This document shows, piece after piece, positions 1-45,255 of a stretch of DNA of 45,255 nt. Position numbers and translations under genes: made by a program. This stretch comes from a virus, in IMG/VR virus record IMGVR_UViG_3300022562_000962, positions 1-45,255 of that record. One strand, written 5' to 3'. Position 1 is the first letter of the stretch. Every line of letters starts with the position of its first letter. The notes beneath the pieces were generated by a model. The model saw only the letters and a program-made list of their open reading frames with translations, had not been told where the DNA came from and made no database searches.

Positions 1-144
1 TCGGTCGAGAATCTGGCCAACGCCTACGGGGCCATGTATGACGCCGACCATGTGACGATCATGACGCCTTCGGCCATCGCCCACGACAAGGCGGCTCCCG
101 GCCACACGCCGGTCCTGCACTTCGGCTTTGAAGTCGAGATCAAT
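1..144. repeat. Left copy of the 144-bp direct terminal repeat
   Basis: Bases 1-144 match 45112-45255 base for base. The repeat lies inside one reading frame that continues across the ends, so it most likely reflects a circular or circularly permuted genome cut at an arbitrary point and not a biological long terminal repeat. The unit genome is then 45,111 bp. A headful-packaging phage would give this kind of assembly. Confidence 0.95.
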
Positions 145-3100
145 ACCCAGATGGAAATGGAGCGGCTGGAGAACGCGGTCCGCAAAGAGATCCAGTGGCT
201 CACGGATCAGGAAGGCACATGGGATGTGCTCTCGTCCAAGAGTTCGGACGGGCAGCAGGCCATCGTGACCTTGATCCCACATGATTGGGAAGGGCGTTCG
301 CTGGACGACTTCATCGATGCCTATGGTTTCAGGGAGAAGATGGACGAGCTGTCGCATCAGCTCGATAACATGTTCGCGGACATTCCCGAATGGGCCGACC
401 ACGGGTTCCTCGTGGAAGGCAGCTCGGTACGGGCAAGGAGGATCAGTGGCTCGAAGCAAGACTACCTTCAGAATCTCCGGGGAAGAGGCGCACCTGAAGT
501 TGCCGCCGACATCGAAGGTCCTCTTGCAGGGCAGGCAGCAGCCGACTGGACCTTCGCAGGGCTCGCAGCCGACGCCGACGCCACCATCGGAGCCCTCAAC
601 GCCCGAGGCATCCCCCTCCCCACCGCCGGGCGAGTTGCCCCCTACTCGGTAGAGCGGGCCGGACATGTCTGGATCCCGAAGGGGGACGCGCCATTCAGCC
701 CGCGTGAGCTGTATTACCTCGACATGGAGGCCATCAACCCGCGCAGCCTGATGAAGGCTGAGACGCCGATTCTGCCTGCCCTCTATGAGCGGATGTGGAA
801 GGGCAAGCGGGCGGTCGGTTCATGGATCAGCGCCCCCGAGGAGGCATGGAACGCGACCGCCCATGCCCTGCTCACCAGTCGCTTCGACCCGGTGCGGGCT
901 GACAGCCTGTTCAGCCTGCTGCGGGCCACGCGGTCGAGGAAGAATCTCGGTCTGTACGGTCGTTCACTCGAAGATCTGACCGTGGATGGCAACTACTACT
1001 GGGGCCACCTTGCGGCCACGGACTTCCCGGCTGCTGATCTTCAGGTGACGGCGGGAGTCTATTGGGCCGTAAACGAGGGCCTGATGGTGCGCCCCGAGCG
1101 GGCGTCATGGATGCGCCGTACTGCCCGCCTCAAGATGACCGGCGAGGCAGACCGCGCCGTGGCGCAGGTCGAGGATCTGGGCGGTGATGTGTCAAAGGCG
1201 GTGGCACGGGTCAACCGAGAGCTGGCCTTGCGTGATGCCGAGTTTCGCCTGTATCGCATGCCGACCACGCTGGAGCCGGATCTGGTCGCGCCTCTGCTGA
1301 TCGAGCCCGAGGCGCGTGGCTTGATCGATGACGAGGCACTGGCTGCGGTCGGTGACCTGATGCATTGGGCCAATGGAGCGGTCTTCGATCCGTTGGATCG
1401 GAATGTCACCAAGGAGGTCCTTGGGTGGCTGCGCGACCCGGCGCTGGATGACGTGGAGCGGGTCATGCTGGGGGCCAGTGTCCTGCCCGGCATGAGCGGG
1501 CGAGCGGCCATGCACATGCTGGCCGAGGAGAACCTGCGCCAGTTGGCGATGCCGGTGCTGGATGAGGCCCTGACCCGGGACGTGGTGGAGCGCCTGTACG
1601 CCAGCGGAGAGTGGGCCACCTTCCAGACCCGGCTCTCCAAGCGGTTCGTGGGCGAGGTCGAGACCGCCATGCGCGGCGAAGGACCGTGGCCCACGCCCGC
1701 CGTGCGCGGCGTCCGGCTCGGGCGGGCTGCCGACGTGGCCGAGGGTGCGACCCCTGACTATGAGGCCATCCGTGAGGTCATCAGGGAGAACTTCGCCACC
1801 GACGATCCGGTGCGCAGGCTCCTTCTCGGGAAGAACAAGACGGGTCGCAGCTTGATCCGGGCCGTGCTGGAACAGAATGATGGTGTGCTCTACACCATGG
1901 GTGGCGACTACGAGGTGCTGGCCACCGCCTACAAGGACCTGTTCGAGGGCGTGGATCGGGCGGCGTTGGGAGACTGGGGCGATACGCTCTCGACTGGGCA
2001 GGTGGGCTGGGTCCGTTCCGACATCGTGCGGGGCCGGATGCGGATCGATCCGACCATGAACTTCTGGACCAGTGAGCTTCCGGCCACACCGCCGATCCAG
2101 AACCTGACGGCTCACACGCTGGTCGCCGACGGGAGGCTGGCACCGGCGGCTTCGACCATCCGGCTGCAGCAGGGAGACGGCGTGATCAGGGCGGCCACGA
2201 TCATGCAGGAGAACATGCGGGCCCTGCTCGCCGTGACCGAGCATGCCGATCCGACCTCGCTCTATCACGAAATGCTGCACATCTGGGCCGATACGCTGAT
2301 GGATCCATCCCTGCGCCGTGACATCGTGAATGCATGGCGTGAGGCAGCCGGGCTGCGGCCCAGTCGAGCGGCCAACCCGCGCTGGACGAACGAGACGGAC
2401 GAGTGGTTCGTGGAGCAGATGATGGCCTTCACCGAGGTGAAGGGGAAGAAGGCCAGCACCAATCCGCGCCTGCAGGGAGCCTTTGAGCATTTCCAGAAGA
2501 CGATCAAGCGCGTCAAGGAACTGAGCGCGGAGGAAGAGGCCAGTGGCCTGCTGAAGGCTGAGAAGGCGACCAAGCTCAGTGACCTGAAGGCGTCCTACGA
2601 GGTGGCCAGCAAGGATGTTGTCCCCCTGCGTCGTGCGATGAGGACCGCCGAGCGGTCGGTCGTCCGCAAGGAGAACGAGCTGCGGGCCGCCAAGCAGCGG
2701 ACCGGGATCATGACGCTGGAGGATCGCGCCACCGTCGCCCAGAACGTGGAGGAGCGCCTGACCGGCGAGCACTCACTGGCTCGCAGCAACCGCCGGATTG
2801 CCGAGCGCAACCTGCGTGAGGCCCAGAAGAAGGCAAAGCAGGCCGAGGGCACAAAGGCTGCTGGTGGTCGCAACCGTACCGTGGCCCGCCGCGAGCACGA
2901 CGTGGCCGACGCGCACGCTGAGGAGGTGCGGCTGGCGCGTGAGCTGCGCAAGGCGACGGAGACCCGCAAGAAGGCCAACATCGCGCTCCGTGGTGCCCGG
3001 CACCGGAAGGCGATCTCGACCCATGTGCTGGAGTTGGAGGAACGCCGGGCCGTCCTGAAGGATGCGACCAAGGCGTTGAACGAGGCCGAGGCTAAGGCCA

Positions 3101-3948
3101 AGGGGATTGCCACTGAGCGCGAGGTCGTGCGGCGGACCCCGGTCCAGAAGCCGAATGTGAAGGTCCCCAAGCCTGCGGTCAACGAGAAGATGGATGACCT
3201 CTTCACGCGCATCCTGAAGTACAAGCCCCAGAAGATGGCGAACCGCTCGCCGGTGGATCTGGGCCAGCACTTCAACTATGACGAGGAGTCCGCGTACTGG
3301 GCCTCGATCATGGCGGTCAGCAAGGGCGAGGATCAGGCGTTTACCACGCACTACTACCGGCGGGGCCGCTCGTGGCTGGAACGTAGCATCAACCACCCCT
3401 ACTTCGGGATGTATCCGGCCTCCTACATGTGGGGCAAGATGCTGCCCGAAATGCTGCGCTTCCTGCTGAAGTCGCCCTTCGGTGTGGATGCTCCGCTGGG
3501 TGGGCTGGCATTGGCCAATCAGGTCTACCGCAATGTCCTGATCAAGCAGAACTTCGATCCACAGTTCCGGCAGGACATGGCTGAGAACAACCGCCTGTGG
3601 CAGACGCTCTCGATGCTGGCACCGGCGCTGCCGTGGGAGATCCCGGTCAACGCTCCGCTCTGGGCGCGGCGTACTGCCGAGGCCGAAGCCACCCGGCAGG
3701 CCAAGCTGGCAGCCGGGGCCACGCCGGAAGAGGCACCCCTCTTCACGCCACAGCAGTTCGGCTCGGCGGTGCAGGACATGATGACCTATGCCTATGGGCC
3801 CGCCTACTTCGCTCAGGTGCTGGGCGAGGCGGGTGGCTTCCTGCAGAACGTGGGCGATACGGCCATGGGCCAGATCGAGCAGCAGCTCAGTTCGGTATTT
3901 GCCCCGGAGCAGAACATCACGTCATTGCAGGGGCCCGCACTGAGGTAA
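1..3948 (+). CDS. Large putative virion protein with HExxH motif (3' part; 5' end is at 44974)
   Basis: The frame is open from base 1. Joining it to 44974-45111 gives one protein of 1361 aa. It has a putative zinc-peptidase motif HEMLH (residues 802-806 of the joined protein) followed by a helix with NETDEWFVEQ that could supply a third metal ligand. A long charged, Lys/Arg/Glu/Ala-rich region, probably coiled coil, follows (roughly residues 870-1090). The C-terminal part is hydrophobic and aromatic. Position after the portal and before scaffold and capsid, plus its size, suggests a structural or ejected internal virion protein, but no family was recognised. The upstream 1518-aa gene overlaps its start as TGATG, so the two are translationally coupled. 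A peptidase role is inferred from the motif only. Confidence 0.85.
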   Translation, partial: SVENLANAYGAMYDADHVTIMTPSAIAHDKAAPGHTPVLHFGFEVEINTQMEMERLENAVRKEIQWLTDQEGTWDVLSSKSSDGQQAIVTLIPHDWEGRSLDDFIDAYGFREKMDELSHQLDNMFADIPEWADHGFLVEGSSVRARRISGSKQDYLQNLRGRGAPEVAADIEGPLAGQAAADWTFAGLAADADATIGALNARGIPLPTAGRVAPYSVERAGHVWIPKGDAPFSPRELYYLDMEAINPRSLMKAETPILPALYERMWKGKRAVGSWISAPEEAWNATAHALLTSRFDPVRADSLFSLLRATRSRKNLGLYGRSLEDLTVDGNYYWGHLAATDFPAADLQVTAGVYWAVNEGLMVRPERASWMRRTARLKMTGEADRAVAQVEDLGGDVSKAVARVNRELALRDAEFRLYRMPTTLEPDLVAPLLIEPEARGLIDDEALAAVGDLMHWANGAVFDPLDRNVTKEVLGWLRDPALDDVERVMLGASVLPGMSGRAAMHMLAEENLRQLAMPVLDEALTRDVVERLYASGEWATFQTRLSKRFVGEVETAMRGEGPWPTPAVRGVRLGRAADVAEGATPDYEAIREVIRENFATDDPVRRLLLGKNKTGRSLIRAVLEQNDGVLYTMGGDYEVLATAYKDLFEGVDRAALGDWGDTLSTGQVGWVRSDIVRGRMRIDPTMNFWTSELPATPPIQNLTAHTLVADGRLAPAASTIRLQQGDGVIRAATIMQENMRALLAVTEHADPTSLYHEMLHIWADTLMDPSLRRDIVNAWREAAGLRPSRAANPRWTNETDEWFVEQMMAFTEVKGKKASTNPRLQGAFEHFQKTIKRVKELSAEEEASGLLKAEKATKLSDLKASYEVASKDVVPLRRAMRTAERSVVRKENELRAAKQRTGIMTLEDRATVAQNVEERLTGEHSLARSNRRIAERNLREAQKKAKQAEGTKAAGGRNRTVARREHDVADAHAEEVRLARELRKATETRKKANIALRGARHRKAISTHVLELEERRAVLKDATKALNEAEAKAKGIATEREVVRRTPVQKPNVKVPKPAVNEKMDDLFTRILKYKPQKMANRSPVDLGQHFNYDEESAYWASIMAVSKGEDQAFTTHYYRRGRSWLERSINHPYFGMYPASYMWGKMLPEMLRFLLKSPFGVDAPLGGLALANQVYRNVLIKQNFDPQFRQDMAENNRLWQTLSMLAPALPWEIPVNAPLWARRTAEAEATRQAKLAAGATPEEAPLFTPQQFGSAVQDMMTYAYGPAYFAQVLGEAGGFLQNVGDTAMGQIEQQLSSVFAPEQNITSLQGPALR

Positions 3949-3967
3949 AACGGCAAACTGTGAGCTG

Positions 3968-3988
3968 AAGGGGTCCTTCCGCCCCCTT
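3968..3988 (+). terminator. Short GC hairpin after the 1361-aa gene
   Basis: AAGGGG (3968-3973) can pair with CCCCTT (3983-3988) across a 9-nt loop, 20 nt after the stop codon. No T-run follows, so this may be a weak terminator, a processing site or nothing. It lies just upstream of a putative promoter. Confidence 0.35.
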
Positions 3989-4002
3989 GTGTGACCGAAA
4001 GG

Positions 4003-4033
4003 TTGACTTCTGACCACGAAGCTGGAGTAGACT
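4003..4033 (+). promoter_or_regulatory. Putative promoter for scaffold and capsid
   Basis: TTGACT (4003-4008) and TAGACT (4028-4033) resemble -35 and -10 boxes. The spacer is 19 bp, longer than the usual 17. The predicted start, near 4040, falls at a 7-bp stem-loop. This would give scaffold and capsid a dedicated promoter, which is sensible for highly expressed genes. Confidence 0.4.
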
Positions 4034-4038
4034 CCGTG

Positions 4039-4057
4039 CGTGATCATTTCGATCACG
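4039..4057 (+). promoter_or_regulatory. 5' leader stem-loop ahead of the scaffold gene
   Basis: CGTGATC (4039-4045) pairs with GATCACG (4051-4057) around the loop ATTTC. It sits at or near the predicted 5' end of the transcript and 10 nt before the strong AGGAGG ribosome site (4068-4073). A 5'-terminal hairpin of this kind could stabilise the mRNA; that role is inference. Confidence 0.45.
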
Positions 4058-4078
4058 GGAACTGAATAGGAGGTATCG

Positions 4079-4681
4079 GTGCCAGAAGGATCGCCGCCCG
4101 ATCTTGTCGAAGGGTCCGAACCCGTCGAGTCCTCCGAGGAGCAGAACTCCATATCGGACGAGTCGCAGGAACGCACCCCAGAAGAGATCGAGGCCATCTG
4201 GAAGAACCGGGTCAGCCAGAAGGACAAGGCACATGCAGCGGAGAGCACAGCTCTTCGCTCCGAGCGCGACGAACTGAATCGTCGGCTCCAGCGCATGGAG
4301 GCTGAGGCTCAAGCCCGCACGCAGGGTGAACTGTCCGAGGCAGACGCTTGGAAGGCAAAGGCTGAAGATGCCGAACGTCGGCTCCAGCAGACCGAACAGC
4401 AGCGCGTCATCGATGTGAGGCTGGCCAAGTACCCCGCAGCAGCGGAGGCGCTTGACGAATCGGTACTGGGAGCAATGGACGAAGGCAAGCTCGCCGCCCT
4501 CAACACCCGACTGGCTGGGGAGGGCAGTCCCTCAAGCGGCCCCATTGACCCGAACTCGGCCCCGAAGCGGAATCCAGCGCCACCGAAGTCGCCCAACGAC
4601 AAGACGGTCGCAGAGCTGGAAGCCGACCTTGAACGGTACGGTCCCGCGTATGTGGGTTCTTTGGGGATCAGCGAGGAATAG
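4079..4681 (+). CDS. Scaffolding protein
   Basis: A 200-aa, highly charged Glu/Ala/Gln-rich protein directly upstream of the capsid gene. Residues about 35-110 are rich in heptad-like charged repeats and probably form a coiled coil. The C-terminal part is proline-rich and then basic/acidic. This composition and position are typical of phage scaffolding proteins that guide capsid assembly and leave the mature head. The GTG start is chosen because a perfect AGGAGG lies 5 nt upstream. No protease domain is fused to it. The function is inferred from context and composition. Confidence 0.8.
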   Translation: MPEGSPPDLVEGSEPVESSEEQNSISDESQERTPEEIEAIWKNRVSQKDKAHAAESTALRSERDELNRRLQRMEAEAQARTQGELSEADAWKAKAEDAERRLQQTEQQRVIDVRLAKYPAAAEALDESVLGAMDEGKLAALNTRLAGEGSPSSGPIDPNSAPKRNPAPPKSPNDKTVAELEADLERYGPAYVGSLGISEE

Positions 4682-4742
4682 CCCTCCCTGACAATCCAAC
4701 GGATCGCTGCGTGGGGTGAGTCTTCGACTGAGGTAAACACCA

Positions 4743-5735
4743 GTGGCGATCCTTACCACTGCGACCACCAACTTCAACAACACCGTCACTGCGCTGATCC
4801 GTCGGCAGATCGATGAGAATCTGCGCAACTCGACTCGTTACCTTGCGGGTGGTGATCCTGTTCGGGGCACCATCATCAAGGGCACGAACCTGATCCGGCA
4901 TATCGCCTACGCGGACATGTCGGTGACGACCAACGCCCATACCGTCACGCCGGGTACGACCCCATGGCTCACGGAAGGCAGCAAGCCTACCGAGGAAGCC
5001 ATGGCGATCTACTACGAGGAGTACGGGGCCAATCAGGCAGGCCGGACCCTCCAGATTTCCGACGTGGCACTTGCCGAGAGCCCGCACGAGCTGATGGCGG
5101 TCGCCGCAGAGCGCGTGGCCACCAACGCTGGGCAGACCGTGGACCTGTGGTCCGGCGAGACGCTGCATGCGGGCACCGCCCGGGTGCTGTACTCGGGCAC
5201 GGCCACCTCGCGGGCGACCGTGGCGGCAACCCACAACCTGACGGCGGCGAACGTCCGTGAGGCCGTAGCGGTTCTGAAGACCGCCAACGTCCCGACCTTC
5301 GCGGACGGGATGTACCGCGCTTTCATCAACCCGATGATCGCGCACGACCTGATGGCCGAAGCGGCTGCAGGCGGATGGCTCGACGTGGCTCGCTACGCGG
5401 CTCCCGACATGATCCTCTCCGGAGAGATCGGTCGGTTCGCGGGCGTCCGCTTCATCGAGACCAACGTCGCCAACCTGTTCGCTGACACGGGTGTCGGCGC
5501 AACGGTGGACGTGTACTCGACGTTCTTCTTCGGACCGGGTGCATGGGCTTTCGGTGATCTCCAGTCCATTCGGGCCTACATGGTCTCCCCCGGTGGCGAC
5601 CATCAGGATCCGCTGGCGCAGGCGGCAGTCGTCGGCTGGAAGGCGATGTTCGGAGCGAAGCTCCTGACGAACACCGGCAGCGGTGATCGCTATCTCCGGT
5701 ACGAGTCGGCCTCCAGCATCGGCGCGAACACCTAA
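4743..5735 (+). CDS. Major capsid protein, N4-gp56-like
   Basis: A 330-aa protein with the overall pattern of the N4-gp56 family of HK97-fold capsid proteins: an early segment with a conserved Gly-Asp-Pro-Val (GGDPVRGTIIKG), a central YEEYGANQAGRTLQISDVALAESP stretch equivalent to the family's 'YG..i.iSD' signature, a middle domain with FINPMIAHDL, and a C-terminal domain with FGPGAWAFGDL. It forms the icosahedral shell. Start GTG at 4743 is preceded by GAGG about 10 nt upstream. It follows the scaffold gene after 61 bp and is followed by a strong hairpin that may limit read-through. The family assignment was made by eye. Confidence 0.88.
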   Translation: MAILTTATTNFNNTVTALIRRQIDENLRNSTRYLAGGDPVRGTIIKGTNLIRHIAYADMSVTTNAHTVTPGTTPWLTEGSKPTEEAMAIYYEEYGANQAGRTLQISDVALAESPHELMAVAAERVATNAGQTVDLWSGETLHAGTARVLYSGTATSRATVAATHNLTAANVREAVAVLKTANVPTFADGMYRAFINPMIAHDLMAEAAAGGWLDVARYAAPDMILSGEIGRFAGVRFIETNVANLFADTGVGATVDVYSTFFFGPGAWAFGDLQSIRAYMVSPGGDHQDPLAQAAVVGWKAMFGAKLLTNTGSGDRYLRYESASSIGANT

Positions 5736-5750
5736 TCGCCCGATGAGAAC

Positions 5751-5778
5751 GGGTGGGGTCGGTCCCTCGGCCCCACCC
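5751..5778 (+). terminator. Strong hairpin after the capsid gene
   Basis: GGGTGGGG (5751-5758) pairs with CCCCACCC (5771-5778) around a 12-nt loop, 16 nt after the capsid stop. No T-run follows, so it may act as a partial terminator or as a 3' stability element that raises capsid mRNA relative to downstream genes. Confidence 0.6.
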
Positions 5779-5799
5779 ACCTATAGAACGGAGAGCTAG

Positions 5800-6156
5800 A
5801 TGCCCGGAGTGCGTCTGTATCACCCGATTGCAAGGCATGGGTTGTTCACTTTTGAGCACAAGGCAAAGCCTTTGCAGAGGTTCAATCCTGCACTGAAGCG
5901 GGCTGAAGCAGCGCCCATGTGGTGCTCTGTCTGTCAGAAGTTCCACGCTGTGAAGACGTACCACGTTCAGGTGGATGACAACGGGTTTGCCTTCGTCTCC
6001 ATCGAAATCTGGGAACTCATGAAGCAGCATGGCACTGCTGGGTTTGAGCTTGCCAATGAGGTCAGCAAACCTCCGGCTCAGAAGATCGCAATGCCGAACG
6101 GCAAGACGAACGAGATCCCTGTGATTGCTCCGAAGGAGATCATCACCAGTGGCTAA
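5800..6156 (+). CDS. Small putative head protein with CxxC motif
   Basis: A 118-aa protein of unrecognised family. It has WCSVCQKFH (CxxC then His) around residue 42 and another His nearby (KTYHVQV), which could bind zinc. The C-terminus is Pro/Lys-rich. A GGAGAG ribosome site precedes the ATG. Its AT content looks higher than that of neighbouring genes. It lies between capsid and a small head protein and overlaps the next gene by 8 bp, so a minor head or assembly role is the natural guess, without direct support. Confidence 0.75.
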   Translation: MPGVRLYHPIARHGLFTFEHKAKPLQRFNPALKRAEAAPMWCSVCQKFHAVKTYHVQVDDNGFAFVSIEIWELMKQHGTAGFELANEVSKPPAQKIAMPNGKTNEIPVIAPKEIITSG

Positions 6157-6580
6157 CTTCATCTTCACCGCATACCGGAACGTGGTCATGGGGTCGGGGA
6201 CCTACGCGGTCCCTGACTGGGACACTGACACCATCAGCGTGTTCTTCGTGGACGCGGCAGATGATGTTCCGGTCATCGGTGACACCTACGTCAACCCTGA
6301 CATCGCCAGCGCAGGTCAGGTCCCGGCCTTCGCATCGGCCCCTGCCATCGGCACCGTCACCATCGGCTCGGTCGGGGCCGGAGTGGTGGATGCTGCCGAT
6401 ACCGTGTTCTCGTCCCTCTCGGGCGACCAGTCCGAGTGGATCGTGATGTTCAAGGACACGGGTACCGACACCACGAGCCCTCTGCTCTGCGCATGGGACA
6501 CTGCGACCGGTCTGCCGCTCACCCCGAACGGTGGCGACGTGACCATCGCGTGGAACTCGGGCGGCATCATCTACTTCTAG
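6149..6580 (+). CDS. Small beta-rich head/decoration-like protein
   Basis: A 143-aa protein starting MANFIFTAYRNV. It carries a pattern often seen in uncharacterised phage structural proteins: DWDTDTISVFFVD near the N-terminus, a Gly/Val/Ala-rich middle, then FKDTGTDTTSPLLCAWDTATGLPLTPNGGDVTI. The GTG at 6149 is chosen over the upstream start at 6125 because AAGGAG lies 9 nt before it. Its position after capsid suggests a head decoration or head-fibre component. The exact function is not known. Confidence 0.75.
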   Translation: MANFIFTAYRNVVMGSGTYAVPDWDTDTISVFFVDAADDVPVIGDTYVNPDIASAGQVPAFASAPAIGTVTIGSVGAGVVDAADTVFSSLSGDQSEWIVMFKDTGTDTTSPLLCAWDTATGLPLTPNGGDVTIAWNSGGIIYF

Positions 6581-6604
6581 GCCTCATGGGCGGGAGGACT
6601 GCCC

Positions 6605-7183
6605 GTGCGGGTTCTACTGCAGTGGACGAAAGCGCATCCTGAGGACTGGCTTGAGGTCGATGTTCGACCGACAGGTCAGTTCCGCCGTGCGTGGGAGCGT
6701 CTAGCCGCCAAGGCGCTGCCCACGGGCGGCGAGACCATTGACGACAACCCCGGCTGGATCTGCGGCCTGAATATTCAGGGCGTCTGGATCGGCGGCTTCG
6801 ACCACTACGCCGGGGAGCCCATTGACGACCCCACCTATGGCTGGGGCATCCGCATCTACATGTGGAACGATGACCCCACCGACTGGCCGGTGGGGACGCG
6901 CAACGCCCGGATCTGGACCTTCTTTGATCCCGCGCAGGATATGCGTTTCGGGGGGCAGACCAATACTCGTCAGTTCGTTGTGGTGTATGACGAGCGGCCC
7001 GAGGAGATCGCCCGCTGGTCCGGGGTCGAGACATCCGGTGGTCCGGTTGACGTTCATCCGTGGACCGACTGGGTAGAACCCGCCTCAACCATCACCCGCC
7101 ACGGCATCTGGATGAGCGACCAGTTGTGGAATGAGCACGCTGCTGCCCGCTCCCACCATGGCTGGCGGGAGTGGACCGGATGA
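6605..7183 (+). CDS. Hypothetical structural protein, Trp-rich
   Basis: A 192-aa protein, rich in Trp, Asp and Gly, of unrecognised family. GTG start with GGGAGGA 6 nt upstream. Its stop overlaps the start of the repeat-rich 936-aa protein as ATGA, so the two are probably made together. The composition (many aromatic residues, predicted beta strands) would suit a small virion or fibre-associated protein. No catalytic motif was seen. Confidence 0.7.
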   Translation: MRVLLQWTKAHPEDWLEVDVRPTGQFRRAWERLAAKALPTGGETIDDNPGWICGLNIQGVWIGGFDHYAGEPIDDPTYGWGIRIYMWNDDPTDWPVGTRNARIWTFFDPAQDMRFGGQTNTRQFVVVYDERPEEIARWSGVETSGGPVDVHPWTDWVEPASTITRHGIWMSDQLWNEHAAARSHHGWREWTG

Positions 7184-9990
7184 CCCGGCGCTTCTACGCG
7201 ACCTCAACCACGTCGTCCAATCCGCACTCGCTGGGCGGCGGTGCGAGGGCAGCCACCCTCACCCCGCCCGGCACGGGCTCGCCCACCCAACTCGACTTCA
7301 CCGTCTCCGCACAGGCCAATGCCCTGTTCTTCGCGTTCTACTCGCCATCCGGCGAGCCCAACGACGCGGACTGGCCCGCTGGCAACAACGTCTACATCGG
7401 CCAACTCGACGTGGTGGCCTGCGGCGCTGACCTGACGTACGGCACGAACATCGTCACCCAGCCGGGCCACATTGGCCGCGTCAACAGCGCCCTCTCCTCG
7501 GATCTGGAAACGGTCGGGGACGCCCAGTCCTCCACGGGCACCGGGCTCAAGGCCTTCGACGGCCACGGCTCCGGCACATGGAACCCGTCCGCCGGTAGCG
7601 CGAGCGACCGCTACGAGGCCGCCATCAGCATCGAGTCCAGCACGATGCACGGCAACGAGACGTGGAGCGTCAACGTCGATACCAACAACACCTACGTGCA
7701 GGGTCCGTGGGCTGGCTACGCGCTCTCCGGCTACCGCGCCCGCAACGACGATGGCAACGAGACTGGCGCGTCGTGGAAGGAAGCGCAGGACACGACGTGG
7801 ACCCAGCCCATGGACGAGAACTTCCGCGTCCGGTTCCAGATCGACCACCTCGGTGCGCCATCTGGCCTCTCCCCCTCCATCGAACTCTACTTCCGGGTCA
7901 ACGGCGGCTCCTACAACGCGGTCAGTCCCTCCTCGCTCCTGACGTACAACGGCTCGGGCAGCGTCAGCGACGGCACGGCCACGACCAACCAGTTGACGGG
8001 CGGGCAGGGTACGTTCTTCGCAGGCACGGTCCAGACCGCCGTCGCGGTGCCGCCCGCCTTCATCTGGTCCGGGACCGCAGTCCCCGGCGGGCACACCGAG
8101 GTCGAGGCGTGCCTCTACGCCAACAGTTCCGACTTCGCAAACGACGACGTTATCGACCTCCAACTTCAGGACAGCGCCACAGGCGAGGTCATCGGCAGCG
8201 TCCAGTTCACGATTGGCACTGGCAGCGGGGCCCAGACGGTCAGCAACCCGGCACTCCTCGGCGGGGCCACGCTCTACGCTCCCACGGTTGTCCCCGACCA
8301 GTTCGTGACCAGCCCGGCGGTCCTCGGCGGCGCTGGCCTGCTGGCTCCGTCCATTGCCCAGAAGGTCGTGGCCGTCCTGCTGGGTGGAGCGAGTCTCTTT
8401 AGCCCACAGGTCAATCAGCAGGTTGATCCCGGCCTTCTGGGTGGAGCCACCATTCTTGCGCCGGACAACATCCTCGTTGCCCAAACCGTCTCCGACCCGG
8501 CGTTGCTGGGAGGTGCGAACCTCCTTGCGCCCACGGTCATCCCCGACCAGACCGTCTCCGACCCTGCTCTTCAGGGTGGCGCGAACCTGCTTGCGCCCAC
8601 ACTCAACCAGTCTGTCCTTGCTCCAGCTCTGCAGGGTGGAGCTGCACTCCTCAATCCGCAGATCAATCAGTCGGTCAGCGTTGCGGTCACACTGGGAGGA
8701 GCAGCCCTTCTCAATCCACAGGTCAACCAGCAGGTTGCTTCGGGACTGCAGGGTGGTGCTACTCTCCTTGCGCCCACCGTCCAACCCGGCGGGGTCTCGG
8801 TCACCCTCGATGCCGTTCTGGGCGGTGGGTCTCTCCTTGAGCCCACGGTCTCGCTGGCCTCGGGTCCACAGACCGTCTCCGACCCGGCCCTGCTGGGTCC
8901 TGCGGCACTCTTGGCACCACAGGTCAACCAACAGGTTGCCAGCTCCGCTGTGCTCGGTGGGGCCACGATCCTTGCTCCAGCCAGTATCAACCAGCAGGTG
9001 GTCGCAAGCCTGCTCGGTGGTGCGACCATCCTCGCCCCTGCCAGCATCGACCAGCAGGTCCAACCCGGCCTGTTGGGCGGCGCGACGATCCCTGCCCCAA
9101 CCGCATCGGTAGGAGGTGGTGCCCAGACCGTTTCGGACCCGGCGCTGCAGGGTGGGGCAACGCTGCTGGCTCCGACCATCAATCAGTCGGTGCTGGCACC
9201 CTCCCTGCAGGGCGGGGCCGCGCTCCTTGCGCCCACCGTCAACCAGCAGGTTGCGGTCACCACGGTGCTCGGTGGAGCTGCAGTTCTCGCTCCGGATGCG
9301 ATTCATCAACAGGCCCTGCCGGGCGTGCTCGGGGGAGCCACGCTCCTCAGCCCGCAGATTGACCAGCAGGTCGCTAACCCCGCCCTGCTGGGGGGCGCAA
9401 GTACGCTTGCGCCAAGCGTCGTCCAGTTGGTTGCTCCGGGCCTGCTGGGCGGCGCATCCCTCCTCGATCCCGTGCTCTTCCAAGAGCAGATCGTCACCGA
9501 CATGGCGGTACTGGGCGGGGCCGTCCTTCCCGCCCCGCAGGTGCTGCTGTTCAACCAGTACGTCACCCCGGACCCGCTGGGTGGTGCGACCCTGCTGGCT
9601 CCGGCCACGCAGGGCGTGGACGTGCCGCTCCTCGGGGGTGCCGCCCTGCTCGATCCGGAGAACATCACGCAGGTCGTCACCCTCAACACGGTGCTTGGTG
9701 GGGCGACCACCCTCGCCCCGGTCGGCATCCAGCACAGCGTCCAGCCTGACCTTCAGGGTGGCGCAACCATCCTCACCCCCACCGCCGAGCACACCGGGCC
9801 GCAGTTCGTGGCCATGAGCCTGCTGGGGGGTGCCACGCTCCTCGCCCCGACGGCGATGGGGATCGACATGCCTGAGCCTCTGGGCGGCGCGGTGCTTCTC
9901 GCGCCGGTCGTCCTCGATGACATGTCGGGCTTCAACGAGCAGACCCGACAGAACGATCCACCCACTCGAATCCAGAAGTACGCGGGCTAG
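7180..9990 (+). CDS. Repeat-rich fibre-like structural protein (27 LGGA repeats)
   Basis: A 936-aa protein. Residues 1 to about 355 form a Gly/Ser/Thr/Asn-rich, probably beta-sandwich region. From about residue 359 to 910 there are 27 degenerate units with the core L-(L/Q)-G-G-A-x-(L/I)-L-x-P, separated by about 8-20 residues that often contain NQQV or TVSDPA. The last ~25 residues are polar. Such regular short hydrophobic repeats suggest a beta-solenoid or extended fibre, perhaps a head fibre or tail spike shaft. The ATG at 7180 is preferred over GTG 7171 because it overlaps the upstream stop (ATGA) and has GGGAG upstream. No enzymatic domain is visible. Confidence 0.8.
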   Translation: MTRRFYATSTTSSNPHSLGGGARAATLTPPGTGSPTQLDFTVSAQANALFFAFYSPSGEPNDADWPAGNNVYIGQLDVVACGADLTYGTNIVTQPGHIGRVNSALSSDLETVGDAQSSTGTGLKAFDGHGSGTWNPSAGSASDRYEAAISIESSTMHGNETWSVNVDTNNTYVQGPWAGYALSGYRARNDDGNETGASWKEAQDTTWTQPMDENFRVRFQIDHLGAPSGLSPSIELYFRVNGGSYNAVSPSSLLTYNGSGSVSDGTATTNQLTGGQGTFFAGTVQTAVAVPPAFIWSGTAVPGGHTEVEACLYANSSDFANDDVIDLQLQDSATGEVIGSVQFTIGTGSGAQTVSNPALLGGATLYAPTVVPDQFVTSPAVLGGAGLLAPSIAQKVVAVLLGGASLFSPQVNQQVDPGLLGGATILAPDNILVAQTVSDPALLGGANLLAPTVIPDQTVSDPALQGGANLLAPTLNQSVLAPALQGGAALLNPQINQSVSVAVTLGGAALLNPQVNQQVASGLQGGATLLAPTVQPGGVSVTLDAVLGGGSLLEPTVSLASGPQTVSDPALLGPAALLAPQVNQQVASSAVLGGATILAPASINQQVVASLLGGATILAPASIDQQVQPGLLGGATIPAPTASVGGGAQTVSDPALQGGATLLAPTINQSVLAPSLQGGAALLAPTVNQQVAVTTVLGGAAVLAPDAIHQQALPGVLGGATLLSPQIDQQVANPALLGGASTLAPSVVQLVAPGLLGGASLLDPVLFQEQIVTDMAVLGGAVLPAPQVLLFNQYVTPDPLGGATLLAPATQGVDVPLLGGAALLDPENITQVVTLNTVLGGATTLAPVGIQHSVQPDLQGGATILTPTAEHTGPQFVAMSLLGGATLLAPTAMGIDMPEPLGGAVLLAPVVLDDMSGFNEQTRQNDPPTRIQKYAG
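8250..9910 (+). repeat. Tandem LGGAxLLAP coding repeats
   Basis: The 27 protein repeats give diverged DNA repeats of irregular length (about 45-80 bp). DNA identity between units is partial, so the array looks old or kept by selection on the protein. Copy number could change by recombination between units. Confidence 0.8.
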
Positions 9991-10004
9991 AATACGAGGC
10001 GGTT

Positions 10005-10643
10005 ATGAGCACCCTGCAGGAGATCCGGACCAAGGTTGCGACGGAGATCAGGGATCCCCTGCTCTCTACCTTCAACTCGACCACGCTCGATCAGATGATC
10101 AACAACGGGATCACCGAGATCAACTTCGTGTGGCCGAAGGAATACTACGAAGAGGTGGCGGGCTCGAACCTCGATGATCTGGTGACCAGTGGGACCCTGC
10201 CCGACAGCATGGTCACCAGTCTCTTCCGGATTGAGTGGTATCGGGATGGCGTGTTCTATGCGAGGCTCACGCAGAACGAGCTGCTGGACACGGCGCAGGA
10301 TGGCTGGGATCTCCACGGCGGCCAGCTCTTCTTCCCACAGCGGGTGGCCGACCTGCTCGACAGCAGCGTTGATACCTTCCGTCTGTGGGGCTACAAGGAA
10401 CGGGCGCTGTTGGTGAACGACGCCGACGTGGCGGACCTGACCGACTCGCAGGAATGGGGCGTGCGGGCGTATGCGCGGTGGCAGGCGTTCGTGCTGCTGA
10501 CCCACGACCGGGCTCTCTTCACCCAGTGGCAGGCCCAGTCCAACAACGCGGACATCAGCCCCACCCAGCTCGCTCAGATGGTCAACTTGTACGGCGGCGA
10601 ATGGCAGGACATCCGGAAGCACCTGCGGCGCTTGCGGAGGTAG
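10005..10643 (+). CDS. Head-tail connector/adaptor-like protein
   Basis: A 212-aa, mostly helical protein. The N-terminus (STLQEIRTKVATEIRDPLLSTFNSTTLDQMINNGITEINFVWPKEYYEE) looks like phage adaptor proteins that begin with a helical domain binding the portal ring, where the phrase 'D..T...l...iN.aI.ei' recurs. A GAGGCGG ribosome site precedes the ATG. It is followed after 4 bp by the Dit-like gene, which places it between head and tail functions. The assignment is by pattern and order. Confidence 0.65.
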   Translation: MSTLQEIRTKVATEIRDPLLSTFNSTTLDQMINNGITEINFVWPKEYYEEVAGSNLDDLVTSGTLPDSMVTSLFRIEWYRDGVFYARLTQNELLDTAQDGWDLHGGQLFFPQRVADLLDSSVDTFRLWGYKERALLVNDADVADLTDSQEWGVRAYARWQAFVLLTHDRALFTQWQAQSNNADISPTQLAQMVNLYGGEWQDIRKHLRRLRR

Positions 10644-10647
10644 AACC

Positions 10648-11553
10648 GTGGACCTGACTCGTCAGATCGGCTATCGCGGGTTCGCTGCCAACACGCTGAC
10701 CAAGGACCCCAACAACGCCCTGTACGGATGTGAGGTCAAGCGCGTCCAGTACCCGGGCGTGGATGGTGTGGGCTACGACGAGAAGTCGGCCCAGTCGGAT
10801 GGCTATGACGCCTCGGACGTGTACCTCGGCAAGCGTGTGCTTCAGCTCACCATGGCCGCCTACGGGCGGACCCGGGGCGAGTGCTGGGACTACTGGCAGC
10901 AGGCGGTGAGCGCCTTCACACCCTCGGCGGCCTACCTTGACAGCCCCGGCGACAAGGGCTTCCTGCCACTCGACTTCTATGTCCCGACCTCGAACCTGAT
11001 CGACTTCCCAGACGGCTACATCCACAAGCAGATCCTCGCCCGTCCGGTGCGACAGCCGACCATCATCTGGGAGTCGGACATCCACGGTGGATTCGATGAC
11101 CGGCCCGCGTCCATGCAGTTCACGGTCCTGCTGGAAGCGATTGACCCTCGGGTCTATGGCTTCATCCCACAGGAGTGGGACATCTACGACCAGCTCCCGG
11201 TGCATGCCGGGGACCTGACCAATCTCGGTGACTATCCGAGTCCGCTCAACATCCTGCTGGAGGTCCAGAGCGGAACGGGTGGCAGCTTCCACTTCGTGGG
11301 TGCCGGGACTGACATGGTGATCACGGTGGACAACGAGTCCTATACCCAGACGGTGCGCTACAGCGCGTCGAAGAAGGTGCTGACGGTCGAGATCCAGAAC
11401 GTGGAAACGCTGCGCATGGACTCGCTCACCTTCAACCAGCAAACGACCCACCCGCTGGTCCCGGTCGGGACCTCGGCCTTCACGTTCTCGATCAACGGTG
11501 GTCTGACCGTGCTGGATGGCACCCGCTTCTGGTTCTGGGATGCGTGGGCCTGA
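10648..11553 (+). CDS. Distal-tail (Dit)-like protein
   Basis: A 301-aa protein with Dit-like features: an early 'VKRVQYPGVDGVGYDEKSAQSDGYDASDVYLGKRVLQLTMAAYGRTRGECWDYWQQ' region, where a yields-length-change pattern plus w..l..a is typical of tail-tip hub N-domains, then a beta-rich C-terminal half. It would connect tail shaft and tip. The GTG start has GGAGG 7 nt upstream (inside the end of the previous gene). Its stop overlaps the next start as TGATG. This fold is mainly known from long-tailed phages, which contrasts with the apparent lack of tube and tape-measure genes here. Confidence 0.6.
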   Translation: MDLTRQIGYRGFAANTLTKDPNNALYGCEVKRVQYPGVDGVGYDEKSAQSDGYDASDVYLGKRVLQLTMAAYGRTRGECWDYWQQAVSAFTPSAAYLDSPGDKGFLPLDFYVPTSNLIDFPDGYIHKQILARPVRQPTIIWESDIHGGFDDRPASMQFTVLLEAIDPRVYGFIPQEWDIYDQLPVHAGDLTNLGDYPSPLNILLEVQSGTGGSFHFVGAGTDMVITVDNESYTQTVRYSASKKVLTVEIQNVETLRMDSLTFNQQTTHPLVPVGTSAFTFSINGGLTVLDGTRFWFWDAWA

Positions 11554-14500
11554 TGGCGCAGCGGACGTGGTACTGCAACTGGGATGTCAACGACCGCTGG
11601 AAGTACGACCCACGGTATGCATCCGGTGGCTACAACGGGGCTGATCGGCACCTGCGCATCGGCCTGTACTACGCCGAGAACTTCATCTATCGGGCCTACC
11701 TGAACTTCGCCTTCGACTGGACCGGCATCGCCCGCATCAACAAGGCCACCCTGCACCTGCGCACCGGCCCGCCTGCGCACGGGGCGCTGGGGACCGAGGG
11801 CAAGTTCTTCGTCCGCCGTCTGACACAGGCCATCGGAGCCGAGCCCAGCGACGGCGAGAACCTGTGGACCAGCCCCCGGCAGGGGCTGACGTGGGGCAAC
11901 CCGTCGGTCGTGGTCAACCCGCCCTTGCAGGGCAACAAGGACTTCACGGTCGATGTGACCAAGCACGTCTCAAAGTGGGCCCCCAATATCGTTGAGACCC
12001 CAGACGGTCCCGGGCCCGGCTTGAGCGCCTATGGCCTGATCTTGATGGCCTACACCGAGACGAAGAACGCCTACAGCACTGAGATCTACAGCCGGACGGC
12101 GACGAACAACATCGCCTATCGGCCCAAGATCGTCATCGACTATGACCCGATCCCGACTCCGGGCAAGCCGACCGGGATGAGTCCGTCCGGTACTCTCAGC
12201 GTCCTGCCGGACGACTTCACCGGAGCCTTCAACGGTGGCCTGCCCGCTGACCGGCTGACCACGACGCACATTCAGGTCTTCCCGCTTGGAGAGGCATCAG
12301 CGATATGGAACAAGCAGCGAATCGCCACAGATTCCGAGCAGCAGTCCAGCCAGTTCTCGGTCCCGCTCCCCGAGTTTCTGCGATCAGGAACAACCTACGA
12401 ATGGCGGGCGCGGGTACAGGACCAGCGCGGGACGTGGAGCCCATACAGCTCGAAGATCCAGTTCAAGCAGGCGGACTCACCGCCGAGCGTGGCACTGCAA
12501 CCGGCGGCCTTGGGGTCAGTCGCGTCCCTGTCCGGCGTTCACTTCCGTGGGGTGTTCTCGGACCCGGACCCGAAAGACAGGCTTGGCTCCCTCCGCATCC
12601 AGCTTCGACCGACGACGCCCCCCGGCGACCCCGACTGGGACTCCGATACGAACCTGTGGGACACCGGGGATACACCACCCCGGAGAGAGGAGGTCTACCC
12701 TCGATCCTCGGCAGGGTTCAATCAGCTCGGGGTCCTGCCGTGGCAGGGGAATCCATTGGGGTTCGTGGACCGTCTCTACGGCGGTCAGGCTCTGACAGCG
12801 GGAAGCTACTCGTGGAGGATGCGAGTCTCAGATCGGTGGAACGCCCACTCTGACTGGGAGTACGGCACCCTTACCCTCACGCAGGACTGGGCACCGAGCC
12901 AGCTCGACATCGAGTTCCTTGCCGAGAACGCCGACCGCAAGCCGAAGACCCGGGTCCTGATCCGGGGCATGGATGGCAACCGGGGGCCCGCCGATCCGCC
13001 GCTGGCCATCATCGAGAACGCGGCCAACGTGGGGGCCTCGCAATACTTCAACGCGGGCGGGGAGTTCTACATGACCCTGCCTGCCAACCATGCTCAGGTC
13101 TCGGTCATCGAGCCGTGGCAGGTCCACTACGCGGTCGAGGTATGGCGAGCGGATCGCTGGGAAGAGAAGTTCGCCGGGCTGATCACGGACTTCAACGCCA
13201 CGCAGGACGACGTGATCTTCTACGGCGAGGACTACCTTGCCCTGTTCAACCGCATGGTCGATGACCGCTACATCGAGGGCGCACCCGACAAGTCGTACAC
13301 CGATGGTGGCTCCAAGTACGTTGAGACCACAATCAACGATGTCTTCGTGGACCAGTTCAACGAGGCCATCGGTAAGACCGACAGCCTCGTTGGCTTCATC
13401 AGCATCGGGGCACATGACACCTTCTCCGAAGAGGTCACGATCTACTCCACCTTCACGCCGTACCTCGACTTCGTGGTCGGCCTGCTGCAGAGCCACCAGC
13501 AGGGCACTGGGGTCCGGTCCCGCATCTGGGTCCAGAAGAAGGCAGACCTGTCCGGCTACGAGATCGTGTGGCAGCACGACCCCGGGATCGACCGCGACAA
13601 GATGCGGCTGGAGTACGGCTCCCTGATTCAGGCGTTCGAGCTGGTGGGCTTCGGGGAGTTCGCATCCAAGGTCCACGGCATCGGTAAGGCCCGCATCGGC
13701 ACGGAGCTGATGTACAAGAGCGCCAGCGCACCCGGCATCGACACGGCCATCTACGGACGCAGCGAGAAGGTCAACGTCTGGGATGACGTGGAGGATAAGA
13801 ACGACCTTCAGCGCCGGGTGAAGCAGGCTGCGGGGCGTGCCGGGAAGGTCGGTAAGCGCATCGCCCTCGGCATCCGGGTGGACGGGATCCTTCCGTTCGA
13901 CGGCTACGACATCACCGACAACGTGCGGGTCGTGATCCAGCGTGGCGTGGTTGACACCACACGCTACGGGTCCGGCTACTGGTCTGTGCTCGGAACGGAG
14001 TGGGTCGTCTACCCGGATGGGCAGACCGAGACCACGCTGGTCATCCTTCCCAAGGAAGATGCCGTCCCGCCCGACCCGGACCTGATCCCGTCCGATCCGA
14101 TCCTCGCCGGGCGCGAGTGGGAGGTGGGATACGAGCCCCCGGTGCAGGGCGTGAACACCGGGAAGCTCTACCTTGATCTCACAACCGGCATCACCTACGT
14201 CCTGCAGGCCGACGGCAGCTACGTCATCGCCGGGCAGCCGGACGTGGTGCCACCGCCGCAGGGCCTGAGCATCTACACCGCCAACGTCATCGGCAGTAAC
14301 GGCGAGCCGGTGGTGAAGCTGACCGTGACCGTCAACGATCCCGCCTCGACATCCATCCGGGGAACGTGGGTTGAGGTCACATACGAGAACGATGGCCAGC
14401 AGCCACCGGGCCCGCTCTGGAACGAGAACGGCGGCCACTCCTACCTGCTCTTCATCCCACAGGGCGAGACCAGCGCCAGCGTCGAGGGTGTGCCGGGCGG

Positions 14501-15452
14501 CCTGCTGTACTACGCCCGGGCATGGGCCGTGGACTTCGTGGGCACCTTCAGCGGGCGCAGCGCCTCAGCCGACGTGACGACCACGGCGGTCAAGGACGAG
14601 TCGGCCCCGGCGGTCCCGCAGCAGGTGCAGATCACCGGCAGCGTCAATGCGCTGGCCGTGGGCTGGCTGCCCAGCGCAGCGGGCGACCTCCAGTTCTACG
14701 AGGTCCGCTACGCAGTGGACGATGGCACCGGGACAGGGGTTGGTGGCTCCCCGGTGTGGACGACCCTGCGGGCTCGCACCTCGTTCATCTACATCGGCTC
14801 GCTCCTGTCCGAGCAGCAGTATTGGCTGCAGGTGCGGGCGGTGGACTCCAGTGGCAATGTCGAGGATGCCGGGCCCCCGGTCATGGCAGTGGACTACATC
14901 GACAACCCGGACACGGGCTGGACCGACCTTGTGACCGGAACGACGACACTGATCGAGGCCGAGTTGCTGGACCTTGGCATCATCAGCGACGAGCACATCT
15001 CGGCGGCTGGCCTGAGTGCCGAGGTGATCCACGCCGGACTGCTGCGGGTCAACACCTCGGACGCCGACATGATCGACGGCATCGAGATTTGGGACGCGGG
15101 TGTGCTGGTCGGGCTCTGGAACGAGACCGGGCTCTATATCTACGACTCGGCGGATGCCAGCAACTACGTCCGCCTGTACGAGGCAGGAATCACCGTCTTC
15201 GCCAACGGTGTGCCCTCAACCGCCATCACCCCGGCGGGGATCAACGCCTCGGCCATCACCTTCGGCACGGTGCCCGGTGGCCACAACATCCTGTACAACT
15301 CCTCGTTCGAGCTGGCCGATTACAACACCCCGGCCAACGAGGACATCACATGGTCGGTGGCTGCGGACTGGACGAGCAGTGCCTACATCGAGTCGAACAT
15401 CGACGCCACCTATACGGGTGACAAGGTGTATGCCACCGGGGTCAGCTTCTGA
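11553..15452 (+). CDS. Large tail-tip/minor tail protein (Gp37-like) with DNRLRE-like and Fn3-like domains
   Basis: A 1299-aa protein. Residues 1-190 resemble DNRLRE-type beta-sandwich domains (RAYLNFAFDW..I..A.L.LR, then a D-x-T..V..W segment). Residues about 200-430 contain two Fn3-like modules. Residues about 435-830 resemble the siphovirus Gp37/prophage-tail hub type (FYMTLPANHAQVSVIEPWQVHYAVEVWR, then a domain with GEDYLALFNR). Fn3-like modules return at about 890-1110 and a beta-rich C-terminus follows. It likely forms the tail tip and contacts host glycans. ATG 11553 is chosen because it overlaps the upstream stop and matches the MAQRT start of the next gene. The long antisense frames over it are composition artefacts. 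Confidence 0.75.
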   Translation: MAQRTWYCNWDVNDRWKYDPRYASGGYNGADRHLRIGLYYAENFIYRAYLNFAFDWTGIARINKATLHLRTGPPAHGALGTEGKFFVRRLTQAIGAEPSDGENLWTSPRQGLTWGNPSVVVNPPLQGNKDFTVDVTKHVSKWAPNIVETPDGPGPGLSAYGLILMAYTETKNAYSTEIYSRTATNNIAYRPKIVIDYDPIPTPGKPTGMSPSGTLSVLPDDFTGAFNGGLPADRLTTTHIQVFPLGEASAIWNKQRIATDSEQQSSQFSVPLPEFLRSGTTYEWRARVQDQRGTWSPYSSKIQFKQADSPPSVALQPAALGSVASLSGVHFRGVFSDPDPKDRLGSLRIQLRPTTPPGDPDWDSDTNLWDTGDTPPRREEVYPRSSAGFNQLGVLPWQGNPLGFVDRLYGGQALTAGSYSWRMRVSDRWNAHSDWEYGTLTLTQDWAPSQLDIEFLAENADRKPKTRVLIRGMDGNRGPADPPLAIIENAANVGASQYFNAGGEFYMTLPANHAQVSVIEPWQVHYAVEVWRADRWEEKFAGLITDFNATQDDVIFYGEDYLALFNRMVDDRYIEGAPDKSYTDGGSKYVETTINDVFVDQFNEAIGKTDSLVGFISIGAHDTFSEEVTIYSTFTPYLDFVVGLLQSHQQGTGVRSRIWVQKKADLSGYEIVWQHDPGIDRDKMRLEYGSLIQAFELVGFGEFASKVHGIGKARIGTELMYKSASAPGIDTAIYGRSEKVNVWDDVEDKNDLQRRVKQAAGRAGKVGKRIALGIRVDGILPFDGYDITDNVRVVIQRGVVDTTRYGSGYWSVLGTEWVVYPDGQTETTLVILPKEDAVPPDPDLIPSDPILAGREWEVGYEPPVQGVNTGKLYLDLTTGITYVLQADGSYVIAGQPDVVPPPQGLSIYTANVIGSNGEPVVKLTVTVNDPASTSIRGTWVEVTYENDGQQPPGPLWNENGGHSYLLFIPQGETSASVEGVPGGLLYYARAWAVDFVGTFSGRSASADVTTTAVKDESAPAVPQQVQITGSVNALAVGWLPSAAGDLQFYEVRYAVDDGTGTGVGGSPVWTTLRARTSFIYIGSLLSEQQYWLQVRAVDSSGNVEDAGPPVMAVDYIDNPDTGWTDLVTGTTTLIEAELLDLGIISDEHISAAGLSAEVIHAGLLRVNTSDADMIDGIEIWDAGVLVGLWNETGLYIYDSADASNYVRLYEAGITVFANGVPSTAITPAGINASAITFGTVPGGHNILYNSSFELADYNTPANEDITWSVAADWTSSAYIESNIDATYTGDKVYATGVSF

Positions 15453-18091
15453 TGGCCCAGCGCACCTTCACCATCAACACTGACGCGCTGGTCGCACTGG
15501 TCGGCGCGACCTCGCTAGGGGCAGGCAAGGACCAGCACCTGCCCATCGGTCTGCACGGTGGTGGTTATCTGCTGCGCTCGCTCGCCAAGTTCAACCTCGA
15601 CTTCTCGGGCGTGGTCAGCATCAACTACGCCCGCCTCTACCTGCGAGCCTCCTCGTACCACATCGCCTGCGGAGCCAGCGCCGGACTGCAGGTCAAGCGC
15701 GTCACGTCGTCGTGGTCGGAGGGCACGCGCGGAGCGGATGAGGTCTGGTATGGCGATAACGCGGTCGAGTGGTCGAACCAGCCCTCGTCCACCACCTCGG
15801 GGCAGGCGACCGACTCGTCCTTTGGGCGCACTGCCAACGTCTGGGAGTACATCGACATCACCTCGATTGTCGATGCGTGGCGCACGGGCTCGACCAACTA
15901 CGGCGTCCTGCTGCAGGCTATCAGCGAGGGCAGCACGGCGTATGCCACCGGCTTCTACAGCCGGGAGAGTTCGTATGACCCGTACATCCTGATCGACTAC
16001 ACCACGAACACGGCCCCCAATGCGCCCACGCTGAACTCCCCGGCCACGGCCTCGATCCTTGGAGACACGACCCCGGATCTGAAGTTCACGTTGACCGATC
16101 CCCAATCGGACACGATGACCAAGTACGAGATCCTGATCGACAACAACTCGGGCTTCGGGTCACCCGAGGTGGACGCCACGGTCAACGGATCGTTCGCCAG
16201 CGGTGTCCAGCAGACGTACACCCCGTCGGCCCTGAACCGGGGCGAGACCTACTACTGGAAGGTGCGGGCCTATGACGGTTCGCTGTGGGGCAACTACTCG
16301 TCCTCGCGCTACTTCACCATCAACAGCCTGCCGGTCGCCACCCTGACCGACCCGGCTGCCACCGGGCGGCTGGCGCACATGGTGCTGACCCCGGGCGCGG
16401 GCTGGAGTGGTCCGCGCATGCAGGTCTCATGGAACTACTCCGATGCGCAGGGGCAGACGCAGAACAAATACGAGCTGGAGATCGCCCTCAGCGACACGCC
16501 CTCGGCATCAGGTGGCAACCCGGACAGTCTCATCGTCTCCGGCGAGGTCAGCTCGTCCGCCTCGACCGTTACGCCCAGCGCCATCTACAGCAACGGGTAC
16601 TACTACTTCGTCCGGGTCCGGGTCTATGACGGGCTGGAGTGGTCGAACTGGGCTGGCTGGTACGAGGTCCGTGCCCGGTGGGGCGTGGGCTGGTACGCGG
16701 AGGATGCGCGAATCGGCGGCACGACCACGCCCAACGGCTACTCGCTGCAGGATCTGGTCACCACCACGCCGACCAACACCAAGGTCGAGGTCGAGTACAA
16801 CTCGGGCACCGATGCAGGGGGCTCAGGGCTCGGTACATGGCGCTCCACGCTGGCCACCGTCTCCCCGCAGGACTTCGTGTACTACCGGGCATGGCTCTTC
16901 TTCTGGGGTGCGTCCCCGGCCACATCCCCCTCGTTGGACTCGATCACCATTCGATCCACCGGCAATGTCGCCCAGCCTGACTACTGGCTGCCCACACCGC
17001 TCTCGTCGGTCGGCGCATCCATGGAGCTGGACGACAAGGTGTTCGGCACCCAGTCGCTGAAGATCGAGGGCAACAGCACGACCCGGGCAGTCGAGCAGCA
17101 GCTCGTTCTCGAACCGGATCGGGACTACGTTCTGCAGGGCCGGGTGCGATCCATCGGCAACTCGGGCGCACACATCGAGCTGCGCGACAGTCAGGGTGGC
17201 ACGACCCTGCTGTCCACGGACTCGCACACCGCCGACAGCGACTGGACGCAGGACACGAGCGCGGTCTGGAACTCCGGCTCGCGCACGGTGGTGTGGGTCG
17301 CCTGCGTGGTCACCGGAGCAGGGAGCACGGCTGGCCTGTTCGACGGGCTCAAGATGGAGCGCGGTGTGGTCGCAAGCCCATGGAACCCCGGGCTGGTCGG
17401 CACTGCGACGGTGGTGGATGCAGGTGGCGTGTCGATTGACGCCACGGCTGGTGGCATCTTCCGGGTCCGGGCGGCGGACGGGACGGTGGTGGACGAGGAG
17501 CAGGTGGTCCACGGGCTGTCACCGGCAGGATCCATCGTGGCCTTCGGCGGGACCAGTGCGCCCACCGGCTGGCTGATGTGCGATGGATCGGCTGTGAGCC
17601 GAACGACATACGCTGACCTGTTCGCAGTGCTTGGGACCACATACGGCAACGGCAACGGCTCCACGACCTTCAACCTGCCGAATCTCCAGCAGCGATTCCC
17701 GCTGGGCAAGGCAACGTCGGGCACAGGTTCCACGCTGGGCAGCACGGGCGGCAACATCGACCACACCCACACCGGCCCGTCCCATGCTCACACCAGTGCC
17801 GGTCACACCCACGACCTGAGCGATGCCGCGTGGGCACAGCACGAGATCACGGCGGGTGCGTCCACCATCACCCATCGCTATCGGCGGATCGACATTACGA
17901 ACTACACGCCGACCGTCAACATCACGGGTGTGCCCTACACCGGATCGGGGGCAGCGACAGCGACCTATGGCATCCCGCTGGATGGGGCCACGGACAGCCG
18001 TACCCCGAGCAACACGGGCAACGGTGGGACTGGCGCAACGGGCACCGGGAACCCGCCGTATCAGGTGGTGAACTACATTGTCAAGACGTGA
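15452..18091 (+). CDS. Tail fibre protein with collar domain
   Basis: An 879-aa protein. Residues 1-185 are a second DNRLRE-like domain, paralogous to the start of the preceding gene (both begin MAQRT). Fn3-like modules follow (about 190-400), then a region that may be beta-sandwich, then a carbohydrate-binding-like jelly roll (about 510-640, ending DWTQDTSAVW). From about residue 690 there is a phage tail collar domain (GSIVAFGGTSAPTGWLMCDG..., with YGNGNGSTTFNLPNLQQRFPLG), followed by a His/Thr/Gly-rich end (HTHTGPSHAHTSAGHTH) as in many fibre tips with metal-binding histidines. It is probably a receptor-binding protein. Start ATG overlaps the upstream stop. Confidence 0.82.
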   Translation: MAQRTFTINTDALVALVGATSLGAGKDQHLPIGLHGGGYLLRSLAKFNLDFSGVVSINYARLYLRASSYHIACGASAGLQVKRVTSSWSEGTRGADEVWYGDNAVEWSNQPSSTTSGQATDSSFGRTANVWEYIDITSIVDAWRTGSTNYGVLLQAISEGSTAYATGFYSRESSYDPYILIDYTTNTAPNAPTLNSPATASILGDTTPDLKFTLTDPQSDTMTKYEILIDNNSGFGSPEVDATVNGSFASGVQQTYTPSALNRGETYYWKVRAYDGSLWGNYSSSRYFTINSLPVATLTDPAATGRLAHMVLTPGAGWSGPRMQVSWNYSDAQGQTQNKYELEIALSDTPSASGGNPDSLIVSGEVSSSASTVTPSAIYSNGYYYFVRVRVYDGLEWSNWAGWYEVRARWGVGWYAEDARIGGTTTPNGYSLQDLVTTTPTNTKVEVEYNSGTDAGGSGLGTWRSTLATVSPQDFVYYRAWLFFWGASPATSPSLDSITIRSTGNVAQPDYWLPTPLSSVGASMELDDKVFGTQSLKIEGNSTTRAVEQQLVLEPDRDYVLQGRVRSIGNSGAHIELRDSQGGTTLLSTDSHTADSDWTQDTSAVWNSGSRTVVWVACVVTGAGSTAGLFDGLKMERGVVASPWNPGLVGTATVVDAGGVSIDATAGGIFRVRAADGTVVDEEQVVHGLSPAGSIVAFGGTSAPTGWLMCDGSAVSRTTYADLFAVLGTTYGNGNGSTTFNLPNLQQRFPLGKATSGTGSTLGSTGGNIDHTHTGPSHAHTSAGHTHDLSDAAWAQHEITAGASTITHRYRRIDITNYTPTVNITGVPYTGSGAATATYGIPLDGATDSRTPSNTGNGGTGATGTGNPPYQVVNYIVKT

Positions 18092-18159
18092 GGGCGGTCA
18101 TGATAGGATGGAGCCCCGGGGCAAACGGTCAAGCGAACAACGCAGGCAGGATGGATCGT

Positions 18160-18441
18160 ATGCCCGAACCCTCTTCACGTCCGCACCGCAGCACGGTGCC
18201 AGATCATTGGCACCCGGAATACTGGACACAGGACGAACACAATCGTTTTGAGGATCGTGTCGTGGGTGAACTCCGTTCATTGCGGGCCGAGAACAAGGAC
18301 GACAACGAGAAGCTGAGGAATGAGCTGTCGGCGTTGACCACACGCTTGGCGTGGCTCTTCGGAGTGCTGGCCACGGCTCTCTTTCTGATCACCTTCCTTG
18401 CACCCTATATCCGAGACGTGTTGAACTTCCCGGTGCCCTGA
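18160..18441 (+). CDS. Small coiled-coil membrane protein (holin-like or accessory lysis)
   Basis: A 93-aa protein (96 aa if the in-frame ATG at 18151 is used). The middle is a charged helix (EHNRFEDRVVGELRSLRAENKDDNEKLRNELSALTTRLAWLF), followed by one hydrophobic membrane segment (about VLATALFLITFLAPYI). A cytoplasmic coiled coil plus a C-terminal membrane helix is seen in several small phage lysis proteins. The gene ends on the start of the endolysin (TGATG overlap), so it belongs to the lysis cassette. The start 18160 was chosen for spacing to AGGCAGGA. Confidence 0.7.
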   Translation: MPEPSSRPHRSTVPDHWHPEYWTQDEHNRFEDRVVGELRSLRAENKDDNEKLRNELSALTTRLAWLFGVLATALFLITFLAPYIRDVLNFPVP

Positions 18442-19361
18442 TGGTTGCGCTTGCCAACCCTCTGTCCGGACACCACATCGGTGAGCTGGGCCATGTGCGA
18501 GAACCGGCGGCACTGCACCGCCTGAGCAACGGACATCCCTGCTTCCGGTTGACCCAGACCTTCGACAACCCCGACTACTACTGGACGCAGCACGGCAGGC
18601 CGGATGCGATCCATGGAGCCTGCGACTTCGGCAACTTCAACTGTGGGGATCAGGTCCTCGCCGCCCGGGCGGGCGTGGCTCGCCGTTATGTCGATAACGC
18701 TGGGGCGCTGGCGGTCATCATCAACCACCCCAAACTGCGCGATGGACGGACCTTGCAGTCACGCTATTGGCACCTCAATGCGTGGACCATCCCTTCGGGA
18801 TCCGTTGCCGTCAAGGAAGGTCAGGTCATTGGCGTGGTCGGAAAGACCGGCCTTGGCGCGGTCTGCCACATGCATTTCGAGGTGTGGATTGGTGGAAAGA
18901 AGGTAGACCCATGGCCCCTGCTCCGTCAGAATGGAGCAACTGAGGAGGAGGACGTGAGACTCCAAGGCACATTTGTCCGGCACATCATCAATCGCCGGTG
19001 CCATTTCATTCCCGATGTGGGCGCAAGGTTCCGAAGCGGACCGACGTTGGACTCGGTGGTCCTCCGCGTTTATCCCAAGGGCACCGTGTTCCTGCCAACC
19101 GTTCAGGTGGATGGCGTTGCCGTCAATGGCAACACGACGTGGTACGGCGGGTGGCTGTGGGACGATGAGCCGAAGCCTGCGGGCTACGCCTTCGGGTATG
19201 CCCACGTCTCGGTTTGCAGCTTGCTCGAACAGATCGAGGCCGGACTGAGTGAAGCTGACATCGCCCAGCAGTTGGCGAGTGCCAAGCACCTCGGTCAGCG
19301 TGATGCCGCGCAGGGCATGCTCGGTGCCAGCATCGAGAAGTCGAAGGAGTATCTGTCGTAA
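18441..19361 (+). CDS. Endolysin: M23-type peptidase plus SH3-like domain
   Basis: A 306-aa protein. The first ~155 residues match LytM/M23 zinc endopeptidases: HGACDFG (H58, D62), a second His in YWHLN, and HMHFEV (H143, H145) as the HxH motif. These enzymes cleave peptide cross-bridges in peptidoglycan. A linker follows, then an SH3b-like region (about 172-260, with RSGPTLDSVVLRVYPKGTVF and WYGGWLWDD) that probably binds the cell wall, and a helical C-terminal tail. No signal peptide is visible, so export would rely on the holin. Start 18441 overlaps the upstream stop. Neighbouring membrane proteins on both sides fit a lysis cassette. Confidence 0.85.
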   Translation: MVALANPLSGHHIGELGHVREPAALHRLSNGHPCFRLTQTFDNPDYYWTQHGRPDAIHGACDFGNFNCGDQVLAARAGVARRYVDNAGALAVIINHPKLRDGRTLQSRYWHLNAWTIPSGSVAVKEGQVIGVVGKTGLGAVCHMHFEVWIGGKKVDPWPLLRQNGATEEEDVRLQGTFVRHIINRRCHFIPDVGARFRSGPTLDSVVLRVYPKGTVFLPTVQVDGVAVNGNTTWYGGWLWDDEPKPAGYAFGYAHVSVCSLLEQIEAGLSEADIAQQLASAKHLGQRDAAQGMLGASIEKSKEYLS

Positions 19362-19675
19362 TGGATCTCAGTGACCCGCTGAACAAGGACACCCAGCCGC
19401 TGCTGCGTGTCGCCATCCTTATCGCCACCCTCGCTGCTGCAGTGGTCATCTTCATCGGGCCTCTGCTCGACCTGTTGCAGGGGTTCGGCGTCCCGATCAG
19501 CGACGACCAGATCAACCTGATCGTCACCTTCATCCAGTCACTGACCGGCATCGCCGCGCCGCTCGGTGTAGCTGTGGCCGCATGGCCCAAGGTCACCCCA
19601 TGGAATCCGGAGAGTGGAGCCCAGTCGCCCGTCGGGGATCAGGTCATCGATGGGGGTGGCTCCGGGGAGGGATAG
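19361..19675 (+). CDS. Holin-like membrane protein
   Basis: A 104-aa protein with a short polar N-terminus, a membrane segment at about residues 15-40 (VAILIATLAAAVVIFIGPLLDLL), a second hydrophobic stretch at about 52-75 (LIVTFIQSLTGIAAPLGVAVAAW), and a Gly/Ser/Pro-rich hydrophilic tail. Two membrane helices, small size and coupling to the endolysin (ATG overlapping its stop) make a holin the best guess. No sequence family was recognised with certainty. Confidence 0.7.
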   Translation: MDLSDPLNKDTQPLLRVAILIATLAAAVVIFIGPLLDLLQGFGVPISDDQINLIVTFIQSLTGIAAPLGVAVAAWPKVTPWNPESGAQSPVGDQVIDGGGSGEG

Positions 19676-19825
19676 ATGCCCTTCAAGAGCAAGTCACAGG
19701 CGAGATTCCTGTTCGCCAAGAAACCTGACGTGGCACGAGAGTTCGCGTCCAAGACGAAGAACTACAAGGCTCTGCCTGAGCACAAGTCCAAGCCCAAGTC
19801 AAAGACGAGGAAGCGCAAGACATGA
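19676..19825 (+). CDS. Small basic protein (49 aa)
   Basis: A 49-aa, strongly Lys-rich protein beginning MPFKSKSQARFLFAKKPDVAREFASKT. This start resembles a family of tiny phage proteins with 'FKSKAQ..f.ya..P..A.ew'. It begins immediately after the holin stop with GGGGAGGGA upstream and overlaps the next gene by 4 bp (ATGA). The function of the family is not known; it may bind nucleic acid. Confidence 0.75.
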   Translation: MPFKSKSQARFLFAKKPDVAREFASKTKNYKALPEHKSKPKSKTRKRKT

Positions 19826-20058
19826 GCGTGATCGAGGACCTGCGGAATGCTGCCCAAGCTGAGGGTCAGCACTGGGAGTTGGGGGATGCTGTGGCCCGAA
19901 GGCTGAATGGCGACCCTACACCCGAGCGGGTGTTCGCAGCCGTGAAGCTGGCTGGTCGCAGTGACGACCTTGCCAATCGCATGAGTCGCCACTTCCGGTC
20001 ACAGGAAGAGAAGTCGAAGGCCAAGGCCCCCGCACGCAAGGCTAAGGCGAAGGCTTAG
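19822..20058 (+). CDS. Small protein with Lys/Ala-rich tail
   Basis: A 78-aa protein. The first ~58 residues look like a small helical domain (MSVIEDLRNAAQAEGQHWELGDAVARRL...), followed by a basic tail KSKAKAPARKAKAKA of the histone-H1-like or DNA-binding type. It is the last gene of the rightward block, and its 3' end overlaps the convergent helicase gene by 17 bp. No family recognised. Confidence 0.75.
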   Translation: MSVIEDLRNAAQAEGQHWELGDAVARRLNGDPTPERVFAAVKLAGRSDDLANRMSRHFRSQEEKSKAKAPARKAKAKA

Positions 20059-21343
20059 TCTCTTCGACCTTGCGCACGGTGCCGTCGGCCATGACGGTTA
20101 CCTTCCCGTCACCGATCAGGCCCTTCAGGACATTCCGCACTTCCATTTCCCCGAAGTAGACATCGCCCTCGGACAGCAGGTCCGACATCTGGTGCGGTGT
20201 TGCCGGGGCGACCGACAGCAGGTCCATGATCCGCTCGGGCAGGGGCGTGACCTGTCCGATCACCACCCGCTCTGATGCGAAGGTAACGCCGGTCGGCTGC
20301 CAGTCCATCGTCATGTAGAGGTCAGGACTGCGTGGTCCGATGTTCGACTTCCGGTGCTTCAGCACAAGGTGCGCACCCTTGGAGTCGGGCTCACGATTCT
20401 CCCGCAGCTCGAAGGCGTTGCGGGCACTGTTCCACTTGTAGACCGAGCCGTATGGCTTGGCCGCACCCTTCGACGCTGCCTTCATGTCGGCACCGGCAAC
20501 GTGGTCGAGGGCCAGCACCGACGTGTTCAGGCCACGCAGTGCCCGGAAGAACCGGATGGCTGTCTCGCTGGCGTCGGTCCCGTCCCGTGCGCTGGACATG
20601 GCCATGCCCACGCTGTCGATGATCACCAGTCCGATCTTCTCTTCGGCGACGTAGCGGGCCAACTGTGTGACCCGATCCTCGATGGGCTTGACCAACGAGG
20701 CGTAGCGGATGGACGGGTCGTCCTGCAGGACGCGCAGCCCCCCGGCCACGGCCTGCACCCGGCCTGCGATGTCGGTCTCGTCCGTCTCCCAGTCGAGGTA
20801 CAGGACCTCGGACTGGCGGACCTTGCGGCCCATCCATGGCACGCCCATCTGCACGGACACGGCCAGCGCAGAGGCGAGGATGCTCTTCCCCACACCACCG
20901 GCCCCGTACAGGATGGTGGGCTTGCCCATGGGGATGATGTTCTCCACCAGCCAGAGGGTGGGCTTGATCTTGGCTTGTGGGTCCAAGCGAACCACGCCGA
21001 CCGGAGAGTTCTCCGCGTCGATCACGCGCTGCGCCACCTCTTCCAGCACGGCGCTGAAGTCGATGGAGGATGCCCCAGCAGGGGCAGGGATCAAGCGCGT
21101 GAGGGCATTGGCGTAGGACATGCGGCTGCTGTCACTGAGCAGCCATACCTCGGCGTTGAGCACTCGGTCGGAGCCGGGGATCCGTCGAGCTGTGTCGATG
21201 GTGCTGGACGTGGAGAGCAGGGCCAGCGGGGAGCCCCCGCGTGACCGCAACTGGCTGACCTCAATGGTCAGGAATGCCTCGTCCACCTCATCGCTGAGGG
21301 CGTAGACGTAGCCCATCCCGGTGGGCAGAAACGTGCTCTTCAC
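20042..21343 (-). CDS. RepA-like hexameric helicase (RecA-fold ATPase)
   Basis: A 433-aa protein. Residues about 120-340 form a RecA-fold ATPase of the RepA/AAA_25 type: Walker A GAGGVGKS (147-154), the 'vLYLDWETDE' strand with its acidic residue, Walker B-like IGLVIIDSVGMA, and a later ALDHVAG strand. The N-terminal ~110 residues are specific to this protein and the C-terminal ~70 residues look like a winged helix (MSDLLSEGDVYFGEMEVRNVLKGLI). It probably unwinds the phage replication fork together with the primase in the same operon. The GTG start overlaps the stop of the upstream 41-aa gene. No separate helicase loader was seen. Confidence 0.82.
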   Translation of the reverse strand: MKSTFLPTGMGYVYALSDEVDEAFLTIEVSQLRSRGGSPLALLSTSSTIDTARRIPGSDRVLNAEVWLLSDSSRMSYANALTRLIPAPAGASSIDFSAVLEEVAQRVIDAENSPVGVVRLDPQAKIKPTLWLVENIIPMGKPTILYGAGGVGKSILASALAVSVQMGVPWMGRKVRQSEVLYLDWETDETDIAGRVQAVAGGLRVLQDDPSIRYASLVKPIEDRVTQLARYVAEEKIGLVIIDSVGMAMSSARDGTDASETAIRFFRALRGLNTSVLALDHVAGADMKAASKGAAKPYGSVYKWNSARNAFELRENREPDSKGAHLVLKHRKSNIGPRSPDLYMTMDWQPTGVTFASERVVIGQVTPLPERIMDLLSVAPATPHQMSDLLSEGDVYFGEMEVRNVLKGLIGDGKVTVMADGTVRKVEETKPSP

Positions 21344-21465
21344 CAGCCGTACTTCCCCTGTGGGTCAAACAGAAAGATGAGGCCGTTGCTCGCCAGCCAC
21401 CAGAACGCCAGCCCGATGAAGAGCCAGATACTGAAGGCGGCGACCCAGTTAGTGAACCTTCTCAT
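21340..21465 (-). CDS. Tiny membrane protein (41 aa)
   Basis: A 41-aa reading frame, MRRFTNWVAAFSIWLFIGLAF..., with one Trp-rich membrane segment (about residues 7-32). It overlaps the upstream gene by 17 bp and the helicase start by 4 bp (GTGA), so it fits the coupled pattern of the operon. Such tiny membrane proteins are common in phage early regions; the function is unknown. Confidence 0.6.
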   Translation of the reverse strand: MRRFTNWVAAFSIWLFIGLAFWWLASNGLIFLFDPQGKYGW

Positions 21466-21649
21466 CGTTGTCTACCTCGAAGGTGACGATGCCTTCCTCG
21501 CTGAAGTGGGCGCGGACAGCACCTTCCGTGTCGGGTGCAGTCTCTTCGAGCACACCGAGCAGCTTGATGTGGAAGCGCGGGTGGATCCGCAGCCACCGTC
21601 GCAGCGTGTGGCGGCAAGGCACCTCGGTGAAGATCATCATCTTGGTCAT
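21449..21649 (-). CDS. Hypothetical protein (66 aa)
   Basis: A 66-aa protein, MTKMMIFTEVPCRHTLRRWLRIHPRF... ending in an acidic tail. The ATG at 21649 is chosen over the in-frame one at 21679 because it overlaps the upstream stop as ATGA. No family or motif was recognised. Confidence 0.6.
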   Translation of the reverse strand: MTKMMIFTEVPCRHTLRRWLRIHPRFHIKLLGVLEETAPDTEGAVRAHFSEEGIVTFEVDNDEKVH

Positions 21650-21915
21650 GCCGGGGGCTCTTCCCACATCGCTCCGCATCGACAGACCCAGACATGATCG
21701 TGCGTGGTTTGATAACGGTGGTATTCCTCAGGTCCCGGCCACTGGCTGCCGCCCTGTCCGCTCCCACGCTTGTGCACGGGATGGCAGGGTGCGGCACCGC
21801 AGCGGTTGTTGGTTCCAACGAAGGTGTAGTCGCAGGGTCCAACGGGAGCGAAGCGCACGCGATCTCCCTGCGGGATGCTGTCCGCACCCTCGGTGGGCTG
21901 ATGGCTGCTACACAT
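21646..21915 (-). CDS. Small putative zinc-binding protein (89 aa)
   Basis: An 89-aa protein with Cys/His pairs: NNRCGAAPCHPVH in the middle and HVWVCRCGAMW near the C-terminus. These could form one zinc site. GGAAGGA precedes the ATG. It overlaps the primase gene by 8 bp and the next gene by 4 bp. Unknown family; a DNA- or protein-binding adaptor is possible. Confidence 0.65.
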   Translation of the reverse strand: MCSSHQPTEGADSIPQGDRVRFAPVGPCDYTFVGTNNRCGAAPCHPVHKRGSGQGGSQWPGPEEYHRYQTTHDHVWVCRCGAMWEEPPA

Positions 21916-22825
21916 GGTTCATCCTTCCGAGCATCACGGAGCCAACGCCATGGCCACCCCCGTTCAGCTCACAGTGGGGCGCTCCGCAGAACACCCGCTC
22001 GTCGTCCTTGAAGATCGTCAGGGACTGGTGCGCGTCCTCGTGGCAGGGGCATCTGACCGTACCACCCGGACGAGGGTTGGGCACTCCCCATGCCGCAAGG
22101 ACCTCACAAGCACTGGGGGTAGTCCCAAGGTAGTCCCGCTTCCATGCGCGGTAGAAGTTCTCGGCGACCCGGGGGTAGCTGCTGTGTGACCGGAAGCTGT
22201 CGGCGAACTGGGTGGCGATCCCAATATCCGTAGGCTTCCATGTCCGCAACATGTCATGGACATGACGTGAGTGATACCCGTCCGGCGTGTACGCTTCGTA
22301 TACCTGTTGCGTCTTGTGATGTGGGAGCCCGGGCAGCCGGAGTGCACCGCACGCAAGGTCGGAAGTCCCGACCTTCGGGAAGACCTCGACCTTCGGGTCA
22401 CGCAACAGGTCATCATCAACTGCGTGGAGTCCTGCCTTGATGACGTTCCGGGGCAGGCCAAGGCCCTTTCGCTCGGCCAGCCCGATCCATAGGTGGGCCC
22501 CGCGCCGGGACTCCACCAGCAGGGACCAGATGCCCTCGCGGTACAGGACGCGCTGGACCTCAGCCGCGATCTGCCGCCCATCGTCCCGGTCCACGTCAAG
22601 GGCACCGACATGGGTCATGCCCATGGCATCCGCCATGTAGGTGCTGATCGGATAGTGGTGGTCGTAAGCCCGGCGCACCACGTCCACGGTCAGGCGCTCG
22701 CGCACCACCCCGCTGGCGTTGACGACGTAGACATCCTCGCGTGCGGCGAAGTGTGCGATGAAGAGGTCCAGCTCCCAGTCAGGAAGATTCAGCACGGAAC
22801 ACCGCCAGTGCATCCTTGCAGACAC
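21908..22825 (-). CDS. Archaeo-eukaryotic-type primase with C-terminal zinc finger
   Basis: A 305-aa protein. The N-terminal part shows the three AEP primase motifs: LDVD (D77, D79) for metal, SRRGAHLW (S106, H111) for nucleotide, and KVEVFPK (about 145-151). The C-terminus has a compact zinc site, CPCH (C259, C261, H262) and C280...C285, similar to a shortened CHC2 finger. It should make primers for phage replication and may extend them. The GTG start at 22825 overlaps the upstream gene by 47 bp; an ATG at 22813 is an alternative. A hairpin (22355-22375) lies inside the gene. No separate polymerase was found in the genome. Confidence 0.8.
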   Translation of the reverse strand: MSARMHWRCSVLNLPDWELDLFIAHFAAREDVYVVNASGVVRERLTVDVVRRAYDHHYPISTYMADAMGMTHVGALDVDRDDGRQIAAEVQRVLYREGIWSLLVESRRGAHLWIGLAERKGLGLPRNVIKAGLHAVDDDLLRDPKVEVFPKVGTSDLACGALRLPGLPHHKTQQVYEAYTPDGYHSRHVHDMLRTWKPTDIGIATQFADSFRSHSSYPRVAENFYRAWKRDYLGTTPSACEVLAAWGVPNPRPGGTVRCPCHEDAHQSLTIFKDDERVFCGAPHCELNGGGHGVGSVMLGRMNHV

Positions 22826-23141
22826 GGCATCCGCCGGTCCGGTATCGGTAGTCGAGGGTCTTGCTCAACAGATGGCCGGGCGTCCCGCACTTCACACAGC
22901 GCCACTGCTTGCCCTCGGGTTGGGCAGCCGGTGGCGTGAAGGCGACAGCCCGGTACTCCAGCGTGTGGCCGTCGGAGCTGAGGCGATCCTCGATGGTGTA
23001 GCCAAGGCTGGCAGCGTCAGCCCGAACCTCACGCACCCGCCGGGTGGCCTCAACGCCGCCGACCATGACCAGATCGTGGCGGGAAACCCAGTTAGGCGCA
23101 CGCTTCAGGAGGAGCTGCCATACCTGCGAACGGTTGCTCAT
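22779..23141 (-). CDS. Winged-helix plus zinc-ribbon protein
   Basis: A 120-aa protein. Residues 1-60 look like a winged helix (SQVWQLLLKRAPNWVSRHDLVMVGGVEATRRVREVRADAASLGYTIEDR). The C-terminal third has a zinc ribbon (CVKCGTPGH ... CRVC). It lies between the Rad52-like and primase genes and overlaps both. A DNA-binding role in replication initiation or recombination is likely; the specific function is unknown. Confidence 0.7.
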   Translation of the reverse strand: MSNRSQVWQLLLKRAPNWVSRHDLVMVGGVEATRRVREVRADAASLGYTIEDRLSSDGHTLEYRAVAFTPPAAQPEGKQWRCVKCGTPGHLLSKTLDYRYRTGGCRVCKDALAVFRAESS

Positions 23142-23836
23142 CGCTTGAACGGTTCCTTCTCGTCACAGCCGGGGACCGGACAGGCACGGAAGGCGTTGTA
23201 GCGCCGACCCGTCTTCTGGCTCACGCCAGCCGGGACCGTCTTGACCTCTTCGTGAATGGGACAGATCCAGCCACTGTCGTCCACGACCTCGGGCTCGGCC
23301 TTGGGCTCACTGTTGCCCTCGATCTTCTCCCGCACGTTCTGTGTGGGCTTCGCCTTGGCAGGCTCGGCGGCGGGCACGGCGTCGTCGCGCTCGTCGTACA
23401 GGTCACGGGCGATGCCCCACTGCACGGCGGCACGCTTGAACGCATCCGAGTGCGCACCCTTGTCGGGCTCGATGCTGGACGGGATACCGACATCCCACTT
23501 CCAGATCCACTCGGCGTTGTCGCCACGGGCAACGAGGATGCCGATGCCGCAGCGCACGGCTCCGCTCGGCAGGTTCTCGAAGGTGGACTGCCAGCAGCCG
23601 GGACCGACCACGGAATCCAGCCGGTCCTGAACGAAGCGGGCGGTGACGTAGGACAGCATCAGGGGATGCCCGTCCCGCAGCACCGGCGTCCCGCCCTTGC
23701 TCAGGGCCTTGCGCTGGTGGACCTCTTCCTTGGGAGTGGCAGTGCCCAGTGCGATGAGGGCTTCCTCTCCTGCTGCCGCATTGTCGATGGCAACGGGAGT
23801 CTCAGCCTTCCCCTCACTCTTGGTGGCGGTGGTCAT
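23138..23836 (-). CDS. Rad52-like single-strand annealing protein with zinc finger
   Basis: A 232-aa protein. Residues about 55-155 carry Rad52/Rad22-type features: a YVTARFVQDRLDSVVGPGCWQ segment and the signature KGAHSDAFKRAAVQWGIARDLY. This domain anneals complementary single strands in recombination. A low-complexity linker follows and the C-terminus has a zinc finger (CPIHEE ... CPVPGC). AGGAGA precedes the ATG. The Cas4/RecB-like nuclease is adjacent, so the two probably form an exonuclease-annealase pair. Confidence 0.85.
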   Translation of the reverse strand: MTTATKSEGKAETPVAIDNAAAGEEALIALGTATPKEEVHQRKALSKGGTPVLRDGHPLMLSYVTARFVQDRLDSVVGPGCWQSTFENLPSGAVRCGIGILVARGDNAEWIWKWDVGIPSSIEPDKGAHSDAFKRAAVQWGIARDLYDERDDAVPAAEPAKAKPTQNVREKIEGNSEPKAEPEVVDDSGWICPIHEEVKTVPAGVSQKTGRRYNAFRACPVPGCDEKEPFKR

Positions 23837-23845
23837 GGTGTTCTC

Positions 23846-24658
23846 CTATGCAGAGCCTGAGATCGACTCCGTGATCAACCCCTCGATGGATTCGTTGTTG
23901 CGGTGCAGGAACAGGGCGAAGGTCAGGGACCCGACGAACGCTGCCCACAGCTCCGGCGTGGGCGCAATCTCGACCAACTCCCACGATGTGGGCCCAAGGT
24001 GCAGGATGGCCATGCCGTCGAGGTTGCGCAGCAACTCGGTCATGGCATTGTCTACGACATCGTTCTCGCCAACCCACTGGGCCATGGAGTAGGCCACCAA
24101 CTGGACCGCATGGTCCAGATAGATGCCCTTGGAGGTCTTGATGTCAGTCATGAGCCGACGGCCACGGTGCAGGAAGATGCGGTCGAAGGACCCGGCGTAG
24201 CCCAGTGAGTGGAACACCTGTCGCTCCGACGCCAGCGTCTGGGCCCCGGTCTGCTTCACGAAGCCATAGAACTGGGTGACGTAGGAGCGGATCTCTTCGT
24301 CCTCGATGTCGTCCGGGGAGATCCCGGCGTCCACCGCCTCGTGCACGGCGGTGCCACGCTCGCCCGCCTGATCCCGCTCGATGGTGGCGGCTGCCCGCAT
24401 GAAGGACATGGCCTCGGCCAGCACGTTGGCCTCAAGGTTCCGCTCACGGGGCTTCCGATCACGGGCGAGGATGGCGTCCACCTCGGCCCGCTCGTTGATC
24501 GCACGCTCGATCACCTTGGTGAGGGCGTACTGGTGAAGGGGGTGCGCCATCCCTACCAGACGGCGCACGCTGGTGACGCTCAGGTACTTCTCTTTCCCCC
24601 ACTGGTAGAAGCGAAGCCCGGAGTCGGGATCGGTGAAGGCATTGGGTGGCTCGGCCAT
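23846..24658 (-). CDS. PD-(D/E)XK nuclease, Cas4/RecB-like
   Basis: A 270-aa protein with the ordered motifs of RecB/Cas4-type nucleases: GTAVHE (H106), ERQVFHS (E145), GSFDRI (D159), TDIKTSKG (D172, K174) and QLVAY (Q186, Y190). No iron-sulphur Cys cluster is visible, so it is nearer to phage RecB-like exonucleases than to classic Cas4. It would generate single strands for the adjacent Rad52-like protein. Its start overlaps the stop of the upstream gene by one base. Confidence 0.85.
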   Translation of the reverse strand: MAEPPNAFTDPDSGLRFYQWGKEKYLSVTSVRRLVGMAHPLHQYALTKVIERAINERAEVDAILARDRKPRERNLEANVLAEAMSFMRAAATIERDQAGERGTAVHEAVDAGISPDDIEDEEIRSYVTQFYGFVKQTGAQTLASERQVFHSLGYAGSFDRIFLHRGRRLMTDIKTSKGIYLDHAVQLVAYSMAQWVGENDVVDNAMTELLRNLDGMAILHLGPTSWELVEIAPTPELWAAFVGSLTFALFLHRNNESIEGLITESISGSA

Positions 24659-25104
24659 CAGTCGGCCAGCCCAGCCTGAACCTTGCAGGCACTGGAGTCG
24701 GCGGCGATCTGGTTGATGATCGCCTCGTCCGTGGGCTCAACACCGTCGAGGATCTTCTCGACCCGGATGCCGAAGTCAGTCAGCGTCTCGTCCGGGTAAT
24801 CGACATAGGCGCTGTAGATCTGGACGATGATGTCGAGATTGGTGAGGACTTCATCGGTGAGTCCGTCGATGGCATCCACGCACTCGGGTGGCGTGATCAC
24901 CACGGTGTGCACCTCGACCACTGGCGTGGCCTCGGGCGTGGGGTCGGGCGTAGGCGGGGGCGTGACGGCTGCCAGCGCGTCGTCCACGGCTGAGGCGATG
25001 GCGGCGTCGGTGCGGTCCTGCTCCCCGGCAGTCCCGATCCCGTATCCGATCACCATGAATACGAACGCTGCGACAGCAGCGACGATCCACATGTTGCGGG
25101 TCAT
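24658..25104 (-). CDS. Membrane-anchored hypothetical protein
   Basis: A 148-aa protein with an N-terminal membrane segment (about residues 5-26), a Thr/Pro-rich linker (TPPPTPDPTPEATP) and a small C-terminal helical domain with two Cys (PPECVDAIDG and SSACKVQ) that could form a disulfide outside the membrane. It may be an early inner-membrane protein with an outward-facing domain, for example for superinfection exclusion, but that is speculation. GGGAG precedes the ATG. Confidence 0.7.
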   Translation of the reverse strand: MTRNMWIVAAVAAFVFMVIGYGIGTAGEQDRTDAAIASAVDDALAAVTPPPTPDPTPEATPVVEVHTVVITPPECVDAIDGLTDEVLTNLDIIVQIYSAYVDYPDETLTDFGIRVEKILDGVEPTDEAIINQIAADSSACKVQAGLAD

Positions 25105-25116
25105 GGAGTTCTCCCT

Positions 25117-25389
25117 CTACTTTCGGTGGCGGCGGATTCCTGTGAGCTGAAGGAGCCGTCCGGGTGTGTCGTCGTGCTTGACGGTCCTCGACTTCAGCAC
25201 ACGGTTGGTGCGATAGCGAAGCGCGTTGCGCAGCGACTCCAGATCGAGACGACTCATGGCGGGGATGAAGATGGCCTCGCCGTCCATCAGAGCCTTCATG
25301 GCCGTGGCCCACTTCGACCCCACCTTGGGCTCACTGAAAGCCTCTTCGGCGGTGGTCTCATCGAGCACAACGAAGGCGACATCTGCCAT
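25117..25389 (-). CDS. Hypothetical small protein (90 aa)
   Basis: A 90-aa protein, MADVAFVVLDETTAEEAF..., with a basic C-terminal third (RYRTNRVLKSRTVKHDDTPGRLLQLTGIRRHRK). The shape suggests a nucleic-acid-binding protein, but no family was recognised. GAGAGGA lies upstream of the ATG. It is the first gene after a putative internal promoter and leader hairpin. Confidence 0.7.
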   Translation of the reverse strand: MADVAFVVLDETTAEEAFSEPKVGSKWATAMKALMDGEAIFIPAMSRLDLESLRNALRYRTNRVLKSRTVKHDDTPGRLLQLTGIRRHRK

Positions 25390-25417
25390 GGGTGTGGTCC
25401 TCTCGGTGGATTGGAAA

Positions 25418-25453
25418 GGGGTGGGACAGGAAAGGGACAGACCTGCCCACCCC
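25418..25453 (-). terminator. Leader/attenuator hairpin upstream of the 90-aa gene
   Basis: GGGGTGGG (25418-25425) pairs with CCCACCCC (25446-25453), extended by CAGG/CCTG inside. In the leftward transcript it is followed by TTTCC, so it can act as a terminator or attenuator. It lies between a putative promoter and the 90-aa gene. Confidence 0.5.
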
Positions 25454-25461
25454 GAAGGTGA

Positions 25462-25490
25462 AGTCTACGACTTACGCCCAAGCCGTGCAA
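25462..25490 (-). promoter_or_regulatory. Putative internal leftward promoter
   Basis: On the minus strand TTGCAC (25485-25490), a 17-bp spacer and TAGACT (25462-25467). It overlaps the end of the 72-aa gene and would start transcription near 25455, just before the leader hairpin. It would boost the replication/recombination genes independently of the main early promoter. Confidence 0.45.
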
Positions 25491-25683
25491 TATCTATCGC
25501 AAGGCCAAGGCAAGAGAGTGCACCGATGGACGACCATGGTGCTGGAGCTGTGATCGTGGCCAGAAGTGTGACCCCAAGCAGCAGGTAGCGCAGGCTGTAG
25601 GGCCCGGCCACCTCGCGCACCGTCAGCCGCACTCGGGTGATCAGCGTGTTGGGATCGTCCTCTTCCGGTGGAAGGCTTGGCAT
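25465..25683 (-). CDS. Small membrane protein (72 aa)
   Basis: A 72-aa protein with a polar, Pro-rich N-terminus and two hydrophobic segments (about residues 31-47 and 51-67). The start overlaps the upstream stop by one base. Unknown function. Confidence 0.6.
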   Translation of the reverse strand: MPSLPPEEDDPNTLITRVRLTVREVAGPYSLRYLLLGVTLLATITAPAPWSSIGALSCLGLAIDIARLGRKS

Positions 25684-26099
25684 TACTTCTCCTTCATCGC
25701 CTTGGCGAGCGCGGCGATGTGCTTACTGCATGTGCGGCGGTATCCGCCGTTCGGACCAGTGCCGCCGGGACGGGTAGGCCAGCCGCTTGTTGCTTCCCGC
25801 GTGCATCCCGGCTCGTCGCATCGCTCTTGCCATTCGCATGTTTCGGCGTGCCACTCTGGACAGTGCAGACCGCCAACGTGGTCCTCGTATCGCTCGAAAC
25901 GCTCCAGCCGTTCCTCTAGGTCGGCGGTGGCTCCGTCGTCCAGCCCCTCCGCTGCGGGCGCGGCTTCGATGGCTTGTGCCAACCGCTCTCGCATCGCTAG
26001 CGCCGACTGGTAGAGCCCGGTTCGGGTCTGCTTCGGGAACGCTGCTAGATACTCGTCCATCAGTTGCAGGGCATACGCTGTCGTTGGCTCGCGTGTCAT
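25683..26099 (-). CDS. Putative zinc-binding protein (138 aa)
   Basis: A 138-aa protein. The first ~70 residues are helical and charged. The C-terminal half has several Cys/His (GLHCPEWHAETCEWQERCDEPGCTREA ... TCSKH), enough for one or two zinc sites. The ATG at 26099 is chosen because it overlaps the stop of the upstream gene (ATGA). No family recognised. Confidence 0.65.
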   Translation of the reverse strand: MTREPTTAYALQLMDEYLAAFPKQTRTGLYQSALAMRERLAQAIEAAPAAEGLDDGATADLEERLERFERYEDHVGGLHCPEWHAETCEWQERCDEPGCTREATSGWPTRPGGTGPNGGYRRTCSKHIAALAKAMKEK

Positions 26100-26713
26100 G
26101 GCTGCTTCTCCGTTGGCTTGGCGAGGCGGGCGATATACCGCACGCCGCAGTCCACGCACCGATAGCCCTTGCCATCTCGCGTAAGGCGCATGATCCCGTG
26201 AGAACACCGCTCCACGTCCAGCCCCTCCGCTGCGGGCTGCTCGTCGGTCCAGCCCGAGAAGTCATCCAACTCGTCGGGGTCGGTCCCTCTGTTCGGGTCG
26301 GCTGCGGGCTGGCTGGTAGGCTCTGGCTTTGTCAATGCGTCAATGAAGTCCTGATCGCTGCGTACAGGCTGGCTGGCGAGGGCGGCGTCACGACGTGACC
26401 GAATCCATCGCATCAGCCGGTCGAAGCATTCGCCGTCAGCGATCACATACGCGGAACGCGTCAGGTCGGCCAGTAGCAGCGCCACCGCCTCCGGCTCGCG
26501 GGCTGCGGCCTCGGGAATGAATCGAATCTCCCCTCGCTGTCCTTGCCATTCGATGTCGTGAGCAAGGCGGACTCCTGCTGCGGCATCAGGACAATCATCA
26601 AGAGCATGCTGTATTCGCAGGTGGTCGAACATGTCCTCTGCCGTCAGCAGGAGGTCACCGCACAAACATTCGATCATTGGTCGTCCTGCCGCTGTCGCTG
26701 GTCGGTCAGTCAT
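26096..26713 (-). CDS. Putative zinc-finger protein (205 aa)
   Basis: A 205-aa protein. It has an N-terminal C2H2-like finger (CLCGDLLLTAEDMFDHLRIQH) and a C-terminal pair CSHG ... CVDCG. The middle is helical with an acidic linker. The start at 26713 is chosen because it falls in an 8-bp overlap with the upstream gene. It may be a DNA-binding regulator or adaptor; the family is unknown. Confidence 0.65.
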   Translation of the reverse strand: MTDRPATAAGRPMIECLCGDLLLTAEDMFDHLRIQHALDDCPDAAAGVRLAHDIEWQGQRGEIRFIPEAAAREPEAVALLLADLTRSAYVIADGECFDRLMRWIRSRRDAALASQPVRSDQDFIDALTKPEPTSQPAADPNRGTDPDELDDFSGWTDEQPAAEGLDVERCSHGIMRLTRDGKGYRCVDCGVRYIARLAKPTEKQP

Positions 26714-26918
26714 CAGTCGGCTCCTCGAAGTGCATGCAGTCACCCCCGGCCTCAAGCGCGGGGCACCAGTGACGGTACTGGTCCGGCGGGTGCACAGCAC
26801 TGGTCCATGGCAGGCCGCAGATGTAGGTGCTGCCGTCACGCCGGGTCAGCACCTCTTGGCAGCGCATGTGCTGCTCGGGTGCGAGGTGGTCGTGGTGTGA
26901 AGGGAAGTCCCAGCTCAT
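26706..26918 (-). CDS. Small Cys/His-rich protein (70 aa)
   Basis: A 70-aa protein, MSWDFPSHHDHLAPEQHMRCQEVL..., with CGLPW, HWCP and DCMHF. The Cys/His pattern suggests metal binding. The start at 26918 overlaps the upstream stop as ATGA. Family unknown. Confidence 0.6.
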   Translation of the reverse strand: MSWDFPSHHDHLAPEQHMRCQEVLTRRDGSTYICGLPWTSAVHPPDQYRHWCPALEAGGDCMHFEEPTDD

Positions 26919-27178
26919 GACTGGGACTCCTTCTTCTCTGCCCACATGACGAGACCGAACACGCCATCGCGGACGGTCTGCCGTCCGACGATGCGGAAGC
27001 CCCATCGCGCAAGGCTGGTCCGCACGCCACCGGCGAACTTGTGAGTTGCGCCGGGGACGAAGACAGTCTTGCCGTCACACAGGGCTATGGTGAGTGGGCT
27101 CCGAGTGTTACTCCACTTGTCGGCAGGTCGTTCGTTGTCTGGTATGACCTCGAACGTGGGGGTGATGTTCTTACTCAT
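26915..27178 (-). CDS. Hypothetical protein (87 aa)
   Basis: An 87-aa protein, MSKNITPTFEVIPDNERPADKWSNTRSPLTIALCDGKTVFVPG..., with alternating short strands and a possible helix. No motif recognised. The start is chosen from the ATGA overlap with the 55-aa gene upstream. Confidence 0.6.
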   Translation of the reverse strand: MSKNITPTFEVIPDNERPADKWSNTRSPLTIALCDGKTVFVPGATHKFAGGVRTSLARWGFRIVGRQTVRDGVFGLVMWAEKKESQS

Positions 27179-27342
27179 GCTGCCACTTCCTGTGGCTGGT
27201 AGATGGTCTGACCCTTGTGCTTCACGTTCGGGCAGTACAGCTTGCCGCTCTCCAGCAGGAGAAGCGGGCCGTGCGCCTCGTCTTGCGGGCACAGGTAGTG
27301 GCCATTGGTGGTCCACTGTGGTTTCTTGGATCCCTTCCTCAT
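27175..27342 (-). CDS. Tiny Cys-containing protein (55 aa)
   Basis: A 55-aa reading frame, MRKGSKKPQWTTNGHYLCPQDE..., with LCPQ and LYCPN. The two CP pairs could form half of a zinc ribbon. It overlaps both neighbours as ATGA, which is the main reason to believe it. Confidence 0.55.
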   Translation of the reverse strand: MRKGSKKPQWTTNGHYLCPQDEAHGPLLLLESGKLYCPNVKHKGQTIYQPQEVAA

Positions 27343-27665
27343 CGGTGGCTTCCTCTCAGTTTCAGCAGTGACTGGATGTAGTGGATGGCCTTGCCGTCAC
27401 GGATCATGCGAGGGGTGACCCTGATCACCCGCCATCCCATCAGGATGGCCTCGTCGTACTTCTCGCAGTCCGCCTCGAAAGCCCGGCCTTGGGTGTGCCT
27501 TCCCCCTACGAAGGCACCGCCCTCAACTTCGACGGCCAGCAGTCGATCCGGCCATGCCAGATCGAACCGCCAGCCTCGGGTTGGGTGGAAGCGCAACTCC
27601 CGCACGGGCGGTGGCAACTTCAGCCACCGAATCTCCTGCAGGAGAGCATCTTCCGCCTCGCTCAT
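27339..27665 (-). CDS. DUF559/VSR-like endonuclease
   Basis: A 108-aa protein. It has the pattern of small VSR-fold (DUF559-like) nucleases: RFDLAWPDRLLAVEVEGGAF (catalytic Asp and Glu), GGRHTQGRAFEADCEKYDEAILMGWRVIRVTPRMI. The start at 27665 overlaps the upstream stop by one base, with GGAAGG upstream. It may be a nicking or repair-like nuclease acting in replication or host DNA breakdown. Confidence 0.8.
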   Translation of the reverse strand: MSEAEDALLQEIRWLKLPPPVRELRFHPTRGWRFDLAWPDRLLAVEVEGGAFVGGRHTQGRAFEADCEKYDEAILMGWRVIRVTPRMIRDGKAIHYIQSLLKLRGSHR

Positions 27666-27988
27666 CAGGACCTTCCGTGCACCATCCGAAGCACGGCCTC
27701 GGCACCCTTGGCGCTCAGTCCCTCGGTCACCCCCTGCACGGTCGGGCCCGCAACGATCACGGTCCCGGCCACGCCGCGCCCGTTCTCGGTGAGCCTGCTG
27801 GCCCACAGGTTGGGCGGTCCCCCGTCTGCGCTGCTCAACAGCGTCAGGTCACTCTTGCCTGTCTGGACTTCCACGGCACCACCAAGGGTGGTCGCAAGGA
27901 AGTCGAAGTCGATCTCGGTCTCGACGGTGCGTGCCGAACCGTCTGGTTCGATCACGACTGCACGCACGCTACCGTTGGTCTGGACCAT
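27665..27988 (-). CDS. DUF3846-like protein
   Basis: A 107-aa protein. The layout, an early 'VVIEPDGSARTVE' segment, LGGAVEV in the middle, N-LWASRL and GVAGTVIVAGP, resembles DUF3846 proteins of phages and plasmids. Function of that family is unknown. GGGAG lies 8 nt before the ATG. The start overlaps the HicA-like gene by 20 bp. Confidence 0.65.
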   Translation of the reverse strand: MVQTNGSVRAVVIEPDGSARTVETEIDFDFLATTLGGAVEVQTGKSDLTLLSSADGGPPNLWASRLTENGRGVAGTVIVAGPTVQGVTEGLSAKGAEAVLRMVHGRS

Positions 27989-28238
27989 GTTCGCGCTCCC
28001 ATCGCTTGATGCGTGCCCAGTAGTTGCTCATGCGCCTGCCGCCAGCGTTCTGGGTGATCGACAGGCTGATTGCCATCTTGCCATCCGGCGCAACCACGAG
28101 GACGTGGCTCGTGCCGGTGATGCGGTAGCGCCAGCCTAGTTCTCGGGTGGCCCGCAGGAAGATCGTGCGGGTTTCATCCGAGGAGAAGGCGTTGGCCACC
28201 TTTGCTATCGGCGGGCTCCCCCTTCGTCCCTTAGCCAT
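27969..28238 (-). CDS. HicA-like (YcfA-type) small RNA-binding-fold protein
   Basis: An 89-aa protein. LGWRYRITGTSHVLVVAPDGKMAISLSITQNAGGRRMSNYWARIKRWEREHG resembles the HicA double-stranded-RNA-binding fold, with the central 'GxSH' changed to GTSH and His kept. No HicB antitoxin gene lies next to it, so it is probably a solitary phage member that is not a classical toxin. It is the first gene after the early promoter, with GGAG 7 nt before the ATG. Confidence 0.6.
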   Translation of the reverse strand: MAKGRRGSPPIAKVANAFSSDETRTIFLRATRELGWRYRITGTSHVLVVAPDGKMAISLSITQNAGGRRMSNYWARIKRWEREHGPDQR

Positions 28239-28257
28239 CTAGGTACTCCATGGCAAT

Positions 28258-28285
28258 ACCATACCACACATTGTGCAAGAGTCAA
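28258..28285 (-). promoter_or_regulatory. Putative early leftward promoter
   Basis: On the minus strand TTGACT (28280-28285), a 16-bp spacer and TATGGT (28258-28263). The predicted start is near 28251, giving a leader of about 13 nt before the ATG of the HicA-like gene. A good match to a host sigma70-type promoter, suitable for immediate early expression of the 19-gene operon. Confidence 0.65.
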
Positions 28286-28600
28286 GCAATGTACGCGAAT
28301 GTGACAGGGCGAAACGGACTTCCAATCACCGGATCTGACGGAGAGATCTCTCGACACCCCCATGCCGTCACCAGAAGACAGTGTTGTGACCGGAAGCCAC
28401 CCTTGCGCTCACCTCGTCGAGGAGTGGGGTACTAGCGAGCACTAGGACCTCTGTCGCATCGGGCAATCCTCGTGCACGGGGACCCAAAGCGGAAACCGTG
28501 TGGAGGCAAGAACTTCGAGCCCAAGTTCGAGGAGCTGTGAGCTGGAGCTGCGAGCTAGCTGCACCATTGTTGGGCCTGTTGCCGTGGCCTCAAGGGTGGT
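28286..28600. other. Non-coding stretch between early promoter and terminators
   Basis: About 315 bp without a credible gene. It contains GAGCT-rich short repeats around 28531-28560 (CTGTGAGCTGGAGCTGCGAGCTAGCTG) and small palindromes, but no tRNA or clear iterons. A replication origin or upstream control region is possible; nothing in it proves this. Confidence 0.4.
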
Positions 28601-28680
28601 AGCCCCGCTCTACCATCCACGGACCCCCGGGTCCCGTAACTACGTTCGGGACCGGGGGTCCTAGTGATGGGAGCGGGGCT
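28601..28680. terminator. Large nested hairpin, likely bidirectional terminator
   Basis: AGCCCCGCTC (28601-28610) pairs with GAGCGGGGCT (28671-28680); inside, 28621-28636 pairs with 28648-28662 with a single bulge around the loop taactacgtt. A very stable structure downstream of the VWA gene. Confidence 0.6.
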
Positions 28681-28716
28681 GGGCTGGGATCAGGAAACTG
28701 TGGGCTGAAGGGTGGT

Positions 28717-28746
28717 AGCCCTTTCATCCTTCGGATAGAAAGGGCT
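28717..28746. terminator. Hairpin, second of three downstream of the VWA gene
   Basis: AGCCCTTTC plus ATCC (28717-28729) pairs with GGAT and GAAAGGGCT (28733-28746) around a TTC loop, with one unpaired base. Because AAGGGCT/AGCCCTT ends provide A/T stretches, it may work in either direction. Confidence 0.55.
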
Positions 28747-28779
28747 CGGCTCGGGACATCACGGTGGGCACAAAGAAAG

Positions 28780-28821
28780 CCCCCCTCTCCCTCCCAGTAA
28801 TGGGAGGTCGGGAGAGGGGGG
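28780..28821 (-). terminator. Terminator of the MoxR/VWA operon
   Basis: A long GC-rich hairpin with outer stem CCCCCCTCTCC (28780-28790) against GGAGAGGGGGG (28811-28821) and inner CTCCCA/TGGGAG around GTAA. In the leftward transcript it is followed by CTTTCTTTGTG, a partial U-tract. It lies 45 nt after the VWA gene stop. Confidence 0.75.
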
Positions 28822-28865
28822 CGGCCCGACGCAGCCTTCAGGCCACGCCGGGCATCCGCCGACTT

Positions 28866-31205
28866 TCAGTCGGCGAGGTGGGCCGCCAGCACATCCATCA
28901 GGTCCATCGCCATCCGGTCCCAATCCCCGCGCCACTCCACGACCGCATCATGGCCGTACAGAGCCGCTTGGATTGCGCTCAGGCCGCCCTCGACCGCAAC
29001 GCTGATGACGCTCACGCCCAGCGACCGGACCCGCTCGACGCAGGACCGCACAAGATCCTCAGTCTCGTTGGGCTGGCCATCGGAGATGACCACCAGCACA
29101 GACTGCTCGCGCTCGCCACTCTCCGGAGCGATCACGGCTTCGCCGAGAGCCGCGATCACCGCACCGTCGCGGTTCCCGCCACCGTCGGACATCGTTCCGA
29201 TGTAGCCCTGATCGACGTAGCCGTCCCGGCTGTCCCACAGGTCGTAGACCTGTGTGTGGAACTGGGTGTTGTGAGCCCAAACGTGGACCCTTGCCTTGCC
29301 GGTCCGAAGGACCGCTTCGGCAAGGTTGGCCGTGACCTGAATGGCCGTCGGAATCGCGTAGGACATGGATCCGGAGTTGTCCACCAGAAGGTGGACATCC
29401 AGCCGATCCCGTTCCAGCGACTCGCGCCGGGTGAACACCTCTGTGCTGCCGGTCCGCATGCGGTAGGCACGCTGCGGGCTGAAGCGTCCGCCGCGTGAGG
29501 GCTGCGGCCTTGCCGCAGACCGCCGCTGTGAGACGAAGGCTTGGGCGAGGGCACGGACAGTATCACTGTCCGTGGGAACCGGCGAGGGCTGCTGGCTCAT
29601 CGTCGTCTTACTGACGACGACCCGCAGCGGGGCACCGTCAATCTCGACTTCGATCACGTTGCTCTCAGTTCGTCTCGAAGAGACGGACTGGTTGCCCCAG
29701 TGATCGGACAGCCCAGCGTCGGGGTCCCGCGTTCCCGCGTTCCCGTCACCGTCAACGTCTCCGACGTGGACGGGAAGCGGCTTGTTCAGCGCATCCTCGT
29801 TCGTCTCGACCTCAATCTCCTCTGGAGATTGCTCGTCGTCGGTGTCCAGCGGCTTGCCACGGCTACCGCCGTGAGCATCCGGCTTGTGGTCGGAACCTTC
29901 GCCACCTTCAGGTGGCGGCTCGTCGTCACCGCCGGGACCGGGACCCTCACCCGTGGTGCCACCTTGGTGGCACTTGCAGCCGGGGTCCGTGCAGCCGGGC
30001 TTGACCGCAGCCGCAGCGAACGCAGCTACGCTGCAGCCGCAGGTGCAGGGCTCGGCACCATCGGTGCCGTCGGACTTGCCGCCACCGTCCCCGCCATCGG
30101 GTCCTTCGGACCCGCCGTCGTCGCCGCCGTCGCCACCCTCGTCACCACCGGGTCCTTCGGACCCGCCGGGGCCGCTGATGTCGTCGCCGCCGGGACCCTC
30201 TGGGTCCTCGTCGTCGCCGGTCGGCTTGGGATCTTCGATCTCACCGGCAGGCTTCGGAACGAAGCCCATGTCGAGGATGTGGTCGCAAGCTTCCTTCAGT
30301 GCCTGAAGGAAAGCATCGCCGGTCCTCGAAGAGTTGGCCGACGGCGTACCGCCATGGCGGTACTTCCAAGCGACCCACCAGTCCCGCTCATCCTCTACGG
30401 CCTTCCCACCACCGAAGGTGGTGTAGTCGAGGTAGCGAGTCGCGGTGAGCACGAACGCAGCCGCCTCATCCCCGTCGGCGTACAGCCGAGTGACCGCCTT
30501 CGGCGGGAAAGCCTGAGCCACCCACCACAGGGTTACCGGGAATACTTCCCGGTACACGGGGTAAGTGACCCCAAGCCGGTACTCCAGCCGAACGTCCTGA
30601 AGGACGTTGATGATCCGCCGGACCGCAGCCTGTCCGATGGTCACAGCAGCATTGCTGCTGCTTCCGAGCACACTGAGCAGTTCGTGCCAGCGAAGCTGGC
30701 CGACCCAGCGGTCCTCGCGGATGTGCCCGGATTCGTGGACGGCCATGCCCACGAGGGCAGCCAGCCTGATGTCGAAGGGAACCTTCGACAGGTACACGGG
30801 CTGACTGCTGATCCAGACCTTGTGTGCCTGCAACGAAGTTGCAGCCACCATGTTCTGGCCGTGGTCGCCGAACATCACGACGTACCCTCTCTCTTCGTTC
30901 CGAAGAGAGTTGAGCAGTGAGGTCAGCCCATCACGGATCGGCGCACCGACAGCCTTCAGGCTGGCGGTGAGGTCGGCGGTGTCCCAGCCTGTGGCTGGAT
31001 CACGCTGCATGCTCACCGCGTTCGCCGCCTTCGCGAGCCCGCCGTGTTGACCGACTAGTCGGTCAATCTGAGCCCAGTCCTCGAATGGGATTCCCCATTC
31101 GGCCCACAGCCGGGTCAGCCCAGCCGGAACCGTAGGTTCCGTGCCGACCGGGAATGTGGCCGGAAAGTCAGCCGCTGTAAGCGGCTTGTTCGTCGTCTTT
31201 GCCAT
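28866..31205 (-). CDS. VWA-domain protein with HExxH motif (CobT-like partner of the MoxR ATPase)
   Basis: A 779-aa protein. Residues about 100-310 form an N-terminal domain with HESGH (H157, E158, H161), as in the metallopeptidase-like domains that precede VWA modules in MoxR-associated proteins. Residues about 320-520 are an acidic Gly/Pro/Asp-rich linker that contains a Cys cluster (CTCGCS ... CTDPGCKCH). The C-terminal ~175 residues are a VWA domain with the MIDAS motif DNSGS (609-613), GTMSDGG and ISDG (D709). Such proteins work with MoxR/CobS AAA+ ATPases in metal insertion or protein remodelling; the substrate here is unknown. ATG 31205 is chosen over TTG 31244 because GAAGGGA lies upstream and 31244 overlaps the upstream gene. 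The gene is studded with hairpins. Confidence 0.85.
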   Translation of the reverse strand: MAKTTNKPLTAADFPATFPVGTEPTVPAGLTRLWAEWGIPFEDWAQIDRLVGQHGGLAKAANAVSMQRDPATGWDTADLTASLKAVGAPIRDGLTSLLNSLRNEERGYVVMFGDHGQNMVAATSLQAHKVWISSQPVYLSKVPFDIRLAALVGMAVHESGHIREDRWVGQLRWHELLSVLGSSSNAAVTIGQAAVRRIINVLQDVRLEYRLGVTYPVYREVFPVTLWWVAQAFPPKAVTRLYADGDEAAAFVLTATRYLDYTTFGGGKAVEDERDWWVAWKYRHGGTPSANSSRTGDAFLQALKEACDHILDMGFVPKPAGEIEDPKPTGDDEDPEGPGGDDISGPGGSEGPGGDEGGDGGDDGGSEGPDGGDGGGKSDGTDGAEPCTCGCSVAAFAAAAVKPGCTDPGCKCHQGGTTGEGPGPGGDDEPPPEGGEGSDHKPDAHGGSRGKPLDTDDEQSPEEIEVETNEDALNKPLPVHVGDVDGDGNAGTRDPDAGLSDHWGNQSVSSRRTESNVIEVEIDGAPLRVVVSKTTMSQQPSPVPTDSDTVRALAQAFVSQRRSAARPQPSRGGRFSPQRAYRMRTGSTEVFTRRESLERDRLDVHLLVDNSGSMSYAIPTAIQVTANLAEAVLRTGKARVHVWAHNTQFHTQVYDLWDSRDGYVDQGYIGTMSDGGGNRDGAVIAALGEAVIAPESGEREQSVLVVISDGQPNETEDLVRSCVERVRSLGVSVISVAVEGGLSAIQAALYGHDAVVEWRGDWDRMAMDLMDVLAAHLAD

Positions 31206-31237
31206 CGTCGTGTCCCTTCTCGAATCCGAAGGATTCG

Positions 31238-32710
31238 CTACCAAGTGATTCCCACGAAGTGGGAAAGCACCAGTTGCCGCTCACTGCGCGCCCCGCCCTC
31301 GCCGCTGAACGATCGAATGATCGTTGCCTCGACGGCTTCAGCCGCAGGCTGACCGGAAACAATGTCCTCTGCTGCTGAAAGCAGCAGCCGGGTGCTGACC
31401 CCACCATGGTGGGCACCCTTCCGACTTGCATCTCTCACGAGAGATGCAAAGGTCGCCAGCTTCTCAGCCGTAGGCTGATCGAGGCCGGTTCGGGTCACAA
31501 GCACCTTCGTCTCCTGAGCCTTGCTCAGGTAGTCAAACTCGATCCACTTGTGGATCCGGTCCCTGAACGCGGGGTCCAGCGGCTCCGTGTGGACGTATGC
31601 AGCCCCGAGGTTCATCGTCATGGCGATCTGAACCTTCGGGTTCAGGAGCACCGTCTTGCCGGTGATCGGGATCGTTACCGATCCCGCCGCCGTGAGCACA
31701 GGCAGCAGCGCCTGAGCCGCAGGGCCATTGGCCCTGTTCGCCTCGTCCAGCAGCAGGATCCGCTCTCCCGGCTCTGTAAGAGCCGTGTACAGGGTGGAAG
31801 GCTCCCAACGGAGCGTGTTTGCTTCCGTAGGAAGCATCATGCCGAACCAGTCCGATGGCTCCCTGACTGCTGCGCAGTCAAAGCGCACGACCTCGACGCC
31901 TTCCTCGTCACCGAGGAAGTACACCGCTTCGGTCTTGCCGGTCCCTGTGGGACCGACGAGGCAGACTGCCGTCGGGCGCTGGGTGCGCTGGTGGGTGAGC
32001 CTTGCCGCCTTCCAGTCCCTACGGGACTGAGCACTGACCACGATGTCGCCGAACCACCGCTTCGCGGTGCCCTTGCGACCACGCCGCTTCCCGCCACCTA
32101 GGGTGGCGGTGACGGTCACTTCCACGCTGTCCTCGTCGTCGTTCTCCGGACTGTCGTCCGGAGTCGGAGATGTGCTCACCGAAGGTGAGGGAGTGGGGGC
32201 AACCGGGCTTGGCGTCACCGAAGGTGACGGGGCAGCCGGGGTGCTGAAGGGGCTGGTCCCAGAGGGCACTACCGAAGGTAGCGACCACGGGGTGTTGGCA
32301 GCCTTCCGGACCGTGTGGATCACTACGTTGGGGCGCACCGGACTTGTCCGGCGTGTGCCAACCCACAGGAGATCGGCGTGTGTCCGCCAATCCTTGTGCA
32401 GTTTCAGCCCAAGGGGCTGAAGCAGCCGGTTGACGTTCGTCACGATCCCCGAGGGGATCGAGGCCGGAAGCGAGTTGGGCGTGGACAGCACATACACGGC
32501 GCTCGCCCACTCCCCAGCCGGAAGGCTGGGGTCCGGAACGAAGTCCGTCCGAAGGACGAGCTGACCGGCGGTCTTGCGGTCACGAATGCTGAGGGTACAC
32601 ACCGTAGGTGTGTTGGCCAGCACCGTGATGCTGCCCGGCAGACCCGAAGGTCTGCCCGACCCTAGGTTGTGCCGCAGAGCGGCAATGGATGGAGTGTTGC
32701 TGTAAGCCAA
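31238..32710 (-). CDS. MoxR/CobS-type AAA+ ATPase
   Basis: A 490-aa protein. The first ~150 residues form a domain of unknown type, followed by a Pro/Ser/Thr-rich acidic linker (about 150-200). The AAA+ module then has Walker A GPTGTGKT (253-260), Walker B ILLLDEANR (from about 318), a sensor-like AMTMNLG, and an arginine-finger region (PAFRDRIHKWIEFDYL), which is typical of MoxR/CobS proteins. It should power the VWA partner encoded 32 bp downstream. The start is uncertain: TTG 32710 is preferred because AAAGGGA lies 10 nt upstream, and TTG 32737 is an alternative that lacks a ribosome site. The preferred start codon lies in the loop and stem of hairpin 32702-32718. Confidence 0.85.
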   Translation of the reverse strand: MAYSNTPSIAALRHNLGSGRPSGLPGSITVLANTPTVCTLSIRDRKTAGQLVLRTDFVPDPSLPAGEWASAVYVLSTPNSLPASIPSGIVTNVNRLLQPLGLKLHKDWRTHADLLWVGTRRTSPVRPNVVIHTVRKAANTPWSLPSVVPSGTSPFSTPAAPSPSVTPSPVAPTPSPSVSTSPTPDDSPENDDEDSVEVTVTATLGGGKRRGRKGTAKRWFGDIVVSAQSRRDWKAARLTHQRTQRPTAVCLVGPTGTGKTEAVYFLGDEEGVEVVRFDCAAVREPSDWFGMMLPTEANTLRWEPSTLYTALTEPGERILLLDEANRANGPAAQALLPVLTAAGSVTIPITGKTVLLNPKVQIAMTMNLGAAYVHTEPLDPAFRDRIHKWIEFDYLSKAQETKVLVTRTGLDQPTAEKLATFASLVRDASRKGAHHGGVSTRLLLSAAEDIVSGQPAAEAVEATIIRSFSGEGGARSERQLVLSHFVGITW

Positions 32711-32782
32711 GGGCTTACCGTCCCTTTCTCCCGGCAAGGCCGGGACTGCTGTGCCGCCTCGTGGTCCGAAGCGACTGCCGCC

Positions 32783-32811
32783 ATCCTAGGACCCTTGCAA
32801 GGTGCTGTCAA
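32783..32811 (-). promoter_or_regulatory. Strong putative promoter of the MoxR/VWA operon
   Basis: On the minus strand a perfect TTGACA (32806-32811), a 17-bp spacer and TAGGAT (32783-32788). Transcription would start near 32776, giving a leader of about 65 nt that holds two hairpins (32729-32745 and 32702-32718). The best promoter match in the window, and separate from the early operon. Confidence 0.7.
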
Positions 32812-33308
32812 GGGCTATCCCGTAGGGATGGCAAGATTCGGCAAGGGTCGGTCCCTGCCGTGCGAACCTACCCTGCGGCAGCGCAGTCCGTGCACATGAC
32901 GCCGCCTGTAGGTGGGCGGGCAAGACCCGACCCCGCAGGGGTCGAGGGGCATGTCTGCACCTTGTGGCCGGAAGATAGGCCGGGTTGGTCCGAACGATAC
33001 CGCCGGACCGGGGGGTACTTCCCATTAGACTTACCCGGCACCCCCGCCAGTTTCCGAACTCGTGGCCGGGCGCTGTGAATGCTACCCCTCTGATAGCGGG
33101 ACCCCCCCTCAGCTTCCATGACGGGTCGGGTTCATTCTGTACTCGGGTTTAGACTCGGGTTCAATACTTGACACGGGTCTCTATACTTAGTTTCACACGC
33201 CCCGAGGGGCCGGGGGGACCCGAGAGGGGACCCACGGACCCGAGGACCCCCCGGGAGATCTATCTAATAACCCCCGGGTCGCCACCGAAACGCGAGAGGA
33301 CCACACCC
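32812..33308. other. Divergent intergenic region
   Basis: About 500 bp without a credible gene, between the leftward MoxR operon and the rightward late block. It continues the hairpin theme (ATCCC-GTA-GGGAT at 32817-32829, CGACCCC-GCA-GGGGTCG at 32928-32944, CTGCG-GCAG-CGCAG at 32873-32886, GCCCC-GA-GGGGC at 33199-33210) and holds a cluster of CGGGT repeats near 33122-33187. A control region for both transcription directions, and possibly an origin. Confidence 0.6.
33122..33191 (+). promoter_or_regulatory. CGGGT repeats, each followed by a -10-like box
   Basis: CGGGT occurs at 33122, 33127, 33144, 33156 and 33174. Three copies are followed 1-3 nt later by TAGACT (33150-33155), AATACT (33163-33168) and TATACT (33182-33187). 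A TTGACA sits at 33168-33173 but only 8 bp before TATACT, so it is not a standard promoter. The array may be an operator or a set of phage-specific promoters for the rightward genes. Confidence 0.4.
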
Positions 33309-33560
33309 ATGCCCTACCCCGTCGTCAACCCCACCGTCGCACCCGACGAGATGTCGGAGCTGGCCACCGCCCTGTTCGAGCACAAGGACGATCCCGATGC
33401 GTGGATCTTCACCGAGATCACCGACTGGAAGTCCGAGGCTGCGGTCGCCATCCGGCAGGAAGTCCGCGCCATCGACCCGGCGTGGTGGGTCCAGTTCCGG
33501 GGCTGGGTGCTGAACGGCGTCAACGGCACGCTCATGCATCTGGTCCCCGCCGAAGGCTAG
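33309..33560 (+). CDS. Hypothetical protein (83 aa)
   Basis: An 83-aa protein, MPYPVVNPTVAPDEMSELATALFEHKDDPDAWIFTEITDWKSEAA..., acidic and Trp-rich. The ATG at 33309 is chosen over the upstream GTG/TTG-type starts because GAGAGGA lies 9 nt before it. It is the first gene of the rightward block and is followed by strong hairpins, so it may be transcribed on its own. No family recognised. Confidence 0.7.
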   Translation: MPYPVVNPTVAPDEMSELATALFEHKDDPDAWIFTEITDWKSEAAVAIRQEVRAIDPAWWVQFRGWVLNGVNGTLMHLVPAEG

Positions 33561-33599
33561 GACCTATACTCAGTCCGTCCCCCTTTCGGTGGCGGACGT

Positions 33600-33634
33600 G
33601 GAGGCCCCCGCTTCTCCCCCCGGCGGGGGCCTCC
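33600..33634 (+). terminator. Strong 12-bp hairpin after the 83-aa gene
   Basis: GGAGGCCCCCGC (33600-33611) pairs with GCGGGGGCCTCC (33623-33634) around an 11-nt C-rich loop. No T-run follows. Likely terminator or roadblock. Confidence 0.6.
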
Positions 33635-33641
33635 AATACCT

Positions 33642-33681
33642 CAGCTTCCCGGTGGTGTGATCGATCATCGCCGGGAAGCTG
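33642..33681. terminator. 11-bp hairpin between the 83-aa gene and terminase
   Basis: CAGCTTCCCGG (33642-33652) pairs with CCGGGAAGCTG (33671-33681). The 18-nt loop contains the palindrome TGATCGATCA. Together with its neighbours it could be a packaging (pac) or control region. Confidence 0.5.
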
Positions 33682-33682
33682 C

Positions 33683-33741
33683 AACCCCCCGGTGGGTTTG
33701 CGTGCTGTCATGCGTGCGTGAATGGGCACCACCGGGGGGTT
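33683..33741. terminator. 13-bp hairpin upstream of the small terminase
   Basis: AACCCCCCGGTGG (33683-33695) pairs with CCACCGGGGGGTT (33729-33741), loop 33 nt. In the rightward transcript it ends in TTTACG. A third strong inverted repeat in 140 bp next to the terminase genes. Confidence 0.5.
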
Positions 33742-33826
33742 TACGCTGTCTGAGGGGTCCGGACCCTCCTCGCCGTTGGCAGGGAGGGGGGCGACCCGGG
33801 CCCCCATCGGTGCTACCCTGCCCCCG

Positions 33827-34288
33827 ATGGCAGCCACCAACCGGCCCTGCAGCATCTGCGCGGGCGAGCGCAAGACCGTCGTCAACACGCTCCTCGCCGC
33901 CGGACGCTCTCCCCACTTCATCGAGGGTGAGATGCGCAAGGTCGGATCCCCGACCAAGGCCGAGACCGTCAGGCGGCACCTCGCCCGCTGCCTCAACGGC
34001 CAGCGGCCCGGGACCGGGACCATCGTCCCCACCGGCGCGAAGGGGGACTTCGCCCAGATGGTTCGAGACGAGGCCGTTCGCCTGCTCGAAGCTGGTGAGC
34101 TGAAGGTCAAGACCAACGACGGGCTGTGGGCCCAAGGTCTGATCGACAAGCGGGCCGAGAAGAAGGCTGACCGCGATCTCCTGCTCAATCTCACCCGGCT
34201 CATGGTCGGGGCCGCACCACCTCCGGAGCTGATCGAGGGGGAATGGACGGAGGTCAATGAGGACACCCCCCTCCGGCTTCCCGGCTGA
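33827..34288 (+). CDS. Putative terminase small subunit
   Basis: A 153-aa protein directly upstream of the large terminase, overlapping it by 32 bp. The N-terminus has CSICAGE (CxxC) followed by a helix-turn-helix-like segment (VVNTLLAAGRSPHFIEGEMRKVGSPTKAETVRRHLARCL), and the rest is helical, ending in an acidic tail. Small terminases recognise pac sites and stimulate the large subunit; the assignment rests on position and the HTH-like region. The start is uncertain: an in-frame ATG at 33722 would add 35 low-complexity residues. The ATG at 33827 lies in a 7-bp hairpin (CCATCGG/CCGATGG). Confidence 0.65.
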   Translation: MAATNRPCSICAGERKTVVNTLLAAGRSPHFIEGEMRKVGSPTKAETVRRHLARCLNGQRPGTGTIVPTGAKGDFAQMVRDEAVRLLEAGELKVKTNDGLWAQGLIDKRAEKKADRDLLLNLTRLMVGAAPPPELIEGEWTEVNEDTPLRLPG

Positions 34289-35822
34289 CCTCGCCCGCAG
34301 CCGCTGGGACATCGAGTTCTTCGCGTCCCGCTTCCTCGGCGTGGAGGCCCACCCCGGCCAGATCCGCTTCTGGAAGGCCGCCCTCATGCGGCGGCCCAAC
34401 CTGTGGCAGGCGGCCTACCTGACCCTCGCCGTCAGCGCCGGGAACCGGGCAGGCAAGACCCTCTCGCTGGCGATCCTGATCCTGCACAACACCCTCTACA
34501 AGATGGGCCTGCCCCCGCCTGACCCCACCAACGAGAACTCGCTGCGGGCATGGCACAAGGTCAGCTACGACTGGTTCCATTTCGGGATCCAGCAGGAGAC
34601 AGCCGAACTCGTCTTCCACGAGCTGTCCCAGCTCCTCGCCGGGATCCATGAGGCTCAGAAGGGGCGGGGTTGCCCCTTGGTCGATGATCTGGGGCCCGAG
34701 GTCATCGACGTGACCCGCAAGGATCGGGGCGTGTACCCGTGGGTCGTGATCAACCCCGCGCTGGGCGGCGGTCAGATCCACTTCCGCACCACCGCCGAGA
34801 AGGCCATCGGCTCGCTGGGCAAGGACATGCACGGCATCAGCTTCGATGAGTGCGCCTTCGAGCCACAGTTGGAGTTCGTGGTCAACGAGGTCCTGCACCT
34901 CCGACGCCTCGGCACCGGCGGCCAGCTCTTCCTGATCAGCACTGCCACCGAGGGCCTGACCAGCTTCAGTGACCTGTGGTACGAAGGTGATCCCGACTCG
35001 CCGGATCGCATGCCGGGCCATTACTCCCTGCGAATCAGCACCCGCGAGAACATCGGCTTCGGTCTCGATCAGGACATGTTCGAGCGGATCGTGGCCTCCA
35101 TGCCCGAGTACCTGATCCCGCAGAACATCGACGGTGGCTTCATCGAGTCACGTTCCGCGTTCTTCGGGTCACAGGCCGTGGACCTTGCCTTCACCGATGA
35201 CTTCCCCGAGCAGACCCTCCCGCGTTCCGGTCACCGCTATGCACAGGGTGTGGATCCGGCGCTCACCTACGATTCGAGCTGGTCGGTGATCCTCGATATG
35301 ACCCATCCCACCAAGGTGCTGGGGGTCAAGATCGCCAAGCGGTCCGGGCGGCAGACGGCCAACAGCGTGGCCGGGCTCATTCACGAGGGCCACCGTGACT
35401 ACACCGCACGCGGAGCGCAGTGCACCACCGCCCTCGACTCGACCGGCTTCGGAGGTGCCGTCTTCAAGGATCTCCTTGCCGGGATCCATCCGTTCCGCGC
35501 CGTGGAGTTCGGCGGAACGCGGGGGAAGAAACTCAAGCTGCTTCTGGATCTCAAGGGAATGCTGGAGAAGGGCCAGCTCCGTTTCCCACGTTCCGGTCAC
35601 TGGCTGGGGCTTCGTCGGCAGCTCTTGGGATACCGTTTGGATGACCGCAAGCTGGAGACGGATGCGGTCATGGCACTGGCCGTTGCCTGTAATGTCGTGA
35701 AGCGAAACGCCGCCGGAGTGGCCCGCGATACGACGCTGGACTATTTCGGAACGGGTCCGCAGCGTGTATCCTCGCACCGACGCGAGATCCTGCTCGGGCG
35801 TGTTGGGATCGGAGGAGAATAG
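34257..35822 (+). CDS. Terminase large subunit
   Basis: A 521-aa protein with the layout of phage large terminases. The N-terminal ATPase has Walker A AGNRAGKT (61-68) and Walker B with D197/E198 (ISFDEC). The C-terminal RNase H-fold nuclease has Asp residues in VDPALTYDSSWSV, ALDSTGFGG and the late TDAVMALAVA. It pumps DNA into the prohead and cuts it. GGAGG precedes the ATG, which overlaps the small-subunit gene. The next gene, the portal, starts one base after its stop, which is the standard order. Confidence 0.93.
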   Translation: MRTPPSGFPADLARSRWDIEFFASRFLGVEAHPGQIRFWKAALMRRPNLWQAAYLTLAVSAGNRAGKTLSLAILILHNTLYKMGLPPPDPTNENSLRAWHKVSYDWFHFGIQQETAELVFHELSQLLAGIHEAQKGRGCPLVDDLGPEVIDVTRKDRGVYPWVVINPALGGGQIHFRTTAEKAIGSLGKDMHGISFDECAFEPQLEFVVNEVLHLRRLGTGGQLFLISTATEGLTSFSDLWYEGDPDSPDRMPGHYSLRISTRENIGFGLDQDMFERIVASMPEYLIPQNIDGGFIESRSAFFGSQAVDLAFTDDFPEQTLPRSGHRYAQGVDPALTYDSSWSVILDMTHPTKVLGVKIAKRSGRQTANSVAGLIHEGHRDYTARGAQCTTALDSTGFGGAVFKDLLAGIHPFRAVEFGGTRGKKLKLLLDLKGMLEKGQLRFPRSGHWLGLRRQLLGYRLDDRKLETDAVMALAVACNVVKRNAAGVARDTTLDYFGTGPQRVSSHRREILLGRVGIGGE

Positions 35823-37757
35823 GTGGCGCTCGCGCGACTCGACATCGACTCGGTGCTGAAGTACGCAGACGAGGAAGATGCGGATCTCCTGAAGGAGATT
35901 GGTGACCGCAAGGCGTCGGTCCAAACGGAGATGGACAACTTCGCCCTGCTCTGTGATCGGTTCGACAACCTCTACTTCCCGGCAGACGTGCTCGACCACG
36001 CTGGGGCCAGCCACTGGGCCAACCACCCATCGGCCACCACGCCCGGCAAGAGCCACATCAGCATCAACACCCCGCCGGTCTACGTTGACATCCCGGCCAG
36101 TCTGCAGTCGGTGCCGCCGGTCGAGAACATGGTGGCCCTTATCCCCGAGGACTCTGCCCGCCAGATCGCGGCCATGACCGAACGTCTCTACTTCGCGTGG
36201 AAGGACGAAGAGAGCTTTGAGCTGAAGGCCCATCAGGCATGTGTGGTGAAGGGCCTCTACGGGCGCACCGCTGCCAAGGTCTACTGGGACGACCAGCTCG
36301 GGCGACCGACCCTGCGCGTGGTGGATCAGCCCCGCAACCTGTACCTCGGTTGGGGGACCAGCGACTACACCCGTCTCGACTGGGCGCTCTACACCTACCG
36401 CCAGAGCGCAGAGGGTGTGTACGAGGACTGGGGCCTGAGGGTCGAGCGCACCGGCGAGGACGGCATGGCCGCCCCCATCGTGCTGCGCCCCAGCGTCGAG
36501 TCCGGCACCGTGCGCTGGCTGTACGACATCGGGCTGGAGGTTGAGGTCTTCGATTACTGGTATCGGCGTCCCAAGGGCGACGGCAGCCGCGACCGCTACG
36601 GGCGCATCCAGATGGAGACGTGGAACTGCATCTTCGTCGGGAATATCAAGGTCAAGGAAGAGCGCCACGCTGAGTACGACGGGATGATTCCCTACGTCCC
36701 GCTCTTCAACACCTACATTCCCGGTGTTCCTGATGGACGCCCCGAGCTGTACGACGTTGAGAGCCTGCTGCGTGAGAAGGATGAGCGCCTGACGCAGGGC
36801 TCCCAGCTCCTCAACAAGGCCACTGAGGGACAGCTCTTCCAGCTCGTCGGCCCGGAAGCCCCAGACGTGATCCCGGCCAATGCCATCCCCAAGCCCAACC
36901 GCATGGCGGCTCCCGGCCCCGGCAACCGGGTCGAGAAGATCGACCCGTGGATGCCCGAGTTCCAGCTTGAAGCCTTCCTGTCCCGGCTCGACCGCGAGAT
37001 CGCGGACGTGACCGGCCTCAACGACCTGCTGCGCGGGCTGGCTCCGGCCTCGGTGCTGTCCTCCTCGAAGGCCATCAACGCGCTGGTCGCCAACTACGAG
37101 GCGCGTATCCGCATCAAGCGCGATCTCTTCTATGTCTGGAGGCGCGAGGTCTGGGACATGGTGTCCAAGATATGGGCCTCGAAGACCCCGGCCCTGCGGG
37201 ACGTGCTGATCGGTGCCGCCCGCCTCGATGTCGAGGCTCCGTCGCTCACGCCGCGTGACGACATGGAGACGGCAGCCATGGCGTCCAACCTCGTCAACTC
37301 CAAGCTGTGGAGCTTGCAGCGTGGCATGGATCGGGTCGGCGTGGACGATCCGGAGTCTGAGCTGGACATCATTCGCCACGAGCGCACCGATGCCAGCATC
37401 TTCCCGGCAGACGTGCAGGTCATGGCCCAGCTCATGCTCCTCCTGCGTCAGCTCGGCTTCGCGCCGCCTGAGCAGGCCCAGATTCAGGCGGCCCAGCAGA
37501 ACCAGTCGCTGGCCAATCTGCGCGGGCTGATGGGCGGCAACCGGGCCACCACCGCCATGAATGGTCCGGGCGAGCAGCCGCTGCTGCCGCCCGAGGCCAT
37601 GCCCGCCAACACACCCGAGGGGCAGCAGGTGGCGGGCCCGCCCCCGCCACCGCCGCCCGCTCCGGGTGGCACGCTCACCTCGCAGACCCTGACGCAGGGC
37701 GGTGAGGCCAGCAACCGCATCCTGAGCAATACGCCAGTCACGCCAGAGGGTCAGTAA
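35823..37757 (+). CDS. Portal protein
   Basis: A 644-aa protein immediately after the large terminase, as usual for portals. It has the mixed fold pattern of portals: an early acidic helical part, beta segments around YWDDQLGRPTLRVVDQPRNLYLGWG, a long clip/stem part (PNRMAAPGPGNRVEKIDPW) and helices with ALVANYEARIRIKRDLFYVWRREVWDM. The C-terminus (from about 580) is low-complexity Pro/Gln-rich. It forms the ring through which DNA passes. GTG start with GGAGGAG just upstream (inside the terminase end). Confidence 0.87.
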   Translation: MALARLDIDSVLKYADEEDADLLKEIGDRKASVQTEMDNFALLCDRFDNLYFPADVLDHAGASHWANHPSATTPGKSHISINTPPVYVDIPASLQSVPPVENMVALIPEDSARQIAAMTERLYFAWKDEESFELKAHQACVVKGLYGRTAAKVYWDDQLGRPTLRVVDQPRNLYLGWGTSDYTRLDWALYTYRQSAEGVYEDWGLRVERTGEDGMAAPIVLRPSVESGTVRWLYDIGLEVEVFDYWYRRPKGDGSRDRYGRIQMETWNCIFVGNIKVKEERHAEYDGMIPYVPLFNTYIPGVPDGRPELYDVESLLREKDERLTQGSQLLNKATEGQLFQLVGPEAPDVIPANAIPKPNRMAAPGPGNRVEKIDPWMPEFQLEAFLSRLDREIADVTGLNDLLRGLAPASVLSSSKAINALVANYEARIRIKRDLFYVWRREVWDMVSKIWASKTPALRDVLIGAARLDVEAPSLTPRDDMETAAMASNLVNSKLWSLQRGMDRVGVDDPESELDIIRHERTDASIFPADVQVMAQLMLLLRQLGFAPPEQAQIQAAQQNQSLANLRGLMGGNRATTAMNGPGEQPLLPPEAMPANTPEGQQVAGPPPPPPPAPGGTLTSQTLTQGGEASNRILSNTPVTPEGQ

Positions 37758-37760
37758 GCC

Positions 37761-40418
37761 ATGGCACGTCGAGGCCGCTTCGGGCGTCTCCCGCGCTCGG
37801 CCCCCTCGCTGGCGTCCACCTTGGTGGCGCTGGCCCGGGAAATGGAGACGCGCATCACCAATAACTACATCGATGCGTGGCAGAACGGCGGGGAGGTGGA
37901 TGGCAAGCCGGTCGATGACGACCGCCTCCTGCAGCGCCTGCTCGACCGCCGCGACGGCGTGAGCGAGTCGGACCCGCTGTGGGACACCTACAACAACGAC
38001 TACCTGAACTACTCGTTCGCCATCGAAGACTCCAAGATGACCCTGAAGTATGCCCAGCATCAGGTCAACGAGAAGCAGATGGCGGACTTCTACACCGGCT
38101 GGGCCAAGAAGATGCCGCCCAACTCCGAGATTTACCGGACCCTGATGCGGCAGGCTGCCCAGTTCCTCGATGCTGCCAAGGCCCGCGCCTCGGCGGGGGC
38201 CAGCCGGGCTCGCTCCAACGCCTACGCGCAGGGGCGCGACAACATCTACCAGACCTACATGCGCGACTACGACATGGCGACTGCGCTCCTCACGCAGGCA
38301 GCGCGTGACGCCAACATCATCACGCCCGGTGAGGACCTGAATGACCTGCGGGCCAGTGATGCCGAGGGTGATCAGGCCCTGTTCTTCGGGCTGATCAATA
38401 CCATCGCCACCGATCCTGATTTCGCCATCGCTCGTGCCCAGCTCGCCGACCTTGGGCTGGCCGGGCTGAACTACGAGACGTGGCGTGAAATGTCGAACCG
38501 TTACGAGGCCGGACTGCGCCAGAGCATCGCCATTGCCAACCAGTACGGTGAGACGAAGGATGCCACTGGCCTGCAGAAGGACCTCACCGATTTCATCTAC
38601 GAGTCGGCTCGCTTCAACGACATTGATGAGATCGCGGCCTATACCAAGGCCCGTGATGCGTGGATGAACATCGTGGTCTACAGCGCCGACGTGACAACCG
38701 ATGAGCAGAAGCTTGCGGCCACACGCCAATACGAGAGCACGCTGGAGCTGCTGCACGGCAAGGCATCCAGCGATCAGACCCGGACCATGCTCACCCATGA
38801 GCTGGCCGGGGTGCGGGGCCTGATCGAGCCGGGATCGGGGGCCTCGACCTTGGCCGAACAGCTCTCGCAGGTGGACCGCTTCGGTGGGGATGCCCAAGGC
38901 ACCTCGGCCTCGGTGCAGGAACTGCAGCGCCGGATGGCGGGCAAGGCCGACGGCTCGCTGATCACGACCTACCAGACGGCGGATCCATCGCAGCCCATGT
39001 GGAACGTGGCCGAGACGGCGAGCTTGGACTCGCGCACCGGGCTCGTCGTGTCCATGAGCACCGGGGCCAACGGCCTGTCCACTGCCGTTTGGGTGCCGTT
39101 CCAGCCCATCGCCGTGCAGGCCCTGACTGCGCCCGATCCCTACACCACCAACCCCACCGCTGCGCTCAACCCACGGGCGGGAGCCGACACCAATATCGGC
39201 GTCACCTTCGTCATCAACGGTAAGCGGTACTACGGCGTGTACGGGGTTCCGGGCACTGAGCCGGGCAGCCTGACCTATTTCGACATCAACCCCTTCACCG
39301 GCCCCGACGGCACGACCATCAGCCCGACCTTCGACCCACAGACCGGGGCCATGCTCCTGAGCTATACCGTCCCGGTCGATCAGGTCCCCGCCGATTCGAC
39401 CTATGACCCCATGGACGTGACCCGCAACCAGAACTTCATTGATCGACCCGGGTACAACGTCCACCGTTCGACCAACGCGCTGGGCCTGATGGTTCGCACC
39501 GACCCCAAGCTGTCCGAGGCGATCCTGCAGCAGAGCCCGCGCCAGATGGCAGCCGTCCTGCGCGAGCAGTACGGCTCGGTCGAGGCGGCGCTGGGTCCCA
39601 TGCAGAACTTCGTGGATGGCTACAACGCGGCGGTGGCCGAGCACAACAGCAACCTCACGCAGGAGGAGATCGCGCTGGGCATCGGCCCCGGCTTCCGCGC
39701 CGGGGATCCGCGCCTGCAGACCATCACCAACCCGTTCGAGGCCGAGCTGCAGGCGGCCCGGCGCTCGACCGGCCAGCCCCGGCTGGACCCCGGCATCAGC
39801 CGCGAGCAGCAGGACCAGCTCATCCGCGACACCGCTGCGAGGCTGGTGGCGCAGTCGGTGGTCACCAGCGCCGCCGCCCGCGATGTCGGGGCCGCCAACC
39901 GGCGCATCGCCGAGTCGTACCTGCCGCAGTCGGTACAGGGGCGGCTGCCGCAGCGCCCGGCGGCGGCCAACTTCGGGGCGCTGTGGGACCAGATCAGCAC
40001 CGAGCTGGCAGGGTTGCGGGGTGGGGCCAGCTCCTACGATGCCTACCTGCGCCAGAAGTACGGCGTGGGCCTGCCCGAGGAGAGCCTGCTGTTTGGGAAC
40101 CTGAGTCAACCTCAGACCTATATCGGGCCCAACACCATGCAGGCCACTGGTGGCTTCGGCTTCTACTCAGGCACTTCGCCAACGCCACCGGCCATCCCGC
40201 CCATCAACGCACCGGGGCCGAGCTACACCTCGCCCACCATCAAGCCGCCGACCATCAGCCTGCCGTCTACGCCTGATTACGGACTGGAGGGTGGCTTGAC
40301 CAACTACCTGCCGAGTTACCAGCAGACAACCGTGACTCCCCCGCCTCTGACCGGGATCGATCCTGTGACCGGAAGGCCGCGTCATAGCGGTCTTCAGGAA
40401 GGGCTCAATCCGCCCTAA
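37761..40418 (+). CDS. Large putative virion protein (885 aa)
   Basis: An 885-aa protein of unrecognised family. The first ~400 residues are mainly helical and Ala/Gln/Asp-rich. Residues about 430-570 look beta-rich (TAVWVPFQPIAV ... TFVINGKRYYGVYGVPG). The C-terminal ~110 residues are Pro/Ser/Thr-rich (PTPPAIPPINAPGPSYTSP), like a flexible or extended tail. It starts 3 bp after the portal and overlaps the next gene (TAATG), so it belongs to the head block. It may be an internal or ejected protein of the portal vertex; this is inferred from order and size. Confidence 0.75.
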   Translation: MARRGRFGRLPRSAPSLASTLVALAREMETRITNNYIDAWQNGGEVDGKPVDDDRLLQRLLDRRDGVSESDPLWDTYNNDYLNYSFAIEDSKMTLKYAQHQVNEKQMADFYTGWAKKMPPNSEIYRTLMRQAAQFLDAAKARASAGASRARSNAYAQGRDNIYQTYMRDYDMATALLTQAARDANIITPGEDLNDLRASDAEGDQALFFGLINTIATDPDFAIARAQLADLGLAGLNYETWREMSNRYEAGLRQSIAIANQYGETKDATGLQKDLTDFIYESARFNDIDEIAAYTKARDAWMNIVVYSADVTTDEQKLAATRQYESTLELLHGKASSDQTRTMLTHELAGVRGLIEPGSGASTLAEQLSQVDRFGGDAQGTSASVQELQRRMAGKADGSLITTYQTADPSQPMWNVAETASLDSRTGLVVSMSTGANGLSTAVWVPFQPIAVQALTAPDPYTTNPTAALNPRAGADTNIGVTFVINGKRYYGVYGVPGTEPGSLTYFDINPFTGPDGTTISPTFDPQTGAMLLSYTVPVDQVPADSTYDPMDVTRNQNFIDRPGYNVHRSTNALGLMVRTDPKLSEAILQQSPRQMAAVLREQYGSVEAALGPMQNFVDGYNAAVAEHNSNLTQEEIALGIGPGFRAGDPRLQTITNPFEAELQAARRSTGQPRLDPGISREQQDQLIRDTAARLVAQSVVTSAAARDVGAANRRIAESYLPQSVQGRLPQRPAAANFGALWDQISTELAGLRGGASSYDAYLRQKYGVGLPEESLLFGNLSQPQTYIGPNTMQATGGFGFYSGTSPTPPAIPPINAPGPSYTSPTIKPPTISLPSTPDYGLEGGLTNYLPSYQQTTVTPPPLTGIDPVTGRPRHSGLQEGLNPP

Positions 40419-43400
40419 TGCCGAGCTTTGGATCACGCACTCGCGTCATCAATCCGGCCCAGAATCTGCTGACCGGATCGCGGCCTGATCAGAGCTGGTT
40501 CGGAACGAACCTGCCCAGTTATCGCCAACCTTCCGACAAGCCGCTGGTCTATGGGCCACTGGGCGAGTGGATGGTGGACAAGGGGCGTCCCTTCGGGTCC
40601 ATCGGTCGGGTCGGCATCAACCTGACCACCGCCAGCGATGTGGAGGCCGGGGGCACCAACCCGTATCAGGTCCCGCGTCCAGAGGGGCCAGCCGACGCTG
40701 GATTCTTCAGCAACCTGCTGGGTGGCCTGTTCGGCTTTGCCGGAGAGATTCCGGCCAACATCGGCCACTTCATCGGCGGCGGTGCGGATGCCCTGATCGG
40801 CGGGCTGGCCGAGGTGGCGCACCTCCCCATCGGGTTGGTGACCGGCGGCATCTACGCTGCCACACAGGGCGGACCCGAGTTCTGGAACGCCTACAACGCC
40901 AAGATCCAAGAGAACCCGCTCAATGCCCTGCTCGCGCTCGATGACGTGGCACGGCAGCAGTGGGAGAAGGATGTTACCGACGGACGCATCACCGGCCTGC
41001 TGCAGGGCATGGGGCCCAGCTCCAACCTGTGGGAGGACATGGGCAACGTCATACAGGTCCTGAACGTCCCGGCGGCGGTGGCCCGGCGAGGGCTGGAAGG
41101 CACCTTCGGGGTTGCCTCGCCCCAGCTCCAGATGGTGGAGGAGTACGCCAAGGGCCAGCGCAGCGATCTTCAGAGCACGTTCTGGCGAGAGCTGGGTGAC
41201 CGCTACAAGTCCGGGGTCTTCGGGCAGGTCGGGTCGAAGGAGGCCCGTGACGCCATGATGGACGAGGTGGCGGTGTACGGCATGATCGCCCGTCAGGCGG
41301 ATGCCCCCGACGAGGGCTTGCTCTCGGGGCAGACGCTGGTGGACATGCTGGCCATGCTGGTCACCGACCCCCTGATCGTCGGGGATCTCGCCGCATCGGT
41401 CGCCAGCAAGGTGGCCCTCTCGGCGGCTCGGACCGTTTCAGCCACCGTCCTGAGCACGATCCCCGAGGCCGAGCGACTGGGGGCTACCCTTGACGTGGCG
41501 AACTACCTCGCCAAGGCCCATAACGTGACGCCCGAGCTGGCGATGCGGCGCATGGTCAGCAGGCAGGGCACGACGTGGTGGACCGAGGGCTGGACTCACT
41601 GGGCCAACCTGCCACAGAACGCGGCGATCAAGAGCGCCGCCATGGAGAAGGTCAACTACTACACCCAGTTCAAGGCGTCATGGGAGCCTGCTCTGCGTCC
41701 GGTGGCCAACGTCGTGCGCCGCATCAACAGTCCCACCGAGTGGCTGCCCGGTCGCGGCCCCGGCTCGAAGGCCATCAACGACATGTTCAGCGCACAGGTC
41801 ACCGAGGGCAGTGTGCGGGCCTTCGGTATGGACAACTACATGGGCGTGCTGGATGACCTGCCGCCCGATGTGAAGACCGTCTTCCAAGAGGGCTTCGGGG
41901 TTCAGACCGCCTTCACCGCCCGGGCATGGGGCCGACGCAAGCTGGTCGAGCGCATGCGCCTCAACGGTGGTTTGCCGGACGCAGCCCGCACCCCGACCGA
42001 GATCGTGGACAAGGCCAACGCCGGGTTGCTGGGTGCCGACATGTCGCGCTGGATCGAGCAGGAGACGATCCGTGTCCGCAAGTATTACTTCGCGCAGGGG
42101 CGAGGCACGCAGGAGCAGGTCCTCGCCACCGCACGCGAGGGGGCCGCCCAGCGCCTGACCCTGATGGGGATGAACGCAGCCGATGCTGCCGCTGTCACAG
42201 CGACCTATGGACCGGAGAAACTGGCGGCCATCGACTTTGCGTACTTCGGCCACCTCCAGAAGGAATGGGTCGATACGGTCGATCAGGTTGTGGCTTCAAG
42301 CACACGCGGCCAGCACGGGCTTGATCTCACACAGCTCACTCCGTTGGGGCCACGCACCATGAGCCTTGAAGAGGGTGAGCGGATCTTGGCCGACATCGCC
42401 AACAACGATGTGGGCTCGGTGCGGCAGGCGATCAGTGACTACGAGTTGCTTTCTGACCACATCCATAGTGGCCTCAAGGCTGATGAGACACTGCGGCAGG
42501 TCAAAGCTGTGATCGAGGACCAGATCGAGAAGAAGGGATTGCCGCGAGAGCTGGATCCTGCCATCAACCTGCCGCCGGAGCTGGAGACCTTGCGGTCACA
42601 GTACGGCGACTTGGGTTACCGGCTGGCGTATAAGCCCGAGGAGCCGTGGCGGGCAATCCTCGATGCCGATGGTCGGGTGATCGGGGCCAATCCGTGGATC
42701 GAGTTGTCTCCCAAGGGGACAGCCCCGGTCGAGTTCGGCAGGCTGCGCCAGTTGCAGGAGCGCATCTTCCATGACATCCGGGGCGAGCGGATCCTGTCCG
42801 ATGCCCGCGAGAACTTCATCCGCTTTGCTACCGAGGACGGTGACCTGACCGAGGCCGAGGCGCAGAGCCTGTTCGCCCGCGTGCTGGCCGAGGCCAAGCA
42901 GCAGAACATCCCGCCACGCGGTCTGGATGGTGAGGCCATCTTCAAGCTGATCCGGACACACGGTCTACCCCCGGCGCTGGAGGCCAAGATCGGTCCGCGC
43001 AAGGCCACCGAAATGCTGTTGCGCGGATTCGAGGGCAACTTCTGGCACGTCGGCTGGTCGCAGAAGTTCACCGGCACAGCCAAGACCTCGCTGGGCAGCA
43101 CAACCAACTGGCTGGGCGTGATGGCCGAGAAGATATACCCGACCGTCCGGTTCTTCTACAACCCGATCTTCCAAGCACAGGAGCTGGTCGAGGGACCGAT
43201 CCTGAATATCATGCGTGGGATCAAGCCCGGTTGGAATGCGAGCGATCTCGATAAGACCACCATCACCCTGATCGATGAGGTGCTGCACCAGAGTCGATAT
43301 GCCTTCGATGACCGGATCGAGCAGTCGGGTGCCTTCCTGTGGGGACTGAACGCAGTCAACGAGGCATTCAAGCCAAAGTCGCGGTTGGGCGAGATCGTGC

Positions 43401-44974
43401 GCAAGGCGTCATTCGATGGCAAGCTCAACGTGGCCCAGATCAAGCGCATCAACTTCGCCCGGCAGGCGCGGCAGGAGATCGGTAAGCACTTCCAAGAGGC
43501 GATGACGCGGGTCAAGCCGGATCTCATTCCCGAGCTGGTGGGCCATTACGGGACCACCGACATGGGTGAGCTGGCCGTCCGCTACCTGACTGAGAAGGCG
43601 AACTGGGCCAATCACTCCCGTGAATATGTGGATGCCATCCTCGATGCCAGCAAGGCGGCGCATCTGGGTGCCCGCATGCCGGTCGTCCTCAAGCGCCTGA
43701 CTGATCTCTTCGATGACTACGACAGTGCTGAGGGCCTGCGGGTGGCGGTGGCCGAGGGCGGGCTGTCGCGTGCGAAGTTCAAGCGTGTGTTGCGCGAGCA
43801 GGGAGCCGATCCCGATTACATCACCCGGGCATGGCAGGTCGTCAAGCACCCCGGCTCTGCCGCCTTCTGGGACGACTGGCGCAAGGTCGCGCCCGGTACG
43901 CTCAAGGACTGGGATGCGGCTCGCAACCTCGTGCGCGGACTGGCTGACATGCTGGGCATTGAAGAGGAGGAGTTCCTTGCCCGCTACATCGATGGGGTGG
44001 GTGGGATCGAGGCTGCCGACCTGATGCGCCTGTCCGATGCCGACCGCGCCTCGTTCGCCCGTATGCAGCAGGCACGGGATGCCCTGACCGGGCGCTATGC
44101 CATGAACAAGGCGATGGACGACTTCACTACCAAGTACGGCTTGAGCGCCGACCGCGAGTGGCACGTCATCGCCGATCCGGTCACCGGCGAGATCCTGCAG
44201 CGCGATACTGCCACCGCCCCGTGGCGGGTGCTGGAGCGGGGTGCGCTGGACCTGAAGGGCGGGGCAGGGCTGTCGGTCATGGTCCACGATACCGAGCTGC
44301 TGCGGGGTGCTATTGGGATTCACAACCACCCGGTGAACTGGATCTTCTCTAGCGATGATCTGTATTCGGCACTGGTCACCGGCGAGGCCACCTCGGTCGT
44401 GATCTCACCCGATGTGCGCTTCGTCATCGAGCATCCACCCGAGGGCTATCTCGTCAAGGATGGACCCCTTGACATGTTTGTCGGCAGCGATGGGCTGCCG
44501 GTGCGGGACATCACGCAGCTCACCACCGAGCAGAAGGATCTCGTCAATCAACTCCTGTTCGGGCTCTACAACAAGGCCATGGACGATGGCTTCGAGTACA
44601 TCAACCAGAGGCGCGAGCTGTGGCGCTTCCTCGGCTACGGCGATAGACCTCCGACGCAGGGACAGCAGTTTGGATTCGTGGCCATGCGCGGAGCGCAGGA
44701 GCGCATGAGTGCCATGGCCATGGACTCGCTTGGTGAGACGCTGGGCTTCAACTGGCGGATGGAGCGGGCCACCGCCTTCCCGTTGGATGAGGAGGCCATC
44801 GCCGAGGGCATGGCCAATCCGGGCCGCGATTTCTACCTCGACGCCTTCGACCGCTCCCTGACCGGCACGTTTGACGAGGCGGCCATGCTCAACCCGCCGA
44901 TTCGCACCGCCCTCGACAGCGGCCTGCCTGAGCAGGATGCCCTGCTGGTCCCATGGAGACCCGGCGGGACGTGA
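40418..44974 (+). CDS. Giant putative virion protein (1518 aa) with JAMM-like C-terminus
   Basis: A 1518-aa protein. Residues about 96-150 are a glycine-rich hydrophobic segment (NLLGGLFGFAGEIPANIGHFIGGGADALIGGL) and there is a second at about 305-350, both possibly membrane-active. The rest is mostly helical. Near the C-terminus, AIGIHNHPVNWIFSSDD gives H1302, H1304, S1311 and D1314, the JAMM/RadC-like pattern H-x-H...S-x-x-D. The gene overlaps the upstream stop (TAATG) and the next start (TGATG). The features fit a DNA-ejection or internal virion protein carrying a peptidase-like domain. No family was recognised for the main body. Confidence 0.8.
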   Translation: MPSFGSRTRVINPAQNLLTGSRPDQSWFGTNLPSYRQPSDKPLVYGPLGEWMVDKGRPFGSIGRVGINLTTASDVEAGGTNPYQVPRPEGPADAGFFSNLLGGLFGFAGEIPANIGHFIGGGADALIGGLAEVAHLPIGLVTGGIYAATQGGPEFWNAYNAKIQENPLNALLALDDVARQQWEKDVTDGRITGLLQGMGPSSNLWEDMGNVIQVLNVPAAVARRGLEGTFGVASPQLQMVEEYAKGQRSDLQSTFWRELGDRYKSGVFGQVGSKEARDAMMDEVAVYGMIARQADAPDEGLLSGQTLVDMLAMLVTDPLIVGDLAASVASKVALSAARTVSATVLSTIPEAERLGATLDVANYLAKAHNVTPELAMRRMVSRQGTTWWTEGWTHWANLPQNAAIKSAAMEKVNYYTQFKASWEPALRPVANVVRRINSPTEWLPGRGPGSKAINDMFSAQVTEGSVRAFGMDNYMGVLDDLPPDVKTVFQEGFGVQTAFTARAWGRRKLVERMRLNGGLPDAARTPTEIVDKANAGLLGADMSRWIEQETIRVRKYYFAQGRGTQEQVLATAREGAAQRLTLMGMNAADAAAVTATYGPEKLAAIDFAYFGHLQKEWVDTVDQVVASSTRGQHGLDLTQLTPLGPRTMSLEEGERILADIANNDVGSVRQAISDYELLSDHIHSGLKADETLRQVKAVIEDQIEKKGLPRELDPAINLPPELETLRSQYGDLGYRLAYKPEEPWRAILDADGRVIGANPWIELSPKGTAPVEFGRLRQLQERIFHDIRGERILSDARENFIRFATEDGDLTEAEAQSLFARVLAEAKQQNIPPRGLDGEAIFKLIRTHGLPPALEAKIGPRKATEMLLRGFEGNFWHVGWSQKFTGTAKTSLGSTTNWLGVMAEKIYPTVRFFYNPIFQAQELVEGPILNIMRGIKPGWNASDLDKTTITLIDEVLHQSRYAFDDRIEQSGAFLWGLNAVNEAFKPKSRLGEIVRKASFDGKLNVAQIKRINFARQARQEIGKHFQEAMTRVKPDLIPELVGHYGTTDMGELAVRYLTEKANWANHSREYVDAILDASKAAHLGARMPVVLKRLTDLFDDYDSAEGLRVAVAEGGLSRAKFKRVLREQGADPDYITRAWQVVKHPGSAAFWDDWRKVAPGTLKDWDAARNLVRGLADMLGIEEEEFLARYIDGVGGIEAADLMRLSDADRASFARMQQARDALTGRYAMNKAMDDFTTKYGLSADREWHVIADPVTGEILQRDTATAPWRVLERGALDLKGGAGLSVMVHDTELLRGAIGIHNHPVNWIFSSDDLYSALVTGEATSVVISPDVRFVIEHPPEGYLVKDGPLDMFVGSDGLPVRDITQLTTEQKDLVNQLLFGLYNKAMDDGFEYINQRRELWRFLGYGDRPPTQGQQFGFVAMRGAQERMSAMAMDSLGETLGFNWRMERATAFPLDEEAIAEGMANPGRDFYLDAFDRSLTGTFDEAAMLNPPIRTALDSGLPEQDALLVPWRPGGT

Positions 44975-45255
44975 TGGGCAACGTGGACCGCTGGCAGGGG
45001 ACTCGACTCGGCAACAGCACGCGGACCTATGTCAGCTCGGGTGTCCACCTCAACGGTGGTGGCCTGCGCGGTCCGGGCACTTCGATTTACGAAGTGGCCG
45101 GTGATGTGAACTCGGTCGAGAATCTGGCCAACGCCTACGGGGCCATGTATGACGCCGACCATGTGACGATCATGACGCCTTCGGCCATCGCCCACGACAA
45201 GGCGGCTCCCGGCCACACGCCGGTCCTGCACTTCGGCTTTGAAGTCGAGATCAAT
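44974..45255 (+). CDS. 5' part of the 1361-aa HExxH virion protein (continues at base 1)
   Basis: The ATG at 44974 overlaps the upstream stop as TGATG. The frame runs to the window end. The first 46 codons (44974-45111) precede the terminal repeat and join codon-perfectly to base 1. The N-terminus (MGNVDRWQGTRLGNSTRTYV) is polar and Gly/Ser-rich. See the entry at 1-3948 for the rest of the protein. Confidence 0.9.
   Translation, partial: MGNVDRWQGTRLGNSTRTYVSSGVHLNGGGLRGPGTSIYEVAGDVNSVENLANAYGAMYDADHVTIMTPSAIAHDKAAPGHTPVLHFGFEVEIN
45112..45255. repeat. Right copy of the 144-bp direct terminal repeat
   Basis: Identical to 1-144. It lies within the coding region of the 1361-aa protein, which is restored when the ends are joined here. 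Confidence 0.95.

Follow-up and report, generated by a model that had tools for sequence, protein, structure and literature searches.

Perfect inverted repeats of up to 284 bp occur within functional coding genes of nematomorph mitochondria; their gain and loss is patchy, and template switching or repeat conversion was suggested by the authors (Mikhailov et al. 2019, PMC6649704). Quasipalindrome template-switch mutation is known in E. coli (PMC7202029), yeast (PMC8604942) and RNA genes (PMC8794818). The RPE, palindromic elements in Rickettsia coding genes, are a repeated, inserted family (cited in PMC6649704). Phage N4 has three vRNAP promoters, located upstream of genes and with conserved bases, whose hairpin forms in supercoiled phage DNA and whose stable C-GNA-G DNA loops contain a sheared G:A pair (PMC4496689).

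A dense tract of mini-hairpins is described here in a viral metagenomic contig without a cultivated relative (IMG/VR record IMGVR_UViG_3300022562_000962, positions 1–45,255; the whole 45,255-nt stretch is referred to as the window). Here a protein code and a code of DNA hairpins overlap with extreme density across kilobases of sequence, and diverged phages show the same; as far as we found in the literature, this would be the first tract of such a kind described in a phage or bacterium. The closest precedent is the coding palindromes of nematomorph mitochondrial genes (PMC6649704). As in those genes, the phage arms encode conserved protein (Walker A), identity is perfect or nothing, with no excess of imperfect repeats, and paired changes keep the repeats perfect, although this concerted evolution of the arms was seen in small numbers. 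In contrast to the nematomorph repeats, the phage stems measure 6–17 bp (6–9 bp in genes) with loops of 2–4 nt, occur once per ~54 nt with a minimum spacing and a loop preference, are confined to one tract of dsDNA phages, and also lie in non-coding DNA. The phage hairpins thus work like the nematomorph palindromes but, not being long mitochondrial repeats, are not classed among them.

A few cases here are consistent with the arm homogenisation, spacer reversal and multi-base compensatory changes in single events of quasipalindrome mutation, which is known as rare single events, whereas here a whole tract of 66–108 hairpins is kept near-perfect. With the N4 promoters the hairpins share a short DNA stem, a 3-nt G-N-A loop, and stem bases that vary while pairing is kept. 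Unlike those three promoters, they number dozens throughout genes, lack conserved stem bases and are accompanied by no recognised vRNAP. N4-type hairpin promoters do not fit, since the stems differ and the hairpins are gene-wide. No RNA polymerase was matched by HMM or phmmer in the large virion-type ORFs, which makes a virion RNA polymerase of the N4 type improbable, although a divergent one might escape such searches.

Layout of the hairpin tract

Hairpin counts refer to non-overlapping perfect stems with loops of 2–5 nt unless stated otherwise. The tract (29189–32745) contains 66 such stems of 6–11 bp, with loops mostly of 3 nt, at a mean spacing of 54 nt and with edge-to-edge gaps of at least 10 nt throughout. 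Two minus-strand genes lie beneath it: a MoxR/CbbQ/CobS-like AAA+ ATPase gene (31238–32737, 499 residues, TTG start at 32737), with 31 hairpins of at least 6 bp, and a CoxE/CobT-like VWA gene (28866–31244, 792 residues), with 34 hairpins of at least 6 bp and none in its last 310 nt. The pair matches Pfam CbbQ_C/AAA_5 and VWA/VWA_CoxE, and its phage homologues are annotated CobS/CobT. The arrangement is that of a CobS/CobT-like pair, an AAA protein with Walker A and B motifs followed by a VWA protein with DxSxS, and neither departs from the usual CobS/CbbQ-like and CobT/CoxE-like proteins of phages.

Within the AAA gene, the hairpin cggtcccACAgggaccg encodes the Walker A residues GPTGT at 31939–31955 (minus strand). 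The first-pass annotation had recognised this coincidence and placed it one base off, at 31940–31956. The hairpins therefore share their sequence with conserved protein code rather than being inserted into it. Alignment of the AAA domain to its homologues likewise shows no insertions at hairpins, and long intact ORFs with conserved motifs span the tract. Inserted or bypassed elements were rejected on the grounds that Walker A is itself hairpin-encoded, that hairpin lengths are not multiples of three, and that alignment insertions are absent. Homologues of the AAA and VWA proteins in 12 phage or viral relatives and in two further genomes, G010 and G024, are free of hairpins, so that the hairpins are not a property of these protein families.

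The ends of the tract do not match the gene ends, and the earlier description of hairpins packed through the MoxR/VWA operon is thus only roughly right; the tract ends inside the VWA gene, whose final part (28876–29188) was free of hairpins in the scan, although synonymous choice would permit some. An isolated 8-bp hairpin with a GAA loop is found at the VWA stop codon (28857–28875, minus strand). After the operon, a terminator-like inverted repeat with a T-rich tail (28765–28830, minus strand), recognised by eye and not listed by the scan, includes the hairpin at 28790–28807. On the upstream side, a sigma-70-like operon promoter is predicted from a consensus match only (TTGACA-17-TAGGAT, 32783–32811, minus strand; its spacer contains CCTTGCAAGG). 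A minus-strand hairpin of eight pairs with one A·C mismatch, gccatcccTACgggatagc (32814–32832), adjoins the −35 box on its upstream side, and a perfect 7-bp stem (32928–32944, minus strand) with the loop TGC, which is GCA on the plus strand, lies further upstream. Both lie upstream of the predicted promoter and outside the transcript.

Between 28857 and 32745, where about 51 stems of at least 7 bp and about 14 of 6 bp had been reported, the recount gave 52 and 15. Stems of at least 7 bp number 24 in the AAA gene and 26 in the VWA gene, compared with 0.8 and 2.0 in synonymous-codon shuffles (~3 for both genes together). With overlapping counts, the corresponding values are 30 versus 1.2 (maximum of 300 shuffles, 5) and 39 versus 2.7 (maximum of 300 shuffles, 12). 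Over the remaining 40 kb of contig, the density is ~0.5 stems per kb. Neither the shuffles nor the rest of the genome, the comparisons in two of the checks that had been proposed, reach the density of the tract, which bears out the suspected excess and rules out chance or GC content as its cause. The stems had also been thought all to differ; one 7-bp hairpin, CGGGTCCGAAGGACCCG, in fact occurs twice, at 30098 and 30149, and the remaining stem sequences differ. A dispersed repeat family of REP or RPE type was nevertheless rejected, since no sequence is common to the copies, in line with the first-pass view that this is no repeat family; the hairpins resemble the RPE in being palindromes within coding genes, but nearly all differ from each other, encode conserved residues and are not insertions.

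The tract in related phages

Relatives were found only through the terminase. Scans of viral contigs with single proteins or motifs gave no close relatives of either protein, and at the DNA level the tract resembled no known phage. Two related phages, G018 (IMGVR_UViG_3300047317_000371) and G019 (IMGVR_UViG_3300045119_000148), come from other samples and independent assemblies; no close relatives of the G018 ATPase were found in genomes. The terminase of the window phage is 57% identical to theirs, with 36% amino acid identity for the AAA and ~31% for the VWA protein. Both carry an equally dense tract of 8 kb over the homologous operon, flanking genes and non-coding DNA, with 103 (G018) and 108 (G019) perfect stems of at least 6 bp and a background level elsewhere. 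Their hairpins also span gene ends, and stems are mostly 6–9 bp in genes and reach 17 bp in non-coding DNA. The relatives show the same property over a larger tract, so that it is not tied to a single operon.

The comparison of homologous operons that had been suggested earlier thus found the tract in G018 and G019; in G010 and G024, the operon and the same genome plan are present and the tract is absent. Presence in independent relatives and absence from two that bear the operon argue that the tract is neither an artefact nor a gene-family property. Distant relatives carry it with different hairpins, which points to a process or signal at the DNA level that has not been described, rather than to chance or ordinary mRNA structure. 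In the AAA gene, hairpin positions of the two lineages coincide nine times versus 3.9 expected, a modest effect (p=0.006). The terminase genes lie 1–4 kb downstream of the tract, and the phages carry an AEP-like primase, an AAA_25 helicase and a Rad52-type annealing protein; comparison by blastp revealed no trans-acting gene confined to phages with the tract. The contig of a third relative, G023, ends inside the tract. A fixed genome end was rejected as the reason for contig ends near the tract, as their positions and sequences are heterogeneous.

Regularities of pairing, loops, spacing and arm evolution

Perfect stems outnumber non-overlapping stems with a single mismatch by 66 to 10 in the window, 103 to 26 in G018 and 108 to 27 in G019. 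Among the latter, the mismatch is G-U in 2, 3 and 3 cases and A-C in 1, 2 and 5 cases, respectively. Perfect Watson-Crick stems are in ~20-fold excess, whereas stems with one G-U pair show none. Triloops are GNA or its complement TNC in 29 of 44 cases in the window (p ~1e-17) and 29 of 58 in G018 (p ~1e-12), compared with 11–12% expected, and the closing pair is C-G in 50 of 66 and 71 of 103 hairpins. The GNA strand skew is opposite in the two lineages (29 sense versus 30 antisense combined); a strand-specific preference, suggested by the window alone (20 versus 9–10), was rejected because it is reversed in G018. The most frequent stem length is 7 with 3-nt loops and 8 with loops of 2 or 4 nt.

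Gaps shorter than 8 nt are absent from all three tracts, with 12–13 expected in each, and the hairpins are evenly distributed (CV 0.46 versus 0.66 for random, p=0.0002). No helical-phase periodicity of the spacing was found. Saturation of all protein-compatible sites was rejected, with ~21% of feasible positions used and a non-overlapping maximum of ~139 versus 65.

In the tract, G018 and G019 are 95% identical (91–97% in neighbouring regions), without strong local hypermutation; 94 hairpins have a shared loop position, and most arms have remained perfect. Substitution rates are 4.4% in loops, 3.1% in gaps and 2.4% in stems, so that stem divergence is only ~25% below that of the gaps. Seven compensated pairs, several of them transversions, were found in three hairpins versus 0.13 expected. 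In G018 the pairing partner of the block GGAGTTGCT/GGCACCACT is the upstream arm, whereas in G019 it is the downstream arm; the encoded residues change from Val-Ala to Thr-Thr. In a non-coding part, polarity from G023 indicates that a double change from C·G to G·C and a reversal of the loop from GA to TC are derived in G019. A few cases, namely the 5132/5140 block, a symmetrical CCC/GGG insertion and the GA to TC loop, are consistent with template switching, a documented route to such arm changes (PMC8794818, PMC8604942, PMC7202029). The concerted changes represent few independent events: three well-aligned hairpins, one block switch, and several in poorly aligned parts.

A proposed DNA-level structure and competing explanations

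The sequence pattern speaks more for a strand-symmetric structure at the DNA level than for structure in the mRNA, given the Watson-Crick-only stems, symmetric GNA loops, non-coding hairpins and tract ends independent of genes. The first-pass annotation had proposed both; the DNA level gains support and the mRNA is disfavoured. Selection of the operon mRNA as a chain of local hairpins, for decay resistance, ribosome pacing or protein binding, would fit the near coincidence of the window tract with the transcript and the sense-strand local folding, which is far more stable than in synonymous shuffles (z ~−12). However, the antisense strand gives a nearly equal value (z ~−10) and the two strands do not differ notably (z −1.6 and −0.7), a caution that a process at the DNA level can itself produce strong RNA-folding z-scores. 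The lack of a G-U excess, the strand-symmetric loops, the hairpin-free final 310 nt of the coding message, and the presence of hairpins ahead of the promoter and, in relatives, in non-coding DNA also make an mRNA role improbable; no Rfam match was obtained, and known RNA families were rejected on that basis. Far more improbable still is that errors of assembly or sequencing, or chance in a GC-rich sequence, account for the tract: the window is a metagenomic contig lacking a cultivated relative and one related contig ends in the tract, but independent assemblies from other samples carry it, two of them with 94 hairpins at the same aligned positions, intact long ORFs and conserved motifs run through it, and neither the shuffles nor the remaining genome leave room for chance.

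Judged on the sequences, we consider the chances about even that the short perfect inverted repeats of the tract form an array that acts as DNA and is kept perfect by recopying of one arm from the other. The hairpins would arise where the phage DNA is single-stranded or negatively supercoiled, and one arm would occasionally be recopied from its partner by short-range template switching ('quasipalindrome correction') while that DNA is synthesised or recombines. The tract would be single-stranded, supercoiled or re-synthesised more often than the rest of the genome. Protein function would set the tolerated sites, with stems in genes written mainly through synonymous choice, which would explain why gene stems are mostly 6–9 bp and non-coding stems reach 17 bp. 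The tract would offer a natural setting in which to study hairpin-templated mutation. It would also allow a test of whether genes bear perfect inverted repeats as a parasitic by-product of template switching or as a selected DNA structure. Its restriction to one region has no explanation under copying, and G018 and G019 lack strong local hypermutation there.

A less likely possibility is that selection maintains the array as a cis-acting DNA element, whose unit, a 7–8 bp stem with a C-GNA-G type loop and a linker of at least 10 nt, is recognised by a protein or through DNA geometry; stem sequence would be free because only structure is read. It could organise SSB or a phage annealing protein on single strands, prime replication, absorb negative supercoils or act on the incoming genome, in the manner of the N4 hairpin promoters. 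This would agree with the even spacing and exclusion zone of three tracts, the strong loop and closing-pair preference, the tie of stem length to loop size, the persistence of the tract in two diverged lineages, whose hairpin positions in the AAA gene coincide to a modest degree, and the location upstream of terminase genes in phages with the primase, helicase and Rad52-type protein named above. Against it, the tract is dispensable, being absent from G010 and G024 of the same genome plan, no candidate reader protein was found, stems are merely ~25% less divergent than gaps, and ~70 promoters would make no sense for an N4-type RNA polymerase, which was not detected by sequence in the large virion-type ORFs. 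In its fullest form, which we hold only tentatively, a functional DNA-structure code would consist of a kilobase-scale regular array of sequence-independent mini-hairpins over dsDNA phage genes, read by geometry (linker of at least 10 nt, stem of 7–8 bp, GNA-type loop), repaired from arm to arm, and serving replication, genome entry or recombination. The minimum spacing and evenness are not an obvious outcome of blind copying and could mean selection.

Organization of the hairpin array

The source of the window is a tailed phage, and the 45,255 bases are a complete IMG/VR viral record. Annotated genes encode a terminase (34257–35822), a portal (35823–37757), a major head protein (4743–5735), a Rad52-type annealing protein (23138–23836), an exonuclease (23846–24658), an AAA_25 helicase (20042–21343) and an AEP-TOTE-like primase (21908–22825). 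The operon with the hairpins is encoded on the minus strand: a gene for a MoxR/CbbQ/CobS-like ATPase (31238–32737) is followed by one for a VWA CoxE/CobT-like protein (28866–31244). Its predicted promoter, a sigma-70-like match (32811–32783, minus strand), is spanned by an inverted repeat, GACCCTTGC ... GCAAGGGTC (32785–32860), possibly an operator, and the palindrome CCTTGCAAGG sits in the −35/−10 spacer. Downstream of the operon, 28300–28830 contains several long terminator-like inverted repeats (e.g. at about 28615–28660 and 28718–28750).

Between 28857 and 32745, perfect non-overlapping stems with loops of 2–5 nt number 52 at 7 bp or more and 15 at 6 bp, in agreement with the first-pass annotation (about 51 and 14). 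The excess stands against the rest of the contig, with 7–19 stems of at least 7 bp in each kilobase of 29–33 kb and 0–2 per kilobase elsewhere, and against synonymous shuffles (24 vs 0.8 in the ATPase gene, 26 vs 2.0 in the VWA gene). A 7-bp hairpin is realized at about 21% of the protein-permitted positions in the operon, compared with 0–2% in other genes. Protein-compatible positions are barely more numerous than for residue-shuffled proteins; thus, the hairpins are written mainly through synonymous choice, with some amino-acid accommodation.

The most frequent form is a 7-bp stem with a 3-nt loop. Stems with 3-nt loops number 23, 6, 4 and 1 at 7, 8, 9 and 10 bp, a fall-off similar to that of chance extension, and the modal stem length is 8 bp where the loop has 2 or 4 nt. 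C-G closes 50 of the 66 stems, and 29 of 44 triloops are GNA or TNC (GNA on the opposite strand), against 11% expected. Both these loops and the promoter hairpins of phage N4, which are extruded from the phage's DNA when superhelical density is low, are of the C-GNA-G type (PMC4496689). Hairpins are evenly placed, on average every 54 nt (CV 0.46 vs 0.66 for random placement, p=0.0002), with no gaps below 10 nt where 15 were expected. Dense packing stops at 29189, which leaves roughly the last 310 nt of the VWA gene free of hairpins except for an isolated one at the stop codon; upstream of the operon promoter there are two further hairpins, of which one contains a mismatch.

Codon usage in the tract (29180–32750) departs from that of the remaining sequence, also outside stems (GC3 0.77 vs 0.84), with GCT, CTT, CCT and GAA enriched and the AT dinucleotide depleted (0.83 vs 1.20). 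The tract of a relative, G018, likewise has lowered GC3 and more GCT, CCT and GAA.

Distribution among relatives

No hairpin excess was found in homologues of the ATPase and VWA proteins from known phages and other viral contigs (about 17–33% identity). A terminase-based search yielded 17 relatives. In two of these, G018 and G019, homologues of the ATPase (36%) and of the VWA gene (about 31%) lie beneath an equally striking field, with 103 and 108 stems of at least 6 bp, respectively, within about 8 kb; this field extends over the operon, the genes next to it and non-coding sequence, and stem density outside it is at background. Stems of at least 7 bp in G018 exceed shuffles in both the ATPase (14 vs 0.7) and VWA (18 vs 1.2) genes. 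The tract is also seen at the contig end of a third relative, G023. The comparison set comprises one contig and three relatives, from two lineages, all metagenomic sequences. Two others, G010 and G024, have no tract despite the shared genome plan and an ATPase homologue. Therefore, the property, present in two diverged lineages, is dispensable in others. Hairpin positions coincide modestly between the window and G018 (ATPase gene, 9 vs 3.9 expected, p=0.006; VWA gene, 6 vs 3.2, p=0.1).

The VWA gene is divided by an in-frame TAG into two cistrons in G018 (L049, 6459–8699) and G019 (L051, 7521–9749), and after this TAG come a hairpin with a GAA loop, an AGGAG-like site and a GTG; the window VWA reading frame, unlike these, is single and uninterrupted. 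The longest hairpins (12–17 bp stems) occur in a highly conserved non-coding stretch (L049, 3070–3960; same in G019 and G023), a candidate origin or regulatory region, where palindromes overlap in places and appear rearranged. The AAA gene of G024 (L060, 7001–8275) shows a mild excess (4 stems of at least 7 bp vs 0.7 in shuffles), with 4–5 nt loops and no GNA preference, which may reflect chance, terminators or a remnant.

Level of action and evolution of the arms

Perfect Watson-Crick stems are about 20-fold over shuffles. Stems carrying a single G-U or A-C pair, counted without overlap, are no commoner than background, and single-mismatch stems are scarce in all three tracts, with G-U not favored among them. 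Local folding energy is extreme on both strands (z about −12 sense, −10 antisense). Counted on the sense strand, GNA against TNC loops come to 9:20 for the window, 19:10 for G018 and 29:30 for both combined. Non-coding DNA also holds hairpins, there up to 12–17 bp, and tract boundaries fall within genes. Together, these sequence features favor a structure that would act on DNA, on either strand.

In the G018/G019 alignment (tract 95% identical), loop columns are common to 94 hairpins. Among well-aligned hairpins the substitution rate is highest in loops (4.4%), lower in gaps (3.1%) and lowest in stems (2.4%). Both-sided changes affect 7 pairs in 3 of these hairpins (0.13 pairs expected), and 3 of the 7 are transversions. 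One block reads GGAGTTGCT in G018, pairing upstream, and GGCACCACT in G019, pairing downstream, with two residues altered. In a non-coding stretch, comparison with G023 as third sequence shows two changes to be derived in G019: a pair has gone from C.G to G.C on both sides, and a loop has turned from GA into its reverse complement TC. Insertions symmetrical on both arms are also seen, in less reliably aligned parts. Arm-to-arm copying is a described signature of template switching (PMC8794818, PMC8604942), and the concerted changes, few as the events are, look like its marks; some of them might in principle be due instead to selection favoring compensated pairs.

Explanations and nearest precedent

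The leading explanation, with roughly an even chance of being correct, is that the mini-inverted repeats form an array at the DNA level, in which hairpin-templated copying would keep the arms near-perfect and protein function would filter which hairpins persist. A selected function of the array is possible, if less probable; the even spacing, the minimum gap between hairpins and the loop preference leave real scope for it. The first-pass annotation had offered DNA-level hairpins or mRNA structure; the former is favored, and the latter is improbable given the lack of a G-U excess, the likeness of sense and antisense strands and the non-coding hairpins. An artefact is nearly excluded. A blastp comparison turned up no gene that only tract-bearing phages carry, and between G018 and G019 the tract showed no conspicuously faster evolution.

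The first-pass annotation knew of no such phage feature, and we found no counterpart to the array organization in the open-access literature; a nearest kind does exist, the coding palindromes of nematomorph mitochondria, for which conversion by template switching and a possibly parasitic character have been proposed (PMC6649704). These share with the tract perfect-or-nothing identity, concerted arms and a patchy distribution. What sets the tract apart is its scale, density and spacing, together with its loop rule and the type of genome.
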